Assembly: GCA_937958695.1 (NCBI GenBank)
Contig: CALGNK010000006.1
Location: forward strand, 1-64,000
Source: an uncultured bacterium
GTDB taxonomy: Bacteria; DUMJ01
Reading direction: 5' to 3'
Length of the DNA stretch: 64,000 nucleotides
Positions 1 to 64,000 of this stretch are shown one piece after another; position 1 is the stretch's first letter; each line of letters begins with the position of its first letter. Below the pieces are notes generated by a model. The model searched no databases. It was not told the origin of the DNA and saw nothing but the letters and a program-made list of their open reading frames with translations. A program made the position numbers and the translations under genes.

Positions 1-129
1 GAACTTAGCTACTTCATTTTTAGAGAAATCTAATTTTTTAATCCAAGTCTTCATAATAGATCTATTATACAATGATGTTCCATAGTAAATATGCATAGCT
101 TTCTGAGGTACTCCTACTCTTCCTTTCAT
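1..129 (-). CDS. Unrecognised protein, N-terminal fragment (runs off the window)
   Basis: An open frame begins with ATG at 129 on the minus strand and stays open to base 1, giving 43 residues starting MKGRVGVPQKAMHIYYGTS. An AGGAAGGAG ribosome binding site at 141-149 sits 11 bases before the ATG, which is the main reason to accept it. I see no signal peptide or known motif in the visible part, so I assign no function. The rest of the gene lies left of the window. It diverges from the DUF2279-like gene at 303. Confidence 0.55.
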   Translation of the reverse strand, partial: MKGRVGVPQKAMHIYYGTSLYNRSIMKTWIKKLDFSKNEVAKF

Positions 130-201
130 TCTAAGAGACACTCCTTCCTATAAGTAATAGTCTCTTATGTTATGCAACTTCTGCAGGGAGAAATATCCAA
201 A

Positions 202-241
202 CTTCAGGGACGTTATTGCGATTCAATAACCATTTCTGAAG
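202..241. repeat. Two-tier inverted repeat in a divergent intergenic region
   Basis: Outer arms CTTCAG (202-207) and CTGAAG (236-241) enclose inner arms GTTATTG (212-218) and CAATAAC (224-230) around a CGATT loop. Both arm pairs are perfect. It lies upstream of the predicted extended -10 promoter of the next gene and has no T-run, so it is more likely an operator or small RNA structure than a terminator. It could also be chance in AT-rich DNA. Confidence 0.4.
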
Positions 242-258
242 CAATCACAGGCATCGTG

Positions 259-267
259 TGTTATAAT
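259..267 (+). promoter_or_regulatory. Extended -10 promoter for the DUF2279-like gene
   Basis: TGT followed by TATAAT (262-267) is an extended -10 element. No good -35 hexamer is visible at the usual distance, which is tolerated for extended -10 promoters. Transcription would start near 274, about 30 bases before the TTG start at 303. Confidence 0.45.
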
Positions 268-302
268 CTTCTTAAATCTATAAGTATTTTGAGAGGTAAT
301 AA

Positions 303-653
303 TTGTCAAAGCTAGCTTATACTATACTTATAGCAATTTTAATCTCTATACTGTCTGTCAACTCTGTTTACGCTAACTCTGATATTAAGAAACTATTTAC
401 CGCTGTCCCTTGGGATAAGCAATTGCATTTTACCTGGGGATTTTTGTTAACTGCCACTCTTACCGCTTTAACTGGTTCCTTTATGGTAGCTGTGTCACTA
501 ACTATAATGTTAGAACTTATCAAAGAATATCTTATGGATGATTTCCCTGACTGCGAGGATATTATCTATACAGTCACTGGTGTTCTCTTTGGATATTTAA
601 TTTCAAATATGCTAATAAATTTTGGGAAATCAGAGACTAATATCTCATATTAA
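303..653 (+). CDS. DUF2279/YfiM-like small membrane or envelope protein
   Basis: A 116-residue protein with a TTG start preceded by GAGAGGT at 291-297. Residues 5-24 form a hydrophobic signal peptide ending near VYA-NS. The body has WDKQLHFTWGF (about 37-47), a hydrophobic stretch, then ELIKEYLMDDFPDCEDIIY and a final hydrophobic segment. The pattern of DK..HF, a later KE.D, a D before a short helix, and G...G is what I know from DUF2279/YfiM-type proteins and the related VanZ-like group. The biochemical role of that family is not clear to me. It ends flush against the convergent UroD-family gene with no spacer. The family call is moderate; the membrane or envelope location is better supported. 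Confidence 0.6.
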   Translation: MSKLAYTILIAILISILSVNSVYANSDIKKLFTAVPWDKQLHFTWGFLLTATLTALTGSFMVAVSLTIMLELIKEYLMDDFPDCEDIIYTVTGVLFGYLISNMLINFGKSETNISY

Positions 654-1712
654 TCAGAGCCATCCATACTCATAACCAGTTTCATACAAGGCTATAATAT
701 TTTCTGGTGGGCTTATGGGTTGTATGTTATGGCAGGGAGCTATGATATATCTTCCATCATAACCAAGTATCTCTATATTTTCTATAACTTCTTTTCTTAC
801 CTCCTCTACTGAACCGAACGCCAGTGTGTATTGATTATCAACTCCTCCATGGAATACCAATTTATCTCCAAAATCTCTTTTCAGCTCTTTTCTATCCATC
901 CCCTTACATCGCCACTGAATAGGATTTAGAATGTCTATACCAATCCCTATGAGGTCTGGAATGATTTTCCTTATAGCTCCATCATTGTGATGAAATGCGT
1001 ATACACCTGCTTGGTGTGCTAAATCTATCATACGCTTCATCCTAGGTAATAGATATTTTCTTATATGCTCTGGAGATATCATCAAATCTGTCTCCCCACC
1101 CATATCTTCAGCTACATAAGAGAATGTTACTTTTCCAGGGATTTGTTCGTATATCCTTAAAGTATTCTCGTAACAGAAATCGAAAAGCTTATCGAGACAA
1201 TACTCTACTATATCAGGATAGAGGATCAGATCTATAAATGCCTGTTCCTGTCCCCTTAAGTTTTTATATATCAGGAATGGTTCAGATCCTCCACCTTGGA
1301 TAGGCCATTCTTCTTTACCCTTTATCTGTTCTGGAATTACAGTATAGTCGAACCAGTCTACAGTTGGCCAGGTATAGTTTTTTTCTATCTCTTCTACCGT
1401 TTCAAATTTCGCTAGTGGATTGTATATACACTCTGAATAGACACCAGTACCATAATTTACATCTCTATATTTGCATCCGTACATATCTGTATGAGGTTCT
1501 AGTTTTGGCCCTATATATCTAGGTGCCACTCCAACTGGCTTATCTATATGAAGCTTCTTATATAGCTCTTCCTCTGTAGAACAGCCTAAATATTTCATTA
1601 AATTTTGAGTTGTCTCCTGAGTAGCCCAATAGTCCATAGGTAATCTATCGGGTTTTTCCCCTTTTAATACTGCTAGCCATCTCTCTCTTGGCGTCATCGA
1701 TTCTTTTCGCAT
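654..1712 (-). CDS. Uroporphyrinogen decarboxylase-family protein (MtaA/CmuA-like, corrinoid methyl transfer type)
   Basis: A 352-residue protein beginning MRKESMTPRERWLAVLKGEKPDRLPMDYW, with GGAGGAAGAG just upstream of the ATG. The opening 'TPRERW.A.L.GE.PDR.P' is the hallmark of the broad UroD/MtaA superfamily, and the C-terminal HNDGAIRKIIPDLIGIGIDILNP and FHGGVDNQYTLAFG segments fit its TIM barrel. No other haem-synthesis gene is in the window, and this lineage type often uses such proteins as methyl:corrinoid methyltransferases, so HemE is unlikely. The substrate cannot be read from sequence. An ASKHA/ferredoxin protein of corrinoid-reactivation type lies at 11.8-13.6 kb, a suggestive but not adjacent partner. 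Confidence 0.75.
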   Translation of the reverse strand: MRKESMTPRERWLAVLKGEKPDRLPMDYWATQETTQNLMKYLGCSTEEELYKKLHIDKPVGVAPRYIGPKLEPHTDMYGCKYRDVNYGTGVYSECIYNPLAKFETVEEIEKNYTWPTVDWFDYTVIPEQIKGKEEWPIQGGGSEPFLIYKNLRGQEQAFIDLILYPDIVEYCLDKLFDFCYENTLRIYEQIPGKVTFSYVAEDMGGETDLMISPEHIRKYLLPRMKRMIDLAHQAGVYAFHHNDGAIRKIIPDLIGIGIDILNPIQWRCKGMDRKELKRDFGDKLVFHGGVDNQYTLAFGSVEEVRKEVIENIEILGYDGRYIIAPCHNIQPISPPENIIALYETGYEYGWL

Positions 1713-1770
1713 AACTCTTCCTCCTTTAATGTTAATTATAACTTAATTTTAACACGAGTTTTGTTTAGAA

Positions 1771-1826
1771 TTATAACTCATAATCTTTTTAATCTTATTG
1801 TATAATATTTCCGTATTGAGTTATAA
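1771..1826. repeat. 10-bp inverted repeat upstream of metY
   Basis: TTATAACTCA (1771-1780) is repeated in exact inverted form, TGAGTTATAA (1817-1826), with a 36-base gap. It lies in the divergent region between the UroD-family gene and metY. It may be two operator half-sites that loop DNA, or chance in an AT-rich spacer. Confidence 0.35.
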
Positions 1827-1829
1827 GAG

Positions 1830-1845
1830 AAATAGTTGACTATTT
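1830..1845. promoter_or_regulatory. Palindromic operator overlapping the metY -35 box
   Basis: AAATAGT (1830-1836) and ACTATTT (1839-1845) form a perfect 7-2-7 palindrome. The -35 hexamer TTGACT (1836-1841) lies inside it. A bound regulator would block RNA polymerase, which fits repression of methionine synthesis. The regulator is not identified and no SAM riboswitch is seen. Confidence 0.55.
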
Positions 1846-1864
1846 TTATAAGAATTATTATAAT
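1836..1864 (+). promoter_or_regulatory. metY-metX-metW promoter
   Basis: TTGACT (1836-1841), a 17-base spacer and TATAAT (1859-1864) form a near-consensus sigma-A type promoter. Transcription would start near 1871, about 33 bases before metY. Confidence 0.75.
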
Positions 1865-1894
1865 TTGACTACTAAAAAATAATTTATAACTTAG

Positions 1895-3184
<1,290 letters not shown>

Positions 3185-3186
3185 AG

Positions 3187-4320
3187 ATGGAAGAGGTTTA
3201 TTATGTAGAGACACAGTATTACACATTTGCCCATCCACCAAATGAATTGGTCCTAGAAAGTGGAGAAAAACTAGGGCCTATAACACTTGCTTATGAAACA
3301 TATGGGGAGCTGAATAAAGACAAAACTAACGCTATACTGATACTTCATGCGCTTTCTGGGGATGCTCATGTGGCTGGATATCACAGAGGTGATAGAAAAC
3401 CCGGTTGGTGGGATAATATGGTTGGTCCGGGGAAGGCATTTGATACGAATAAGTATTTTGTCATATGTTCTAATGTTATTGGGGGATGCAAAGGTTCTAC
3501 CGGACCATCCTCTATAAATCCGGCTACAGGAAGACCTTATGGGCTTGACTTCCCTGTAATAACTATAAAGGATATGGTAAATGCTCAGAGATATCTCATA
3601 GATTATCTTGGTATAGAAAAGCTTTTATGCGTAGCTGGCGGTTCTATGGGTGGTATGCAGGTCCTTCAGTGGACGGTTAGTTATCCTGAAAGAGTAAGGT
3701 CCGCCATACCCATAGCTACTGCCAGTAGAAATAAGGCTATGCAGATTGCCTTTAACGAGGTTGGAAGACAGGCAATAATGAGTGATCCAAATTGGAATAG
3801 AGGAGACTATTATGGAAAGACTCCTCCCAATACTGGATTGGCTATTGCTCGCATGGTTGGACATATAACATATCTGAGTGAAGAGTCTATGGAGTATAAA
3901 TTCGGCAGAAGGTTAAGGCAGAAAGAAAAGTATGGATATGACTTTTCTATTGATTTTGAGGTGGAAAGCTATCTGCACTATCAGGGCGTTAGTTTTACAC
4001 AGCGTTTTGATGCTAACAGCTATCTCTACATTACAAAGGCTATTGACTATTTTGACCTAGCCAATGGTTATGGTTCACTCTTTGAAGCCTTTAGTAATTC
4101 TACACAAATAAAGTTCCTAGTTATATCCTTCAGTTCAGATTGGCTCTATCCGCCTTCCCAGTCTAAAGAGATAGTAAGGGCCTTAGAGGCAAATGGAATA
4201 GATGTTACATATAGAGAGATAGAGTCTTCATACGGACATGATGCTTTTCTCCTTGAGGCAGAAGAACAGACGCGTATTATAAGTAGTTTCTTAAGGTATG
4301 TATACGAGGAGATAAGATGA
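3187..4320 (+). CDS. metX: Homoserine O-acetyltransferase
   Basis: MetX transfers acetyl from acetyl-CoA to homoserine, giving the MetY substrate. The 377-residue alpha/beta hydrolase has the nucleophile elbow GGSMGG with Ser153, an Asp in [10 protein letters not shown] and a His in [10 protein letters not shown] that complete the triad. The N-terminal [13 protein letters not shown] and [16 protein letters not shown] segments are typical of the family. The gene starts 2 bases after metY and overlaps metW by 4 bases, so all three are one operon. Acetyl versus succinyl specificity in this family is not always safe from sequence, but the pairing with metY favours acetyl. Confidence 0.95.
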
Positions 4321-4904
4321 GAAAGGATTACGAAATCATAAAGGACCTTATAACTGATAACTCTAAGGTCTTAGATCTAGGATGCGGTAATGGAGAACTT
4401 CTAGCATATCTTAAGAAGGAGAAAAATATAAAAGGGAAGGGGATAGAGATAAACGGGCAGAGAGTTTCTGAGAGTATAGCTAGAGGTATTACCGTCTATC
4501 AAGGGGATATGGAAGAGGTTCTTCCTGAGTATCCAGATAAGGCATATGATTACATCATAATAAGTCAGACGCTTCAGGAGATAAGGAATCCAGAACTAGT
4601 TCTTAAACATTCCTTAAGAGTAGCAAGATTTGTCATAGTAAGCTTTCCAAACTTTGGCCACTGGAAGGTAAGGTTTTATATTCTCTGTAGAGGAAGAATA
4701 CCTCCAAATATAGGTGGGTTTAACTATACCTGGCATGAGACTCCAGACGTTCATCCTCTAAGCATAAGAGACTTTGAGGATTATTGTAAGGAAAGAAGTA
4801 TTAGGATTGTTAAGGCGCATTATCTAAATGAGGATAGAGAAGTTAATATAAGCCCTAACTTCTTTGCTACGCTAGGAATCTATATGATAACTCAGAGCTC
4901 GTAA
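4317..4904 (+). CDS. metW: MetW-type methyltransferase-fold protein
   Basis: A 195-residue class I methyltransferase-fold protein. The SAM motif [12 protein letters not shown] is at residues 18-29. Downstream, [33 protein letters not shown] and [23 protein letters not shown] are diagnostic of MetW. The protein accompanies MetX in many bacteria and is thought to support homoserine acetylation; its own reaction is not settled. The ATG overlaps the metX stop (ATGA), implying translational coupling. It ends inside the convergent cysK 3' end (13-base overlap). Confidence 0.9.
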
Positions 4905-5815
4905 AGTTCTGTAGATAGATACCTTTCTCCTGTATCTGGCAGGACTACGACTATAAGTTTTCCTGTATTTTCTTCTCTTCTGGCTATTTCTAGTGCGGCA
5001 TAGACTGCTGCTCCACTGGATATTCCGGCTAATATTCCTTCTTCTTTAGCTAGTCTTCTTGCTGTTTCCATTGCGGATTCCTCGCTTACCTTTATTACTT
5101 CATCTATAATCTCTCTGTTTAATACCTCTGGAATAAATCCGGCTCCTATTCCTTGAATCTTATGACGTCCTGGGCTCCCACCAGACAACACTGGAGACTT
5201 TTCTGGTTCTACCGCTATAGCTTTAAAACTTGGTTTTCTTGCCTTTATCACTTCTGCTACCCCAGTTATGGTTCCTCCTGTTCCTACACCTGCTACTAAT
5301 ATGTCTACTTTGCCATCTGTATCTCTCCATATCTCTTCAGCAGTAGTTCTTCTATGTATCTCTGGATTTGAAGGATTCTTAAACTGTTGGGGAATAAAGC
5401 AATTTGGGTTAGATCGAGCTATCCTTTCAGCCTCTTCCACCGCTCCATTCATTCCTTTCTCTCCAGGAGTTAAGATAATCTCTGCACCAAGAGCTTTGAG
5501 TAATTTCCTTCTTTCTATGCTCATTGTTTCAGGCATTACTAATATACATCTATATCCCTTTGCAGCACATACCCAAGCCAAAGCTATGCCAGTATTGCCA
5601 CTTGTAGGTTCTACTATAATAGAGTCTTTATTAATTATTCCTCTCTTTTCTGCGTCTTCTATCATGCTTACCCCTATCCTATCTTTTACACTACTTGCTG
5701 GATTAAAAAACTCAAGTTTTGCTACTAAGGTAGCTTTTGCATTTTTAGCAATTCTATTGAGTCTTACTAACGGGGTATTGCCTATTAATTCGGTCATATC
5801 ATTCGCTATCTTCAT
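4892..5815 (-). CDS. cysK: Cysteine synthase (O-acetylserine sulfhydrylase)
   Basis: CysK forms cysteine from O-acetylserine and sulfide with PLP. The protein has 307 residues, the usual length. The PLP lysine is K44 in [11 protein letters not shown]; the substrate/PLP phosphate loop TSGNTG is at 71-76; [10 protein letters not shown] and the C-terminal GISSGAAV are also present. AGGAGGT lies before the ATG. It has its own promoter (5853-5881) and diverges from marR. A serine acetyltransferase gene is not in the window. Confidence 0.95.
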
Positions 5816-5852
5816 AGCACTACCTCCTATTTGAAACTTCGATTTTTAAGAA

Positions 5853-5881
5853 AGTATATCATATTACTATAGTTTTGTAAA
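5853..5881 (-). promoter_or_regulatory. cysK promoter
   Basis: Reading the minus strand, TTTACA (5881-5876), a 17-base spacer and TATACT (5858-5853) form a good promoter. Transcription would start near 5846, about 30 bases before the cysK ATG. Confidence 0.6.
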
Positions 5882-5900
5882 GTTACAATTTATCTCCATA

Positions 5901-5928
5901 TTGACAATTATAATCTTTGTATGATAAT
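5901..5928 (+). promoter_or_regulatory. marR-ABC exporter promoter
   Basis: Consensus TTGACA (5901-5906) is followed after 16 bases by GATAAT (5923-5928). The -10 box runs into the perfect palindrome at 5925-5948, so binding there would repress this promoter. Confidence 0.7.
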
Positions 5929-5948
5929 ATTTAGATATCTAAATATTA
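5925..5948. promoter_or_regulatory. 24-bp perfect palindromic MarR operator
   Basis: The half-site TAATATTTAGAT is followed directly by its exact reverse complement, a 24-bp gapless palindrome. It covers the -10 box and start site of the marR promoter and ends 16 bases before the marR ATG, as expected for MarR autorepression. A related half-site, TATCTAAATA, recurs at 6419-6428 just before the first exporter gene. Confidence 0.8.
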
Positions 5949-5964
5949 ATTTGGGAGAAGTTAG

Positions 5965-6417
5965 ATGTTTGATAAGGATGATGAATCGCTATATTCGCTA
6001 TTGTGGCAGGTTATAAGGCAACATTTTATAAGACATCATCGCCTTTTAAGCAAGATTGGACTCCATAAAGGTCAGCCTCCAATCTTAGCTATGCTCTGGA
6101 ATAGGGATGGTTTAACCCAGAAGGAGATTGCAGAAGAGTTAAGACTTAGACCATCTACTGTGACAGTAATATTAAAGAGAATGGAAAAGGCAGGGTTATT
6201 AAAGAGGGAACCTGATCATTATGATATGCGCATCTCGCGTGTCTATCTTACTCAAAAAGGAAAGGATTTAAGGAAGGATGTGGAAGAGATAATGAAGACT
6301 ATGGAAGAAGAGTGTTTTGCCAATTTTACTTTTGAAGAAAAGATTCTGCTTAGGAGGTTTTTTATTCAGATAAGGGATAATCTTAGGAAGGTTAACAGTG
6401 AAGAAGAAAGTTGTTAG
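5965..6417 (+). CDS. MarR-family transcriptional repressor
   Basis: A 150-residue winged-helix regulator. Residues about 50-110 carry the MarR pattern: LTQKEIAEELRLRPSTVTVILKRMEKAGLLKREPDHYDMRISRVYLTQKGK, i.e. recognition helix, wing with D.R..R, and the start of the dimerisation helix. GGGAGAAG precedes the ATG. It lies first in a three-gene unit with a heterodimeric ABC exporter and has a palindromic operator over its own promoter. By family precedent it probably senses a small molecule or lipophilic compound and derepresses the exporter; the ligand is unknown. Confidence 0.9.
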   Translation: MFDKDDESLYSLLWQVIRQHFIRHHRLLSKIGLHKGQPPILAMLWNRDGLTQKEIAEELRLRPSTVTVILKRMEKAGLLKREPDHYDMRISRVYLTQKGKDLRKDVEEIMKTMEEECFANFTFEEKILLRRFFIQIRDNLRKVNSEEESC

Positions 6418-6442
6418 CTATCTAAATAATAGTTGGAGGTAG

Positions 6443-8179
6443 ATGATGAAAAAATTATTAGTTTACCTAAAACCTTATTGGAAGGTAGCCCTTCTAGCTC
6501 CCTTACTTATGGTAATAGAGGTAATTTGTGACCTGTCCCAGCCAGCTTTACTTGCTAGGATAGTTGATCAGGGTATTGTAAAAGGCAATATTCCGATTAT
6601 CCTAAGAACAGGATTATTGATGGTTGGTATAGCGTTTATAGGTATGATAGGTGGTGTAGGATGCACCATTGCTTCTACTATAGCTAGTCAGGGATTTGGT
6701 ACTGATTTAAGGGCCAGCGTATTTAAAAAGATCCAGTCGTTTTCTTTTTCGACTCTAGATAGATTTAAAGCGTCCACATTAATAACACGTCTTACAAATG
6801 ATATAAATCAGCTACAGAACCTTGTAATGATGTCTCTAAGGATAGTAGTTAGAGCTCCTCTACTCTTCTTAGGTGGTATCATAATGACAATATATATAAA
6901 TTATAAACTTGCATCTATACTTGTCTTTGTTATTCCTCTTTTATTGCTACTCTTTTTTTATATCGTAAGGAGAAGTTTTCCTCTATTTACTATAGTTCAG
7001 CAGAAGATAGATAAGTTGAATGCGGTCATATTAGAGAATCTACTTGGAATACGTGTTGTAAAGGCATTTGTTAGAGAAGAATTAGAAAAACTCCGATTTA
7101 ACAGTGCCAACGAAGAACTTATGCAGGCTTCTCTGAATGCCTTTATGCTAATAATAACCTTTATGCCTCTTATAATGTTAATTATGAATGTAAGTGTAGT
7201 TTCTGTTCTCTGGTTTGGGGGGGTATTAGTGGATAGAGGTGATATGCAGGTAGGTCAGATAATGGCTTCGGTAAACTATATAACTCAGATCTTATTCTCT
7301 CTAATGATGATAGGTAATATCTTTGTTTTTATAAGTAGAGCAAGTGCATCAGCTGAACGTGTGAATGAAATTTTAGATGTTGAGATAGATATAAAGAATA
7401 CTCCAAATTTAGACAAAACTCCAATAACTAAAGGAGAGGTTATATTTGATAACGTTTCCTTTAGTTATGATGGTAGTGGAACTGAACTTGTTCTTAAGGA
7501 TATATCGTTTAATATCTCTCCAGGGGAGGTAGTTGCAATATTGGGAACTACCGGTTCCGGGAAGTCTACATTGGTTAACCTTATACCTAGGCTATACGAT
7601 GTAACATCTGGAAGAATCCTTATAGATGGCAGAGATGTCAGGAGTATCGATCTAGAAGCTCTAAGGTCTAGTATAAGTGTAGTACCTCAAGAGACTATCC
7701 TTTTCTCTGGAACTATAAAGGATAACATCCTCTGGGGAAATGAATCTGCTACTGAAGAAGAGATTATAGAATCTGCTAAGATAGCTCAGGCACATGATTT
7801 TATAATGAGTTTTCCAGATGGATATGATACGGTAATTGGGCAACGTGGGATAGACCTTTCTGGTGGACAAAAGCAAAGAATAGCTATAGCTAGAGCTATT
7901 ATAAAAAAGCCTGTTATATTGATTCTTGATGACTGTACTAGTGCAGTGGACCTAGCTACTGAACAGAGAATCTTAAATGGTTTAAAAGGACTTAAAAAAT
8001 GTACAACATTTATTATTGCTCAGCGTATAAGTACTGTTATGAATGCTGATAAGATTTTGGTCCTTGATAATGGAGAGCTTATTGCTCAAGGAACTCATTT
8101 AGAATTGCTACAGAGCTGTCCATTGTACCAAGAGATATACAAATCTCAGATGGGAGAGGAGGTACTAGTAGATGCCTGA
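6443..8179 (+). CDS. ABC exporter half-transporter A (degenerate-site subunit, TM287-like)
   Basis: A 578-residue fused membrane plus ATPase protein. About six membrane helices occupy residues 1-310, and the ATPase domain follows from about 335. Walker [10 protein letters not shown] is at 368-376, the signature LSGGQ is canonical, and Walker B is ILILDDC with Asp497 where catalytic Glu is expected. The switch His is Gln527 (IIAQRIS). These two changes are the signature of the inactive-site subunit in heterodimeric exporters such as Thermotoga TM287/TM288. TTGGAGGTAG precedes ATGATG; either ATG could be used. It overlaps its partner by 8 bases and follows marR by 25. The substrate is unknown, perhaps drug or lipid. 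Confidence 0.9.
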
Positions 8180-10043
8180 TCGTAGGGAGAAGATAAAAAC
8201 TGCTACTCCAGGTTTTAGAGGCCCTGGTTTCAGAGGTCCAGGATTTGGTCCTCCTGGTGGTCACTTTGCTTATGGAGCTGTAAAACCGGAAAATCTTAGA
8301 AAGACTCTAAAAAGATTTTGGGAATATCTTAGACCACATAGGGGTAAAATAGCTTTGATTTTTTTACTTGTTATTGTTACTTCTCTTTTGATGCTAGCTG
8401 GCCCTTACCTTATAGGCAAGGCTATTGATGATTATATAATTCCAAAGAATTTTAGAGGACTTTTACAACTTGTAGTCCTTATGATATCTCTATATGTAAT
8501 GAACTCTATACTTATCTGGTTACAAGGATATATCAGTATCCGTACTGTTCAAAGGGTAGTATTTCAGTTAAGGAAGGATCTCTTTAATAATTTGCAGAGC
8601 TTGCCTCTACGTTTCTTTGATAGTAATCCACATGGAGATATAATGAGTAGGCTGACCAACGATATAGATACTATAAATATGTCGCTAGGAACGGGTTTGA
8701 CTCAGATATTCTCTGGCATTATCTCTATCATAGGTACAATTATTATAATGTTGAGGATGAGCCCTCCCCTTACACTTGTTAGTCTGATGGTAGTTCCTTT
8801 AACACTTCTTGTTACCACTATAGTTTCTTCAAGAACTAGAGAAAGCTTTCTTAATAACCAAACAATACTAGGGCAACTTAATAGTGTAGCGGAAGAGAAT
8901 ATTAATGGTTTGAAGGTTGTAAAGATCTTTGCGAGGGAAAAACGAGAGATAGAAAAGTTTGAGTCGATAAATGAAGAATTGAGAAAAGTAGGTATCAGGG
9001 CTCAGATATATGCAGGTGTTATGGGGCCTCTTATGAATGTTGTAAATAACCTAAGTTTTGCATTTATTGCTGGATTTGGCGGTTGGCTATCTGCTAGAGA
9101 TATAGTAAGTGTAGGAACTGTTGCTAGCTTTATAATATATTCTAGACAGTTTACTAGACCTATAAATGAACTTGCGAATTTATTCAATATGATGCAATCT
9201 GCTATAGCTGGAGCAGAGAGGGTTTTTAAGGTTATGAATGAATCTCCAGAACCGGTTGATCCGCCTGATGCAGTGGAACTTAAAGATGTAAAAGGGGAAG
9301 TTGAATTTAGAAATGTTTATTTCTCTTATAAGGAAGATGTTCCAGTACTAAAAGATGTAAACTTCCATGTAAAACCCGGTCAGATTGTTGCATTGGTTGG
9401 ACCAACAGGAGCTGGAAAGACTACAATAGTTAATCTATTAACAAGATTTTACGATGTGAATAGTGGTGCTATTTTAATAGATGGAATAGATATAAGAAAG
9501 ATAAAGAGGTCTAATTTGCGATCTCTTTTAGGAATAGTCTTACAGGATACGTATCTATTTTCTGAATCTATTAAGGAGAATATAAGGTACGGTCGTCTAG
9601 ATGCTACAGATCAAGAGGTTAAGGAGGCTGCTAGATTAGCTAATGCAGAGCACTTTATCTTAAAGCTTCCTAAGGGATACGACACTGTATTAACTGACGG
9701 AGGAGAAAATCTTAGCCAAGGGCAGAGACAATTACTTGCAATAGCTAGAGCTATTTTGGCAGATCCAGCAATATTAATCCTAGATGAGGCTACAAGTAAT
9801 GTGGATACAAAGACAGAGAGACAGATACAATCTGCTATGTTGAAGTTGATGGAGGGACGTACTAGTTTCGTTATTGCTCATAGACTTAGCACTATACGTA
9901 ATGCAGATATAATACTGGTAATAAATAATGGTGAGATAATTGAGAGAGGAACCCACGAAGAACTCCTAAGAAAGAGAGGATTTTACTATAATCTATATAT
10001 GAGTCAGTTTGGTATAGAGGAGAAGGTTACAGAGGCTGTCTAA
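8172..10043 (+). CDS. ABC exporter half-transporter B (catalytic-site subunit, TM288-like)
   Basis: A 623-residue partner of the preceding gene. An unusual Gly/Pro/Phe-rich N-tail (residues 13-35, repeats of GFRGP) precedes six membrane helices and an ATPase domain. Walker [10 protein letters not shown] is at 410-418, signature LSQGQ, Walker [13 protein letters not shown] with catalytic Glu539 and switch His570 in VIAHRLS. The intact catalytic residues but altered signature (LSQGQ) complement subunit A, giving one working and one degenerate ATP site. The ATG lies inside the upstream 3' end, after GGGAGGAGG, so translation is coupled. It ends inside the convergent hisG gene (17-base overlap). 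Confidence 0.9.
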
Positions 10044-10659
10044 CTTCTTTCAATCTACGTAAGACAGATTTTATCTCCTCTGCCTTTATATGTAAACTGG
10101 CCCTATTGGCTATAAGTCTGGCTGAAGAGATAGCTATCTCTTCCCAGACTTTTAGATTATTCTCTCGAAGTGTTCTTCCGGTTGATACTATATCTACTAT
10201 TACATCTGCTATACCCGTAACTGGAGCCAATTCAATAGACCCACTGAGATTTAATATCTCTATAGAGATTCCCCTTTTATTAAAGAATTCTCTAGTTATC
10301 TTGGGATATTTTGTAGCTACTCGTATAATGTCATCCTTAGAGAATAGCTCTTCAGGGTTTGCCTCATTAGGTATGGCAACTACAATCTTACATCTTCCTA
10401 TTCCTAAATCATAGAGTTCGTATACTTGTGGGTTTTCTTCTAAGAGAACATCCTTTCCTACTATTCCAATATCTGCAGTTCCATATTCCACATATATTGG
10501 CACATCTTTAGGCTTACACACAAGAAAATTTAAATTTCCACTTTTCCCCGAGAGTTTCCTACTCTCTAGGATCTCTTTAGGGAAATATATATTGGCAGAT
10601 TCAAAGAGTTTTACACAATCATCTAACATCCTACCAGAGGGTAGGGCTATAGCTAGCAT
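10027..10659 (-). CDS. hisG: ATP phosphoribosyltransferase, short form
   Basis: HisG condenses ATP and PRPP in the first step of histidine synthesis. At 210 residues it is the short form, which lacks the regulatory C-terminal domain and needs HisZ; hisZ indeed lies just upstream with a 7-base overlap. Family segments [27 protein letters not shown] and the PRPP loop [15 protein letters not shown] are present. No other his genes are in the window, so the pathway is split across the genome. Confidence 0.95.
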
Positions 10660-11762
10660 AAGAATATCTTGCTCCTACCTTTCTTATCATTTAACTCCTC
10701 CTCTTTTGAACAGAGGATCATCTCTACTTTAAGGTTTTCTTTTCTCTTTGTTTGAGCTAAATTCATCGCCTCTCTAAATTTCTCCAATGTATAACCTATA
10801 ATTAGATCAGGTTCAGACTCTTCTTTTAATATTCTACCAGCGACCCTCTCTATACCTATGGCAAATCCAGTTGCAGGTAGAGACACTCCAAACCTTTCTA
10901 ATAATTCGTCGTATCTTCCCCCACCTACAACAGGTAATCCTAAGCCTTCTATATATCCTTCAAATGTTATACCAGTATAATACTCAAAGTCTCTTATAAC
11001 ACCAAGGTTTATCTTAGTCCTTTTATACCCTAAGTCTTCTAGATTTAATATAAATTTAGAGAGTTGTTCTAATGGTTCTTCTAATCCTGGAATATATTTT
11101 ACATATCCTTGTACCTCATCTATAATCTCTTTACCTCCACTTAGGAAGGGAAGCTCTTCTATAAATGATAAAATATTTTTGTCGTTTATATATGATTTTA
11201 TACTTACAAAATCTCCACTCTTTATTGCCTCTAAAATTAGTGGACTTGTAACCTCAATGATAGCTGGTATAATCCTAGCATGGCTTACCTCTATGTGGAT
11301 AGGTAGATTTAATCTCTCAAATATCTCCTCTATAAGAGAGATAATCTCTATATCTCCAAATAGAGAAGATTCCCCAATTAGCTCAGCTCCTCCTTGAGTG
11401 AATTCCTTTTGCATGAGAGGCTGAGATTGTATATTCCTAAATACCTTTCCTATATAGTAAAATCTAAAGGGCTCTTTTTCATTTTTATATCTAGTAGTTA
11501 CTAATCTTGCTATTGAAGTTGTAAACTCAGGTCTAATTGATAATAATGCACCATCTCGGTCTATAACTTTGTATAATATAGTATCATCTTTGGTATTCGT
11601 TCCTAATTGTATTACATCTGCGTACTCTAAAGTTGGAGTTATAACCTCTCTATATCCAAAGGATTCGGAAACCTTCCTAATAGTATCTTCTACTAACCTT
11701 ATTTTTTCAACCTCTTTTGGAAGGTAATCTTTAAAACCTGGAGGTGGAGTAAGGTACCTCAT
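10653..11762 (-). CDS. hisZ: ATP phosphoribosyltransferase regulatory subunit (HisRS-like)
   Basis: A 369-residue paralogue of histidyl-tRNA synthetase. It opens TPPPGFKDYLPKEVEKIRLVEDTI and has class II motifs such as IRPEFTTSIARL and FYYIGKVFRN. A later GGGRYDELLERFG and GFAIGIERV match HisZ/HisRS. It lacks a full anticodon-binding domain and sits directly before short-form hisG, so HisZ rather than HisS is the right call. Its ATG overlaps the stop of the upstream ASKHA gene (4 bases). The C-terminus is somewhat short for the family. Confidence 0.9.
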   Translation of the reverse strand: MRYLTPPPGFKDYLPKEVEKIRLVEDTIRKVSESFGYREVITPTLEYADVIQLGTNTKDDTILYKVIDRDGALLSIRPEFTTSIARLVTTRYKNEKEPFRFYYIGKVFRNIQSQPLMQKEFTQGGAELIGESSLFGDIEIISLIEEIFERLNLPIHIEVSHARIIPAIIEVTSPLILEAIKSGDFVSIKSYINDKNILSFIEELPFLSGGKEIIDEVQGYVKYIPGLEEPLEQLSKFILNLEDLGYKRTKINLGVIRDFEYYTGITFEGYIEGLGLPVVGGGRYDELLERFGVSLPATGFAIGIERVAGRILKEESEPDLIIGYTLEKFREAMNLAQTKRKENLKVEMILCSKEEELNDKKGRSKIFLC

Positions 11763-13561
11763 CTTTTTATCTCGAAATACATAAATTCCATAAATTTTTC
11801 TTGGAAATCTTTCCTTGAGGAGAGCTCTATGTAAGAGATTTTTCTTGAGACCTCTTCAGCTGTCCTTCTCATATCTTTATCTAAGAGGGCAAGTTTTGCT
11901 CCTTCACCTGCTGCATTTCCTACAGAGTATATCCTACTTATTGGTAACGGAGGAAGCAGCCCTATCTTTACTGCACTCTCTGGATCTAAATAGGTTCCAA
12001 ATGCTCCTGCTAGATATACGGTATCTATATCGGAGTATTCTCTTCCTGTCTCTTCTAGTAGTATCTCTATACCTGCTCTTATGGCACTTTTAGCTAGTTG
12101 AAGTTCTCTTACATCCCTCTGATTTATTGGAATCTCTCCACCATTAGCCTTTAATACAAATTCTAACCCATTCTCACCTTTACGTACCAAGTCTTTGATA
12201 AACTTCCCTTCGGGATATTTGATCCTTCCTGTATCATCTAAGATCCCTAGTTCTATCATAACTGCAATAGCATCTAAAAGGCCTGAGCCACATATCCCTA
12301 TTGGTTGGATATCACCTATAACATGGATATTTATTTCTCCATTGTCTATATTCACATGGTCGATTGCTCCCTTAGCTCCTCTCATCCCATAAGTGATATT
12401 TGCTCCTTCAAATGCGGGACCAGCTGCAGTAGAGCAAGCAAAGAGCTTTTCTCCATCTTTTAATATCATTTCTCCATTAGTCCCTATATCTAAAGCAAGT
12501 TTAACACCGTCACCTTTGTATAATCTAGTAGATAGTACTACTCCAATAGTATCTGCTCCAACATATCCTGATATGTTTGGGAGAATGTAACATTTACCCT
12601 TTGGGTTTATCTGTATTCCTAACTGAACAGCATCAAAGAGTAGCGATCTAGTAAAGGCAGGTATATAGGGAGATACCGCTATATAACTTGGTGGTACCCC
12701 TAAGAATAGATGTATCATTGTGGTATTACCGACAACCGTAATATCGTAGATATCTGTAGGCTCTATACCATTTCTACTACATAGTTCCTCTATAAGTAGG
12801 TTTATCTCACTTAAGACTAGATCTTTTAACTCCTGAAGTCCACCCTTAGAAGAATAGTCAATCCTTGATATGACGTCAGCTCCTCTCTTGGCCTGAGGAT
12901 TCATTGAGGAGGCTACATCTACTTCACCCTTTGTAAGGTCTAATAGATATACTACTATTGTTGTCGTTCCTATATCTACTGCTATCCCATAGAGGGGTTT
13001 ATTATCTGTTTTCCTTATATCTATAAGTTCATTTTCATAAAGTACAGCTTCTATATTAAAGTTATTTTCTCTTAGAATTATCGGTATTTTCCTTAAAACA
13101 TCCAAATTGGATACTGATATTTTTGAACCAATAATATCTTCTAATCTTTCTAGGTCAGCTCTTTGGTCTTCTAGATTTGGGATAGGTAAACTTATTCTAG
13201 AAGTTTTTACCGCGGGATTTATCTTTGCTTTTTCTAAGACGATGCCACTTGTCAGTATCTGATTAGCGTATAATCTCGTTTGTGGTGGTATCTCTATATC
13301 AATATTACCCTTTATTATTGCTTGACATGCTAGACGATATCCCTCTTTAAGCATCTGGTCAGGTATAAGGTTCTTCTCGTTGGAAGATATGTCAGATGCT
13401 GTTCCTGTTATTTTGACGATGCATTGTCCACACCAGCCCGCCCCTCCACAGAGAGTTTCTAGTTTTATTCCGAGTTTTTCTAACCCTTCCAATATTGTGA
13501 TATCTTTTTCTACAAATCCTTCTATACCATCAGGATATATCCTTAATCTGTTTTTCTCCAT
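11759..13561 (-). CDS. ASKHA-domain protein with N-terminal 2Fe-2S ferredoxin (corrinoid activation/RACo-like, DUF4445)
   Basis: A 600-residue protein. The start at 13561 follows AGGAG by 8 bases; a longer frame reaching 13825 runs into the promoter and first codons of the divergent gene, so I reject it. Residues about 1-85 are a ferredoxin with LCGGAGWCGQC and a later LACQA cysteine. The remainder is an actin-like ATPase: GIAVDIGTTTIVVYLLDL, NTTMIHLFLGV, KLALDIGTNGEM, STAAGPAFEGA and LAGAFGTYLDPE are present. Family members use ATP to reduce Co(II) corrinoid proteins back to Co(I) for methyl transfer (RACo, RamA). No corrinoid protein gene is adjacent. It leads an odd operon with hisZ and hisG. 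Confidence 0.8.
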   Translation of the reverse strand: MEKNRLRIYPDGIEGFVEKDITILEGLEKLGIKLETLCGGAGWCGQCIVKITGTASDISSNEKNLIPDQMLKEGYRLACQAIIKGNIDIEIPPQTRLYANQILTSGIVLEKAKINPAVKTSRISLPIPNLEDQRADLERLEDIIGSKISVSNLDVLRKIPIILRENNFNIEAVLYENELIDIRKTDNKPLYGIAVDIGTTTIVVYLLDLTKGEVDVASSMNPQAKRGADVISRIDYSSKGGLQELKDLVLSEINLLIEELCSRNGIEPTDIYDITVVGNTTMIHLFLGVPPSYIAVSPYIPAFTRSLLFDAVQLGIQINPKGKCYILPNISGYVGADTIGVVLSTRLYKGDGVKLALDIGTNGEMILKDGEKLFACSTAAGPAFEGANITYGMRGAKGAIDHVNIDNGEINIHVIGDIQPIGICGSGLLDAIAVMIELGILDDTGRIKYPEGKFIKDLVRKGENGLEFVLKANGGEIPINQRDVRELQLAKSAIRAGIEILLEETGREYSDIDTVYLAGAFGTYLDPESAVKIGLLPPLPISRIYSVGNAAGEGAKLALLDKDMRRTAEEVSRKISYIELSSRKDFQEKFMEFMYFEIKR

Positions 13562-13595
13562 CTTTTCATCTCCTAGATAAATTGTACCTCTGTAA

Positions 13596-13624
13596 ATTAT
13601 ACCATTTGGAGTTATTCCTAACAA
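13596..13624 (-). promoter_or_regulatory. Promoter of the ASKHA-hisZ-hisG operon
   Basis: On the minus strand TTGTTA (13624-13619), 17 bases and TATAAT (13601-13596). The -35 box overlaps the left arm of the inverted repeat at 13613-13641, so one operator could act on both divergent promoters. Confidence 0.55.
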
Positions 13625-13633
13625 TGATATAAT
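13606..13633 (+). promoter_or_regulatory. Promoter of the DUF4838 gene
   Basis: TTGGAG (13606-13611), 16 bases and TATAAT (13628-13633). Transcription would start near 13640, 34 bases before the ATG. The whole element overlaps the inverted repeat at 13613-13641. Confidence 0.5.
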
Positions 13634-13641
13634 TAGGAATA
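13613..13641. promoter_or_regulatory. Inverted repeat, probable shared operator of divergent promoters
   Basis: TATTCCTAA (13613-13621) and TTAGGAATA (13633-13641) are perfect inverted arms separated by 11 bases. The spacing puts the half-sites about two helical turns apart, typical for a dimeric regulator. It contains the + strand -10 box and the minus strand -35 box. No regulator gene is adjacent. Confidence 0.5.
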
Positions 13642-13673
13642 TCAAAAAATAATTTGTAGGAGGAGGTATAAAC

Positions 13674-15596
13674 ATGTTTAATCTAGAGATTGTTACTCTT
13701 AAAGAGAGTGATACTCTTAATTTTGCCTCTGAAGAGTTAAAAAAGTATCTTGAAAGAATAGACTCTGAGAAAGATATTATAATAAGGAGAGGAAATAAGT
13801 ATGAGTTTGATAAAGAAAATATCATATATTTGGGTACAATTGATCAGTTCAATTTAGAAGAACTTAAAGTCGAAGACCCTAGATTTGATGATGGCATATA
13901 TATAAGAATTAATTCCGGTAAGGGAATTATTGCAGGGACTAATGACAGGAGTGTCTTGTTAGGAGTTTATAGGTTTCTGAAAGAGATCGGGTGTAGATGG
14001 ATCAGACCTGGTATAGATGGAGAGATCATTCCTAAAAAGGATATCTCTCTTGTTAATGCTAATGTCGTAGAAAAGGCTTCATACAGACATAGAGGTATAT
14101 GTATAGAAGGAGCGGTCAGTTATGAGAATGTTTACGATATTATAGATTGGTCTGCGAAAGTTGGTTTTAATAGCTACTTTATCCAATTTAGAGAAGGATA
14201 TACATTCTTTGATAGATGGTATTCCCATGTTAACAATCCATTTAAAGAGAAAGAGTCTTTTTCTGTAGAGAAAGCTAGAGAGTTTGTAAGAAGTTTAGAG
14301 AAGGAGATAAAGCGTAGGGGACTTTTATATCATGCAGTTGGCCATGGATGGACCTGTGAACCGTTTGGTATCCCAGGACTAGGATGGGACGTATATGATG
14401 GTGAGGTTCCTGAGGATTATATAAAATATACAGCTGAGATAAATGGTAAGAGAGGGCTATGGGAAGGGATACCTCTAAATACAAATCTCTGCTATTCCAA
14501 TCCGGAGGTAAGACGTATAGTAACCGATAGTATAGTTGAGTATCTAGAGAGATATCCATATATAGATGTCTTACATTTTTGGTTAGCGGATGGAACTAAC
14601 AATCAATGTGAGTGTGAAGAGTGTAGAAAGACATTGCCTTCAGACTTCTATGTGATGATGTTAAATGAGTTAGATAAGAAACTTACCTCAAAGGGTATAG
14701 ATACAAAGATAGTATTTCTCCTATATGTAGACCTACTCTGGCCTCCAGAGAAAGAACGTATAGAAAATCCGGATAGGTTTATTATGATGTTTGCCCCTAT
14801 CACTAGGTCTTATAGCGATACGTTCAAGTCTACAGATGACTCTGTAAAGATTCCAGAGTATAAAAGGAATAAACTTATCTTCCCAAAGAATATAGAAGAA
14901 AATATAGCCTTCCTAAAAGAATGGCAGAAGATATTCGATGGGGATAGTTTTGATTTTGACTACCATCTTATGTGGGCTCATTATGCTGACCCTGGTTATA
15001 TGGATATTACAAGGGTTATATACGAAGATATTAGAAACCTAAGAACTATAGGATTAAATGGTCTGATTAGTTGTCAGATTCAAAGGATGTTTTTCCCAAC
15101 AGGTTTACCTATGTATGTTATGGCTTCTACACTCTGGAATGATAATATTAATTTAGAAGATATAATTAATGAGTACCTTAAAGACTCTTTTGGCCCTGAT
15201 GGAACTCTAGTAAAGGAATATCTAACTAAACTTTCTTTACTCTTTGAACCTCCAATTCTAAGGAAAGAACGCCCCCCTTCTCCTGAATTTTCAGAAAACT
15301 TTACCAAGATTAGAGAAGTCCTTATTGAGTTTGAACCTGTCATTAAAAGAAATCTATCTTTAGAGTCCAGCGCCATATCTAAATCTTGGTTGTATTTAGA
15401 CTATCATAGAAAGATAGTTGACAGGTTATCCTTAATTTTAGAATCTATCTTTAAAGGTAATACTAGCTCTACAGCAAAGGTTTGGGAAGAGCTTAAACTT
15501 ATGCTTCAGAAGGAGGAGGACGTCTTACAGCCAGTATTTGACCTTTTTGAATTTATTAGTGTTTTTGAGAGAATGATAAAGCTAACTAGCAGTTAA
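13674..15596 (+). CDS. DUF4838 protein with GH67-like N-terminal domain (putative glycoside hydrolase)
   Basis: A 640-residue cytoplasmic protein without a signal peptide, started at ATG after GGAGGAGG. Residues about 1-125 resemble the alpha-glucuronidase (GH67) N-terminal domain: NFASEELKKYLE, GIIAGTNDRSVLLGVYRFLKEIGCRWIRPG. The barrel follows with RHRGICIEGA and HFWLADGTNNQCECEECRK, the latter typical of DUF4838. The substrate is unknown, probably a glycan or glycoside taken up by the cell. It converges on the isomerase-like gene with a 15-base overlap. Confidence 0.75.
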   Translation: MFNLEIVTLKESDTLNFASEELKKYLERIDSEKDIIIRRGNKYEFDKENIIYLGTIDQFNLEELKVEDPRFDDGIYIRINSGKGIIAGTNDRSVLLGVYRFLKEIGCRWIRPGIDGEIIPKKDISLVNANVVEKASYRHRGICIEGAVSYENVYDIIDWSAKVGFNSYFIQFREGYTFFDRWYSHVNNPFKEKESFSVEKAREFVRSLEKEIKRRGLLYHAVGHGWTCEPFGIPGLGWDVYDGEVPEDYIKYTAEINGKRGLWEGIPLNTNLCYSNPEVRRIVTDSIVEYLERYPYIDVLHFWLADGTNNQCECEECRKTLPSDFYVMMLNELDKKLTSKGIDTKIVFLLYVDLLWPPEKERIENPDRFIMMFAPITRSYSDTFKSTDDSVKIPEYKRNKLIFPKNIEENIAFLKEWQKIFDGDSFDFDYHLMWAHYADPGYMDITRVIYEDIRNLRTIGLNGLISCQIQRMFFPTGLPMYVMASTLWNDNINLEDIINEYLKDSFGPDGTLVKEYLTKLSLLFEPPILRKERPPSPEFSENFTKIREVLIEFEPVIKRNLSLESSAISKSWLYLDYHRKIVDRLSLILESIFKGNTSSTAKVWEELKLMLQKEEDVLQPVFDLFEFISVFERMIKLTSS

Positions 15597-16346
15597 TCCC
15601 CAGCTTAACATATTCTCTAGGCTAATTTTGATTGCATCCCATATAGGATAGAGAGGGCATTGGTCTAGTTCTACCATAGCATATGTTACTCCAGCTTTTT
15701 CGCATGCCTTTATTATAGCTTGCCAGTTAAGATTTCCTTCACCAATGGGCATCATAATCTGTGTATTATCCTTTATACCCATATCTTTAAAGTGACATAT
15801 AGGCATCTTATTAGCAAATTTCTCTATCCAATATGCTGGGTCTCCTCCACCATATTGAACCCAGTAAGTGTCTATCTCCATACCTAATAAATCTGGTTTA
15901 GCGCTTTCAAATAGTATCTCAAGTCCAACCTTCTTGTCATATCTCTGAAATTCTATACCGTGATTGTGATAGAGTAGAGAGAGTCCTTCTTTCTTCATTA
16001 ACTCTGCAGCCTTACTCAATTCTTCTCCAGCCCTCTTATAGCCTTCTGGATTATGCATCTCTCTAGGCAATATTGGACAAACAACATATGGTGCAGAGAG
16101 TATTTTATGTTCCTCTATAACCTTTTCTGTTTCATTCACAATTCTTTGATACGGTGTATGAGTTGTGGGAGCCTTTATTCCTAAATCATCTAAAATCTTC
16201 TTTAGATCTTTTGGGTCTATTGAGCCTATACCTGAGATTTGAACTACTTGATATCCTATTTCACGAACTTTTTTTAGAGTACTAGAGATATCTTCTGGAG
16301 TCTTACAAAATTCTCTTAGGGTGTAAAGTTGAAGTCCTGCTATCAT
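15582..16346 (-). CDS. Sugar phosphate isomerase/epimerase-like TIM-barrel protein
   Basis: A 254-residue protein of the xylose isomerase-like/AP endonuclease 2 superfamily (COG1082 type). I take the ATG at 16346 (MIAGLQLYTLREF) because TAAGGAGGTAT lies just upstream; a longer frame up to 16391 has no site. It shows LYTLREFCKTPEDI near the N-terminus, LLYHNHGIEFQRY, MEIDTYWVQYGGGDP and CHFKDMGIK, where His, Glu and Asp are the likely metal ligands. The reaction is not determinable; myo-inosose dehydratase-like or sugar epimerase roles are common in the family. Confidence 0.8.
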   Translation of the reverse strand: MIAGLQLYTLREFCKTPEDISSTLKKVREIGYQVVQISGIGSIDPKDLKKILDDLGIKAPTTHTPYQRIVNETEKVIEEHKILSAPYVVCPILPREMHNPEGYKRAGEELSKAAELMKKEGLSLLYHNHGIEFQRYDKKVGLEILFESAKPDLLGMEIDTYWVQYGGGDPAYWIEKFANKMPICHFKDMGIKDNTQIMMPIGEGNLNWQAIIKACEKAGVTYAMVELDQCPLYPIWDAIKISLENMLSWGLTAS

Positions 16347-16404
16347 CTTTTTATACCTCCTTATAAGATTGTTATTGAGTAGATTATACATAAAAGATCA
16401 GGTA

Positions 16405-16434
16405 TTGACAAGTATGGGGGGGTTGGAATATAAT
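16405..16434 (+). promoter_or_regulatory. tRNA operon promoter
   Basis: Consensus TTGACA (16405-16410), an 18-base G-rich spacer and consensus TATAAT (16429-16434), 9 bases before the tRNA-Leu 5' end. It is the strongest promoter upstream of the rpoB-rpoC run, and no terminator separates them. Confidence 0.8.
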
Positions 16435-16442
16435 AAAAACAC

Positions 16443-16528
16443 GCCGAGGTGGCGGAATTGGCAGACGCGTACGTTTGAGGGGCGTATGGGAGTTCCCCGT
16501 GAGGGTTCAAGCCCCTCCCTCGGCACCA
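16443..16528 (+). tRNA. tRNA-Leu (anticodon GAG)
   Basis: Acceptor arms GCCGAGG (16443-16449) and CCTCGGC (16518-16524) pair fully. The anticodon arm TACGT/GCGTA closes a 7-base loop TTGAGGG with anticodon GAG, reading CUC/CUU. A long variable arm (GGGAGTTCCCC-type) and TTCAAGC loop mark a class II tRNA. The discriminator is A and CCA is encoded. It is cognate to the CTC specifier of the T-box at 55.8 kb. Confidence 0.95.
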
Positions 16529-16529
16529 A

Positions 16530-16557
16530 TTGACAAAGTATATAAAATTTGATAAAA
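16530..16557 (+). promoter_or_regulatory. Possible promoter between tRNA-Leu and tRNA-Asp
   Basis: TTGACA (16530-16535) is followed 15-16 bases on by GATAAAA. The -10 match is only fair. A further TTGACA (16559-16564) abuts tRNA-Asp. These could give extra transcription of the tRNAs and rpoBC. Confidence 0.3.
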
Positions 16558-16567
16558 TTGACAATAC

Positions 16568-16645
16568 GGGGCCGTGGTGTAGCTGGTTTAACACACCTGC
16601 CTGTCACGCAGGAGATCGCGAGTTCGAATCTCGTCGGTCCCGCCA
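16568..16645 (+). tRNA. tRNA-Asp (anticodon GTC)
   Basis: Acceptor GGGGCCG (16568-16574) pairs with CGGTCCC (16635-16641). The anticodon arm CCTGC/GCAGG encloses CTGTCAC, anticodon GTC. D-loop AGCTGGTTTAA and T-loop TTCGAAT are normal. Discriminator G and encoded CCA follow. Confidence 0.95.
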
Positions 16646-16652
16646 TTAAAAA

Positions 16653-16728
16653 GCCGAGATAGCTCAGTTGGTAGAGCAGTGGACTGAAAATCCACGTGTC
16701 CCCAGTTCGAATCTGGGTCTCGGCACCA
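16653..16728 (+). tRNA. tRNA-Phe (anticodon GAA)
   Basis: Acceptor GCCGAGA (16653-16659) pairs with TCTCGGC (16718-16724). The anticodon arm GTGGA/TCCAC encloses CTGAAAA, anticodon GAA. D-loop AGTTGGTAGA and T-loop TTCGAAT are standard. Discriminator A and CCA are encoded. It ends 29 bases before the phosphodiesterase gene. Confidence 0.95.
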
Positions 16729-16757
16729 TTAATTTTTTTGACCAAAAGAGGTGAAAA

Positions 16758-17321
16758 TTGAGCCTAATAGGGATTACTAGTGATATCCACGGTAGTAAAA
16801 TAGCGTGGGATAGGCTTTTTTATTCTTTGATATCTAAAGATATCGATCTTTGGATAATATCAGGGGATATTTTATATCATGGTCCTAAAAATCCTATTCC
16901 TGAAGGATATTCTCCTTTAGAGTTGGCTTCTGCAATAAATGAATACAAAAAGCCTTTGATTATAGTTAAGGGTAACTGTGATAGTGAAGTTGATCAGACC
17001 CTAATTAAAGTTCCTATTATGTCTCCTTATGGTGTTTTGTTCATAGATAGCTTAAAGATACTTGTACATCATGGGGATAAAAATCTTGACAACTGGATCT
17101 TTTCTCTAGAGGATGATGATCGTTTTAATATTGTTATTTCAGGTCACACACATATTCCTCTTCTTCAAAAAAAGAATGGGATAATTTTCTTTAATCCTGG
17201 AAGTCCTAGTATTCCTCTTGGAGAAGTGAAAGATAAGACCTTTGGCTTGTTAGACACTACCAAGAGGTCAATAAAGATTTTAAGCCTAGAGGGAAAGACA
17301 TTAGATTCCCTTATCTTCTAA
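16758..17321 (+). CDS. YfcE/MJ0936-family metallophosphoesterase
   Basis: A 187-residue calcineurin-fold phosphodiesterase. Metal-binding motifs in order are SDIHGS, SGDILYHGP, VKGNCDSEV and VISGHTHIP, ending with FNPGSPSIPLG, which is typical of the YfcE group. Those enzymes cleave artificial phosphodiesters with Mn2+; the true substrate is unclear. A TTG start follows AGAGGTG by about 6 bases. It lies between the tRNA cluster and rpoB and appears to share their transcript. Confidence 0.85.
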   Translation: MSLIGITSDIHGSKIAWDRLFYSLISKDIDLWIISGDILYHGPKNPIPEGYSPLELASAINEYKKPLIIVKGNCDSEVDQTLIKVPIMSPYGVLFIDSLKILVHHGDKNLDNWIFSLEDDDRFNIVISGHTHIPLLQKKNGIIFFNPGSPSIPLGEVKDKTFGLLDTTKRSIKILSLEGKTLDSLIF

Positions 17322-17369
17322 TCTAAAAATATATTCCACGAGGTGATTAGACAGGTGGAGAGTGTTATA

Positions 17370-20300
17370 TTGTCAAAAAAAGAGAAAGAACGAAAAAGGT
17401 TTCAGAGAACCCCAGAGAGATTGGAGGTTCCTAATCTGTTAGCTGTTCAGTTAGAGTCGTTTAACTGGTTCTTAGAAGAAGGACTTTTAGAATTATTTAG
17501 AGAAGTCTCACCTATATATGACTTTAACGAGAACTATTATATCGAATTTGTTTCCTCTAGTCTAGGCGAACCAAAATATTCTGAAATGGAGTGTAAAGAG
17601 AAGGGATTAACCTATAGTGTTCCTCTAAGAGCTAAAGTCAGGCTAGTAAGTAAGATTACTGGAGAAATAAAAGAGAGTGAAGTGTATTTAGGTGAACTAC
17701 CCTGGATGACAGAGAGAGGGACATTCATTATAAATGGAACAGAGAAGGTTATAATAAATCAGCTAATTAGATCTCCAGGGATATATTTTGATTCTCAATT
17801 AGATATAAGTGGTAGAACACTCTTTCGTGCATCTTTGATCCCTTCTAGAGGGGTATGGTTAGAATTTGAAACCGACGCAGAGGGCGCAATTTTCTTTAGA
17901 GTGGATACTAGTGGTAAGAAGATTCCTTTGACACTTCTACTTAAAGCTATATGCTTTGATACGGAAGATGACCTAGTCCTAGGGTTTAGACCTTATGAGA
18001 CAGTTATAGCTAGAACACTTAAGGTTGAGAGTAAACCTTACTCTAAGGATGAGGCTTTATTAGAATTACTTAGGAGGCTTAATCCTGGTACTCCAGTGAA
18101 TCTTGATAATGCTATTAGACTTATAAATGATCTCTTTTTTGACAGTAAAAGATATGATTTAGGAAAAGTAGGTAGGTATAAGCTAAATAGGAAATTTAAA
18201 GAAAATGTCCCTTTAGAGGTAAGAATCTTACGAACCGAAGACATAATTAATATTTCCTATCGTATGGCTATGCTTATAGACATGGCAGAAAGGGGAGAAC
18301 CATATGATCAATATCTAGACGATATAGATCATTTAGGAAATAGACGAGTTAAACGTATTGGTGAGATGTTACAGCATCAATTCCGTATAGGTTTTACCAG
18401 GATGGAGAGGATGATAAAAGAGAGGATGAGTCTTCAGCCAGATATGGAGAAGGCTACTCCTCAGGTGCTTATAAATGTAAGACCCTTAACTGCAGCTATA
18501 AAAGAATTCTTCAATTCTAGCCAGTTGTGCCAATTTATGGATCAGACTAATCCGCTAGCGGAGCTTACCAATAAAAGACGAGTAAGCGCTTTGGGCCCTG
18601 GTGGATTAAGCAGAGAGAGAGCTGGTTTTGAAGTTAGAGATGTTCACCATACCCATTATGGAAGGCTCTGTCCTATGGAAACCCCTGAAGGTCCAAATAT
18701 AGGTTTAATAACTAGTTTGGCTATATATGCAAGGATAAATGAACTAGGTTTTATAGAAACTCCATATTGGAAGGTTGAGAATGGAAGAGTAACAGATAAG
18801 GTTGAATATCTTACCGCTGATGAAGAACAGGAATATAAGATTGCTCAGGCGAATATTAATTTAGATGAAGATGGATATATATTAGATGAAGAAGTTCCTT
18901 GTGCATATAAGGGAACCTTCATTATGGTTCCAAAAGACCAGATACAGTATATGGATGTATCATCTAGCCAGATTGTAGGTGTTAGTTCTGCACTTATACC
19001 ATTCTTGGAGCATGATGACGCTAGTAGAGCCCTTATGGGTGCTAATATGCAGAGACAAGCAGTTCCTCTTGTTAAACCCAAATCTCCTTTGGTGGCTACA
19101 GGGTTAGAAAAGATAGTCCCAAGGTATTCTGGTTATTTGGTAACAGCTAAAAGGCCAGGTATTGTTAAAAGTGTAAGCGCAGATATGGTAATAGTAGAGA
19201 CAGATGATGGTGAAGAGGATGTCTATGAATTACTAAAATTTGTAAGGTCTAATCAAAGCACCTGCATAAATAATAGAGTAATAGTTAATAAAGGAGATAG
19301 GGTAGAAGAAGGCGATATTATAGCAGATGGGATGGCTACAGACCATGGGGAATTAGCTCTTGGGCAGAACGTTCTTGTAGCCTTTATGCCTTGGGAAGGC
19401 TATAATTATGAAGATGCTATTTTAATTAGCGAAAGATTAGTAATTGATGATGTATATACCTCAATACATATAGAAGAATATGAGATAGAAGCTAGAGATA
19501 CAAAGGTTGGTCCTGAGGAGATAACGAGAGAGGTTCCTAATGTTAGCGAAGAGGCATTAAGAAATCTTGATGAAGATGGGATAGTCAAGATAGGTAGTGA
19601 GGTTCAGGCTGGAGATATACTTGTAGGAAAGGTATCTCCTAAAGGAGAAACAGAGCTTACGCCTGAAGAAAGATTACTAAGAGCTATTTTGGGAGAAAAG
19701 TCTAGGGAAGTTAGAGATACTTCTTTAAGATTACCGCCTGGAGAGAGAGGTATAGTAATAAAGACTCAAGTTTTCTCTAGGGAAAATGGTGATGAGCTTC
19801 CTCCAGGTGTTTTAAAGATCGTAAAAGTTTATGTTGCTCAGAAGAGGAAAGTTTCTATAGGTGATAAATTAGCTGGTAGACATGGTAATAAAGGTGTTAT
19901 AGCTAACATACTACCTATAGAAGATATGCCCTATCTACCTGATGGAACACCGGTAGATGTGGTTCTGAATCCTCTGGGAGTTCCATCTAGAATGAATCTT
20001 GGTCAGATATTTGAGACGCATCTAGGTCTCATAGCCAATCACAAAGGGTTTATAGCAGAGACTCCTGTCTTTAATGGAGCTACAGAAGATGAAATATTTG
20101 AAGGTATAAAAGAACTAATGAACGAAATTTCTTCCCTTAATGAAGATGGTAAGATTACTCTATATGACGGGAGAACTGGCGAACCATTCCATAGTCCAGT
20201 GACTGTTGGATATATGTATATAATGAAACTTATTCATCTAGTCGATGATAAAATACATGCCCGTTCTACAGGTCCATATTCTCTTGTTACTCAACAGCCT

Positions 20301-20660
20301 CTAGGAGGAAAGGCTCAGTTTGGTGGGCAGCGTTTTGGAGAGATGGAGGTATGGGCTTTAGAAGCGTATGGGGCAAGTCATACTCTTCAAGAGATGTTGA
20401 CTATAAAGTCTGATGACATAGAAGGTAGAAATAGAGCTTATGAAGCTATAATTAAGGGTAAGAAGATTCAAACACCTGGTATACCTGAGTCATTTAAGGT
20501 CCTTATTAGAGAACTTCGTGGCTTAGCCTTAGATGTAGTAATATATGATAAAGATGGTAAAGAGATTTCTATTGATGAGGAAGGAGAAAAGAGTCCCTAT
20601 GAGATCTGGAATGAATTTAATATAAATCCGGAAGGGATGGAGAAGGATGGAAGCGATTAG
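17370..20660 (+). CDS. rpoB: RNA polymerase beta subunit
   Basis: The beta subunit of RNA polymerase. I choose the TTG at 17370, 9 bases after AGGTGGAG; an in-frame GTG at 17343 (9 residues longer) lacks a good site. The 1096-residue product has [26 protein letters not shown] at the N-terminus, the rifampicin region ([29 protein letters not shown], with the FMDQ, NPL, KRR and LGPGG residues of sensitive enzymes), GRHGNKGV and the C-terminal [18 protein letters not shown]. It overlaps rpoC by 14 bases. The usual upstream rplJ/rplL genes are absent; a phosphodiesterase and tRNAs take their place. Confidence 0.97.
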
Positions 20661-23600
20661 AAAAGAGCCTACAAAGATTAATATGAGTAGTTTTACTAAA
20701 ATTCAGATAAAGCTTGCTTCTCCAGAAAAGATTAGAGAGTGGGGAACTAGAAGGGTAGGGGGACAAGTTATATATGGAGAAGTAAAAAAACCTGAAACTA
20801 TAAATTATCGTACCTTCAAACCGGAGATGGATGGTCTTTTCTGTGAGAGGATTTTTGGTCCTACTAAGGATTGGGAATGTTATTGTGGTAAATATAGAAA
20901 GCTGAGATATAAGGGGATAGTTTGTGATAGATGTGGAGTAGAGGTGACTACCTCTAAAGTTAGAAGAGAGAGGATGGGCTATATAGAGCTCGCTGCTCCA
21001 GTAGCCCATATATGGTTTGTCAAAAGTGTTCCTTCTAGGATAGGATTGGTCCTAAATATGAATTCAAAAGACTTAGAGAGGGTGATATATTTTGCTGCTT
21101 ATGTAGTACTAGATCCAGGAGATACAACCCTCCAGAAGGGACAGGTATTAAGCGATGCTGAGTATGAAGAATATCTGCAGAAATTTGGTAACAAGTTTAA
21201 AGTAGGTATGGGTGCTGAGGCAATAAAAGAGCTCTTATCAGAAATAGATCTGGAAAAGTTATCTAAAGAGTTGAGACAAGAATTAGAGACTGCTAATGGT
21301 CAGAAAAAGGTTAAGATACTTAAGAGATTAGATGTTGTAGAAGGTTTGCTTAAATCTGGAAATAGGCCAGAATGGATGATTCTAGATGTGCTTCCTGTTA
21401 TACCGCCAGAATTAAGGCCTATGGTTCCTTTGGATGGAGGAAGGTTTGCTGTTAGTGATCTAAATGACCTCTATAGAAGGGTTATAAACCGTAATAATAG
21501 ACTTAAAAAACTTATAGAGCTTCGAGCTCCTGAAATAATTATCAGGAATGAGAAGAGGATGCTGCAAGAGGCGGTAGATGCCCTTATAGATAATGGAAGG
21601 AGAGGCATCCCAGTAACAGGGTCCAATAAAAGACCCTTAAAGTCCCTTAGTGACCTTCTTAAAGGAAAGCAGGGACGTTTCAGACAGAACCTTCTTGGTA
21701 AAAGGGTTGATTACTCTGGACGTTCTGTCATAGTTGTAAATCCAGAATTGAGGTTGAACCAGTGTGGTTTACCTAGAGAGATGGCTTTAGAACTCTTTAA
21801 GCCTTTTGTTATGAGAAGATTGGTAGAACGGAAATTAGCTCACAATATTAAAAATGCAAAGCGTATGGTTGAAAGAATGCGTCCTGAGGTATGGGATGTC
21901 CTTGAAGAGGTTATAAAGGATTATCCAGTTTTACTTAATCGTGCTCCTACACTACATAGATTAAGTATCCAAGCATTCTATCCAGTATTAGCTAAGGGAA
22001 GAGCTATAGAGATTCATCCTATGGTCTGTCCCCCATATAATGCAGATTTTGATGGAGATCAAATGGCTGTTCATGTTCCACTATCTTTGGCTGTAAGGGC
22101 AGAGGCAGAGCTTTTAATGTCATCTCCATATAACATACTTTCACCTGCACATGGAAAACCTTTAGTTGCTCCACATCAAGATATGGTTATCGGTTTATTC
22201 TATCTTACTTTGGAAAATCCAAATGCTAAAGGGGCAGGGAAGATATTTGCAAGTTATGAAGAAGCTTTGATGGCTTATGAATGTGGTGAATTGGATGTAC
22301 ATGCACCAATAAAGATACGGTATAAAGGGAAGTTACGTGATACTACCCTTGGTAGGGTAATCTTTAACAATATCCTACCTGAGGATTGGGAGTATATAAA
22401 TGAGCCTCAAGATAAAAAGGCACAGATAAATCTTATAGAAACTTGCTTTAAGGAGAAAGGTTATACTGCTACTATTAATCTCTTGGATGATATGAAAGAG
22501 CTAGGATTTAGATGGGCCACTAAAGCAGGACTCACAATCTCGGTAAAGGATGTCGAAATCCCAGAAGGAAAGAATGAACTTATAGCAAAGGCAGAAAAAG
22601 AGGTTGAATTTCTAAATATGCAGTATCAGGCAGGAATACTTACAGACTCAGAGAGATATCAAGAGATAGTAAAGATCTGGAATAGTGTAACTGATACTAT
22701 AACAGAAAGTATAAAGAATAACATGACTCCGTTTAATCACCTCTATATGATGTCAATCTCTGGTGCTAGAGGTAACATCCAGCAGATTAGACAATTGGCT
22801 GGGATGAGAGGACTTATGGCGGATCCATCTGGGCGTATTATAGAATTTCCAATCGTGCATAATTTTAGAGAAGGCTTAAGCGTAGTAGAGTACTTTATTT
22901 CTACACATGGTGCAAGAAAGGGATCAACCGATACTGCCCTTAGAACTGCAGATTCTGGTTATCTTACTAGAAGGCTTATAGATGTTGCTCAGGAAGTTAT
23001 TATTGAGGAAGAAGATTGTGGAGATACAGAAGGGATATATGCCTATCCTTTAAAAGAAGGATCCGAAATTATAGAGCCTCTTTCTAAGAGAGTTTTATAT
23101 AGAATCTCTGCCGAGGATGTAGTAGATCCTAATACTGGTGAGATTATAGTGAGAACAAATGAATCTATAGATGATGAAAAGGCTAAAAAGATAGATTCTG
23201 CTGGAATAGAGAAGATTAAAGTCTTTTCTGTGCTTACCTGTAAGTCTAAACGTGGTGTATGTGCTAAATGCTATGGGATTAACTTAGCTACTAATAAGTT
23301 AGTAGATGTTGGAGAATCGGTTGGAGTTATCGCTGCTCAATCTATAGGAGAACCTGGGACCCAGTTAACTCTAAGGACATTCCACACTGGAGGAGTAGCG
23401 TTAGAGGATATAACTCAAGGTCTTCCTAGAGTAGAAGAGTTGTTTGAGGCTAGGAAACCAAAGGGTCAAGCTATTATGAGTGAGGTTTCTGGAATAGTCA
23501 AAATAGAAGAGAGTAAAGGTACAAAATATGTCTATATTATTGGTGAAGATAATATGGAGAAGGCTAGATATCAGATTCCTTTTGGGGCTAAACTTAAGGT

Positions 23601-24174
23601 CCAAAGTGGAGATAGTGTGGTTCCTGGTACTCCTCTTACGGAGGGTCCGCTGAATCCTCATGAGATCTTAAGAATCAAGGGAGTAGAAGAAGTAGAAAGA
23701 TATCTGGTAGATGAAGTCAAAAAGGTTTACATATCTCAAGGGGTTGAATTACACGATAAGCATGTAGAGTTGATAGTAAAGAGAATGTTGCAAAAGGTAA
23801 GAGTAGATGATCCTGGAGATACCGACTTAATAATGGGAAGTCTTATAGATATAAGCGAATTTGAAAAACTACAAGATTGGGCCATTAGGAATAATCTGAA
23901 ACCTCCAAGAGGTAAGAGGGTCCTATTAGGTATCACTAGAGCCTCGCTTGCTACTGACAGCTTTTTAGCTGCTGCGTCCTTCCAAGAGACTACTAGAGTA
24001 TTAACAGAAGCTGCTGTAAAAGGTAGGATAGATACGCTCTCTGGCTTGAAAGAGAATGTTATCATAGGTAACATTATACCTGCTGGAACCGGATTTCCTA
24101 AGTATAGAAATATTAAGGTAGAAAGACTTGAAGAAGAGGAAGAAAGAGTTAAAATGGAGGATCTTCAAAAATAA
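20647..24174 (+). CDS. rpoC: RNA polymerase beta' subunit
   Basis: The 1175-residue beta' subunit. The N-terminal zinc finger is [20 protein letters not shown], the catalytic magnesium site is NADFDGDQ with Asp467, Asp469 and Asp471, the trigger-loop region includes [13 protein letters not shown], and the second zinc site is [13 protein letters not shown]. The length is near the minimum for bacteria, so the large lineage-specific insertions of some thermophiles are lacking. The ATG lies in the last codons of rpoB after GGAAGGGATGGAG. The disulfide oxidoreductase gene follows 16 bases later. Confidence 0.97.
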
Positions 24175-24190
24175 TATAGGAGGAAAGACT

Positions 24191-24859
24191 ATGCCTTTTA
24201 TAAGTGAAAAGGATAGAAACTATTTAAGAGATATATTTAATAGAGAGCTCACAAATGATGTAAAACTACTTTTCTTCACCCAAAATTCAGGGCTTTTTGT
24301 CCCTGGAGTAGAGTGCGAATATTGCAGAGAGACAGGAGAATTATTGAAAGAGTTATCTGAAATATCTGACAAGATAAAGTTAGATGTCTATGACTTTATT
24401 TCGGATCAAGAAGTTGTAGATAAGTATGGTATAGAGAGGATACCTGCTATTGTTATAGCTGGTGAGGAAGACTATGGTATAAGGTTCTATGGGATTCCTT
24501 CTGGTTATGAGTTTTCTTCATTGATAGAGACCATTATAGATGTAAGCAAGAGAGAGACAAAGTTATCTAAGGATATAAAGGAAAGATTAGCCAAGATAGA
24601 TAAAGATGTCATAATTCAGGTCTTCGTTACTCCAACATGCCCTTATTGTCCTAGGATGGTTCATACCGCTTATCAGTTTGCCCTAGAAAATAGATATATA
24701 AAAGCTAAAGGGGTAGAGGTTATAGAATTTCCACAACTTGCTAACTACTATAATGTAAGTGGTGTTCCTAAGACTGTAATAAATGATAAGGAAGAGATAA
24801 TAGGTGCTGTTTCAGAATCTGTATTTTTGGAAAGCATAGAAAAAGCGATTAAGGAATAG
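24191..24859 (+). CDS. Glutaredoxin-like protein disulfide oxidoreductase (PDO)
   Basis: A 222-residue cytoplasmic protein with two thioredoxin folds. The N-terminal unit has VECEYC and the C-terminal unit PTCPYC; each CxxC is a redox site. This double-fold PDO family is typical of thermophiles, where it supports intracellular disulfide bonds and accepts electrons from a thioredoxin-reductase-like enzyme. I take the ATG at 24191 because TAGGAGGAAAG lies just before it; an in-frame start at 24128 inside rpoC is rejected. It is the last gene before the strong terminator at 24871. Confidence 0.9.
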   Translation: MPFISEKDRNYLRDIFNRELTNDVKLLFFTQNSGLFVPGVECEYCRETGELLKELSEISDKIKLDVYDFISDQEVVDKYGIERIPAIVIAGEEDYGIRFYGIPSGYEFSSLIETIIDVSKRETKLSKDIKERLAKIDKDVIIQVFVTPTCPYCPRMVHTAYQFALENRYIKAKGVEVIEFPQLANYYNVSGVPKTVINDKEEIIGAVSESVFLESIEKAIKE

Positions 24860-24870
24860 TAATTTTATTT

Positions 24871-24908
24871 GAGGGCTACCAAAGAACTCTTTGGTAGCCC
24901 TCTTTTTT
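24871..24908 (+). terminator. Strong intrinsic terminator after the rpoBC-PDO unit
   Basis: GAGGGCTACCAAAG and CTTTGGTAGCCCTC form a perfect 14-bp stem with an AACT loop, followed by six Ts. It lies between convergent units, so its other strand (preceded by AAAAAA) may also stop the minus-strand operon ending at 24914. Confidence 0.95.
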
Positions 24909-24913
24909 GTTCT

Positions 24914-25036
24914 TTAGACATTTGCCGAGAAGGTAGCGCCACAGTTTTTACACTCCCATTTAGAGGGATCACCTTTTTTAGGTAGTATTTTTGTACTGCC
25001 ACATTTTGGACATCTCGCTGGAGCCTTTTTACCCAT
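24914..25036 (-). CDS. Small zinc-ribbon protein (40 aa)
   Basis: A 40-residue protein beginning MGKKAPARCPKCGSTKI, with two zinc knuckles CPKC and CKNC, 20 residues between them, ending CGATFSANV. GGTGAG lies just before the ATG. The ATG overlaps the rpe stop codon (ATGGGTAA), so it is probably translated by coupling and is the last gene of the minus-strand operon. The compact rubredoxin-like C4 ribbon suggests metal binding or a small RNA/DNA or ribosome-associated role; no function can be assigned. Confidence 0.8.
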   Translation of the reverse strand: MGKKAPARCPKCGSTKILPKKGDPSKWECKNCGATFSANV

Positions 25037-25742
25037 AACTCTCACCTACCTTTTTATGGAATTGAAGCTCTAAAATACCTTCTTGCTTCTTTTTTATTAT
25101 GCTGTCTAATTCGGACAGCCGTAGCCTCCTATCTTTACTTCTTGTTATGGCAGAACCTATAACTAACATATCTACGCCGAGGTCTAGAAGTTTTTCTATA
25201 TTCTCTCCGTTTATACCACCATCCACTTCTATAAGAGGAGAAACACCTAAGCTCTTACATAATTCTCTCAGATCCTTTAGCCTTTTAAATGTATTTTCTA
25301 TAAACTCTTGTCCTCCAAAACCTGGATTTACGCTCATTAATAATACTAGGTCTACATCTTTTATGATGTCTTCTAGGAGAAATACTGGGGTCCCTGGGTT
25401 TATAGCAATACCAGCCTTACAGCCGCTAATCTTTATGTAGGATATAACTCTATGTATATGCGGAGTTGATTCCAAATGGACTGTTATTAGATCTGCTCCT
25501 GCTTTTATAAATAGATCTAAAAAGTTTTCTGGAGGAGTCACCATAAGATGCACATCTAATAAGAACTTATCACCTTCTCTTATTGATTCTACAAATTGCG
25601 GTCCAAAACTTAGATTCGGTACAAAATGTCCATCCATTATATCTATATGTAACCATTCTATCCCAAAATCTCTGAACTCTTCTAATAAGTTCTTAAGATC
25701 TAATATATCTGCTGAGAGGAGAGATGGAACTATTTGCGCCAT
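25029..25742 (-). CDS. rpe: Ribulose-phosphate 3-epimerase
   Basis: Rpe interconverts ribulose 5-phosphate and xylulose 5-phosphate in the pentose phosphate route. The 237-residue TIM barrel has LHIDIMDGHFVPNLSFGP, VHLMVTPPE, LMSVNPGFGGQEFI and IEVDGGI, with the metal-binding His and Asp residues intact. It overlaps murI upstream by 13 bases and the zinc-ribbon gene downstream by 8. Confidence 0.95.
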   Translation of the reverse strand: MAQIVPSLLSADILDLKNLLEEFRDFGIEWLHIDIMDGHFVPNLSFGPQFVESIREGDKFLLDVHLMVTPPENFLDLFIKAGADLITVHLESTPHIHRVISYIKISGCKAGIAINPGTPVFLLEDIIKDVDLVLLMSVNPGFGGQEFIENTFKRLKDLRELCKSLGVSPLIEVDGGINGENIEKLLDLGVDMLVIGSAITRSKDRRLRLSELDSIIKKKQEGILELQFHKKVGESYG

Positions 25743-26557
25743 ATTTTAATCTCTCCCTCTTCTCTAAGATTTATATGTTTTGCTTTAATAGGTCTATTAA
25801 TAAAGACAGTAGCTTTTTCACTGAACTCATAAGCATCTCCAGTAGTAAAAAATCTAACTTCTCCTGTCCCTCTTTCCGTTATACCTATATTCTTCAATTC
25901 TGTCAATAGTTCTTCCACAGCATATATGGCTGGATCAACTATACTTATCTCCTTCTTATACTTTTCTAATAGAATACTACTAATCTCTTCTAAATACAAG
26001 GGATAGTGACTACATCCTAAGATAAGTGTATCTATTTCTGCGTTTATAAGTGGCTCTAGATATATGGTTAAAGCTTTGATTAGAACCTCTCTTTTTACTC
26101 TATTTTCTATAAATGGAACTAATAGTGGTGCAGATTTCTCTACTACCTGTATGTCGGGGTTGTACCTCTTTATAGCTAATGTATATGCCAAAGATGATGT
26201 AGTGGCTCTAGTAGCTAAGACCCCTACTCTTTTGATACATTTTTCTTGGGATATCTTTTTTGCAGTAGGTTCTATGAGTCCAGTAATAGGTAATGATATG
26301 ATATTTTTTATATAATTTAAGGCTAAAGCAGAACTTGTGTTACATGCTACAAGTATTGCCTTTACATTCATCTTCTCTAGGAAGGATAAAATCTGCTTCA
26401 TATACCCTACTATCTCTTGAACTGACCTATTTCCATAAGGCATATGAATCGTATCTGCCACATATACAATATCCTCATAAGGAGCTACTTTTATTAGCTC
26501 TTTTAATATGGTAAGTCCTCCTAATCCAGAGTCAAATAATCCAATAGGACTATTCAT
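25730..26557 (-). CDS. murI: Glutamate racemase
   Basis: MurI makes D-glutamate for peptidoglycan without a cofactor. The 275-residue protein begins with the family motif IGLFDSGLGGLTI. The two catalytic cysteines are in LVACNTSSAL and LGCSHYPLY. The ATG overlaps the amiC stop (4 bases) and the gene overlaps rpe by 13 bases. With alr and amiC, it forms a cell-wall group on this strand. Confidence 0.95.
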   Translation of the reverse strand: MNSPIGLFDSGLGGLTILKELIKVAPYEDIVYVADTIHMPYGNRSVQEIVGYMKQILSFLEKMNVKAILVACNTSSALALNYIKNIISLPITGLIEPTAKKISQEKCIKRVGVLATRATTSSLAYTLAIKRYNPDIQVVEKSAPLLVPFIENRVKREVLIKALTIYLEPLINAEIDTLILGCSHYPLYLEEISSILLEKYKKEISIVDPAIYAVEELLTELKNIGITERGTGEVRFFTTGDAYEFSEKATVFINRPIKAKHINLREEGEIKIWRK

Positions 26558-27855
26558 CTCTTCTTCTCCAAATATCTTAGTATACCTGTTACCATTCCTC
26601 CTGCAATCTTTCTTCTATATAATGGATCCATCAATAATTTCTCCTCTATAGGATTTGATATAAATAGTGCCTCTACTAATATAGCAGGTATATTTGTATT
26701 TTTTAAGAGGAAGAATTCTGCCTTTTTAGCTCCTCTATTATATCTGCCTGTCACTTCTACTAAGGAATTACATACCATCTCGGCGAAAACCTTATCATCA
26801 TCTCTATAATAGAAGACCTCTATACCTCCTGGTATCGATGAATAAGCTGAGTTACAATGTATACTTACTAATACAGCAGAGTTATGATTATTTACAATCA
26901 CAACTCTTGCATTTAGTTCGTCTCTAGAGTTTTGAGGATTTTGGGACACATTATAATCCCCATCTCTAGTTAGAATGACTTGGTATCCTGCTGATTCGAG
27001 CAGTCCTTTCATATATAGGGCAATATCTAAGACTACATCCTTTTCTTTTAATCCGCTTGGACCTATTGCCCCAGGGTCATTTCCTCCGTGCCCAGGGTCT
27101 AATATGATAATAGGCTTAGTTGTTTTTTCAGACTGTAGTATGGGTATTTGAAGTAAAACTGTTCCTGGCTCCTGTATCTCTTCTATCTGCCATTCATTTT
27201 TGATCTCGCCTTTTATAACTATTCTGACAGACGGAGGATATATGCTGAACTGACTCACCTTTAAGTCCACAGGAACTGAGGGATTTGCATAATTATCATA
27301 CATAAGGGTCATGTTAGGTATATCTATTACTATCCTATTTGGGTTAACCAGAAGGAATATTGCAGGGTTCAACTCTTTTTTATGACTAGACACTAACTTT
27401 AAAGATAATTTATCTAGTGCGTTCTGTAAAGTAACTTCTTTTAATCTAGGAGGGAATATGATGCTAATACAATTTTCTTCTTGTTTTATCTCTCTATATC
27501 TTATAGGTCCACTAAGATCGAAGACAATCCTTATCTTATCTTCACCTTGCTTTGCTAGTCTTATTTTTTCTATTCCAGACGTTTCTATCGGTATCTCTTC
27601 TTTACTTATATTTACATTGACTGGAAATATATCTACAAAAAACCTATAAGGATTCTGAAGATAAGAATAGTTAAACTCGAGTTTACTAGATATTATTATT
27701 TTGAATATATCTCCATCTTCTGTCTGCTCCCAAGATATACCTTCTATCGGCGAATATAATAAGGGATAGAAGGTTCCTACGCCGTATGCTAAAGAAGTTA
27801 TAAATATAAATAAAAAGCTAGAAATAACATAAAAGTATATCTTTTTATTTTTCAT
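26554..27855 (-). CDS. amiC: N-acetylmuramoyl-L-alanine amidase with AMIN domain
   Basis: A 433-residue exported peptidoglycan amidase. Residues about 5-25 are a signal peptide or anchor. AMIN-like regions occupy about 40-220 (FNYSYLQNPYRFFVDIFP, NPNRIVIDIPNM), and the Amidase_3 catalytic domain follows: IILDPGHGGNDPGAIG, KDVVLDIA, VSIHCNSA and a late Glu in AILVEALFISNP, all zinc or catalytic positions. The ATG is only 10 bases beyond the tmRNA CCA end and has no Shine-Dalgarno site, which is unusual here. The gene symbol follows domain order and is approximate. Confidence 0.88.
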   Translation of the reverse strand: MKNKKIYFYVISSFLFIFITSLAYGVGTFYPLLYSPIEGISWEQTEDGDIFKIIISSKLEFNYSYLQNPYRFFVDIFPVNVNISKEEIPIETSGIEKIRLAKQGEDKIRIVFDLSGPIRYREIKQEENCISIIFPPRLKEVTLQNALDKLSLKLVSSHKKELNPAIFLLVNPNRIVIDIPNMTLMYDNYANPSVPVDLKVSQFSIYPPSVRIVIKGEIKNEWQIEEIQEPGTVLLQIPILQSEKTTKPIIILDPGHGGNDPGAIGPSGLKEKDVVLDIALYMKGLLESAGYQVILTRDGDYNVSQNPQNSRDELNARVVIVNNHNSAVLVSIHCNSAYSSIPGGIEVFYYRDDDKVFAEMVCNSLVEVTGRYNRGAKKAEFFLLKNTNIPAILVEALFISNPIEEKLLMDPLYRRKIAGGMVTGILRYLEKKR

Positions 27856-27865
27856 TTAATAATTT

Positions 27866-28218
27866 TGGTGGAGGCGGCGGGAATCGAACCCGCGTCCGAG
27901 AATGAGACGCCAAAAGGCTCCTACAGGATTAGCCTCTGTTTAGTTTTCCTTCTATAGTACCCCAGAGGCAGGGCTATAGAAGTAAGCTCACTTGTAATTT
28001 CCTCTTCCTCCTGTGAGCACTAGAGGAAGAGTTAGCCCGCTAGTGTCAGGCCATTTCCTACCTCGCAGGCTAAGGCAGGAATGACCTCCGCCTATCTAAT
28101 TAGGCAGCTAATGCTAACTGATTGTCAGCAGTTATTTTTTTACCGCATTTTTACGAGCCTGCGGTGACTCGTCCTGCTCCTTTTGACCTCTCCATCCCCG
28201 TCGAATCCTTACGCCCCC
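27866..28218 (-). ncRNA. ssrA: Transfer-messenger RNA
   Basis: One-piece tmRNA of 353 nt, read on the minus strand. The 5' arm GGGGGCG (28218-28212) pairs with CGCCTCC near the 3' end, with a G3-U pair as needed for alanylation, and ACCA is encoded (27869-27866). GGATTCGACGGGG and GGGTTCGATTCCC are conserved. The tag frame ends LALAA-stop; if resumption is at GCT, the encoded tag is ADNQLALAA. The mature 5' end overlaps the last codons and stop of smpB by 10 bases. I see no good promoter at the end of smpB, so it is probably processed from the smpB transcript. Confidence 0.95.
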
Positions 28219-28673
28219 TTGTATTCTTTTAAGGCTCTCTCTAACTCTCTTACCTTTTCTTTTTCTATAAGTAATCTCTTTTTATCTACCAGTTTCCTAC
28301 CCTTAGCTAGAGCTATCTCTAATTTAGCCCTCCCTTTTTTAAAGTATACCTTTAATGGGATTATAGAATATCCTCGCAATTGACTTCTACCTGCGAGGTA
28401 CTCTATCTCTTCTTTATGGAGGAGAAGCTTTCTTGTTCTATCTGGGTCTACATTATATCTACCACCTTCTTTATAAGGTGGTATATGCATATTTATTATC
28501 CAAGCTTCCCCATCTTTTATCTGTATATAACTATCCCTTAGATTACAACTTCCTCTTCTAAGACTCTTTACCTCCGTCCCAGATAACACTATTCCTGCTT
28601 CTAGTGTTTCCTCTATATCGTAATCGTGGTAAGCCTTTCTATTAACTGTTACTACTTTCTCTTCCTCTTTCAA
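28209..28673 (-). CDS. smpB: SsrA-binding protein SmpB
   Basis: SmpB binds tmRNA and carries it to stalled ribosomes for trans-translation. The 154-residue protein has VNRKAYHDYDIEETLEAGIVLSGTEVKSLR, LLLHKEEI, GYSIIPLKVYFKKGRAKLEIALAKGRK and a basic helical tail (KKRLLIEKEKVRELERAL). The final codons KGA-stop coincide with the tmRNA acceptor 5' strand. It follows rpmE by 9 bases. Confidence 0.97.
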   Translation of the reverse strand: MKEEEKVVTVNRKAYHDYDIEETLEAGIVLSGTEVKSLRRGSCNLRDSYIQIKDGEAWIINMHIPPYKEGGRYNVDPDRTRKLLLHKEEIEYLAGRSQLRGYSIIPLKVYFKKGRAKLEIALAKGRKLVDKKRLLIEKEKVRELERALKEYKGA

Positions 28674-28682
28674 AACTATTCT

Positions 28683-28889
28683 TTACTCTCCTAAATTAAA
28701 CTTTCTTCTAAACTTTTCTACTCTTCCTTCAGTGTCTACAATCTTCTGCTGACCTGTAAAGAATGGATGGCATTTAGAGCACGATTCTACTCTAAGTTCC
28801 TTCTTCGTAGAGCCCGTTGTAAATGTATTACCACAAGCACATATAACTATAGCATCTCTATAATATGTAGGGTGTATATCTTTCTTCAT
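28683..28889 (-). CDS. rpmE: 50S ribosomal protein L31 (zinc-binding form)
   Basis: A 68-residue L31 beginning [10 protein letters not shown]. Zinc ligands lie in ICACGNTF and [11 protein letters not shown], so it is the C+ form. AGGAGGAAG lies upstream of the ATG. An extended -10 promoter at 28932-28940 suggests an independent transcript starting here and running into smpB and ssrA. Confidence 0.97.
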
Positions 28890-28931
28890 TCTATCTTCTT
28901 CCTCCTTGGCACTAATTCCTTTCTAATTAAT

Positions 28932-28940
28932 ATTATATCA
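28932..28940 (-). promoter_or_regulatory. Extended -10 promoter of rpmE-smpB-ssrA
   Basis: On the minus strand TGA-TATAAT (28940-28932) is an extended -10 element in the alr-rpmE gap. The -35 region is weak. The leader before rpmE would be about 36 bases. Confidence 0.5.
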
Positions 28941-28970
28941 TAGATTTCAATGGATTTAGCGCTTTTATTA

Positions 28971-30071
28971 CTACTTAATGTATATCCTTTTTATTCTTCC
29001 TTTTAATTTCGTAATTATGCTGTACGGAATCTCTCCACATTTCTTTGCTATCTCATTAGCTGAAATTCTTTTCTCTCCTTGGTTTCCTATTATAACAACT
29101 TCATCTTCTAACCTTGCTTCAGGTATGTTAGTTAAGTCGATTATCGTATAATCCATACAAATACGTCCTAGAATAGGAGCTTTTTTCTCCCTCACTAAGA
29201 CGTATCCTTTATTTGACAGCTGAAAGGGAATCCCATCCCCGTATCCTATAGGGATTATGCCTACCCTCATGGGTTTTTCTGAGATGAAGGTTCTATCATA
29301 TCCTACTGACCAATTATTTGGAATTTCTCTGATTGAGAGTATCTTTGACTTTAAACTCATAACTGGGAGCAGTTCTATTGGGGTATCTATTTCTATAGGG
29401 TTAATTCCGTACATAGCAATTCCTACTCTTACCATATCCATAGTAGTGTAAGGATGGAATAGTACTGCTGGACTATTGGCTATATGTCTAACGGAGAAAA
29501 AGACCTTTTCCCTTTCTAAGGTGGATATTAACTCTAAGAATCTTCTGAATTGTAAGTCTACATATTCTTTATCAGTTCCTGCGGTACTAAAGTGACTAAA
29601 TATACCTTCTAGTTTTAAATTACTTAGTGTTAATATCTCATCTATAACCCTTAATAGTTCTTCGGGTAAGAAACCAAATCTTCCCATTCCTGTATCAACT
29701 TTTATATGTATAGGTATCTCTTTATCTTCTTTTTCTCCAAATCTAGAGATTAATCTTGCAATCTCTAGATTTGATATAGATGGAGTTATCTCGTAGTTTA
29801 TAATTTCCTCTATATCTTTAGGAAATATGTCGCCCATTATAAGGATAGGTTTTCTTATATTAAGTTCTCTTAGAATAATCCCTTCTTCCACATTAGCTAC
29901 ACCAAATCCGTCTACGTTGTCAAGGTGTACCGCTATCTCTTTGAGTCCATGCCCATAGGCATCTGCTTTTACAACAGCCATAAACTTTACATAGGGACCT
30001 ATATACCCCTTTAATACCTCTATATTATGTTTTAGGTTATTAATATTAATCTCAATAATGTTCGCATTCAT
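28971..30071 (-). CDS. alr: Alanine racemase
   Basis: Alr makes D-alanine for peptidoglycan using PLP. In the 366-residue protein K35 in AVVKADAYGHG is the PLP lysine; the catalytic Tyr is in GYDRTFIS, and IGYGDG and RICMDYTIIDLT are conserved. No Shine-Dalgarno site precedes the ATG. A TTTACT-17-TATACT promoter ends 7 bases before the ATG, so the mRNA is probably leaderless. Confidence 0.95.
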   Translation of the reverse strand: MNANIIEININNLKHNIEVLKGYIGPYVKFMAVVKADAYGHGLKEIAVHLDNVDGFGVANVEEGIILRELNIRKPILIMGDIFPKDIEEIINYEITPSISNLEIARLISRFGEKEDKEIPIHIKVDTGMGRFGFLPEELLRVIDEILTLSNLKLEGIFSHFSTAGTDKEYVDLQFRRFLELISTLEREKVFFSVRHIANSPAVLFHPYTTMDMVRVGIAMYGINPIEIDTPIELLPVMSLKSKILSIREIPNNWSVGYDRTFISEKPMRVGIIPIGYGDGIPFQLSNKGYVLVREKKAPILGRICMDYTIIDLTNIPEARLEDEVVIIGNQGEKRISANEIAKKCGEIPYSIITKLKGRIKRIYIK

Positions 30072-30078
30072 AACAAAT

Positions 30079-30107
30079 AGTATATTACACCTAGCTCTTC
30101 AAGTAAA
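30079..30107 (-). promoter_or_regulatory. alr promoter giving a leaderless mRNA
   Basis: On the minus strand TTTACT (30107-30102), 17 bases, TATACT (30084-30079). Seven bases separate the -10 box from the alr ATG, so the transcript would start at or next to the A of the ATG. Confidence 0.55.
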
Positions 30108-30114
30108 CTATTAT

Positions 30115-30975
30115 TTAAAACCTTGATACAATCCTTTTTAACTCTAGCGCCTTTTTATAAACCTGATTCTTCGGCAGATTGAAATCTCTAGATACTCTTT
30201 CTATAGCTTTTTTTAAAGTAATATTTTCTTTAACTATGAAATTTATTAGTAATGCTTCTATGCTTGTTTCGAGTCTATCTTCTTGGGGAGTTTCCTCTTT
30301 GTTATATACTATTACTGTATATTCTCCTACATTAGTCTTTGTGTCATTTTTTAAGTTTTCCAGCACAACTTTTATATCTCCTACATAGGATCTTTCAAAG
30401 ACTTTGGTAAGTTCACAAAAGAAACATACAGTAGCATTGGGCAATTCTTTAGCTATAAGTTCAGCAAGGGATATTATTCTCTTTGGTGATTCATATAATA
30501 CTACTGTCTCTATCCCTTTTACTTTTATATCTCTTATTACCTTTTCTCTTTCTGATTCTTTCTTAGGTAAAAATCCTAAAAATAGAAAATGATTTATAGG
30601 TATTCCAGATACAGATAGAGCTGTCATAACAGCTGATGGACCAGGTATTGGAACAACCTCTATTCCTCTTTCTCTTGCATCTTTTACAATTCTGTATCCA
30701 GGGTCTGATATGCATGGCGTTCCAGCGTTAGATACTAAAGCTATATCCATTCCTTTCTCAGTGATATAGTTTATGAGTAACTTGGACCTTTCTTCCTCAT
30801 TATATTTATGATAAGAGATCAATTTGGTTTTTATATTATAATGTTTTAAAAGTATCGATGTATGTCTAGTGTCCTCAGCAGCTATCAAGTCACAGTTACT
30901 TAGGACCTCTACAGCCCTATAGGTAATATCTTTTAGATTACCTATAGGTGTAGCTACTACATAGAGTTTCCCCAT
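30115..30975 (-). CDS. rsmI: 16S rRNA (cytidine1402-2'-O)-methyltransferase
   Basis: RsmI methylates the ribose of C1402 in the ribosomal decoding centre. The 286-residue protein has the tetrapyrrole-methylase fold: LYVVATPIGNLKDITYRAVEVL, AAEDTRHTSILL, VSNAGTPCISDPGY, PGPSAVMTALSVSGIP and the RsmI-specific YESPKRI. A C-terminal helical domain follows. It begins 2 bases after the stop of an RmtB-like methyltransferase gene, whose family targets G1405, close to C1402. Confidence 0.95.
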   Translation of the reverse strand: MGKLYVVATPIGNLKDITYRAVEVLSNCDLIAAEDTRHTSILLKHYNIKTKLISYHKYNEEERSKLLINYITEKGMDIALVSNAGTPCISDPGYRIVKDARERGIEVVPIPGPSAVMTALSVSGIPINHFLFLGFLPKKESEREKVIRDIKVKGIETVVLYESPKRIISLAELIAKELPNATVCFFCELTKVFERSYVGDIKVVLENLKNDTKTNVGEYTVIVYNKEETPQEDRLETSIEALLINFIVKENITLKKAIERVSRDFNLPKNQVYKKALELKRIVSRF

Positions 30976-30977
30976 TT

Positions 30978-31769
30978 TTATCTCCTTTTTAATAGAATAT
31001 AAAACATTTCATTCCCTAAGATAAGCTTCTCTAAAATTTTATATCTCTCTTTAAAAACTGGCTCGAAGATTCTACTGTAGTTCTTTAACATACCTTTTTC
31101 CTTTCCACTAATACTCTTTAGAGGAAAGGAAACTATTATAAATTTACTATTAAGTCTACTTATTAATTTTAGAGAGAGGCCTCTTCTTATTCGCTCAGCT
31201 ATAGGAAGAAATTTGAGTATAAAACATATATCTGCCTGATCTTCAATATCTTCAAAAAGTATATCTTTTCTCTTGGCTAGCCTTGGATAACCCAAGATGT
31301 CTAAGAACTCATTTATAACCTCTATCAATTTAGAGTCTATATCATAGGCATAGTATAATATAGCTCCTTGTATATTCATAAATGGTATAGAGAAAGGATT
31401 AAGTCCGCAGGCTAAATCTAGTATAGAATTTGGTTTTTCAGTAACTTTGAATATCTCTCTATAGATATCTTCATATACATCTAACCTTTCTCTAGTAGAG
31501 TGGTGTAGTTGTAGAATTTTATTTGCTGTCTCTTTTATATTTCCTTCTCCGCTTTTTAACATTAAAAGTAATTTTTGGGCCCCTTCAATATCCCGTCTGT
31601 TTAAAAATGCCCCATAGATCTGGTGGAGTTTGTTTTTGACCGCCTTTACCAAGATCTTCTCGTTTTTATATTTTGGCAATTCTATATTAATTATCTCTAG
31701 GATTGTTTTTTCATTTATATCTTTATATTTGCTAGAAGACCTTATCTTTTCTAAAATCTCTTCTATCAC
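30978..31769 (-). CDS. 16S rRNA m7G1405-type methyltransferase homologue (ArmA/RmtB/FmrO family)
   Basis: A 263-residue class I methyltransferase. It matches the Arm/Rmt family along its length: an all-helical N-domain (1-85), LHHSTRERL (88-96; RmtB has LHASTKERL), SAM motif DLACGLNP (118-125, as in RmtB/ArmA), FILKFLPIAER (183-193; RmtB FKLLPLLER), VSFPLKSISGKEKGM (213-227; RmtB VSFPTRSLGGRGKGM) and a final GNEMFYILLK. These comparisons are from memory. Known members methylate N7 of G1405 and give high aminoglycoside resistance. Here the gene lies between tgt and rsmI with 1- and 2-base junctions and native codon use, so a housekeeping or intrinsic-resistance role is plausible. The target base is not proven. 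Confidence 0.85.
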   Translation of the reverse strand: MIEEILEKIRSSSKYKDINEKTILEIINIELPKYKNEKILVKAVKNKLHQIYGAFLNRRDIEGAQKLLLMLKSGEGNIKETANKILQLHHSTRERLDVYEDIYREIFKVTEKPNSILDLACGLNPFSIPFMNIQGAILYYAYDIDSKLIEVINEFLDILGYPRLAKRKDILFEDIEDQADICFILKFLPIAERIRRGLSLKLISRLNSKFIIVSFPLKSISGKEKGMLKNYSRIFEPVFKERYKILEKLILGNEMFYILLKRR

Positions 31770-32842
31770 TATTCCTTCTCTTTTATAAGTCTTATAATCT
31801 CATTGTAAAAATACAAGTTATGAATAGTGGCTAGTCTAAATGCTAAGCAATCTTCTAGTTCAAAAAGATGATGTATATAAGCTCTAGAAAAATTTCTACA
31901 GGTGTAACAGTTACAGTATTCAGATATAGGTTTTTCGTCTCTGGTATATTTTTCTTCCTTTATAAATATATTCGTATAGAAGTTCCTCTCTTTTAGATCT
32001 ACTTCTGGATTGAATACATATAACTTACCATGTCTAGCCTCTCTTGTTGGCACAACACAGTCAAAGAGGTCATAGCCAAGTTCTGCACATATAACAATGT
32101 TTTCTGGCTTTCCTATACCCATTGCATATTTAGGAAGGTTATCGGGCATCAGTTTAGCTGTGTACTCTAAGATGTCTATTAAAAGATTCCCCTTCTTATC
32201 CAAGGGCCAGCCTCCAAATCCATATCCATCAAATCCTATCTCTATAAGCGAATCAGCACATCTCTTCCTTAACTCTTTATCTTTTCCACCTTGTATTATT
32301 CCAAAGATAAGGGGATGTTGATCTTTAGGATGCTGGTCTAAAAGTCTATTATACTCATATTTACACCTTTGAGCCCACCTAATAGTGCTATCTACGGATA
32401 ACTTATTAATCTCAGGTGAGTCATCTGGGTGAGTACAATAGTCTAAGCACATAATTATATCAGAGCCACATATGTATTGAGCTTGGATACATTTCTCCGG
32501 TGTAAGTTCTATCTTTTCCTTAGAAGATGGTCTAAAGATTATACCTTCGTCTGTTATTGTTCCATATTTTGTGTTCTCTCTTAGCATAGAAAATACTTGA
32601 AATCCTCCAGAATCGGTAAGAATAATACCATCCCAGTTTATAAATCTATGTAGACCTCCTAAATCCTTAATTACGCTAATCCCTGGATTCCTCATAAGGT
32701 GTAGTATATTTGTTACTACACCTTGGGTGTTAACATTGTGAAGGTCTTCTTTATCTAGGGAACGGACAACTCCATTTGTACTATCGGGGAAAAATGCCGG
32801 TAATTTTATATGCCCACTTGGTAGATTTAAACTCTTTGCCAT
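31769..32842 (-). CDS. tgt: tRNA-guanine transglycosylase family protein, divergent
   Basis: A 357-residue TGT-fold protein. It has ILTDSGGFQVFS, FGIIQGG, the nucleophile Asp in FDCVVPTREARHG, and a zinc site CNCYTCRNFSRAYIHHL. Bacterial TGT exchanges guanine for preQ1 at the wobble base of four tRNAs. Two features differ: the substrate loop is GFGGWPLDKKGN instead of GG(L)(A/S)VGE, losing the Glu that contacts preQ1, and the N-terminus is short. Substrate specificity may therefore differ. No queuosine synthesis genes are in the window. The ATG follows AGAGG; it leads the operon with the RmtB-like gene and rsmI. Confidence 0.85.
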   Translation of the reverse strand: MAKSLNLPSGHIKLPAFFPDSTNGVVRSLDKEDLHNVNTQGVVTNILHLMRNPGISVIKDLGGLHRFINWDGIILTDSGGFQVFSMLRENTKYGTITDEGIIFRPSSKEKIELTPEKCIQAQYICGSDIIMCLDYCTHPDDSPEINKLSVDSTIRWAQRCKYEYNRLLDQHPKDQHPLIFGIIQGGKDKELRKRCADSLIEIGFDGYGFGGWPLDKKGNLLIDILEYTAKLMPDNLPKYAMGIGKPENIVICAELGYDLFDCVVPTREARHGKLYVFNPEVDLKERNFYTNIFIKEEKYTRDEKPISEYCNCYTCRNFSRAYIHHLFELEDCLAFRLATIHNLYFYNEIIRLIKEKE

Positions 32843-32868
32843 GGATGCCTCTTAATGTTTCTAGGTTT

Positions 32869-32877
32869 ATTATAACA
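32869..32877 (-). promoter_or_regulatory. Extended -10 promoter of tgt-rmt-rsmI
   Basis: On the minus strand TGT-TATAAT (32877-32869) is an extended -10 element. The transcript would start near 32862, about 20 bases before the tgt ATG. A clear -35 box is not visible. Confidence 0.5.
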
Positions 32878-32968
32878 TAAACTTTATATATTGCCCATAA
32901 TGATATAGGTTTGTTTGTATAGTATAATGATTACCGTTAAAGTAAAAAAATAATATATTAGATAGGAG

Positions 32969-33340
32969 GTGGAACTGAAGATTTCTGATAGGGTAGAGTT
33001 TACCGAGTATGCGAAAAAAGACCTTCAGGAATTAAAAGGACTTATCTTGGAAAACTTGAATGAGTCCTTTGATATGGTTAGGGAGAGCGATATATCTAAC
33101 CTTGATAGCGTATATTCTAGAGAGGAGAAAATAGATCTAAAAGTTAAAGAGTCTAAAGATAGCCATTTAGAAAGAATGAAACAGGGTATTTGTCTTCCAA
33201 TGGCAGGGGTAATATATACAGATATATTAACAGATTTAGAGAGGATTAGTGATCACTGTATGAATATAGCTCAAGAATTTCACGAGATCAACCTAGTAAA
33301 GAAAAATAGGAAAATAGATAGACTCTTGCCAAGTATCTAA
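32969..33340 (+). CDS. Stand-alone PhoU-like helical domain protein
   Basis: Up to 123 residues resembling the PhoU-like C-terminal domain of Na/phosphate symporters: a charged helix with REEKIDLKVKESKDSHLERMKQGI, then TDILTDLERISDHCMNIAQEF, where DLERI.DH..NIA is the PhoU metal-binding motif. No transporter domain precedes it: an in-frame stop lies at 32963. The start is uncertain: GTG at 32969 falls inside the AGGAGGTG ribosome site, and the sequence after it offers only CTG (32975) or ATT (32981) at a suitable distance. A TATAAT lies at 32923-32928. The role may be phosphate or polyphosphate signalling. Confidence 0.7.
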   Translation: MELKISDRVEFTEYAKKDLQELKGLILENLNESFDMVRESDISNLDSVYSREEKIDLKVKESKDSHLERMKQGICLPMAGVIYTDILTDLERISDHCMNIAQEFHEINLVKKNRKIDRLLPSI

Positions 33341-33354
33341 CTATATGATATACT
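33326..33354 (+). promoter_or_regulatory. rpsB operon promoter
   Basis: TTGCCA (33326-33331), 17 bases and TATACT (33349-33354). The -35 box overlaps the end of the PhoU-like gene. Transcription would begin near 33361, giving a leader of about 78 bases. Confidence 0.65.
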
Positions 33355-33360
33355 TTCACA

Positions 33361-33438
33361 AGAATTAGCATGTCTCACGTCTCTAAGTCCACTTTGTGTG
33401 GCAGTGAGGCAGAAGTTTAACTTAGAGGAGGAGAATGT
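33361..33438 (+). promoter_or_regulatory. Structured rpsB leader, likely ribosomal protein S2 autoregulatory element
   Basis: GTCTCAC (33372-33378) pairs with GTGAGGC (33404-33410), and CCAC (33389-33392) with GTGG (33398-33401). The internal loop CTCTAAGT (33381-33388) is fully complementary to ACTTAGAG (33420-33427), which abuts the GGAGGAG ribosome site. Together they would form a pseudoknot that masks initiation. Binding by S2 is inferred from precedent in other bacteria. Confidence 0.55.
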
Positions 33439-34233
33439 ATGGCAATAGTAACTATTAAGCAACTTTTAGAAGCAGGTGTCCATTTTGGACATCAGACTAA
33501 ACGTTGGAATCCCAAGATGAAACCGTATATCTTTGCTGAGCGTAATGGGATTCACATAATAGACCTTCAAAAAACTGTAGTTTGTATGGAGAAGGCTTAT
33601 GATGTGGTAAGGGATGTCTCTGGTAATGGGGGAAAGGTTCTCTTTGTTGGTACTAAAAAGCAGGCCTATGAGGTTGTAAAGACTGAAGCTGAGAGATGCG
33701 GAATGCCTTATGTGAACCAGAGATGGCTAGGAGGTCTCTTAACCAATTTCCAAACGATTAGGAGAAGTGTAGAGAAGCTAAAGAGACTGAGAGAGGAGCG
33801 GGATAGTGGTTTATGGGAATCCTATACAAAGAGGGAGAGAAAACACTTAGAGATCGAACTTAATAGACTTGAGAAGTATATAGGTGGTATAGAGAACCTC
33901 TCTAATTTGCCTGAGCTTCTTTTTATAGTGGATACCAAAAAAGAAGAAAATGCGGTTAAGGAAGCTAGAAGACTTGGGATTCCTATTGTAGGTGTAGTTG
34001 ACACGAATGGTGATCCAGAGGTAATAGATTATCCAATCCCTGGAAACGATGATGCTATTAGGGCTATAAGATTGTACTGTAGCAAGATAGCCGATGCGGT
34101 TCTTGAGGGTGTAGGTATGAGGAAGGAAGAGGTTGAAGAGGAAATGACAGAGATGCCAAGTATAGAAGAGATTTCTATAGAAGAAATCGAAGAAAAAGTT
34201 GCTAGTGAATACGAGGAGGAGACGTTAGATTGA
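33439..34233 (+). CDS. rpsB: 30S ribosomal protein S2
   Basis: A 264-residue S2 beginning with [29 protein letters not shown]. Further family segments are [46 protein letters not shown] and PGNDDA. An acidic tail of about 30 residues ([21 protein letters not shown]) follows. GGAGGAG precedes the ATG within a structured leader. It overlaps tsf by 4 bases. Confidence 0.97.
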
Positions 34234-34826
34234 GTATCAATATGGATTTAATAAAGGAACTTAGAGAAAAAACAGGGGCAGGGGTAATGGATTGTAAGAA
34301 GGCTCTTATTTCTGCTAATGGGGATTTAGATAAGGCTATTGAGATACTTAGAAAAGAAGGGATTGCGGTAGCAGAAAAGAAGGGCGCTAGGATTGCTAAA
34401 GAGGGAAGGATAGAGAGTTATATACATCCAGGAAGTAAAATCGGTGTTCTTGTTGAAATTAATTGTGAAACAGATTTTGTTGCTAGGACAGATGAATTTA
34501 AGAATTTAGCTAAAGAGATAGCTATGCAGATAGCAGCAAGTAGTCCTAGATATATATCTCCGAGTGATGTCCCTCAGGATGTTTTGGATAAGGAAAAAGA
34601 AATATATGCTACCCAAGCTAGAAATGAAGGTAAACCTGAAAGGGTTATAGATAGGATTGTTGAGGGAAGAATAGAGAAGTTCTATCAAGAAGTGTGTCTT
34701 TTAGAACAACCCTGGATTAGAGACCCAGAGAAGAGGATAAAAGACCTTATCAATGAGACTATAGCTAGGTTAGGTGAAAATATTGTAATTAGGAGATTTG
34801 TCAGGTTTGAGCTAGGGAAAGATTGA
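34230..34826 (+). CDS. tsf: Elongation factor Ts
   Basis: EF-Ts recycles EF-Tu-GDP. At 198 residues it is the short form found in several thermophiles, with the UBA-like N-domain ([20 protein letters not shown]) and a single core subdomain ([19 protein letters not shown]). A TTG start overlaps the rpsB stop and lies 8 bases after GAGGAGGAG. Confidence 0.95.
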
Positions 34827-35542
34827 TGAGTGAAGAAATAAAGTATAAAAGAATCTTACTTAAATTGAGTGGTGAGGCTTTTAGAGAAGATTCTGAACCT
34901 ATAGGGTACTCTTCTTTAACAAGAATTGCTGAAGAGATTGAGTCTATATATAAGCTTGGAGTTCAGATAGCTATAGTAGTTGGTGGAGGTAATGTTATTA
35001 GAGGCATTACCTCCAGTTCACTTTCTATAGATAGGGCAACTGCAGATTATATGGGTATGTTAGCTACTGTTATAAATGCCTTAGCATTGCAAGCGCGTTT
35101 GGAGTCTATGGATATACCGACTAGGGTTCAGACTTCTATAGAGATGAGGCAGGTTGCTGAACCATACATACGTAGAAGAGCTATAAGGCATCTGGAGAAG
35201 GGAAGGGTGGTTATATTTGGGGGAGGCACAGGTAATCCATTCTTTAGCACAGATACCGCTGCTGCTTTAAGGGCTGCCGAAATTAGCGCAGAAATTATGA
35301 TAAAAGCTACTAAGGTAGATGGGATATATGACTCTGATCCAATTAGAAACCCTAGTGCAGTTAGATACCCAGAGATAAAATATATGGATATACTGAGTAA
35401 AGAGTTAAAGGTTATGGATGCCACAGCAGTATCTCTCTGTATGGAAAATAAGATTCCAATAATAGTATTTAATATATCAGAGAAAGGAAACCTTAGAAGG
35501 CTTATCTGTGGAGAAAAGATAGGAACTCTAGTAAAGGGGTGA
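34826..35542 (+). CDS. pyrH: Uridylate kinase
   Basis: PyrH phosphorylates UMP. The 238-residue amino-acid-kinase fold protein has [64 protein letters not shown] and [12 protein letters not shown] take the ATG at 34826, which overlaps the tsf stop by one base; the TTG one codon earlier is possible. Confidence 0.95.
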
Positions 35543-35548
35543 GAAGAT

Positions 35549-36109
35549 ATGGATGAAAAGGCATTCACCCGTAGTATAGAAGAAAAGATGAAGCAATCTA
35601 TAACCGTTTTTCAAAAAGAACTTGTTGGAATTAGGACAGGTAGAGCTAATCCAGCGCTAGTAGAAGAGTTAGTGGTTGATTACTATGGGACTGCTACACC
35701 ACTTTTTCAGCTGGCTAAGATAACTACTCCTGATTCTAGAACTATACTCATTCAGCCATGGGACAAACAGGCAATTCAGAGTATTGAAAAAGCTATATTA
35801 AAATCTAATCTTAGTTTGACACCTATAAATGATGGCACATCGATAAGACTTAATATCCCTTCCCCTACCGAGGAAAGAAGGAAAGAACTGGTAAAGTTAG
35901 TAAAGAAGAAGGGAGAAGATGCTAAGGTTATAGTAAGAAACATAAGAAGGACGGGAATAGAAGAATTAGAGAAGGAAAAAAAGAACGGAAAGATTTCAGA
36001 AGATTTAGAGAAGAGACTTAAAGATCAGTTGCAAAAGATTACAGATAAATATATAGAAGAGATTGATAAGATCTTGGCTGAGAAAGAGAAAGAGATTATG
36101 GAGGTATAA
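35549..36109 (+). CDS. frr: Ribosome recycling factor
   Basis: RRF splits post-termination ribosomes with EF-G. The 186-residue protein has the family segments KELVGIRTGRANPALVEELVVDYYG, LAKITTPDSRTILIQPWDK and IRLNIPSPTEERRKELVK. It sits in the classical rpsB-tsf-pyrH-frr order, 6 bases after pyrH. Confidence 0.97.
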   Translation: MDEKAFTRSIEEKMKQSITVFQKELVGIRTGRANPALVEELVVDYYGTATPLFQLAKITTPDSRTILIQPWDKQAIQSIEKAILKSNLSLTPINDGTSIRLNIPSPTEERRKELVKLVKKKGEDAKVIVRNIRRTGIEELEKEKKNGKISEDLEKRLKDQLQKITDKYIEEIDKILAEKEKEIMEV

Positions 36110-36111
36110 CT

Positions 36112-36819
36112 TTGGAATCAAATAACTTACCCATCCATATAGCTATCATTATGGATGGTAATGGACGTTGGGCTCAAGCTAGAGGGTTACCTAGGATCTA
36201 TGGACATCAAGAAGGGAAGCAAAATGTAAAAAGAATAGTTAAACATGCAGCTAACCTTGGCATAAAATATCTTAGTCTTTTTGCCTTCTCTACTGAAAAT
36301 TGGAAAAGGCCTAAAGAGGAAGTAGATGGATTGATGGAGATTCTAAGAGTCGGTCTTCAGGAGGAAAGGCCTGAGTTTATTAGGGAAGGAATAAGAGTTG
36401 TTTTTTTTGGCGATAGAACTAGACTACCCAGGGAAGTGCTTAAAGAAATGGAGTTGACAGAATCTTTAACCTCATCTAATTCTAGACTCCATTTAGCTTT
36501 TGCTATTAATTACAGTGGAAGGGACGATATACTAAGGGCAACAAAGAAGATATCTCAGAAAGTAGTAGAAGGTAAAGTTAAGGTAGATGATATAGATAAC
36601 GAGTTGATATCTCAAGAATTAGATACTAGAGATTTTCCAGACCCTGACCTTATAATAAGAACTAGTGGAGAATTGAGGATAAGTAATTTTTATCTATGGC
36701 AATCTGCCTATAGTGAATTTTACTTTACTCCAGTTTTATGGCCTGATTTTGACGAAAAAGAGCTTGAATCTGCTATAGAGGCCTACCAAAGTAGAAAGAG
36801 ACGATTTGGAGGCATCTAA
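36112..36819 (+). CDS. uppS: Isoprenyl (undecaprenyl) diphosphate synthase
   Basis: UppS extends farnesyl diphosphate to the C55 carrier for cell-wall synthesis. The 235-residue protein has IAIIMDGNGRWAQARG with the catalytic Asp, GHQEGKQNVKRIV, LSLFAFSTENWKRP, FAINYSGRDDI and DPDLIIRTSGELRISNFYLWQSAYSE. A TTG start follows GGAGGT. Confidence 0.95.
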   Translation: MESNNLPIHIAIIMDGNGRWAQARGLPRIYGHQEGKQNVKRIVKHAANLGIKYLSLFAFSTENWKRPKEEVDGLMEILRVGLQEERPEFIREGIRVVFFGDRTRLPREVLKEMELTESLTSSNSRLHLAFAINYSGRDDILRATKKISQKVVEGKVKVDDIDNELISQELDTRDFPDPDLIIRTSGELRISNFYLWQSAYSEFYFTPVLWPDFDEKELESAIEAYQSRKRRFGGI

Positions 36820-36825
36820 ATATTA

Positions 36826-37602
36826 ATGCTGAAGAGAATTATAAGTGCCGTTATAGGTATTCCAGTAGTTCTGATTCTTATAAAATATGGTGGTATCCCA
36901 CTTCAGCTTTTTCTCTTAATTCTTTTTATAATAGCTTTTTTTGAGTATAGTAGACTTGCAGAGTATATGAATATAAAGATAAGATTTTGGGAGGGTTTGG
37001 TTGGAGGAATTTTTATACTTCTCTGGAGTTGGGAATATGCTACAAGTGTTTTGCAGACATTTATAATTCTTTGGGTTTTTCTTATGCTCTATTTTATAAT
37101 TATGCAGGATATAGAGAATAGTCTTTCTATAATTTCATCTACAATATTTGGCCTTTTATACCTATCAGTTCCACTATCTATGTTCCTAATAATGAGGAAA
37201 TTCGATCCTAACGGTTATTGGTGTACTATGGTGATGGTAGGGACATGGGCTTTTGACTCTACAGCCTATTTTATTGGAAGAAAGTTTGGGAGACATAAAC
37301 TTGCATCTATCTTGAGCCCTCTTAAATCTTGGGAGGGGTTTATTGGTGGATTATTGGCAACTATAGTAACTACTTTTCTGTTCTTAAGCGACCTTAGAGG
37401 TATTTTGATAGGGATACTTCTTGGACTAGGGGTTCAGGCTGGAGACCTTTTCGAGTCTCTTCTTAAGAGAGAGGCTAATGTAAAGGACTCTGGTAATATT
37501 ATTCCTGGTCATGGAGGAGTTTTAGACAGGTTTGATGGATTTTTGGTTGGAGTGGTTTTTGTCTTTCCATTAATAAGGTTTATAGTTGGTGGAGTATGGT
37601 AA
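36826..37602 (+). CDS. cdsA: Phosphatidate cytidylyltransferase
   Basis: CdsA forms CDP-diacylglycerol in the membrane. The 258-residue protein has about seven hydrophobic segments and the signature near the C-terminus: SPLKSWEGFIGG, GDLFESLLKREANVKDSGNIIPGHGGVLDRFDG. It overlaps dxr by 7 bases and lies in the usual uppS-cdsA-dxr-rseP order. Confidence 0.95.
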   Translation: MLKRIISAVIGIPVVLILIKYGGIPLQLFLLILFIIAFFEYSRLAEYMNIKIRFWEGLVGGIFILLWSWEYATSVLQTFIILWVFLMLYFIIMQDIENSLSIISSTIFGLLYLSVPLSMFLIMRKFDPNGYWCTMVMVGTWAFDSTAYFIGRKFGRHKLASILSPLKSWEGFIGGLLATIVTTFLFLSDLRGILIGILLGLGVQAGDLFESLLKREANVKDSGNIIPGHGGVLDRFDGFLVGVVFVFPLIRFIVGGVW

Positions 37603-38768
37603 AAAAAATAATTCTTATAGGTTCTACAGGTGCTCTAGGCACACAGGTTCTCGAAGTTATAAGAGAGTTTAGAGATAGATTTGAAATAGTTGGTTTAGGA
37701 GCTAGGAGAGATTCCGAAAGATTAGCCTTGCAGGTTAACGAGTTTCACCCAAAGTATGTTCTTCTTACAGAAGAAAATAGTACATCTTTTTCTTTGAAAT
37801 CTGCTATAGAAGCTAATAAAAGTAAGTTTTTTTCTGGTATAAAGGGGCTTAAAGAGATTGTCTCTGTAGATAATGTAGATCTTGTTGTAATAGTTATGGG
37901 CGGATCTTTAGGAATATATCCTCTTTGGGAAGCTATAAGGTATAATAGAAATATAGCAATAGCTAATAAAGAATCTATTGTTATGATGGGAGAGGTTATA
38001 AGAGAATTGGCTGATAGAAAGGGGATAAACTTAGTACCTATAGATAGTGAGCCTAGTGCTATTTTTCAATGCCTTAAGGCTCTAGATAATAGAGAGGAAT
38101 TAGATAGTGTTATTCTTACAGCCTCTGGCGGCCCATTTAGAAAGTTTACTAGGGAACAATTAGAAGAAGTAACTCCTGAAGAGGCTATAGCTCACCCTGT
38201 ATGGAGAATGGGGAAAAGGATAAGTGTAGACTCTGCCACTTTGATGAATAAGGGACTCGAATATATTGAGTTACATAAGTTTTTCAATATACCTTATGAG
38301 AAGATACATATAGTTGTGCATCCTCAAGGTATTATGCATGGGGCTATAAGTTTGGTGGATGGAAGCTTCATCTCTCTTATGAGTAATCCAGATATGAAGA
38401 TACCTATACTCTATGCACTTTCCTATCCTGAAAGGCTATCAACATCTTGGAAGAAGTTGAATCTTATAGAGTTGAGAGACCTTACATTTGAATTACCTGA
38501 CGTTGAAAAGTTTCCTGCATTAAGGATAGCAATGGAGGCTGGTAGAAAAGGAGATTCTTATCCTACAGTTCTTAATGCATCAGATGAAACTGCAGTAGAG
38601 CTTTTCCTTAATAGAAGAATAAAATTTACAGATATACCTATTCTAGTAGAAGAAGTTCTGTGTAGACATAACCCAGTATCTATAGATTCTGTAGATACAG
38701 TAATGGAGATAGATATTTGGGCAAGAAGAGAGACTATGAATATATTGGATAAGGTGATAAAAAGATGA
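37596..38768 (+). CDS. dxr: 1-deoxy-D-xylulose 5-phosphate reductoisomerase
   Basis: Dxr forms MEP in the non-mevalonate isoprenoid route with NADPH. The 390-residue protein has the nucleotide loop ILIGSTGALGTQVLEVI, ANKESIVMMGE, metal site PIDSEPSAIFQCL, TASGGPFR, HPVWRMGKRISVDSATLMNKGLE and HPQGIMHG. Together with ispG in this operon it shows that MEP isoprenoid synthesis operates. Confidence 0.97.
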   Translation: MVKKIILIGSTGALGTQVLEVIREFRDRFEIVGLGARRDSERLALQVNEFHPKYVLLTEENSTSFSLKSAIEANKSKFFSGIKGLKEIVSVDNVDLVVIVMGGSLGIYPLWEAIRYNRNIAIANKESIVMMGEVIRELADRKGINLVPIDSEPSAIFQCLKALDNREELDSVILTASGGPFRKFTREQLEEVTPEEAIAHPVWRMGKRISVDSATLMNKGLEYIELHKFFNIPYEKIHIVVHPQGIMHGAISLVDGSFISLMSNPDMKIPILYALSYPERLSTSWKKLNLIELRDLTFELPDVEKFPALRIAMEAGRKGDSYPTVLNASDETAVELFLNRRIKFTDIPILVEEVLCRHNPVSIDSVDTVMEIDIWARRETMNILDKVIKR

Positions 38769-39781
38769 ATCTATTCTATTTTCTTATACTGGTAGGGATA
38801 TTAGTTTTAATACATGAGTATGGGCATTATTTATTTGCTAGGTTACATAAAGTTGGAGTTATAGAATTTTCTATAGGTTTTGGCCCGAGTATACTTTCTT
38901 TTGAAAAGAATAAAACTAAGTTTTCTATAAGATTACTTCCATTTGGGGGTTACGTGAAACTTGCAGGGTTAGATACAGAAGAAACTGTAGATGATGAGTC
39001 TAGTTTCCATAGAAAGAGTTGGTTGGCAAGATTTTCCATACTAGCTTCAGGTGGAATTATGAATTTCTTGCTAGCTATATTTATCCTATCATTACTTTTT
39101 ACTTGGGGTTTTCCTACTGTTATTCCTACAGGGATTAACTCAGTACTTTCTGGTTCTCCTGCAGAGCTAGCAGGTATAAAGCCTGGAGATAAGATTATTT
39201 CTATAAATGGAAAGCTAGTATCTACAGCCCAAGATATAACTCAGGCGATACAAAGTTCGGAAGATAAAGTGATATTAGTAATTGAGAGGGAAGGGAATAG
39301 GTTAACTTTTGAGATAATGCCTAGATATGACGCAGAACAGAATAAAAAACTTATAGGTATTACAGTTCCATCTTTTACTGAAATTAAATATTCTATCTTT
39401 AATGCTCTTAAGATAGCATTTGGTACTTTCAGTGCTATTATATTAGGAACCTTAGATGCCCTTTGGAAGCTTATAACAGGTAGACTTGGCACCGAGTCTT
39501 TTAGCGGTCCAATTGGGGTGGCTAGGATGACTGGAGCAGCTGCTCAGATGGGAATAAAAGTATTTCTCCAACTTATGGCTTTCTTAAGTATACAATGGGG
39601 ATTATTTAATCTATTGCCTATACCTGCATTAGATGGGGGAAGGATACTATTTCTTATATTGAATCTTTGGAAGCGAGTTAAGATTTCACCTGAGAGAGAG
39701 AATTTTATCCATTATATAGGATTTATTATCCTTTTGGTACTGATGATAATAGTTACAATAGGAGATGTAAGAAAATTCTAA
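38765..39781 (+). CDS. rseP: Site-2 intramembrane metalloprotease
   Basis: A 338-residue membrane protease. The zinc site HEYGH is at residues 17-21, with a second motif LLPIPALDGGR near the C-terminus. A PDZ domain spans about 115-190 (SVLSGSPAELAGIKPGDKIISINGKL). Three to four membrane segments are seen. Substrates elsewhere are anti-sigma factors or signal-peptide remnants; none is evident here. The ATG overlaps the dxr stop and the stop overlaps the ispG ATG. Confidence 0.92.
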   Translation: MNLFYFLILVGILVLIHEYGHYLFARLHKVGVIEFSIGFGPSILSFEKNKTKFSIRLLPFGGYVKLAGLDTEETVDDESSFHRKSWLARFSILASGGIMNFLLAIFILSLLFTWGFPTVIPTGINSVLSGSPAELAGIKPGDKIISINGKLVSTAQDITQAIQSSEDKVILVIEREGNRLTFEIMPRYDAEQNKKLIGITVPSFTEIKYSIFNALKIAFGTFSAIILGTLDALWKLITGRLGTESFSGPIGVARMTGAAAQMGIKVFLQLMAFLSIQWGLFNLLPIPALDGGRILFLILNLWKRVKISPERENFIHYIGFIILLVLMIIVTIGDVRKF

Positions 39782-40875
39782 TGTTTAGGAGAGAAGATAC
39801 CCTACCTGTAAAGATCGGAAATATCGTTATAGGTGGAGGAAATCCAGTTGCAGTTCAATCTATGACAAATACTCGTACAGAAGATGTGACAGCTACTGTA
39901 TATCAGATAAAGAGATTAGAAAGGGCTGGATGTGAACTAGTAAGAGTGGCGGTCCCTACAAAGGATTCTGCCCTGAGTCTTGGAAAGATAAAAAGAAATA
40001 TCTCTATACCTCTTATCGCTGATTTACACTTTGATCTATCATTAGGTTTTATCGCATTAGAGATGGGAGTAGATAAGATAAGGATAAATCCGGGAACTGT
40101 TCCCAATAAAGATATATTAAGGAGTTTGGTTTTGGAAGCTAAGGCTAGAAATGTCCCTATAAGGGTTGGAGTAAATAAGGGGTCATTACCGGATACTTAT
40201 AGCAAAGATAAAGGAGGTCTAGTGAAATGCACTTTAGATTATGTGAAACTTATAGAGGATTGGGGATATAATAATCTTGTAGTATCAATTAAATCTTCTG
40301 ATCCAGAAGAAACGGTAGATGCAAATATACTCTTAGCTTCTTATGTTAGATATCCGATATCCTTAGGGGTAACAGAAGCAGGAGGAGGGTGGAGAGGTAT
40401 AGTTAAGTCTTCCGTTGGTCTAGTATTAGCGTTAAAAGAAGGTATAGGAGATACTGTAAGAGTTTCTCTTACTGGTGACCCTGTTATGGAAGTAAGGGTG
40501 GCTTATGAGATATTGAGAAATTTGGGATTAAGAAAGCGTGGAATAAACCTAATAGCTTGTCCAACTTGTGGGAGATGCCAAGTTGATTTAGAGTCTTACT
40601 ATAAAGAGATCGAATCTGCGCTGGATGATATAACAATGCCTATGGATGTTGCTGTTATGGGTTGCAGTGTAAATGGACCTGGCGAGGCAAAATTAGCTGA
40701 CTGTGGTGTTGCTTTTGGAAAGGATAAGGCGGTATTCTTTGTAAAAGGAGAAATAGTAGGAACATTTAGTCCTAGAGAAGCTATTGAAAAACTTATAAGT
40801 TATGTAAAGGAGGCAGAGAAATCTGAAAATGAGAATGTCACAGCTATTCTATTATCCACAGAAAGAGATGCCTAA
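39781..40875 (+). CDS. ispG: 4-hydroxy-3-methylbut-2-enyl diphosphate synthase
   Basis: IspG converts MEcPP to HMBPP using a 4Fe-4S cluster. The 364-residue protein has GGGNPVAVQSMTNTRTEDV, IPLIADLHFDLSL, RINPGTV, cluster ligands in CPTCGRCQVD and MGCSVNGPGEA. It overlaps rseP by 1 base and proS by 47 bases. Confidence 0.97.
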   Translation: MFRREDTLPVKIGNIVIGGGNPVAVQSMTNTRTEDVTATVYQIKRLERAGCELVRVAVPTKDSALSLGKIKRNISIPLIADLHFDLSLGFIALEMGVDKIRINPGTVPNKDILRSLVLEAKARNVPIRVGVNKGSLPDTYSKDKGGLVKCTLDYVKLIEDWGYNNLVVSIKSSDPEETVDANILLASYVRYPISLGVTEAGGGWRGIVKSSVGLVLALKEGIGDTVRVSLTGDPVMEVRVAYEILRNLGLRKRGINLIACPTCGRCQVDLESYYKEIESALDDITMPMDVAVMGCSVNGPGEAKLADCGVAFGKDKAVFFVKGEIVGTFSPREAIEKLISYVKEAEKSENENVTAILLSTERDA

Positions 40876-42514
40876 GGATGTAGAGGCTATAAGTCATATG
40901 CTTATGCTTAAAAGTTGTATGATAGAAAGAGTTGCCTCTGGTATATATAACTTTTTACCTTTAGGGTTTCGTGTACTAAAGAGGATAGAGGATATAATTA
41001 GAAGAGAGATGTTAGCCATAGGTGCTCAGGAAGTTCTACTCCCAGCTCTTCATCCTAGTGAGCTATGGAAGATAACTGGAAGATGGGACGAGTATGGGGA
41101 AGAGTTATTTAAGCTTAAAGATAGACATGATCGGATGATGTGTCTAGGCCCTACCCATGAAGAGATTATAACTGCTCTAGTAAAGGCTAAGATAAACTCC
41201 TATAGACAACTTCCTTTTATGCTTTTCCAGATTCAGACAAAGTTTCGAGATGAACCTAGACCTAGATTTGGAATTATAAGGAGTAGAGAGTTTATTATGA
41301 AAGACCTGTATAGCTTTCATGCTGATGAAGAAAGCTTAAATGAAGGATACTATAAGGTTTATCAAGCGTATAAGAATATCTTTGACGAGATAGGATTAGA
41401 TTATAAGATTGTTGAAGCAGAGAGTGGTCCTATAGGCGGGGATGTCTCTCATGAGTTTGTAATAATAGCTGAAAGCGGAGAAGATGAGATAACTTACTGT
41501 TCTTCCTGTAGTTATTCGGCTACTACTGAGAAGGCTGAGTACAAGCCTGTAATAATAGAGGATGATGAAGAATTGTTACCTATAGAAAAGATTTATACTC
41601 CAGATTTGAAGAGTGTAGATGAAGTATCCAATTATCTAGGCGTTCCACCATCTAAGCTAATCAAGACTATCATGATAAAGGCAGATGGTAGAGACATCGC
41701 TCTACTAGTAAAAGGAGATAGCGAAGTAAATCTAAAGAGAGTAGAGGAGCTTTTAGATGTTAAAGATGTATCCCTTATAGAGGATAATGAGACTTCAGTG
41801 CCACTAGGTTTTGTTGGTCCCGTTGGTTTAAAAGGGATAGAGATTATTGCAGACCCAGAGATAAAAGGTGTGAAGAATGGGGTTGTAGGGGCTAATGAGA
41901 AGAACTATCACTTCAAAAATGTTAATATTGGAAGAGATTTCAATCCTACACGTTTTCTCCCTATAAGAAAGGTAAAGAAAGGAGACCTCTGTCCTAGATG
42001 CGGAGGAGATCTCATCATCTCTAAGGGGATAGAAGCAGGACATATATTTAAACTTGGGACAAAATACAGCGAACCTATGGGGGCGGTCTTTCAAACTGCT
42101 ACGGGACAGTTGAAACCTATCATAATGGGGTGTTATGGGATAGGGGTAAGTAGACTTGTTGCTGCTAGTATAGAGCAGAATAATGATGATAATGGTATTA
42201 TATGGCCAAGAAGTATTGCCCCGTACGAAGTATATATACTGCCTACAGATTGGACCAATAATACTATTAAAAATTTTTCAGAAGACCTATATAGAAAACT
42301 TTTACAGAAAGGTTATGAGGTGCTATTGGATGACAGGGATGAGAGGGCAGGAGTTAAATTTATGGATGCTGATCTTTTGGGAATTCCAATGCGCGTAACT
42401 ATAGGTAATAAATTTATAAAGTCAGGTATTGTAGAGTTGAAGAATAGAAGAAAACCAGATGTATTAGAGGTTTCTGCTAGAGAGGTTATAGATCGATTGG
42501 AAGAGGTATTCTAA
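40829..42514 (+). CDS. proS: Prolyl-tRNA synthetase, bacterial type
   Basis: The 561-residue class IIa synthetase starts MRMSQLFYYPQKE. Class II motifs appear in KRIEDIIRREMLAIGAQEVLLPAL, FQIQTKFRDEPRPRFGIIRSREFIMKDLYSFH and MGCYGIGVSRLVAAS. A YbaK-like editing insertion lies at about 240-380 (YLGVPPSKLIKTIMIKADG), and the anticodon domain ends the protein. The start lies inside ispG (47-base overlap); AGGAGG is about 15 bases upstream, rather far, so the ATG at 40829 is probable rather than certain. Confidence 0.95.
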   Translation: MRMSQLFYYPQKEMPKDVEAISHMLMLKSCMIERVASGIYNFLPLGFRVLKRIEDIIRREMLAIGAQEVLLPALHPSELWKITGRWDEYGEELFKLKDRHDRMMCLGPTHEEIITALVKAKINSYRQLPFMLFQIQTKFRDEPRPRFGIIRSREFIMKDLYSFHADEESLNEGYYKVYQAYKNIFDEIGLDYKIVEAESGPIGGDVSHEFVIIAESGEDEITYCSSCSYSATTEKAEYKPVIIEDDEELLPIEKIYTPDLKSVDEVSNYLGVPPSKLIKTIMIKADGRDIALLVKGDSEVNLKRVEELLDVKDVSLIEDNETSVPLGFVGPVGLKGIEIIADPEIKGVKNGVVGANEKNYHFKNVNIGRDFNPTRFLPIRKVKKGDLCPRCGGDLIISKGIEAGHIFKLGTKYSEPMGAVFQTATGQLKPIIMGCYGIGVSRLVAASIEQNNDDNGIIWPRSIAPYEVYILPTDWTNNTIKNFSEDLYRKLLQKGYEVLLDDRDERAGVKFMDADLLGIPMRVTIGNKFIKSGIVELKNRRKPDVLEVSAREVIDRLEEVF

Positions 42515-42515
42515 T

Positions 42516-43631
42516 GTGAAGATATTATTCCTTACCGCTAGTATAGGGACTGGTCATAATAAAGCTATAGAGTCTGTAGCTAATGCTCTTAATATAATCT
42601 GCCGAGAAAGAGGATTAGAAGATATCCAGTATAAGATTGTTGATGTATATAACTATATAAACGTAGCATTGGGGAAATTTGTCTCCAAAAGTTATGAAAG
42701 AATAGTAAACATTGCACCAAATCTTTATGGATATTTCTATACATTAGGGGAAGATTCTACCGCTTTGAAAGAATTTCTGCACCATATAGGTGTAGGAAAG
42801 GTGAAGAGTCTTATTGAAGAGTATAATCCAGATATTATTGTTTCTTCTCATGAATCTCCTTCAGGTATGGTAGCTAGTCTTAAGAAGGAACAGGGATTAA
42901 AAACAGAATTAATAGGTATAGTTACTGACTTTAGAGCTCATCCCTTTTGGGTTTATGATGAAATAGACAAATATATGGTTCCTAACGAGTTTACTAAGAA
43001 TTATTTGATTAGAGAGGGAATTTCTCCGGAGAAGATATATGTTACTGGTATACCGGTAGATCTAAGATTTGCCCAGGAATATGATAAAGCAGAATTGAAA
43101 AGGAAATTTAATCTCGATCCTAATAAGTTTACGATACTTTTAATGGGAAGCTGGCTCGATATAGGGATAGACGATCTTATAGAAGATTTAGACAAAGCAT
43201 CTTTACCTATTCAGATTATAGCGGTATCAGGTAAGAATGAGAAATTAAAGGAACGTTTAGAGAAAATAAAGAGTAAGACTAATATGCCTTTAGTAGTCTT
43301 TGGCTTTATTACTAATGTTTATGAAGTTATGCATGCTTCTGACATAATTATAACAAAACCCGGAGGACTTATCTCTTCTGAGACTTTAGCATCTGGACTT
43401 CCTATGATCATAGTAAATCCAATACCTGGGCAGGAGGAATTTAATGCTTTATACCTTACAACTGAAGGGGCAGGCTTAAGAGTGAATAAACTTTCTGAGG
43501 TTCGTACTGTGATGGAGTTACTATTGGGAAGTCCAAAGAGAATTGAGGAAATGTCTGATAATGCCAAGAGGATAGGAAGGCCTCGGGCAAGTTTCGAAAT
43601 AGCAGAGATTATCTTATGCAAAAGGGGTTAG
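42516..43631 (+). CDS. MGDG-synthase/UgtP-like glycosyltransferase (GT28)
   Basis: A 371-residue glycosyltransferase. It has the MGDG synthase N-domain ILFLTASIGTGHNKAIESVANAL and YNPDIIVSSHESPSGMVA, and a GT28 C-domain with MGSWLDIGIDDL, FGFITNVYEVMHASDIIITKPGGLISSE and NPIPGQEEFNALYL. Relatives glucosylate or galactosylate diacylglycerol from UDP-sugars, so a membrane glycolipid role is likely. The GTG start follows GAGGT. It lies between proS and btuR-like genes and leads into the glycogen cluster. Confidence 0.88.
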   Translation: MKILFLTASIGTGHNKAIESVANALNIICRERGLEDIQYKIVDVYNYINVALGKFVSKSYERIVNIAPNLYGYFYTLGEDSTALKEFLHHIGVGKVKSLIEEYNPDIIVSSHESPSGMVASLKKEQGLKTELIGIVTDFRAHPFWVYDEIDKYMVPNEFTKNYLIREGISPEKIYVTGIPVDLRFAQEYDKAELKRKFNLDPNKFTILLMGSWLDIGIDDLIEDLDKASLPIQIIAVSGKNEKLKERLEKIKSKTNMPLVVFGFITNVYEVMHASDIIITKPGGLISSETLASGLPMIIVNPIPGQEEFNALYLTTEGAGLRVNKLSEVRTVMELLLGSPKRIEEMSDNAKRIGRPRASFEIAEIILCKRG

Positions 43632-44140
43632 TAGAGGTATATACCGGAGATGGTAAAGGGAAGACTACGTCAGCATTTGGCCTTGTTTTGAGAGCTTTAG
43701 GAAGAGGTAAGAAGGTTATTATTTTTCAGTTTATAAAATCTAGCTCCTTCCCGTCTGGAGAGGTTATTGCTCTAAGAATGGCTTTCCCTGAGGTGGAGAT
43801 TATTCAGGGAGGTAGCGGAAGATTTATAAATACTAAGCCTACAGAAGATGATATAGCTTTAGCTAAAATCCTTTATGAAAAGATCCTTTCAGCTGTTTCG
43901 TCTGGAAGATATGATATCGTAGTTGTAGATGAGGTATTTCCGGCTTATAATGTTGGGCTCATCACATTAAAAGATATACTAGATCTCATAGAGAAAAAGG
44001 CTGAAAATACAGAACTTGTTCTTACCGGTAGAGGAGCTCCCGAAGAAGTAATAAGATTGTCTCATCTTGTTACAGAGATGAAAGAGATTAAACATCCTTT
44101 TAGAGATGGAATAAAGGCCAGGATTGGAATAGAATATTGA
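43616..44140 (+). CDS. Cob(I)alamin/corrinoid adenosyltransferase (CobA/BtuR type)
   Basis: A 174-residue P-loop enzyme: VYTGDGKGKTTSAFGL near the N-terminus, then RALGRGKKVIIFQFIKS, DIVVVDEVFPAY and LVLTGRGAPEEVI, all typical of the CobA/BtuR family. It transfers the 5'-deoxyadenosyl group of ATP to Co(I) corrinoids. It overlaps the glycosyltransferase by 16 bases. No other cobalamin gene is adjacent, which points to salvage. UroD-like and ASKHA corrinoid-type genes elsewhere in the window fit a B12-using organism. Confidence 0.92.
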   Translation: MQKGLVEVYTGDGKGKTTSAFGLVLRALGRGKKVIIFQFIKSSSFPSGEVIALRMAFPEVEIIQGGSGRFINTKPTEDDIALAKILYEKILSAVSSGRYDIVVVDEVFPAYNVGLITLKDILDLIEKKAENTELVLTGRGAPEEVIRLSHLVTEMKEIKHPFRDGIKARIGIEY

Positions 44141-44156
44141 AAAGGAGGCGATTCCA

Positions 44157-45722
44157 TTGTCTGGGTATTTTATGATTGTGCTTCATACCCATATTCCTTT
44201 TGTTAAAGGTAAGGGTATGTGGCCTTTTGGGGAGGAATGGTTATATGAGGTTATGTATGGTTCTTATATCCCTTTAGTTAAGATGTTAGAAGACTTATAC
44301 GAAGATGGGATAATTCCTAATATTACTGTTAGTATAACCCCTGTTCTCCTTTCTCAACTTACGATGCCTGAGTGTATAGATGGCTTTCGAAGATATATAG
44401 CTAGAAAGATAGAACTTATAAATGCTGATAGAGATTATTTTAAACATACGCAAGAGACAGATTTATTTAATCTTACATTCTACTATAGGGACATTTTAGA
44501 AGATAGATTAAGATATTTTGAAGAATCTGGCGGTAATTTAGTGAAGAAGCTTTCTCAGTTAGCAAAGAAGGGTGTAATAGAGCTTATAACCTCCTCAGCT
44601 ACGCACGCATATTTACCTCTTTTGAAAAATGAGAAATCTATCAGACTTCAGCTAAAAGTAGGCAAGGAGGAACATATTAACATTACTGGACTTATACCCT
44701 ACGGAATGTGGTTACCAGAATGTGCCTATAGACCAGGTATTGAGAATTTTATGTCTGAGATGGGCTATAAATTTTCATTCTTTGAAGAACATGCCATACG
44801 AGGAGGAAAGGCTTATAGCCCTTATGGAGAAGAGACAGAATCTAAAGTGCCTTTTAGGGATTATTCGGTCTTTAAACCTTACTATATAAGAAATTCTAAT
44901 GTGTCTGCTTTTGGGAGAGCTGGAGACATTTCAGGACAGATATGGTCTAAGGATTTAGGATACCCGGGAGAGGCTCTCTATAGAGAATTTCATAAACGTA
45001 AAGAAGGTTCCGGATTACAGTATTGGATGGTTACTGGTCCCAATGTCGACCTCGGTGCAAAGGAGCCTTATAACCCTGACCTTGCTTTAAAGAAAGTAAG
45101 AGAGCATGCCGTACATTTCCTTTGGAGACTAGAGAGAACGGTAGAAAATACAAATGTAAATAATCCTGTTATAGTGACCCCATTTGATACTGAACTTTTT
45201 GGCCACTGGTGGTGGGAAGGGGTTGATTTTATAAAAGAGCTTCTTATAAGAGTAAACTCTTCCAATTTAGTAAAGACAATAACTCCTAGTAGATATCTTG
45301 CTAGCTTTCCTCCCACTGAATCTATAGAGATACCAGAATCAAGCTGGGGAGTTGGTGGAGGACATGAGGTTTGGTATAATGAAAACACGAAGTGGATGTG
45401 GGAGAAAATATATGAGGTTGAGAATAAGATAGATAGAATTTTCTCTAGTAAGGATTTTTCTGGTTGGCAAGAGAGAATAGCGGACCAAATAATAAGAGAA
45501 TTTTTACTCCTTACTAGTTCTGACTGGGAATTCCTAATATATACAAAATCGGCTGGAGATTACGGAGAAAAAAGATTTAATGAGCATTTGACCAATATGA
45601 AGTTACTCTTTGACCTCCTTGAGAAGCAGACTTTATCTAACGAAGATAAGGGGTTCATTATAGATTTAGAGAAACGTGATTCTCTATTTCCAGAACGTAA
45701 ACTTTGGTCTCTCTGGAGGTGA
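44157..45722 (+). CDS. GH57 1,4-alpha-glucan branching enzyme-like protein
   Basis: A 521-residue GH57 enzyme without signal peptide. GH57 motifs are HTHIPF (10-15), the nucleophile Glu188 in WLPECAYRPG and the acid Asp344 in TPFDTELFGHWWWEG. The C-terminal DUF1957-like helical region (SSDWEFLIYTKSAGDYGEKRFNEH) is the mark of the branching-enzyme subgroup. It introduces alpha-1,6 branches in glycogen. A TTG start follows AAAGGAGGCGATT. The gene precedes glgA, supporting the role. Confidence 0.9.
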   Translation: MSGYFMIVLHTHIPFVKGKGMWPFGEEWLYEVMYGSYIPLVKMLEDLYEDGIIPNITVSITPVLLSQLTMPECIDGFRRYIARKIELINADRDYFKHTQETDLFNLTFYYRDILEDRLRYFEESGGNLVKKLSQLAKKGVIELITSSATHAYLPLLKNEKSIRLQLKVGKEEHINITGLIPYGMWLPECAYRPGIENFMSEMGYKFSFFEEHAIRGGKAYSPYGEETESKVPFRDYSVFKPYYIRNSNVSAFGRAGDISGQIWSKDLGYPGEALYREFHKRKEGSGLQYWMVTGPNVDLGAKEPYNPDLALKKVREHAVHFLWRLERTVENTNVNNPVIVTPFDTELFGHWWWEGVDFIKELLIRVNSSNLVKTITPSRYLASFPPTESIEIPESSWGVGGGHEVWYNENTKWMWEKIYEVENKIDRIFSSKDFSGWQERIADQIIREFLLLTSSDWEFLIYTKSAGDYGEKRFNEHLTNMKLLFDLLEKQTLSNEDKGFIIDLEKRDSLFPERKLWSLWR

Positions 45723-45727
45723 ACTTT

Positions 45728-47134
45728 ATGAAGATATTGCTTGTGGCTAGTGAAGTAAATCCTTTTGTAAAGGTGGGAGGACTAGCTGATGTTGCTGGGG
45801 CTCTACCTAAAGCTCTTGTTGGTTTAGGATGCAAGGTCTCTGTAGTAATGCCAATGTATAGACAATTGAACCTAGGAGATTACAATGTCTCTGAGTTTAT
45901 AAATGTTCTAGATGTACCGCTTGGATATGGCAATGAGACCGCAAGTATAAAAAGGGTTTCTCTTTCTAATGATATAGATCTGTATCTAGTTGATAATGGC
46001 GCATATTTTCAGAGGGAAAACTTGTACAATTTTCCCGATGATCCTAGACGTTTTATCTTTTTCTCTAGAGCTAGTTTTGAATTGGCTAAGATTTTAGATC
46101 CAGACATAATTCATTGTAATGATTGGCATACCGCTTTGGTTCCTGGTTATGTTAGGCACTATTGGGATAGAAAACTTTTGGGAACACTTTTTTCTATACA
46201 TAACTTAGCTTATCAAGGTCTTTGTGAAAGAGACATGTTCGTATATTCTGCTCTACCTGAAAGTGCATATAATCCTGAAGAGGTGGAGTTCTATGGAAAG
46301 TTCAATATTATGAAGTCTGGCATAGTCTATAGTGATATGATAAATACGGTTAGCCCTACTTATGCTGAGGAGATTAAAACTCCTGAATTTGGCTGTGGCT
46401 TGGATGGATTACTTAGAAGTAAAGCAGATGTCTTAGTTGGTATACTAAACGGGATAGATGAAGAGGAGTTTAATCCTCAGACAGATATTTATCTTTCGGC
46501 AAAATTCTCAGTTGATTCTTTAGAGAATAAGGAGGAAAATAAGAAGTTCTTGCTTAATGAGTTAGGTATTATTTACAATAAAGATGTTCCGGTAATAAGT
46601 TTTATAGGTAGGCTTTGGGAGCAGAAAGGTATAGATATTGTTATTCAAGCTATACCTGAGCTCATAAAGAAAGAAGTTTATTTAATAATTTTAGGGACAG
46701 GCTCTGAATATTATCACCGAATACTGAGCCAATTTAGAGAGCAATTTCCAGATAAGATTTCTATAAATCTAAAGTTCGATAATAGGCTTGCCCATTTGAT
46801 ATATGGAGGATCTGACTTTCTTTTAATGCCGTCTAGGTTTGAACCATGTGGTTTAGGACAGATGATAGCTATGAAATATGGTACTATCCCTATAGTTAGA
46901 GGCGTTGGCGGCTTAAAAGATACTGTTAAAGAAAACGAAACAGGTTTTGTATTTTTTGACTATTCTTATAATGCCTTACTTGAAAGTATAGATAGAGCAC
47001 TTAATCTTTATAGCGATAAAGATAGACTTAAAGCTATGCAGAGAAGGATTATGTTAGAGGACCATTCTTGGACTAACTCAGCAAAGAGGTATCTAGAGAT
47101 TTATAACAGAATACTGAGTTCAAAGAAGGGGTGA
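45728..47134 (+). CDS. glgA: Glycogen synthase (GT5)
   Basis: GlgA extends alpha-1,4-glucan from ADP- or UDP-glucose. The 468-residue protein has the GT5 opening KILLVASEVNPFVKVGGLADVAGALPKAL, DIIHCNDWHTALVPGY, FSIHNLAYQGL, a C-domain with ISFIGRLWEQKGIDI and MPSRFEPCGLGQMIAMKYGTIPIVRGVGGLKDTV. I choose the ATG at 45728, after GGAGGTG; an in-frame start at 45704 lies within the previous gene. No glgC is in the window, so the glucosyl donor is unclear. Confidence 0.95.
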   Translation: MKILLVASEVNPFVKVGGLADVAGALPKALVGLGCKVSVVMPMYRQLNLGDYNVSEFINVLDVPLGYGNETASIKRVSLSNDIDLYLVDNGAYFQRENLYNFPDDPRRFIFFSRASFELAKILDPDIIHCNDWHTALVPGYVRHYWDRKLLGTLFSIHNLAYQGLCERDMFVYSALPESAYNPEEVEFYGKFNIMKSGIVYSDMINTVSPTYAEEIKTPEFGCGLDGLLRSKADVLVGILNGIDEEEFNPQTDIYLSAKFSVDSLENKEENKKFLLNELGIIYNKDVPVISFIGRLWEQKGIDIVIQAIPELIKKEVYLIILGTGSEYYHRILSQFREQFPDKISINLKFDNRLAHLIYGGSDFLLMPSRFEPCGLGQMIAMKYGTIPIVRGVGGLKDTVKENETGFVFFDYSYNALLESIDRALNLYSDKDRLKAMQRRIMLEDHSWTNSAKRYLEIYNRILSSKKG

Positions 47135-47138
47135 AAAA

Positions 47139-48158
47139 ATGTCAGAACTTAGGAAAGATCCTGTTACTAGAAGATGGGTAATAATAGCTACAGAAAGAGC
47201 TAAAAGGCCTAGTGATTTTGTTAAGCCTAAGTTAGAAGAAAAAATCTTGCCCGAACATGTTGATAATTGTCCTTTCTGCGAAGGAAACGAATCTCTCACA
47301 CCATCTGAACTTATGGCTTATAGACATGCTGGTACTCAAAAGGATTCTAAAGGATGGTGGATAAGGGTAATACCAAATAAGTATTCAGCGGTAAGTCCGG
47401 ATACTTCTTTAGAGAGAAGAGGAATCGGGATGTATGATGTGGCTACTGGTTATGGTGCACATGAAATCATAATAGAAAGTCCATATCACAATAGGACGAT
47501 GGCTAATATGTCTGAAAAGGAGATAGAAGAAGTACTTTGGGCTTATAGAGATAGAATATTAGAGCAGGCGAAACATCCAGATATTAAGTATGCTATAATT
47601 TTTAAAAATTACGGTTCAGAAGCCGGAGCTTCTCTAGAACATCCGCACTCTCAGCTTATAGCTCTTCCGGTAGTCCCTAAGAGAGTTATAGAGGAATATG
47701 AAGGGGCTAGAGATTACTATGCCTATAAGGAGAGATGTCCATATTGTGATATAATCAGGCAGGATAAGAGTGATGGGGAGAGAGTAATCTATGAGAATGA
47801 TCTCTTTATCGCTCTTGCCCCATTTGCCTCTCCCTCTCCGTACGAAGTAGATATATTGCCTAAGCAACACTCAGCTACCTTTGAAAAGATAGGTAAGATA
47901 GAGATTATGGAGCTTGCTAAGATATTCAAGATTATATTTTGGTCTTTGTCAGAGGTCCTCAATGATCCTCCGTATAACTTTATACTTCATAATATTCCCT
48001 TTAGAGGAAATGGAACCGAATTCTTTCATTGGCATTTTAATCTTGTCCCAAGGATAACTAAACTAGCCGGTTTTGAGTTAGGTTCTGGATTCTATATTAA
48101 TCCAGTAAAGCCAGAAGATTCTGCTAAGACTCTGAGAGATAAAATTAATTCTATGTAG
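47139..48158 (+). CDS. galT: Galactose-1-phosphate uridylyltransferase
   Basis: A 339-residue HIT-superfamily enzyme that swaps UMP between glucose and galactose phosphates. RKDPVTRRWVIIATERAKRPSDF opens it; zinc ligands are in NCPFCEGNE, the catalytic HPHSQ triad is in SLEHPHSQLIALP, a second pair CPYCDI follows, and FHWHFNLVPR ends the core. It may supply UDP-sugars or act on glucose 1-phosphate and nucleotide pools in the glycogen cluster. AAGGGGTG precedes the ATG. Confidence 0.93.
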   Translation: MSELRKDPVTRRWVIIATERAKRPSDFVKPKLEEKILPEHVDNCPFCEGNESLTPSELMAYRHAGTQKDSKGWWIRVIPNKYSAVSPDTSLERRGIGMYDVATGYGAHEIIIESPYHNRTMANMSEKEIEEVLWAYRDRILEQAKHPDIKYAIIFKNYGSEAGASLEHPHSQLIALPVVPKRVIEEYEGARDYYAYKERCPYCDIIRQDKSDGERVIYENDLFIALAPFASPSPYEVDILPKQHSATFEKIGKIEIMELAKIFKIIFWSLSEVLNDPPYNFILHNIPFRGNGTEFFHWHFNLVPRITKLAGFELGSGFYINPVKPEDSAKTLRDKINSM

Positions 48159-48169
48159 GGGTGTATAGT

Positions 48170-49789
48170 ATGGTTTCGACGCTTTATGTTGCACTGGTCT
48201 GGCATCATCACCAACCAACTTATAAAGATCCGAAAACTGGCAAATACTTACTTCCATGGACTAGGATGCATGCTGTAAAAGATTATTTCTATATGGCCAA
48301 TCTACTTACTTATTTTCCAGATGTTCACTATACAGCTAACATAACTCCAGTACTTATATCACAGCTAAACGATTATATATTTAACTACGCAAGTGATGTG
48401 TACCTGGAATTAATAAATAAACCTGTGGAAGAGTTAACTACAGATGAGAAGAGACTCCTGATTGAATATTCATTTGTATTAAATCTTGACTACTTTGTAA
48501 AGCCATACCCTAGTTTCTATTCTCTCTATAATAAGATAAACTCGCTTGGTATAGATAGGGCTATAGAGGAGTTGTCATCTCAGGAGATTCTTGACCTTCA
48601 GGTTTGGGGACATTTAGTTTGGTTTGACCCCCATTTTAAAAGAGATGACCCTGTGATAAGGAGATTAATACAAGAAGAACACTTTACTGAAAGGCATAAA
48701 CGACTTGTGATAAGGAAGCAGTTAGAAGTAATCAGCTTGACATTACTAAGGTATAGCGAACTCCTAGATCTGAACCAGGCTGAGATTATTACATCACCCT
48801 TTTATCATCCAATACTTCCTCTTCTTGTAGATACTAACATTGCTAGTCAGACTGGTATAAGTAGTCTACCAAGTTTTAACTTCAAATATCCAGATGATGC
48901 AATGCTTCAGTTGAGGCATGCTATAGATCTATTTAATTCTACCTTTGGGGTCTTTCCAAATGGCTTATGGCCGTCTGAATTAGCCGTAAGTTATGAGGCA
49001 TTAAGTATTGTTAGTTCCCTTGGTCTTCACTGGGTAATAACTGATGAGGATATATTAGTTAAGACCTTAGGTAGAAGTCTTAGAGGATCTAAAGATGAGC
49101 TTTTAGACCCTGAGGTTTTGTATAGACCCTATTGGTTAGATACCCAAAGTGGAAAGTTAGTAGTTGTATTTAGAGATAAGGTCTTATCAAACCTAATAGG
49201 CTTTCATTATTATAAAGTAGATCCTCAGGATGCAGCTATAGATCTTATAAAGAGATTAGAAGAAATAAGGTTTAGTCTTCCCTCTGGTAAGAAATACCTT
49301 GTAGTCATAGCATTAGATGGAGAAAACTGTTGGAATTACTATCCTGAAAATGGTTGGAAATTCCTTACATCTCTATATATGAGACTCTCTGAGACAGCAG
49401 GATTAAAGCCAGTAACTGTTTCAGAGTTTATAGAGCTAGATGGGAATCTTGAGACATTAACTACTATCTCCCCTGGTTCTTGGATAAATATGTCTTTTGA
49501 TACATGGATAGGTGAACCTGCTACAAACCTAGCATGGGACTATTTGTATCAGGCAAGAAAGGATTTAGAAGATGCTAGGAATGATATTAGCAAAGAGATC
49601 TATGAATCTGCTTTAAGGGAGTTACTTATTGCAGAAGGAAGTGACTGGTTCTGGTGGTATAATAGTCATCATAGAGTAAAAGAAGAAAGTGTATTTGATA
49701 AACTATTTAGGTCACATCTTAGAGAGGTGTATGCTAGAATTAATAAGCCCGTGCCATCTTTTATTGATAAGCCAATTGAAAAGTTGTAA
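48170..49789 (+). CDS. GH57 alpha-amylase/amylopullulanase-like enzyme
   Basis: A 539-residue GH57 enzyme, intracellular by lack of a signal. It opens with VALVWHHHQPTYKDPKTGKYLLPWTRMHAVKDY, typical of the amylopullulanase/alpha-amylase subgroup. The nucleophile Glu lies in NGLWPSELAVS and the acid Asp in ALDGENCWNYY. A C-terminal segment resembles other GH57 proteins (GSDWFWWYNSHHRV). The ATG at 48170 is preferred to GTG at 48161 because TAGGGGTG is then at the right distance. It probably degrades or trims glycogen. Confidence 0.85.
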   Translation: MVSTLYVALVWHHHQPTYKDPKTGKYLLPWTRMHAVKDYFYMANLLTYFPDVHYTANITPVLISQLNDYIFNYASDVYLELINKPVEELTTDEKRLLIEYSFVLNLDYFVKPYPSFYSLYNKINSLGIDRAIEELSSQEILDLQVWGHLVWFDPHFKRDDPVIRRLIQEEHFTERHKRLVIRKQLEVISLTLLRYSELLDLNQAEIITSPFYHPILPLLVDTNIASQTGISSLPSFNFKYPDDAMLQLRHAIDLFNSTFGVFPNGLWPSELAVSYEALSIVSSLGLHWVITDEDILVKTLGRSLRGSKDELLDPEVLYRPYWLDTQSGKLVVVFRDKVLSNLIGFHYYKVDPQDAAIDLIKRLEEIRFSLPSGKKYLVVIALDGENCWNYYPENGWKFLTSLYMRLSETAGLKPVTVSEFIELDGNLETLTTISPGSWINMSFDTWIGEPATNLAWDYLYQARKDLEDARNDISKEIYESALRELLIAEGSDWFWWYNSHHRVKEESVFDKLFRSHLREVYARINKPVPSFIDKPIEKL

Positions 49790-49813
49790 AGATAAATTTA
49801 GGAGGTGAAGTTT

Positions 49814-51349
49814 ATGATTAAAAAGTACTTTTATAAAATAACAGTAACTTTAATACTGATTCTGTTTCTTCTATCTTTAGTTTCTAATCTTTCATTTTCT
49901 GCTGATACGTCCAGTATTACTATTCTTCATACAAATGATACCCATTCTCATATAGAGGAGATTGCTCGTAGGGTTACCCTTATAAGACAGGTTCAGAAAG
50001 AGGTAGGTATGGATAAGGTTCTTCTCTTAGATGCTGGGGATGTGTTTTCTGGTACACCATATTTTACCATCTATAAAGGTTCTGCTGATGTAAGATTTAT
50101 GAACTATGCAGGTTACAATGCTATGACACTTGGGAATCATGAATTTGATATGGGTCCTGGTGTTTTGGCAAGATTCATAGATAAAGCTAATTTCCCAGTC
50201 TTGTGCGCTAATTTCGACTTTTCTAAAGAGGAGGCATTAAAGGATAAAGTTAAAAGTTGGGTGATAGTTGAAAAAGGAAGAGAGAAGTTTGGTATCTTTG
50301 GTTTGACTACACCTGAAACTGCAGAAATCTCTAGCCCTGGTAAGAACATAGTTATCAATGACTATCTAGAGATTGCAAAAGCGATAGTAAAGGAGTTAGA
50401 GTCTAATGGGATAAATAAAATCATAGCTCTTACACACATAGGTTGGGATAATGATATAAGGTTAGCAAAAGAGGTCAAAGGAATCGATATTATTGTTGGT
50501 GGACATTCGCATACATTACCTAAGTCTTATCCAACAATAATTACTGACGATAATATTCCTACTTTGATTGTTCAGGCCAACGAGTATGGTAAGTATCTTG
50601 GACGTCTAGATGTCGTTTTTAACAATAATGGGGTTATTCAGAGCTGGAAAGGAAGCCTAATTAGTATTGACAATAAAATAAAAGAGGAGTCTCTCTGTAA
50701 GATTAAGCTTGAAGATTATAGAAAACCTGTTACCAAGTTGATGAATGCGATAGTGGGGGAATCATTAGTTGATCTGGATGGAGAGAGAAGTAGGGTGAGA
50801 TTTCAAGAGACGAATCTAGCTAATCTTATTACTGATGCTATGTTAGCTAAGGCAAAGATTGTAAATGCAGTCATTGCTATTCAGAATGGTGGAGGGATAA
50901 GGGCTTCAATACCGAAGGGTAAAATAACGCTTGGTCAGATTATGACTGTGCTACCATTTGGAAATTATTTAGTTGCTTTAGATATCACTGGCCAGCAGAT
51001 CATAGATGCATTAGAGAATGGTGTAAGCCAAGTGAAGGATTTAGCTGGTAGATTTCCGCAAGTATCTGGTTTGAGATTTGTCTGGGATCCAAATGCCGAG
51101 GTTGGAAAGAGAATCATCAGTGTAGAGGTAAAAAATCCAGATGGAACATATCAACCAATCGATCCTTCTAAGACTTACAGAATAGTAACTAATAACTTCT
51201 TAGCCCAAGGCGGAGATGGTTATACTGTCTTTCAGAAGGGAACTAACTTTATAAATCTTGGTTTTGTTGATTATGAAGTTCTAAGAGAGTATATTCAGAA
51301 AAATTCTCCAGTTAATCCTAAGATAGAAGGACGTATCATTAGGAAGTAA
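49814..51349 (+). CDS. Secreted 5'-nucleotidase/UshA-family metallophosphatase
   Basis: A 511-residue exported protein. Residues 1-30 are a signal peptide ending near SFSA. The metallophosphatase domain has ITILHTNDTHSHIEE, LLDAGDVFSGTP, TLGNHEFDMGPG and IIVGGHSHT; the 5'-nucleotidase C-terminal domain has ADAM-type ANLITDAMLAKAK, QNGGGIRASIPKG and NNFLAQGGDGY. It likely releases phosphate and nucleosides outside the membrane. The ATG at 49814 follows TAGGAGGTG. It is the last gene of the long plus-strand run. Confidence 0.9.
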   Translation: MIKKYFYKITVTLILILFLLSLVSNLSFSADTSSITILHTNDTHSHIEEIARRVTLIRQVQKEVGMDKVLLLDAGDVFSGTPYFTIYKGSADVRFMNYAGYNAMTLGNHEFDMGPGVLARFIDKANFPVLCANFDFSKEEALKDKVKSWVIVEKGREKFGIFGLTTPETAEISSPGKNIVINDYLEIAKAIVKELESNGINKIIALTHIGWDNDIRLAKEVKGIDIIVGGHSHTLPKSYPTIITDDNIPTLIVQANEYGKYLGRLDVVFNNNGVIQSWKGSLISIDNKIKEESLCKIKLEDYRKPVTKLMNAIVGESLVDLDGERSRVRFQETNLANLITDAMLAKAKIVNAVIAIQNGGGIRASIPKGKITLGQIMTVLPFGNYLVALDITGQQIIDALENGVSQVKDLAGRFPQVSGLRFVWDPNAEVGKRIISVEVKNPDGTYQPIDPSKTYRIVTNNFLAQGGDGYTVFQKGTNFINLGFVDYEVLREYIQKNSPVNPKIEGRIIRK

Positions 51350-51356
51350 AAATTTA

Positions 51357-51387
51357 GGGGCTCCTATAGGAGCCCCTTTTCTTTTTT
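51357..51387 (+). terminator. Intrinsic terminator after the 5'-nucleotidase gene
   Basis: GGGGCTCC (51357-51364) and GGAGCCCC (51369-51376) pair perfectly across TATA, followed by TTTTCTTTTTT. It ends the plus-strand run from rpsB and overlaps the end of the convergent GH130 gene. Confidence 0.93.
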
Positions 51388-52387
51388 AGACCATTTTTAT
51401 GCCATCGCTCTTTAAAAAATCTATAATTTCATCTACATAACCAAAGGCAAGGCATACCACTGTATCCGCTCCTCCGTAGTATATAGCTATCCTTCCTGTT
51501 TGGGAATCACACAGTGCAGCACATGGAAATACAACATTTGGGACATCCCCTACACATTCGTATAACTCTTGAGGAGAGAGCAGATAACTTCTGGATCTAT
51601 ATTTTACTATCCAAGGTTTTTCATTATCTAACAATGCACAACCAAAACTATATACATAACCATTGCAAGATAGTAATACTCCATGATATATTAAAAGCCA
51701 ACCTTCACTTGTCTCTATAGGAATAGGACCTGCCCCTATCTTAAGGGATTGCCAAGATGAATATTGATGTCCCGCAGCCATTACAAATCTATGGTAACCC
51801 CAGTGAATCATATCTGGACTTTCACTGTAGAATATATCACCAAAAGGTGTGTGCCCTTTATCTGATGGTCTGCTAAGCATTGCATACTTCCCATTAATCT
51901 TTCTCGGAAAGAGGACACCATTCCTGTTGTAAGGGAGGAGTGCATTTTCCATCTGATAAAATTTCTCGAAGTCATAAGTATATCCTACCCCGATAGTAGG
52001 TCCATAATATCCGTTACACCAAGTTATGTAGTATCTATCTTCTAGCCAGGTTACCCTAGGATCATATTTGTACATGCTTATTAATGGGTCTCTTGTTTCT
52101 TGAATGAAATCTATTGGTTCCTCACTTAATGTCCAGTTAATTCCATCATTGCTAAATCCACTATGGATATTCATAGCTCTGCTTCTATCATCTACTCTAA
52201 ATACACCGGCGAACTTATCCTTAAACTTTACAACTGCGCTATTAAAGATACTATTTGCCTTTTTTATCTGATTCCTCCTTATGATAGGATTCTTTGAATA
52301 TCTCCATATTATATCCCTACAATCAGATGGTCTATCCTCCCATGGCATATTAGGAATAGACTCAGTGTATATTGATACTTTTCCCAT
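51386..52387 (-). CDS. GH130 beta-mannoside phosphorylase-family enzyme
   Basis: A 333-residue five-bladed beta-propeller protein. [94 protein letters not shown] and the final [15 protein letters not shown] are GH130 signatures; the Asp of YDPRV is the catalytic position. Family members phosphorolyse mannosyl-glucose or mannooligosaccharides. The exact glycan is unknown. AAGGAGG precedes the ATG. It diverges from the VIT1-type gene. Confidence 0.88.
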
Positions 52388-52476
52388 ATCAAACCTCCTT
52401 AGAAATGTAATTATCTCTAATTATTATAGTATAATATTTTCTACCCACAATTACTCTAGGAAGGAGGTTCTTAGTA

Positions 52477-53325
52477 ATGGAACTTATAGAGCTACAGAGG
52501 AGTGAAATAACCGAGTATCTAATTTATAGTCACCTATCAAGAACTATTAAAGACTCCCATAATAGAGAAATATTAAATAGATTGGCTCAGGAGGAATATA
52601 ATCATTATGAAAGGTTAAAAAAGATTACTGATAAGGTTGTTACTCCTAATAGATTTAAAGTATGGTTTTATCTGATTCTTATAAAGATATTGGGGGTAAC
52701 TTTTGGATTAAAATTGATGGAATCCGGAGAGAAATTGGCTCAAAAAGGTTATAGTATTATTGCCCAGAGATATCCTGAAGTGAGTAGCATTATTGGTGAT
52801 GAAAAGGCTCATGAAAATGATCTTTTAAATATCTTAGATGAAGAGAGATTAAGATATGTTGGTTCTATAGTTTTAGGACTTAGTGATGCACTTGTTGAAT
52901 TTACTGGAACCTTGGCTGGATTTACATTTGCTCTTAGAAATAATTCCTTAATAGCTCTTACTGGAATCATTACCGGAATAGCAGCATCGCTATCTATGGG
53001 TGCCTCAGAATATCTTTCCACTAAGGCTGAAGGTGAAGAGAAAAGTCCTTTAAAGGCATCTTTAAGTACTGGGGCAACGTATATATTTGCTGTGTCTTCC
53101 TTGGTTCTCCCTTATATTCTAATAAGAGATAGTTTTTTGTCTTTTGTGTTTACATTACTATTTGCTGTGACTTTAGTTTTTCTCTTTACATTTTATATCT
53201 CGGTAGCAAAGGAACTTGAATTTAAAAAGAGATTCTTAGAAATGATAGTTATCATATTCGGGGTATCTCTTGTTTCCTTTGGAATTGGTCTTTTAGTTAG
53301 AGTCTTCTTTAATGTGGATATTTAG
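52477..53325 (+). CDS. Ferritin-like/VIT1-CCC1 fusion iron or manganese transporter
   Basis: A 282-residue protein with an N-terminal rubrerythrin-like domain (1-135) and a VIT1/CCC1 membrane domain (about 125-280). Di-iron ligands appear in ITEYLIYSHLS, EEYNHYERL and GDEKAHEND (two ExxH motifs). The membrane part begins VGSIVLGLSDALVEFTGTLAGFTFAL and includes ITGIAASLSMGASEYLSTKAEGE, followed by three further helices. Such fusions export Fe2+ or Mn2+ and protect against metal and oxygen stress. AGGAAGGAGG lies upstream. feoAB for iron uptake lies at the right end of the window. Confidence 0.9.
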   Translation: MELIELQRSEITEYLIYSHLSRTIKDSHNREILNRLAQEEYNHYERLKKITDKVVTPNRFKVWFYLILIKILGVTFGLKLMESGEKLAQKGYSIIAQRYPEVSSIIGDEKAHENDLLNILDEERLRYVGSIVLGLSDALVEFTGTLAGFTFALRNNSLIALTGIITGIAASLSMGASEYLSTKAEGEEKSPLKASLSTGATYIFAVSSLVLPYILIRDSFLSFVFTLLFAVTLVFLFTFYISVAKELEFKKRFLEMIVIIFGVSLVSFGIGLLVRVFFNVDI

Positions 53326-53326
53326 G

Positions 53327-53355
53327 TTGAAAATATTTTCTATCTATGGTATAGT
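53327..53355 (+). promoter_or_regulatory. Promoter of the solute-binding protein gene
   Basis: TTGAAA (53327-53332), 17 bases and TATAGT (53350-53355) lie right after the VIT1-type stop codon. A transcript from near 53362 would have a leader of about 160 bases before the GTG at 53524. The leader holds extra ribosome-site-like runs (GGAGGAGG at 53378-53385) but no convincing gene. Confidence 0.6.
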
Positions 53356-53523
53356 CTTAATGTTCCGATAGATTAATGGAGGAGGTGGTAAGCTTTAGGA
53401 AAAAGCAATGCAGTATTAGATAGCCTTTAATTAATCCTTAAATGATTCTTAAAATGAAAGTTTTAATCTATAGATGTGGTGAGGTATAAGTTGGGGGTAG
53501 AAAATTTTACGGAGGTGATAGTG

Positions 53524-55482
53524 GTGAATAAAAGTATTAGATTGTTAGGTTTTGTTTTAGTTCTAATATTACTTTTCACATCTGTTTCTTTTGCCCAAAA
53601 GGTTCCTAAACCGAATTTCTACAATACTCCATCTGATTATCAAAAGGCCACTGGAAGGAGAATAACTAAATTTGGAGAATCTCCTATGCTAGCTGAATTG
53701 GTGAAACAGGGTAAACTTCCATCAGTTGATAAGAGGTTACCAAAGGATCCTTTGGTGGTTGTTCCTGTAGAAGAGGTTGGACAGTATGGAGGGCAGATAA
53801 ACTTATTTACTAATTCTCCTAATAGTCTTGGAGAGGCGGATTACTTTACTGGATATGAGCATATTTTAGGTATAGCTACCGATGGCTCCTCTGTAACTCC
53901 AAGAATAGCGAGAGCTTGGAAATTTACAGATGGAGGAAAAACTCTTACTATATACCTGCGCAAGGGGGTGAGGTGGTCTGATGGAGCACCATTTACTGCG
54001 GATGACATCATCTTTTGGTATGAAGATATCATCTTGAATGATGAGCTTACTCCTGTGAAGCCTATATATTGGTCTCCAGGTGGGAAACTAATGAAGGTAG
54101 AAAAGATCGACGATTATACAGTTAAGTTAAGTTTTGCTGTTCCTTATCCTATGGCGACCTATAGATTAGCTCATGAGACTGGAGCTATATATAGACCTAA
54201 GCACTTCTTAAAGCAATTTCATCCAAAGTATACGCCTATAGAGGAGATAAACAAGAGGGCTAAAGCAGAAGGATTTGAAAAATGGTATCAGATCTTTGGT
54301 AAATACAATACTATTAATGCTACTGAGGTAAATTGTCCTACTTTAAGATCATTTGTATTAACTAAACGGGGGACAGATTTTCTAGTTATGGAGAGAAATC
54401 CCTACTTCTGGCAGATTGATACTGCTGGAAATCAACTGCCTTACATAGATAGGATATTTATTAGTGTAGTTCAGAGTATTGATATTATGGATATGAAGGC
54501 TATCTCTGGAGAAGCAGACTTTGCTGGAAGACGTACTAGTTTGGAAAACTACACCCTTTATAAGGAGAATGAAAAGAAGGGAAATTATAGGGTACTACTA
54601 TGGCAAGGATTGTGGGGCTCAAACTTTATTATTGAAATCAATCAGACCTATAAAGAAGATCTTGTATTAAGAAATATCTTTAGAGATATAAGATTTAGAA
54701 GGGCTATGTCCTTAGCTATAAATCGTGAAGAACTGAATCAGATGTTATATTTTGGTCTAGGGGTTCCTAGACAAACTACTGTAATACCTCAATCTCCATA
54801 CTATGAAGAATCTTTCGCTAGCGCTTATACAAAGTATGACCCAGAGATCGCAAATAAATTACTAGATGAGATGGGATTAAAGAGAGGATCCGATGGATAT
54901 AGGTTAAGGCCTGATGGCAAGAGATTAGAAATTCTACTAGAGCATGTTCCGGATGCTACTGCTACTAGACTTGGTGAGATGTTAGTCCGTTATTGGGATG
55001 CTATAGGGGTTAAAGTAGCGATAAAAGAGATAGCTAGAGAATTGCAAAGCCCTAGGGCGATGGGTAATCTTATCCAGATGGGATTCTGGACTGGTGATAG
55101 ATGTGCCTTTTTATTCCCTCTTGAACCTTATTGGTGGGTACCGATGAACTATGGTTGGGAAAATACTTGGTGTCCTCTTTGGGCTCAGTGGTATGCTACT
55201 AGTGGAAAGGCTGGAGAAGAGCCTCCTAAAGAGGTAAAGAAGCTTTTGACTCTGTGGGAGAAGATGCAAACGACCTTAAGCGATAAAGAGAGAATAAGAT
55301 TGGGTAAAGAAATACTTAAGTCTAATGCTGAAAATCTCTGGACAATAGGAACAGTTGGATTAACTCCTCAGCCAATTATAGCAAAAAATTACCTAAGAAA
55401 TATTCCTGCTGAAGGACTCTGGGGTTATGATAACTTAAGGACCTATGCCTACTTCCCTGCACAGATTTTCATAAAGAAATGA
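53524..55482 (+). CDS. ABC transporter family-5 solute-binding protein (oligosaccharide/peptide), orphan
   Basis: A 652-residue exported binding protein. I choose GTG at 53524, 6-8 bases after CGGAGGTG; residues 1-24 are then a clean signal peptide (KSIRLLGFVLVLILLFTSVSFA). The mature part begins with YQKATGRRITKFGESPML and the SBP_bac_5 body follows: ARAWKFTDGGKTLTIYLRKGVRWSDGAPFTADDIIFWYEDI, LVMERNPYFWQID, IRFRRAMSLAINREELNQ. Relatives in thermophiles bind beta-glucans, mannosides or peptides. No permease or ATPase gene is adjacent, so it must use a transporter encoded elsewhere. A TTG at 53491 is an alternative start. Confidence 0.88.
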   Translation: MNKSIRLLGFVLVLILLFTSVSFAQKVPKPNFYNTPSDYQKATGRRITKFGESPMLAELVKQGKLPSVDKRLPKDPLVVVPVEEVGQYGGQINLFTNSPNSLGEADYFTGYEHILGIATDGSSVTPRIARAWKFTDGGKTLTIYLRKGVRWSDGAPFTADDIIFWYEDIILNDELTPVKPIYWSPGGKLMKVEKIDDYTVKLSFAVPYPMATYRLAHETGAIYRPKHFLKQFHPKYTPIEEINKRAKAEGFEKWYQIFGKYNTINATEVNCPTLRSFVLTKRGTDFLVMERNPYFWQIDTAGNQLPYIDRIFISVVQSIDIMDMKAISGEADFAGRRTSLENYTLYKENEKKGNYRVLLWQGLWGSNFIIEINQTYKEDLVLRNIFRDIRFRRAMSLAINREELNQMLYFGLGVPRQTTVIPQSPYYEESFASAYTKYDPEIANKLLDEMGLKRGSDGYRLRPDGKRLEILLEHVPDATATRLGEMLVRYWDAIGVKVAIKEIARELQSPRAMGNLIQMGFWTGDRCAFLFPLEPYWWVPMNYGWENTWCPLWAQWYATSGKAGEEPPKEVKKLLTLWEKMQTTLSDKERIRLGKEILKSNAENLWTIGTVGLTPQPIIAKNYLRNIPAEGLWGYDNLRTYAYFPAQIFIKK

Positions 55483-55489
55483 AAATAAT

Positions 55490-55521
55490 AAGAGGGGAAG
55501 GAGAATCTTCTTTCCCCTCTT
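55490..55521 (+). terminator. Terminator-like hairpin after the solute-binding protein gene
   Basis: AAGAGGGGAA (55490-55499) pairs with TTCCCCTCTT (55512-55521). The following CTCTTTTCTGG is a weak T-run, so termination is likely but perhaps incomplete. From here to the promoter at 55694 I see no gene. Confidence 0.75.
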
Positions 55522-55693
55522 GACCTCTTTTCTGGTAAATTTCTGTTGTATCAATTATTTCCTTATTTTTAGCTAAAAGAAATATCTTTAGACTTATACT
55601 TCTAATATAATACCCATAAATACAAGAATGCCAGTAGAAATGGATTATTAAAACAATAAATATTAATCAATAAGAAATCTCTAACTATTTTAC

Positions 55694-55722
55694 TTGACTT
55701 ACATAAATTCTTTTGATATTAT
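55694..55722 (+). promoter_or_regulatory. ilv-leu operon promoter
   Basis: TTGACT (55694-55699), 17 bases and TATTAT (55717-55722). It lies upstream of the T-box leader, with a start site near 55729. Confidence 0.7.
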
Positions 55723-55728
55723 CTCTAA

Positions 55729-55931
55729 ACAATATAGATATGGTAAAGGCTTTGAAGAGGAGTAGTAGCCGTTTAAGGTGAACTCGCCTCGGAGCTGGAT
55801 AGGTGAAATAGTAGTAGCTTATCCCGGGAATTCCCGTTATAGAATAGAGAGTGGGCTTAAAAGCCAATTAGGGTGGTACCGCGGAAAGCTTTCCGTCCCT
55901 AGCAGATTTGCTTTGGAAGGAAAGCTTTTTT
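55729..55931 (+). promoter_or_regulatory. Leucine T-box riboswitch (transcriptional) of the ilv-leu operon
   Basis: The T-box AGGGTGGTACCGCG is at 55870-55883; its TGGT (55774-type bulge, here 55874-55877) pairs with the ACCA end of an uncharged tRNA with discriminator A. Upstream lie GGAGCTG (55791-55797), an AGTAG-containing Stem III hairpin and CGGG..CCCGTTA. The specifier is CTC (55783-55785) in GAACTCGCC, i.e. leucine. The antiterminator pairs AGGG with CCCT (about 55870-55900); the rival terminator is at 55886-55931. Stem I seems to span only about 55757-55790, much shorter than the roughly 100 bases of classical T-boxes. High uncharged tRNA-Leu should turn on ilvD and downstream genes. 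Confidence 0.9.
55886..55931 (+). terminator. T-box-controlled intrinsic terminator
   Basis: AAGCTTTCC (55886-55894) pairs exactly with GGAAAGCTT (55919-55927), followed by a T-run to 55931. Its left arm overlaps the antiterminator, so the two folds exclude each other. Confidence 0.85.
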
Positions 55932-55955
55932 ATAACCTAAAAAGGAGTTGATGAT

Positions 55956-57620
55956 ATGCGTAGTGATGAAATTAAAAGAGGAATTGAGAGGGCTCCACAT
56001 AGATCTCTTTTGAAGGCGTTAGGTATAGACGATGAGGAGTTAAATAAACCATTTATAGGAGTAATAAATAGTTATTCAGAAATAATCCCTGGTCATACTC
56101 ATCTAGCAAGGATAGCAGAAGCGGTAAAGGCTGGCATAAGAGAAGCAGGTGGGGTTCCTTTTGAATGCGAAACGATAGGTATCTGCGATGGGATTGCTAT
56201 GAATCACAGCGGAATGTGTTTTTCTCTTCCTTCTAGAGAACTCATTGCTGATAGTGTCGAATCACTTGCTGAGGCTTACAAGTTTGATGGCATCGTGGTT
56301 ATCCCTAACTGTGATAAGATTATACCTGGCATGATTATGGGGTTAGCAAGAGTAAATGTTCCTTCTATACTTGTTAGTGGTGGCCCTATGTTGCCTGGAG
56401 AGTATAATGGAAGAAGAATAGACCTATCCACTATATTTGAAGCTGTGGGTGCTGTTGCTAGCGGCAAAAAGGATACAGATTATCTTAGGGAATTAGAATA
56501 TTCTGCTTGTCCAGGGTGTGGCTCATGTGCTGGAATGTTTACTGCAAATTCTATGAACTGTCTATCTGAGGCTATTGGTATAGCCCTTCCTGGAAATGGA
56601 ACCATACCTGCAGTAGAGGCGGATAGGATAAGATTAGCTAAAGCTGCTGGAAGGGCCATAATGAAGTTAGTTGAGGAAAACATTACTCCTGATATGATTC
56701 TTACCAAGTCAGCATTCTTGAATGGAATAGCTCTAGATATGGCTTTGGGTTGCTCTACTAATACAATTCTGCATCTTACTGCTATAGCTAACGAATTAGG
56801 CATCGGATTAGATTTTGATGAGATAAATAGTATAGCAGATAAGACTCCTTACCTTTGTCACCTAAGCCCTGTAGGTCCATACTATGTTGTGGATCTTCAC
56901 AGGGCTGGTGGTGTTATGGCTGTCTTGAAAGAACTTAACAAAAAGAAACTTATAGATAGGAATACTCTTACTGTTAGTGGTAAAAAGTTAGGAGAGCTTA
57001 TAGATAATACTGAGGTTAAGGACTATAATATAATAAGGTCCATAGATAATCCCATAAGAGAAACTGGTGGATTATCTATACTTAGAGGGACCTTAGCTCC
57101 GGATGGTGCAGTAGTTAAGAAATCAGGGGTTGCAGAATCTCTCTATAGATTTGTTGGAAAGGCTAAGGTTTTCAATAGTGAAGACGATGCAACAAGAGCT
57201 ATATTTAGCAACAAGATAGATAAAGGTGACGTTGTTGTAATTAGATATGAAGGACCTAAAGGTGGTCCTGGAATGAGAGAAATGCTTACCCCTACTTCTG
57301 CTCTTGTTGGTATGGGGTTAGACTTAGATGTTGCTCTTATAACCGATGGTAGATTTTCTGGTGCTACTAGAGGTTTGGCTATAGGACATGTATCTCCAGA
57401 GGCTTGGGAAGGAGGTCCTATAGCTTATGTGCAAGATGGAGACCTTATAGAGATAGACCTTAATAAGAGAGAGATAAATCTCTTAGTTGATAAAGAAGAA
57501 CTTTCTAAGAGGAGGTATGAAATTCCAGAAAGTCATAAGCGTAAAGGTTATCTCGGTAGATACCAGAAGTTAGTATCTTCTGCTTCGTTTGGAGCAGTGA
57601 TGGAGGTAAACAGAAAATGA
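55956..57620 (+). CDS. ilvD: Dihydroxy-acid dehydratase
   Basis: IlvD dehydrates dihydroxy acids to the keto acids of valine and isoleucine with an Fe-S cluster. The 554-residue protein has [14 protein letters not shown], the cluster Cys in [12 protein letters not shown] and [19 protein letters not shown], and [22 protein letters not shown] at the C-terminal domain. AAAAGGAGTTG precedes the ATG. It is first in the T-box-controlled operon and overlaps ilvB by 4 bases. Confidence 0.97.
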
Positions 57621-59284
57621 AATTAACCGGTGCACAGATAGTTATTGAGGCTTTAAAACAAGAAGGAGTAGAAGTTATATTTGGGATTCCAGGTGGAGCA
57701 ATAATTGACATCTATGATGCACTGTACGATTCAAGTATAAGGCATATCCTTGCCCACCATGAACAGGGCGCAGCTCATATGGCCGATGGATATGCAAGGG
57801 CTACAGGTAAAGTAGGGGTCTGTTTTGCTACCTCTGGACCTGGGGCGACTAATCTTACTACAGGGATAGCTAATGCTTATATGGATTCTATTCCTATAGT
57901 AGCTATTACAGGACAAGTAGTTACCCGTCTAATAGGGAAAGATGCCTTTCAGGAGGCGGATACAACTGGTATTACTTCACCAATAACAAAGCACAATTAT
58001 CTAGTAAAAGATGTTAATGAATTGGCTAGAATTATAAAGGAAGCATTCTATATAGCAAAGACTGGTCGTCCTGGACCTGTTCTTATAGACATACCTAGAG
58101 ATGTTCAGCTTGCTACTGCTGATTTTGATTATTCTTCCATAGAGATTGATATAAGGGGATATAAACCTTCAGTAACTGGTCATATAAGACAAATAAGAGA
58201 GGCAGCAAGGCTTATAAACGAGTCAAAGAGACCTTGTATACTAGCTGGTGGCGGGGTTATAACTGCAGGGGCAAGCGAAGAGCTCTTTAAATTAGCTACA
58301 AAAGCTAATATACCTGTAGCGACAACTTTTATGGGTATAGGAAGTTTTCCCCAAGACCATCCATTATCCTTGAAATCGGCTGGTATGCATGGTAATTATG
58401 CTGCAAACTATGCCCTTATGGAATGTGATCTACTTATAGCTATAGGATGTAGATTTAGCGACAGGACTACTGGTAAAGTCAGTAGTTTTGCCTCTAAGGC
58501 TAAAAAGATTCATATAGATATAGATCCTGCTGAGATAAATAAAAATGTAGTGGTAGATGTTCCCATAGTCGGGGATGCTAAGATTATTTTAAAAACACTT
58601 ATAGAATACGTCCAGGAGAAGAGAGAGGAGGAATGGTTAAGTTATATTATGGAACTTAAAAGTACCCATCCTCTTACATACGCTGATGGGCTTGCAATTA
58701 AGCCTCAATTTGTTATAGAGAAAGTTTGCGAAGTAGTCCCTGATAATACAATCATAGTAACTGAAGTAGGACAAAATCAGATGTGGTCTGCTTTATTTTT
58801 TACCCATAAAAAACCTAGACACTTCATATCTTCTGGAGGGTTGGGGACTATGGGATTTGGTTTCCCTGCTTCTATTGGAGCTAAAGTTGGTAGACCTGAT
58901 GCGCTTGTAGTTGATATAGCAGGAGATGGTAGTTTTCTTATGAATATTCAAGAACTTGCTACTGTAGTAGAAAATAATATACCTGTTAAGGTTGTTGTAA
59001 TAAATAATAGAGCTCTTGGAATGGTAAGACAGTGGCAGGAGATATTCTATAAGAAGAGATACTCTTCTACTATCTTGAAAGAGGTTAATTTTGCTGAAAT
59101 CGCAAAGGCTTTTGGGGTAGAGGGAATAAGGGTAACTGAGAAGGAAGAATTAGTACCTGCTCTACGCAGTGCTTTTGAATATCCAGGTCCAGCAGTGGTA
59201 GATGTGATTGTAGAACAGGAAGAGAATGTTATACCTATGGTTCCTCCAGGTGCTCCGATAGATCAAATTATTGGAGGTAAATAG
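57617..59284 (+). CDS. ilvB: Acetolactate synthase, large (catalytic) subunit
   Basis: A 555-residue TPP enzyme. The catalytic Glu lies in [20 protein letters not shown]; the FAD region and [13 protein letters not shown] follow; TPP and Mg2+ bind in [33 protein letters not shown]. It makes acetolactate and acetohydroxybutyrate for branched-chain amino acids. It ends next to ilvN, whose ATG is 2 bases beyond the stop. Confidence 0.97.
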
Positions 59285-59285
59285 T

Positions 59286-59774
59286 ATGAGACATACCATT
59301 GCAGTTTTAGTAGAAAACAAGTCTGGAGTACTAGCTAGGATATCGAATCTCTTTAGGAGAAGGGGGTACAATATAGAGAGTATTACCGTTGGAAAGTCAG
59401 AAAGAGAAGGGATAGCTAGGATAACATTAGAGGTAGATGGGGACGAATTGGCTATAGAACAAGTGACAAAACAGCTGAACAAACTTATAGACGTGATAAA
59501 GGTAAGCGATATAACTCATGACGAGATGATAGAGAGGGAACTTATGCTTATAAAGGTTAGTGCTGATGCTTCTACTAGATCTGAAATACTTCAGATTGTT
59601 GATATATTCCGTGCAAGCGTAGTTGATGTAAGTCCTAAAGCTTTAGTAATAGAGATTACTGGTGATAGAGATAAGTTGGATGCTTTTGAAACGTTGTTAA
59701 GACCATTTGGGATAAAAGAGATTGCTTGTACAGGTAAGGTTGCTATGGTTAGACACCCTAAAGAAATTAAATAA
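59286..59774 (+). CDS. ilvN: Acetolactate synthase, small (regulatory) subunit
   Basis: A 162-residue regulatory subunit. The N-terminal ACT domain reads [34 protein letters not shown] and a C-terminal domain ends [11 protein letters not shown]. It confers valine feedback on IlvB. I choose ATG 59286, after GGAGGTAAATAGT, instead of the in-frame TTG at 59271, which lies in ilvB. Confidence 0.95.
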
Positions 59775-59793
59775 AAAAAGGAGGCGTTTACTT

Positions 59794-60792
59794 ATGGCAA
59801 AGATATACTATGAGCAGGATGTAAAGTACGATGCATTATCTGGGAAAACGGTTTCTGTCATAGGTTATGGAAGTCAAGGAAGGGCACAGTCAAGAAACTT
59901 AAAGGATAGTGGAGTAAATGTTATTGTAGGCCTGCGAAAAGGAGGAAGGTCTTGGGAGTTAGCCAAATCTGAAGGGATGAATGTTGGAACAGTGGAAGAG
60001 GCTGCAGAAGCTGGAGATGTTATACAGATTCTTATCCCAGACCAGATGCAACAAGAAGTATACGAAGCGTCTATTAAGAGGTTTTTGAGAGAAGGAAAAG
60101 CTTTAGGCTTTTCTCATGGCTTTAATATACATTACCATCAAATAGTTCCTCCAGAGGGAGTAGATGTTTTTATGGTGGCACCTAAGGGACCTGGTCCTCT
60201 TGTAAGGAGGATGTATGAAGAGGGGAAGGGAGTTCCTAGTCTTATAGCGGTTTATAAAGACTATTCTGGCAAAGCTAAAGATATAGCTCTTTCTTATGCA
60301 AAGGCTATTGGCTCTCTAAGAGCTGGAGTTATAGAAACTACATTTAAAGAAGAAACTGAGACAGACCTCTTTGGTGAGCAGGCTGTTCTCTGTGGTGGAG
60401 TAAACGAACTTATAAAATATGGTTTTGAGGTCTTAGTTGAAGCTGGTTATCAACCTGAGATTGCATATTTTGAATGTCTTAATGAGCTAAAATTAATAGT
60501 AGATTTGATTTATGAAGGGGGAATAATTAATATGTGGAGAGGTGTAAGTGATACTGCTAAGTATGGTGGTTTAACGGTAGGGCCTAAGATTATAACTAAA
60601 GATGTAAAGGAACTTATGAAAAAAGCCCTGGAAAGAGTCCAAAATGGTGAGTTTGCTAGAGAATGGGTATTAGAGAATAAATCAGGTCAAGTAGTTCTTA
60701 AAGCTAGTATTGAGGCTGCTGAAAATCATCTTATAGAAAAAGTTGGAAAGACATTAAGGGATATGATGCCTTGGATAAAAAGGGGAGATTAA
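59794..60792 (+). CDS. ilvC: Ketol-acid reductoisomerase, class I
   Basis: A 332-residue enzyme that isomerises and reduces acetolactate. The NADPH loop is [35 protein letters not shown]; Mg2+ ligands lie in [19 protein letters not shown] and in the later [21 protein letters not shown]. The ATG at 59794 follows AAGGAGGCG; a longer frame from 59722 overlaps ilvN and is rejected. Confidence 0.97.
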
Positions 60793-60793
60793 G

Positions 60794-62284
60794 ATGAAAA
60801 AGGTGTTTATTTTTGATACTACTCTTAGAGATGGTGAACAGACCCCTAGAGTTACACTTGAGCCTCAAGAGAAACTTAGAATAGCAAAACAGCTTGAGGA
60901 AATGGGGGTAGATGTTATAGAAGCTGGTTTTCCTATTGCATCTCCAGGCGATGTAGAGGCGGTTACCATAATCTCTAAAGAAATAAAAAATAGTATAGTA
61001 TGTGGATTAGCTAGATCTATAAAGAAAGATATAGACGTTGCATGGTCTGCTCTTCAATATGCAAAAAGACCTAGAATACACGTGTTTATAGCCACTAGCG
61101 ATATACACATGAAGTATAAATTAAGAAAGACTAAAGGAGAAGTATTGGAACAGGCAGTAGAGGCAGTAAAGTATGCTAAATCTCTCTGTGAAGATGTAGA
61201 ATTCTCCGCTGAAGATGCAACCAGATCAGATCCAGAATTCTTAAGGGAGGTCTTCTTGAGAGTTATAGAGGCAGGAGCTACAGTTATAAATGTCCCTGAT
61301 ACTGTTGGTTACTGTGTGCCAAGTGAGTTTGGAAGTCTTATAGCTCAAATAAGAAGTTATATCCCTGAAGAAGTTATTCTGAGCGTACATTGTCATAATG
61401 ATTTAGGGCTAGCTACTGCTAACTCTCTTATAGGTGTAATTAGCGGGGCCAATCAGGTAGAGGTAGCTGTTAACGGGTTAGGAGAAAGGGCAGGGAATGC
61501 CGCCTTTGAAGAAGTGATAATGGCTATAAAGACGAGAAAGGATATATTTAATGCATATACCGATATAAAGACAGAGCATATTATGAATCTTAGTAGACTT
61601 GTAAGTGGACTTACTGGTATACCAGTTCAGCCAAACAAGGCTATCGTGGGTATTAATGCCTTTGCCCATGAGGCTGGAATTCACCAAGATGGTATTCTCA
61701 AAGAGAGAAGTACTTATGAGATAATGAATCCTAAAGATATAGGTTTAGATTCATCTGAAATAGTACTAGGTAAACACTCTGGTAGACACGCCCTTAATGA
61801 AAGGCTAAAGCAATTAGGGTATGTTCTATCTGAAGAAGAATTGACTAGAGTTTTTGAAAGGTTTAAGGTACTAGCTGATAAGAAAAGAGAGATTCTAGAT
61901 AGAGACCTTATATCTCTCCTAGAGGAAAAACCCTTAGAACTACCTGTTTATAGACTTGTTAGTATGGAAGTAACAACAAGGATAAACAATAGTTCATATG
62001 CAAGGGTGGAGATTGAGAAAGCCTCAGAAAGATTCTATGGAGAATCTGAAGGAGACGGACCTATTGAAGCTCTCTTTAATGCTATAGAAAATGCTATTAG
62101 TATGCATTTTGATCTTATAGATTTCTCCTTAAAATCTGTCACTATGGGTAAAGATGCTTTGGGAGAAGCTCTAGTCAAGCTAAAGAAGGATGAAGAGGTT
62201 TATTCTGGGAGAGGCACTAGTAAGAATATCCTTGAGGCTAGTGTCATAGCGTATATAAATGCTATAAATAGAGCTCTTGACTAA
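60794..62284 (+). CDS. leuA: 2-isopropylmalate synthase
   Basis: LeuA condenses acetyl-CoA with 2-oxoisovalerate, committing flux to leucine. The 496-residue protein has IFDTTLRDGEQTPRVTL, the HxH metal site in SVHCHNDLGLATANS, GLGERAGNAAFEEV, and a C-terminal regulatory domain. The DGEQTPR signature is slightly unusual (DGEQSPG is common). Leucine T-box control upstream fits LeuA over citramalate synthase. It starts 1 base after ilvC. Confidence 0.95.
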   Translation: MKKVFIFDTTLRDGEQTPRVTLEPQEKLRIAKQLEEMGVDVIEAGFPIASPGDVEAVTIISKEIKNSIVCGLARSIKKDIDVAWSALQYAKRPRIHVFIATSDIHMKYKLRKTKGEVLEQAVEAVKYAKSLCEDVEFSAEDATRSDPEFLREVFLRVIEAGATVINVPDTVGYCVPSEFGSLIAQIRSYIPEEVILSVHCHNDLGLATANSLIGVISGANQVEVAVNGLGERAGNAAFEEVIMAIKTRKDIFNAYTDIKTEHIMNLSRLVSGLTGIPVQPNKAIVGINAFAHEAGIHQDGILKERSTYEIMNPKDIGLDSSEIVLGKHSGRHALNERLKQLGYVLSEEELTRVFERFKVLADKKREILDRDLISLLEEKPLELPVYRLVSMEVTTRINNSSYARVEIEKASERFYGESEGDGPIEALFNAIENAISMHFDLIDFSLKSVTMGKDALGEALVKLKKDEEVYSGRGTSKNILEASVIAYINAINRALD

Positions 62285-62305
62285 TCTATACTAAATTGAT
62301 ATAAT
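62277..62305 (+). promoter_or_regulatory. Internal promoter before leuC
   Basis: TTGACT (62277-62282) spans the leuA stop; 17 bases later comes consensus TATAAT (62300-62305). The transcript would start near 62312, only about 14 bases before leuC. This would let leuC-feoAB be made outside T-box control. Confidence 0.65.
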
Positions 62306-62325
62306 CTAAAATAGGTTAAGAAACG

Positions 62326-63582
62326 ATGGGAATGACACTTACAGAAAAGATTATTTCTGCTCATACAGATAAAGATGAGGTTCACAGTGGGGAATTTGTA
62401 ATAGCTAGAGTTGATTTTTCTCTTGCCAATGATATAACAGGTCCTTTAGCTATTAAAGAGTTTGAAAAGATAGGAATAAATAAAGTTTTTGATAAAGAGA
62501 GGATTGCTCTTATTCCGGACCATTTTACCCCTAATAAGGATATTCCTAGTGCCGAGCAGTGTAAAATCTTGAGAGAGTTTGCTCGCAAAATGGATATTAA
62601 ATATTATTACGAAGTAGGACGTGTAGGTATAGAACACGCCCTTTTACCTGAGGAAGGATTGATTGTTCCAGGAGATGTAGTTATAGGGGCTGACTCTCAT
62701 ACTTGTACTTACGGTGCTTTAGGAGCCTTTTCAACAGGTGTAGGGAGTACAGATTTAGCAAATGTCTGGGCTACTGGTGATATATGGCTCAGGGTTCCTG
62801 AGAGTATAAAGTTTATACTGTATGGGAAGCCTGGAAAGTGGATTACTGGTAAAGATATTATCCTAAATATCATAGGACGTATAGGGGTAGAAGGGGCTAA
62901 TTATATGGCGATGGAGTTCTCAGGTGAAGCCTTGAAATATATCTCTATGGATTCAAGGTTTACCATTTGTAATATGGCTATTGAGGCTGGTGCTAAGAAT
63001 GGTATTATTCCCTTTGATGATATTACTGCAGAATATATAAAGAGTAGAAATAAGAGACCGTATAAGGTATATCTTCCAGATGAAGATGCAAATTATAAGG
63101 AGATAATAGAGATAGATGTCTCTAGTATTCCGTTAGAGGTAGCTTTTCCTCATTTGCCTTCTAATGTAAAATCCGTGGAAGAGATTGGAGACATATATAT
63201 AGATCAAGTTGTCATAGGTTCTTGTACAAATGGGAGGATAGAAGATTTAAGGATAGCTGCCCAGATCTTGAAGGGTAAAAAGGTTCATCCGTATGTTAGA
63301 TTGATAGTTATTCCTGCTACTCAGGAGGTTTATCTACAGGCGTTAAAGGAGGGGCTTATAGAGATATTTATTTCGGCTGGTGCCAGCGTCTCTACACCTA
63401 CCTGTGGTCCGTGTCTAGGTGGACACATGGGTATCTTGGCTAAGGGGGAAAAAGCTTTAGCAACTACTAATAGGAATTTTATTGGCAGGATGGGACATCC
63501 AGAAAGTGAAGTTTATCTGTGCGGCCCAGCCGTTGCAGCTGCTTCTAGCATAGAAGGGAAAATAACTGCTCCTTATGGTTAG
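62326..63582 (+). CDS. leuC: 3-isopropylmalate dehydratase, large subunit
   Basis: A 418-residue aconitase-family enzyme of the shorter (archaeal/HACN-like) type. It has [38 protein letters not shown], and Fe-S cluster Cys in GSCTNGR and [12 protein letters not shown]. It isomerises 2- and 3-isopropylmalate together with LeuD. leuD does not follow in the window; feoA does, with an 8-base overlap. The ribosome site before the ATG (TAGGTTAAG) is weak. Confidence 0.93.
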
Positions 63583-63805
63583 ACCTCTTTCTACACTAAA
63601 GGTAGGAGAAAAGGGTAAGATAGTTAGATTAATAGGTGGAATTGGAATAATTAAGAGATTATCCGATTTGGGTTTCGTCCCTGAACAGGAGGTAGAAGTA
63701 ATAAGATCTGCACCCAGAGGACCTATAGCTATAAAGGTAAAAGGTACAGTATATGCTCTTGGTAGAGGGGTTGCAGATAAGATATATGTTGACGACCTTC
63801 AGTGA
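63575..63805 (+). CDS. feoA: Ferrous iron transport protein A (FeoA)
   Basis: A 76-residue SH3-like protein: [41 protein letters not shown], then [22 protein letters not shown], typical of FeoA. It aids FeoB in Fe2+ uptake. Its ATG overlaps the leuC stop, so translation is coupled to leuC, an unusual neighbour. Confidence 0.9.
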
Positions 63806-64000
63806 AAAGACAGAATTATCTCATATATCGAGTAGAGAGATTACTATTGCTCTTGCCGGTAATCCAAATGCCGGTAAGAGCGTTGTTTTTAATCAACTCA
63901 CTGGTGGAAATCAGATTATAGGTAACTGGCCTGGTAAGACTGTAGAAAGAACTGAGGGTTGGATAAAGTATAGAGGAAGAAGAATAAGGATAGTAGATTT
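63786..64000 (+). CDS. feoB: Ferrous iron transport protein B, N-terminal part (runs off the window)
   Basis: A frame from ATG 63786 (or TTG 63789), overlapping feoA by 20 bases, stays open to the window end. Residues about 25-32 are the G1 loop GNPNAGKS, followed by [24 protein letters not shown] and [11 protein letters not shown], the switch region of FeoB G-domains. It would be the Fe2+ membrane transporter. The ribosome site is weak, consistent with coupling to feoA. Confidence 0.9.

Follow-up and report, generated by a model that had tools for sequence, protein, structure and literature searches.

When the stop codon of a protein gene lies inside the stable RNA gene that follows it, what becomes of the message once that RNA is matured? 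The question is raised by a locus of an uncultured bacterium at which the end of smpB runs into ssrA, the gene of tmRNA. A first-pass annotation of the window (the whole analysed stretch of 64,000 nucleotides) had proposed that maturation of the tmRNA would deprive smpB of its stop codon and that this could form a feedback loop between the two partners.

The smpB–ssrA junction

The genes and elements at the junction are:

28209 to 28673, minus strand: smpB, 154 amino acids, TTG start, C-terminus ...ERALKEYKGA, PF01668 match of 194 bits
27866 to 28218, minus strand: ssrA, a one-piece tmRNA of 353 nt with encoded CCA, found by ARAGORN and as Rfam RF00023
28100 to 28129, minus strand: tag reading frame, ADNQLALAA followed by a stop, tmRNA nucleotides 90–119
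28209 to 28218, minus strand: 10-nt overlap, in which the third base of codon AAG, the codons GGG and GCG and the stop UAA form tmRNA nucleotides 1–10

Both partners look functional. Residues 9–150 of SmpB match positions 2–143 of the 143-position PF01668 profile, a full-length domain, and the RNA, which contains the tag frame, matches the full RF00023 model (1–374) with 216.7 bits (E 3.5e-87). The standard features of a one-piece tmRNA are present: the tag frame, a T arm and a tRNA-like acceptor, GGGGGCG/CGCCUCC, with the alanine identity pair G3-U70 and an encoded ACCA.

The junction reads ...GAA UAC AAG GGG GCG UAA GG AUU CGA CGG. Codon AAG occupies 28220–28218, and its third base is the 5′ G of the mature tmRNA (28218); the stop UAA at 28211–28209 is tmRNA nucleotides 8–10 and directly follows the acceptor strand GGGGGCG. 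The stop codon thus lies inside the mature tmRNA, on the same strand and with smpB upstream, as in the overlap of Carsonella. ARAGORN, Rfam and the PF01668-bearing open reading frame confirm the shared 10 nt, including the stop and the start of the 5′ arm as first annotated. Seven acceptor-stem pairs, G3-U70 among them, together with the CCA set the mature 5′ end at 28218. A cut before this base leaves the AA of codon AAG, and the fragment 5′ of it contains no in-frame stop. The predicted loss of the stop codon upon maturation of an smpB-containing transcript therefore follows from the geometry; the genome encodes a type A RNase P RNA (308.8 bits), and the acceptor stem is retained in the predicted fold of the precursor (z = –5.4).

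The same 10-nt overlap is found in all three species of the genus, the other two being MAG-58 (L009) and SKW194 (L010), whose SmpB proteins are 97% identical in the genus comparison. Such identity in separately assembled congeners argues against both chance and assembly error. We therefore rejected, as very improbable, the explanation that the overlap stems from faulty annotation or assembly or that the mature 5′ end lies elsewhere than at 28218. It is contradicted by the shared junction and by the acceptor stem that places the tmRNA end, and we found no point in its favor.

Transcription of the locus

The two genes belong to a run on one strand that comprises genes for an alanine racemase, rpmE, smpB, ssrA, an AMIN/Amidase_3 amidase and a murI-like racemase. 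The elements flanking smpB and ssrA are:

28932 to 28940, minus strand: candidate extended –10 promoter TGaTATAAT, upstream of rpmE, from the alignment
28683 to 28889, minus strand: rpmE (ribosomal protein L31, PF01197), directly upstream of smpB
26554 to 27855, minus strand: amiC-like N-acetylmuramoyl-L-alanine amidase gene, its ATG 10 nt past the tmRNA CCA
25730 to 26557, minus strand: murI-like glutamate racemase gene, overlapping the amidase gene by 4 nt; the compact run ends here

In the alignment, the element TGnTATAATATTA is unchanged in the three species and the remainder of the gap upstream of rpmE has diverged. This element is a plausible extended –10 promoter and a candidate for transcribing rpmE, smpB and ssrA together. 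The scan returned no terminator-like site on the minus strand, and none was found between the tmRNA and the amidase gene. The 10-nt spacing between the tmRNA CCA and the amidase ATG (27855–27866) is also conserved in the three species and contains no Shine-Dalgarno-like sequence; once the tmRNA 3′ end is processed, the amidase message is predicted to be nearly leaderless.

The tmRNA could also have a promoter of its own. TATAAT hexamers can be seen by eye on the transcribed strand within smpB, and cells normally need far more tmRNA than smpB mRNA. If such an internal promoter made most of the tmRNA, smpB messages would seldom mature, either because RNA polymerase stops or because the message decays beforehand, and the overlap would be of little consequence. 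We consider this unlikely. The promoter scan detected no sigma-70-like two-hexamer site on the minus strand within smpB, and any smpB message that carries its stop runs into the tmRNA. Because the stop lies within the tmRNA, the tmRNA 5′ end is part of every transcript that includes the stop; a complete smpB message cannot be parted from it by any terminator or processing site. The first-pass annotation was therefore mistaken in regarding a separate tmRNA promoter as a refutation: such a promoter adds tmRNA, while the complete smpB message stays a tmRNA precursor.

Overlaps in other lineages

At 2.1 Mb, the genome is compact but not reduced. Within the window, the median distance between same-strand neighbors is 2 nt, and 15 of 41 such pairs overlap, as expected from compaction. 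None of the 38 tRNAs checked in the same genome has its 5′ end covered by an upstream same-strand open reading frame of ≥80 aa, which indicates that packing alone does not routinely drive coding sequences into processed RNAs.

We surveyed 144 genomes of 142 families, which outside the window's own genus are related to it at the level of the domain only. Positions of RF00023 and PF01668 matches placed smpB directly upstream of ssrA, within 300 nt, in 32 of the 142 families, and every junction with the SmpB domain end <70 nt from the tmRNA was inspected. The genes overlap in four of these 32 families and are separated by a spacer in the other 28. Besides the window's genus, overlaps were found in G040 (8 nt; a phylum-mate has a 79-nt spacer), in G073 (24 nt, equal in its congeners G145 and G146, hence in three species) and in G107 (1 nt, equal in its congener G162, hence in two species; relatives from the same family have gaps of +1, +1 and +5). 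G040, G107 and the window's genus belong to three different phyla. A 25-nt overlap is present in STA_72 (L024), a genome from outside the 142-family sample. The overlap thus recurs in at least five unrelated lineages besides Carsonella, and the census rules out that it is unique to that organism. Narrow gaps of +1, +5 and +7 are also seen in other lineages, and the whole series is graded from +79 to –25.

The details of the junction differ between lineages. In the genus of G073 (also L090), the 24 nt hold the codons for GGERSRR, the seven C-terminal residues of SmpB, plus the stop codon, and cleavage by RNase P is predicted to remove more of the functional tail than in the window; the tmRNA of this genus was found by Rfam and missed by ARAGORN. 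In the genus of G107 (L166 and L168), the tmRNA begins at the last base of the stop UAG, and maturation is predicted to split the stop codon (UA|G).

One might suspect that the U at tmRNA nucleotide 8 is a special change that provides the smpB stop. This idea is weakened by the presence of U8 in 13 of 81 tmRNAs and of UAA at nucleotides 8–10 in three loci without overlap. Among other tmRNAs, the share that reaches a stop as early is 4, 5, 12 and 9 percent (Fisher p about 0.006), and the overlap lengths are at the short end of the range expected from phase and tmRNA sequence. This result, obtained post hoc, hints weakly at selection against long intrusions into the tmRNA.

Fate of the smpB message and known systems

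Which rescue pathways would a non-stop smpB message meet in this host? The genome encodes RqcH and two long RF-1 family proteins (open frames of 359 and 348 aa) that are presumably RF1 and RF2; no short ArfB-like match was found among the RF-1 family matches. Based on the presence of RqcH and the lack of a short ArfB-like match, tmRNA-SmpB is probably the main non-stop rescue system, with RQC as a possible backup. Elsewhere in the window, a T-box leader (55743–55903, plus strand; RF00230, 107 bits) precedes a 554-aa open reading frame at 55956 that by eye resembles dihydroxy-acid dehydratase (ilvD).

We favor, as reasonably probable, the following course of events. Through their overlap, smpB and ssrA would be fused within a single compact transcription unit, rpmE-smpB-ssrA-amiC, such that the 3′ end of the complete smpB message would also be the 5′ end of the tmRNA precursor. 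RNase P needs the acceptor stem, the 3′ strand of which lies ∼340 nt downstream, so SmpB should be translatable before cleavage. Leading ribosomes would finish SmpB at the normal UAA before transcription of the tmRNA is complete; a ribosome terminating there would keep the acceptor strand from pairing and postpone maturation. Once the stem has formed, RNase P would cut before G28218 and release the tmRNA, leaving an rpmE-smpB RNA that ends ...UAC AA and lacks a stop. Ribosomes left on this fragment would stall and be rescued by SmpB-tmRNA, and the product would be SmpB minus its last three residues plus the ADNQLALAA tag. This timing draws on what is generally known of RNase P and of the coupling between transcription and translation. 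It also makes the original proposal, that one transcript yields either full SmpB or mature tmRNA, appear too strict, since SmpB may be translated before the same transcript is cut.

As to its origin, the spacer and smpB's own stop were most likely lost during gene packing, and the overlap would be tolerated because early translation yields enough SmpB. The overlap itself is shown, as are its conservation across the three species, its recurrence in other lineages, the RNase P RNA and the foldable precursor; from there we infer co-transcription, timing, tagging and a near-neutral origin. Tolerance is favored by the compact genome and by the gradation of spacings from gaps to overlaps, and the arrangement is most likely a tolerated outcome of operon compaction. 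If the non-stop SmpB message forms, a rescue event would be paid, or a control point gained, for many of the tmRNAs made.

Exact conservation within genera together with recurrence leaves room for function. The overlap could have been selected as an autoregulatory loop in which SmpB supply tracks demand: plentiful tmRNA-SmpB would lead to tagging and destruction of truncated SmpB, and when it is scarce, ribosomes would stall or SmpB would stay untagged. In line with this, three genera keep the exact overlap length (10 nt in three species, 24 nt in three, 1 nt in two), at least five lineages plus Carsonella have acquired the overlap independently, and arfA provides an analogous circuit with a non-stop message repressed by trans-translation. 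But the tmRNA 5′ end is strongly constrained anyway, and conservation within a genus is therefore expected without selection for the overlap. Moreover, two overlap lineages have close kin without overlap (a single family with gaps of +1, +1 and +5, and a phylum-mate with +79), and in 28 of the 32 families with adjacent genes the two do not overlap. The loop would also be an awkward positive control, for without SmpB the non-stop fragment gives neither tagged nor released SmpB. We thus judge selection for such a loop to be unlikely and treat the loop as a conjecture, given that the arrangement fits plain gene packing. Slightly less likely still, in our estimate, is the idea that fusion of smpB to tmRNA has arisen repeatedly and been kept as a self-limiting circuit, with SmpB supply tied to tmRNA maturation. 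If true, maturation of the RNA partner would make the message of the protein partner a substrate of their own complex.

How does this arrangement compare with known systems? ssrA is the most frequent neighbor of smpB (PMC4131195), and ordinary neighbors share the order and direction seen here but keep a spacer before the tmRNA. Coding sequences that overlap a tRNA 5′ end would likewise lose their stop codon upon RNase P maturation, but there RNA and protein are not partners and a loop is impossible; same-orientation overlaps of coding sequences with tRNAs or tmRNA number 379 in 2031 genome projects, ∼1 in 15,000 mRNAs (PMC4131195, Table 4). The arfA gene of E. coli has a non-stop message repressed by trans-translation (PMC10107115), and its RNase III site is cited in PMC4131195. 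There, a processing RNase makes the message of a rescue factor non-stop and tmRNA controls the product, as proposed here; factor and nuclease differ, and regulation was demonstrated experimentally for arfA, whereas here it is conjectural.

The closest counterpart is Carsonella, for which the overlap and the feedback idea were published by Hudson, Lau and Williams (2014; PMC4131195), who cite Mao (2009) for the overlap and state that it occurs nowhere else. Our literature search for smpB-ssrA overlaps matched this paper alone and found no study after 2014. The concept is thus already published, and what is new is its recurrence elsewhere. In both cases smpB runs co-directionally into ssrA, the stop lies within the tmRNA and a non-stop smpB mRNA is predicted upon maturation. 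Carsonella, however, is a degraded symbiont with an SmpB lacking loop and tail and with the overlap in only half of the strains (PMC4131195), whereas here the genome is 2.1 Mb, the SmpB tail is full-length, and the overlap is fixed in three species and found in further unrelated lineages. An arrangement for which the sole published case was a decaying symbiont genome is now seen to be fixed in whole genera whose genomes are of ordinary size and to occur in several lineages unrelated to one another, and this recurrence makes it testable in nature.
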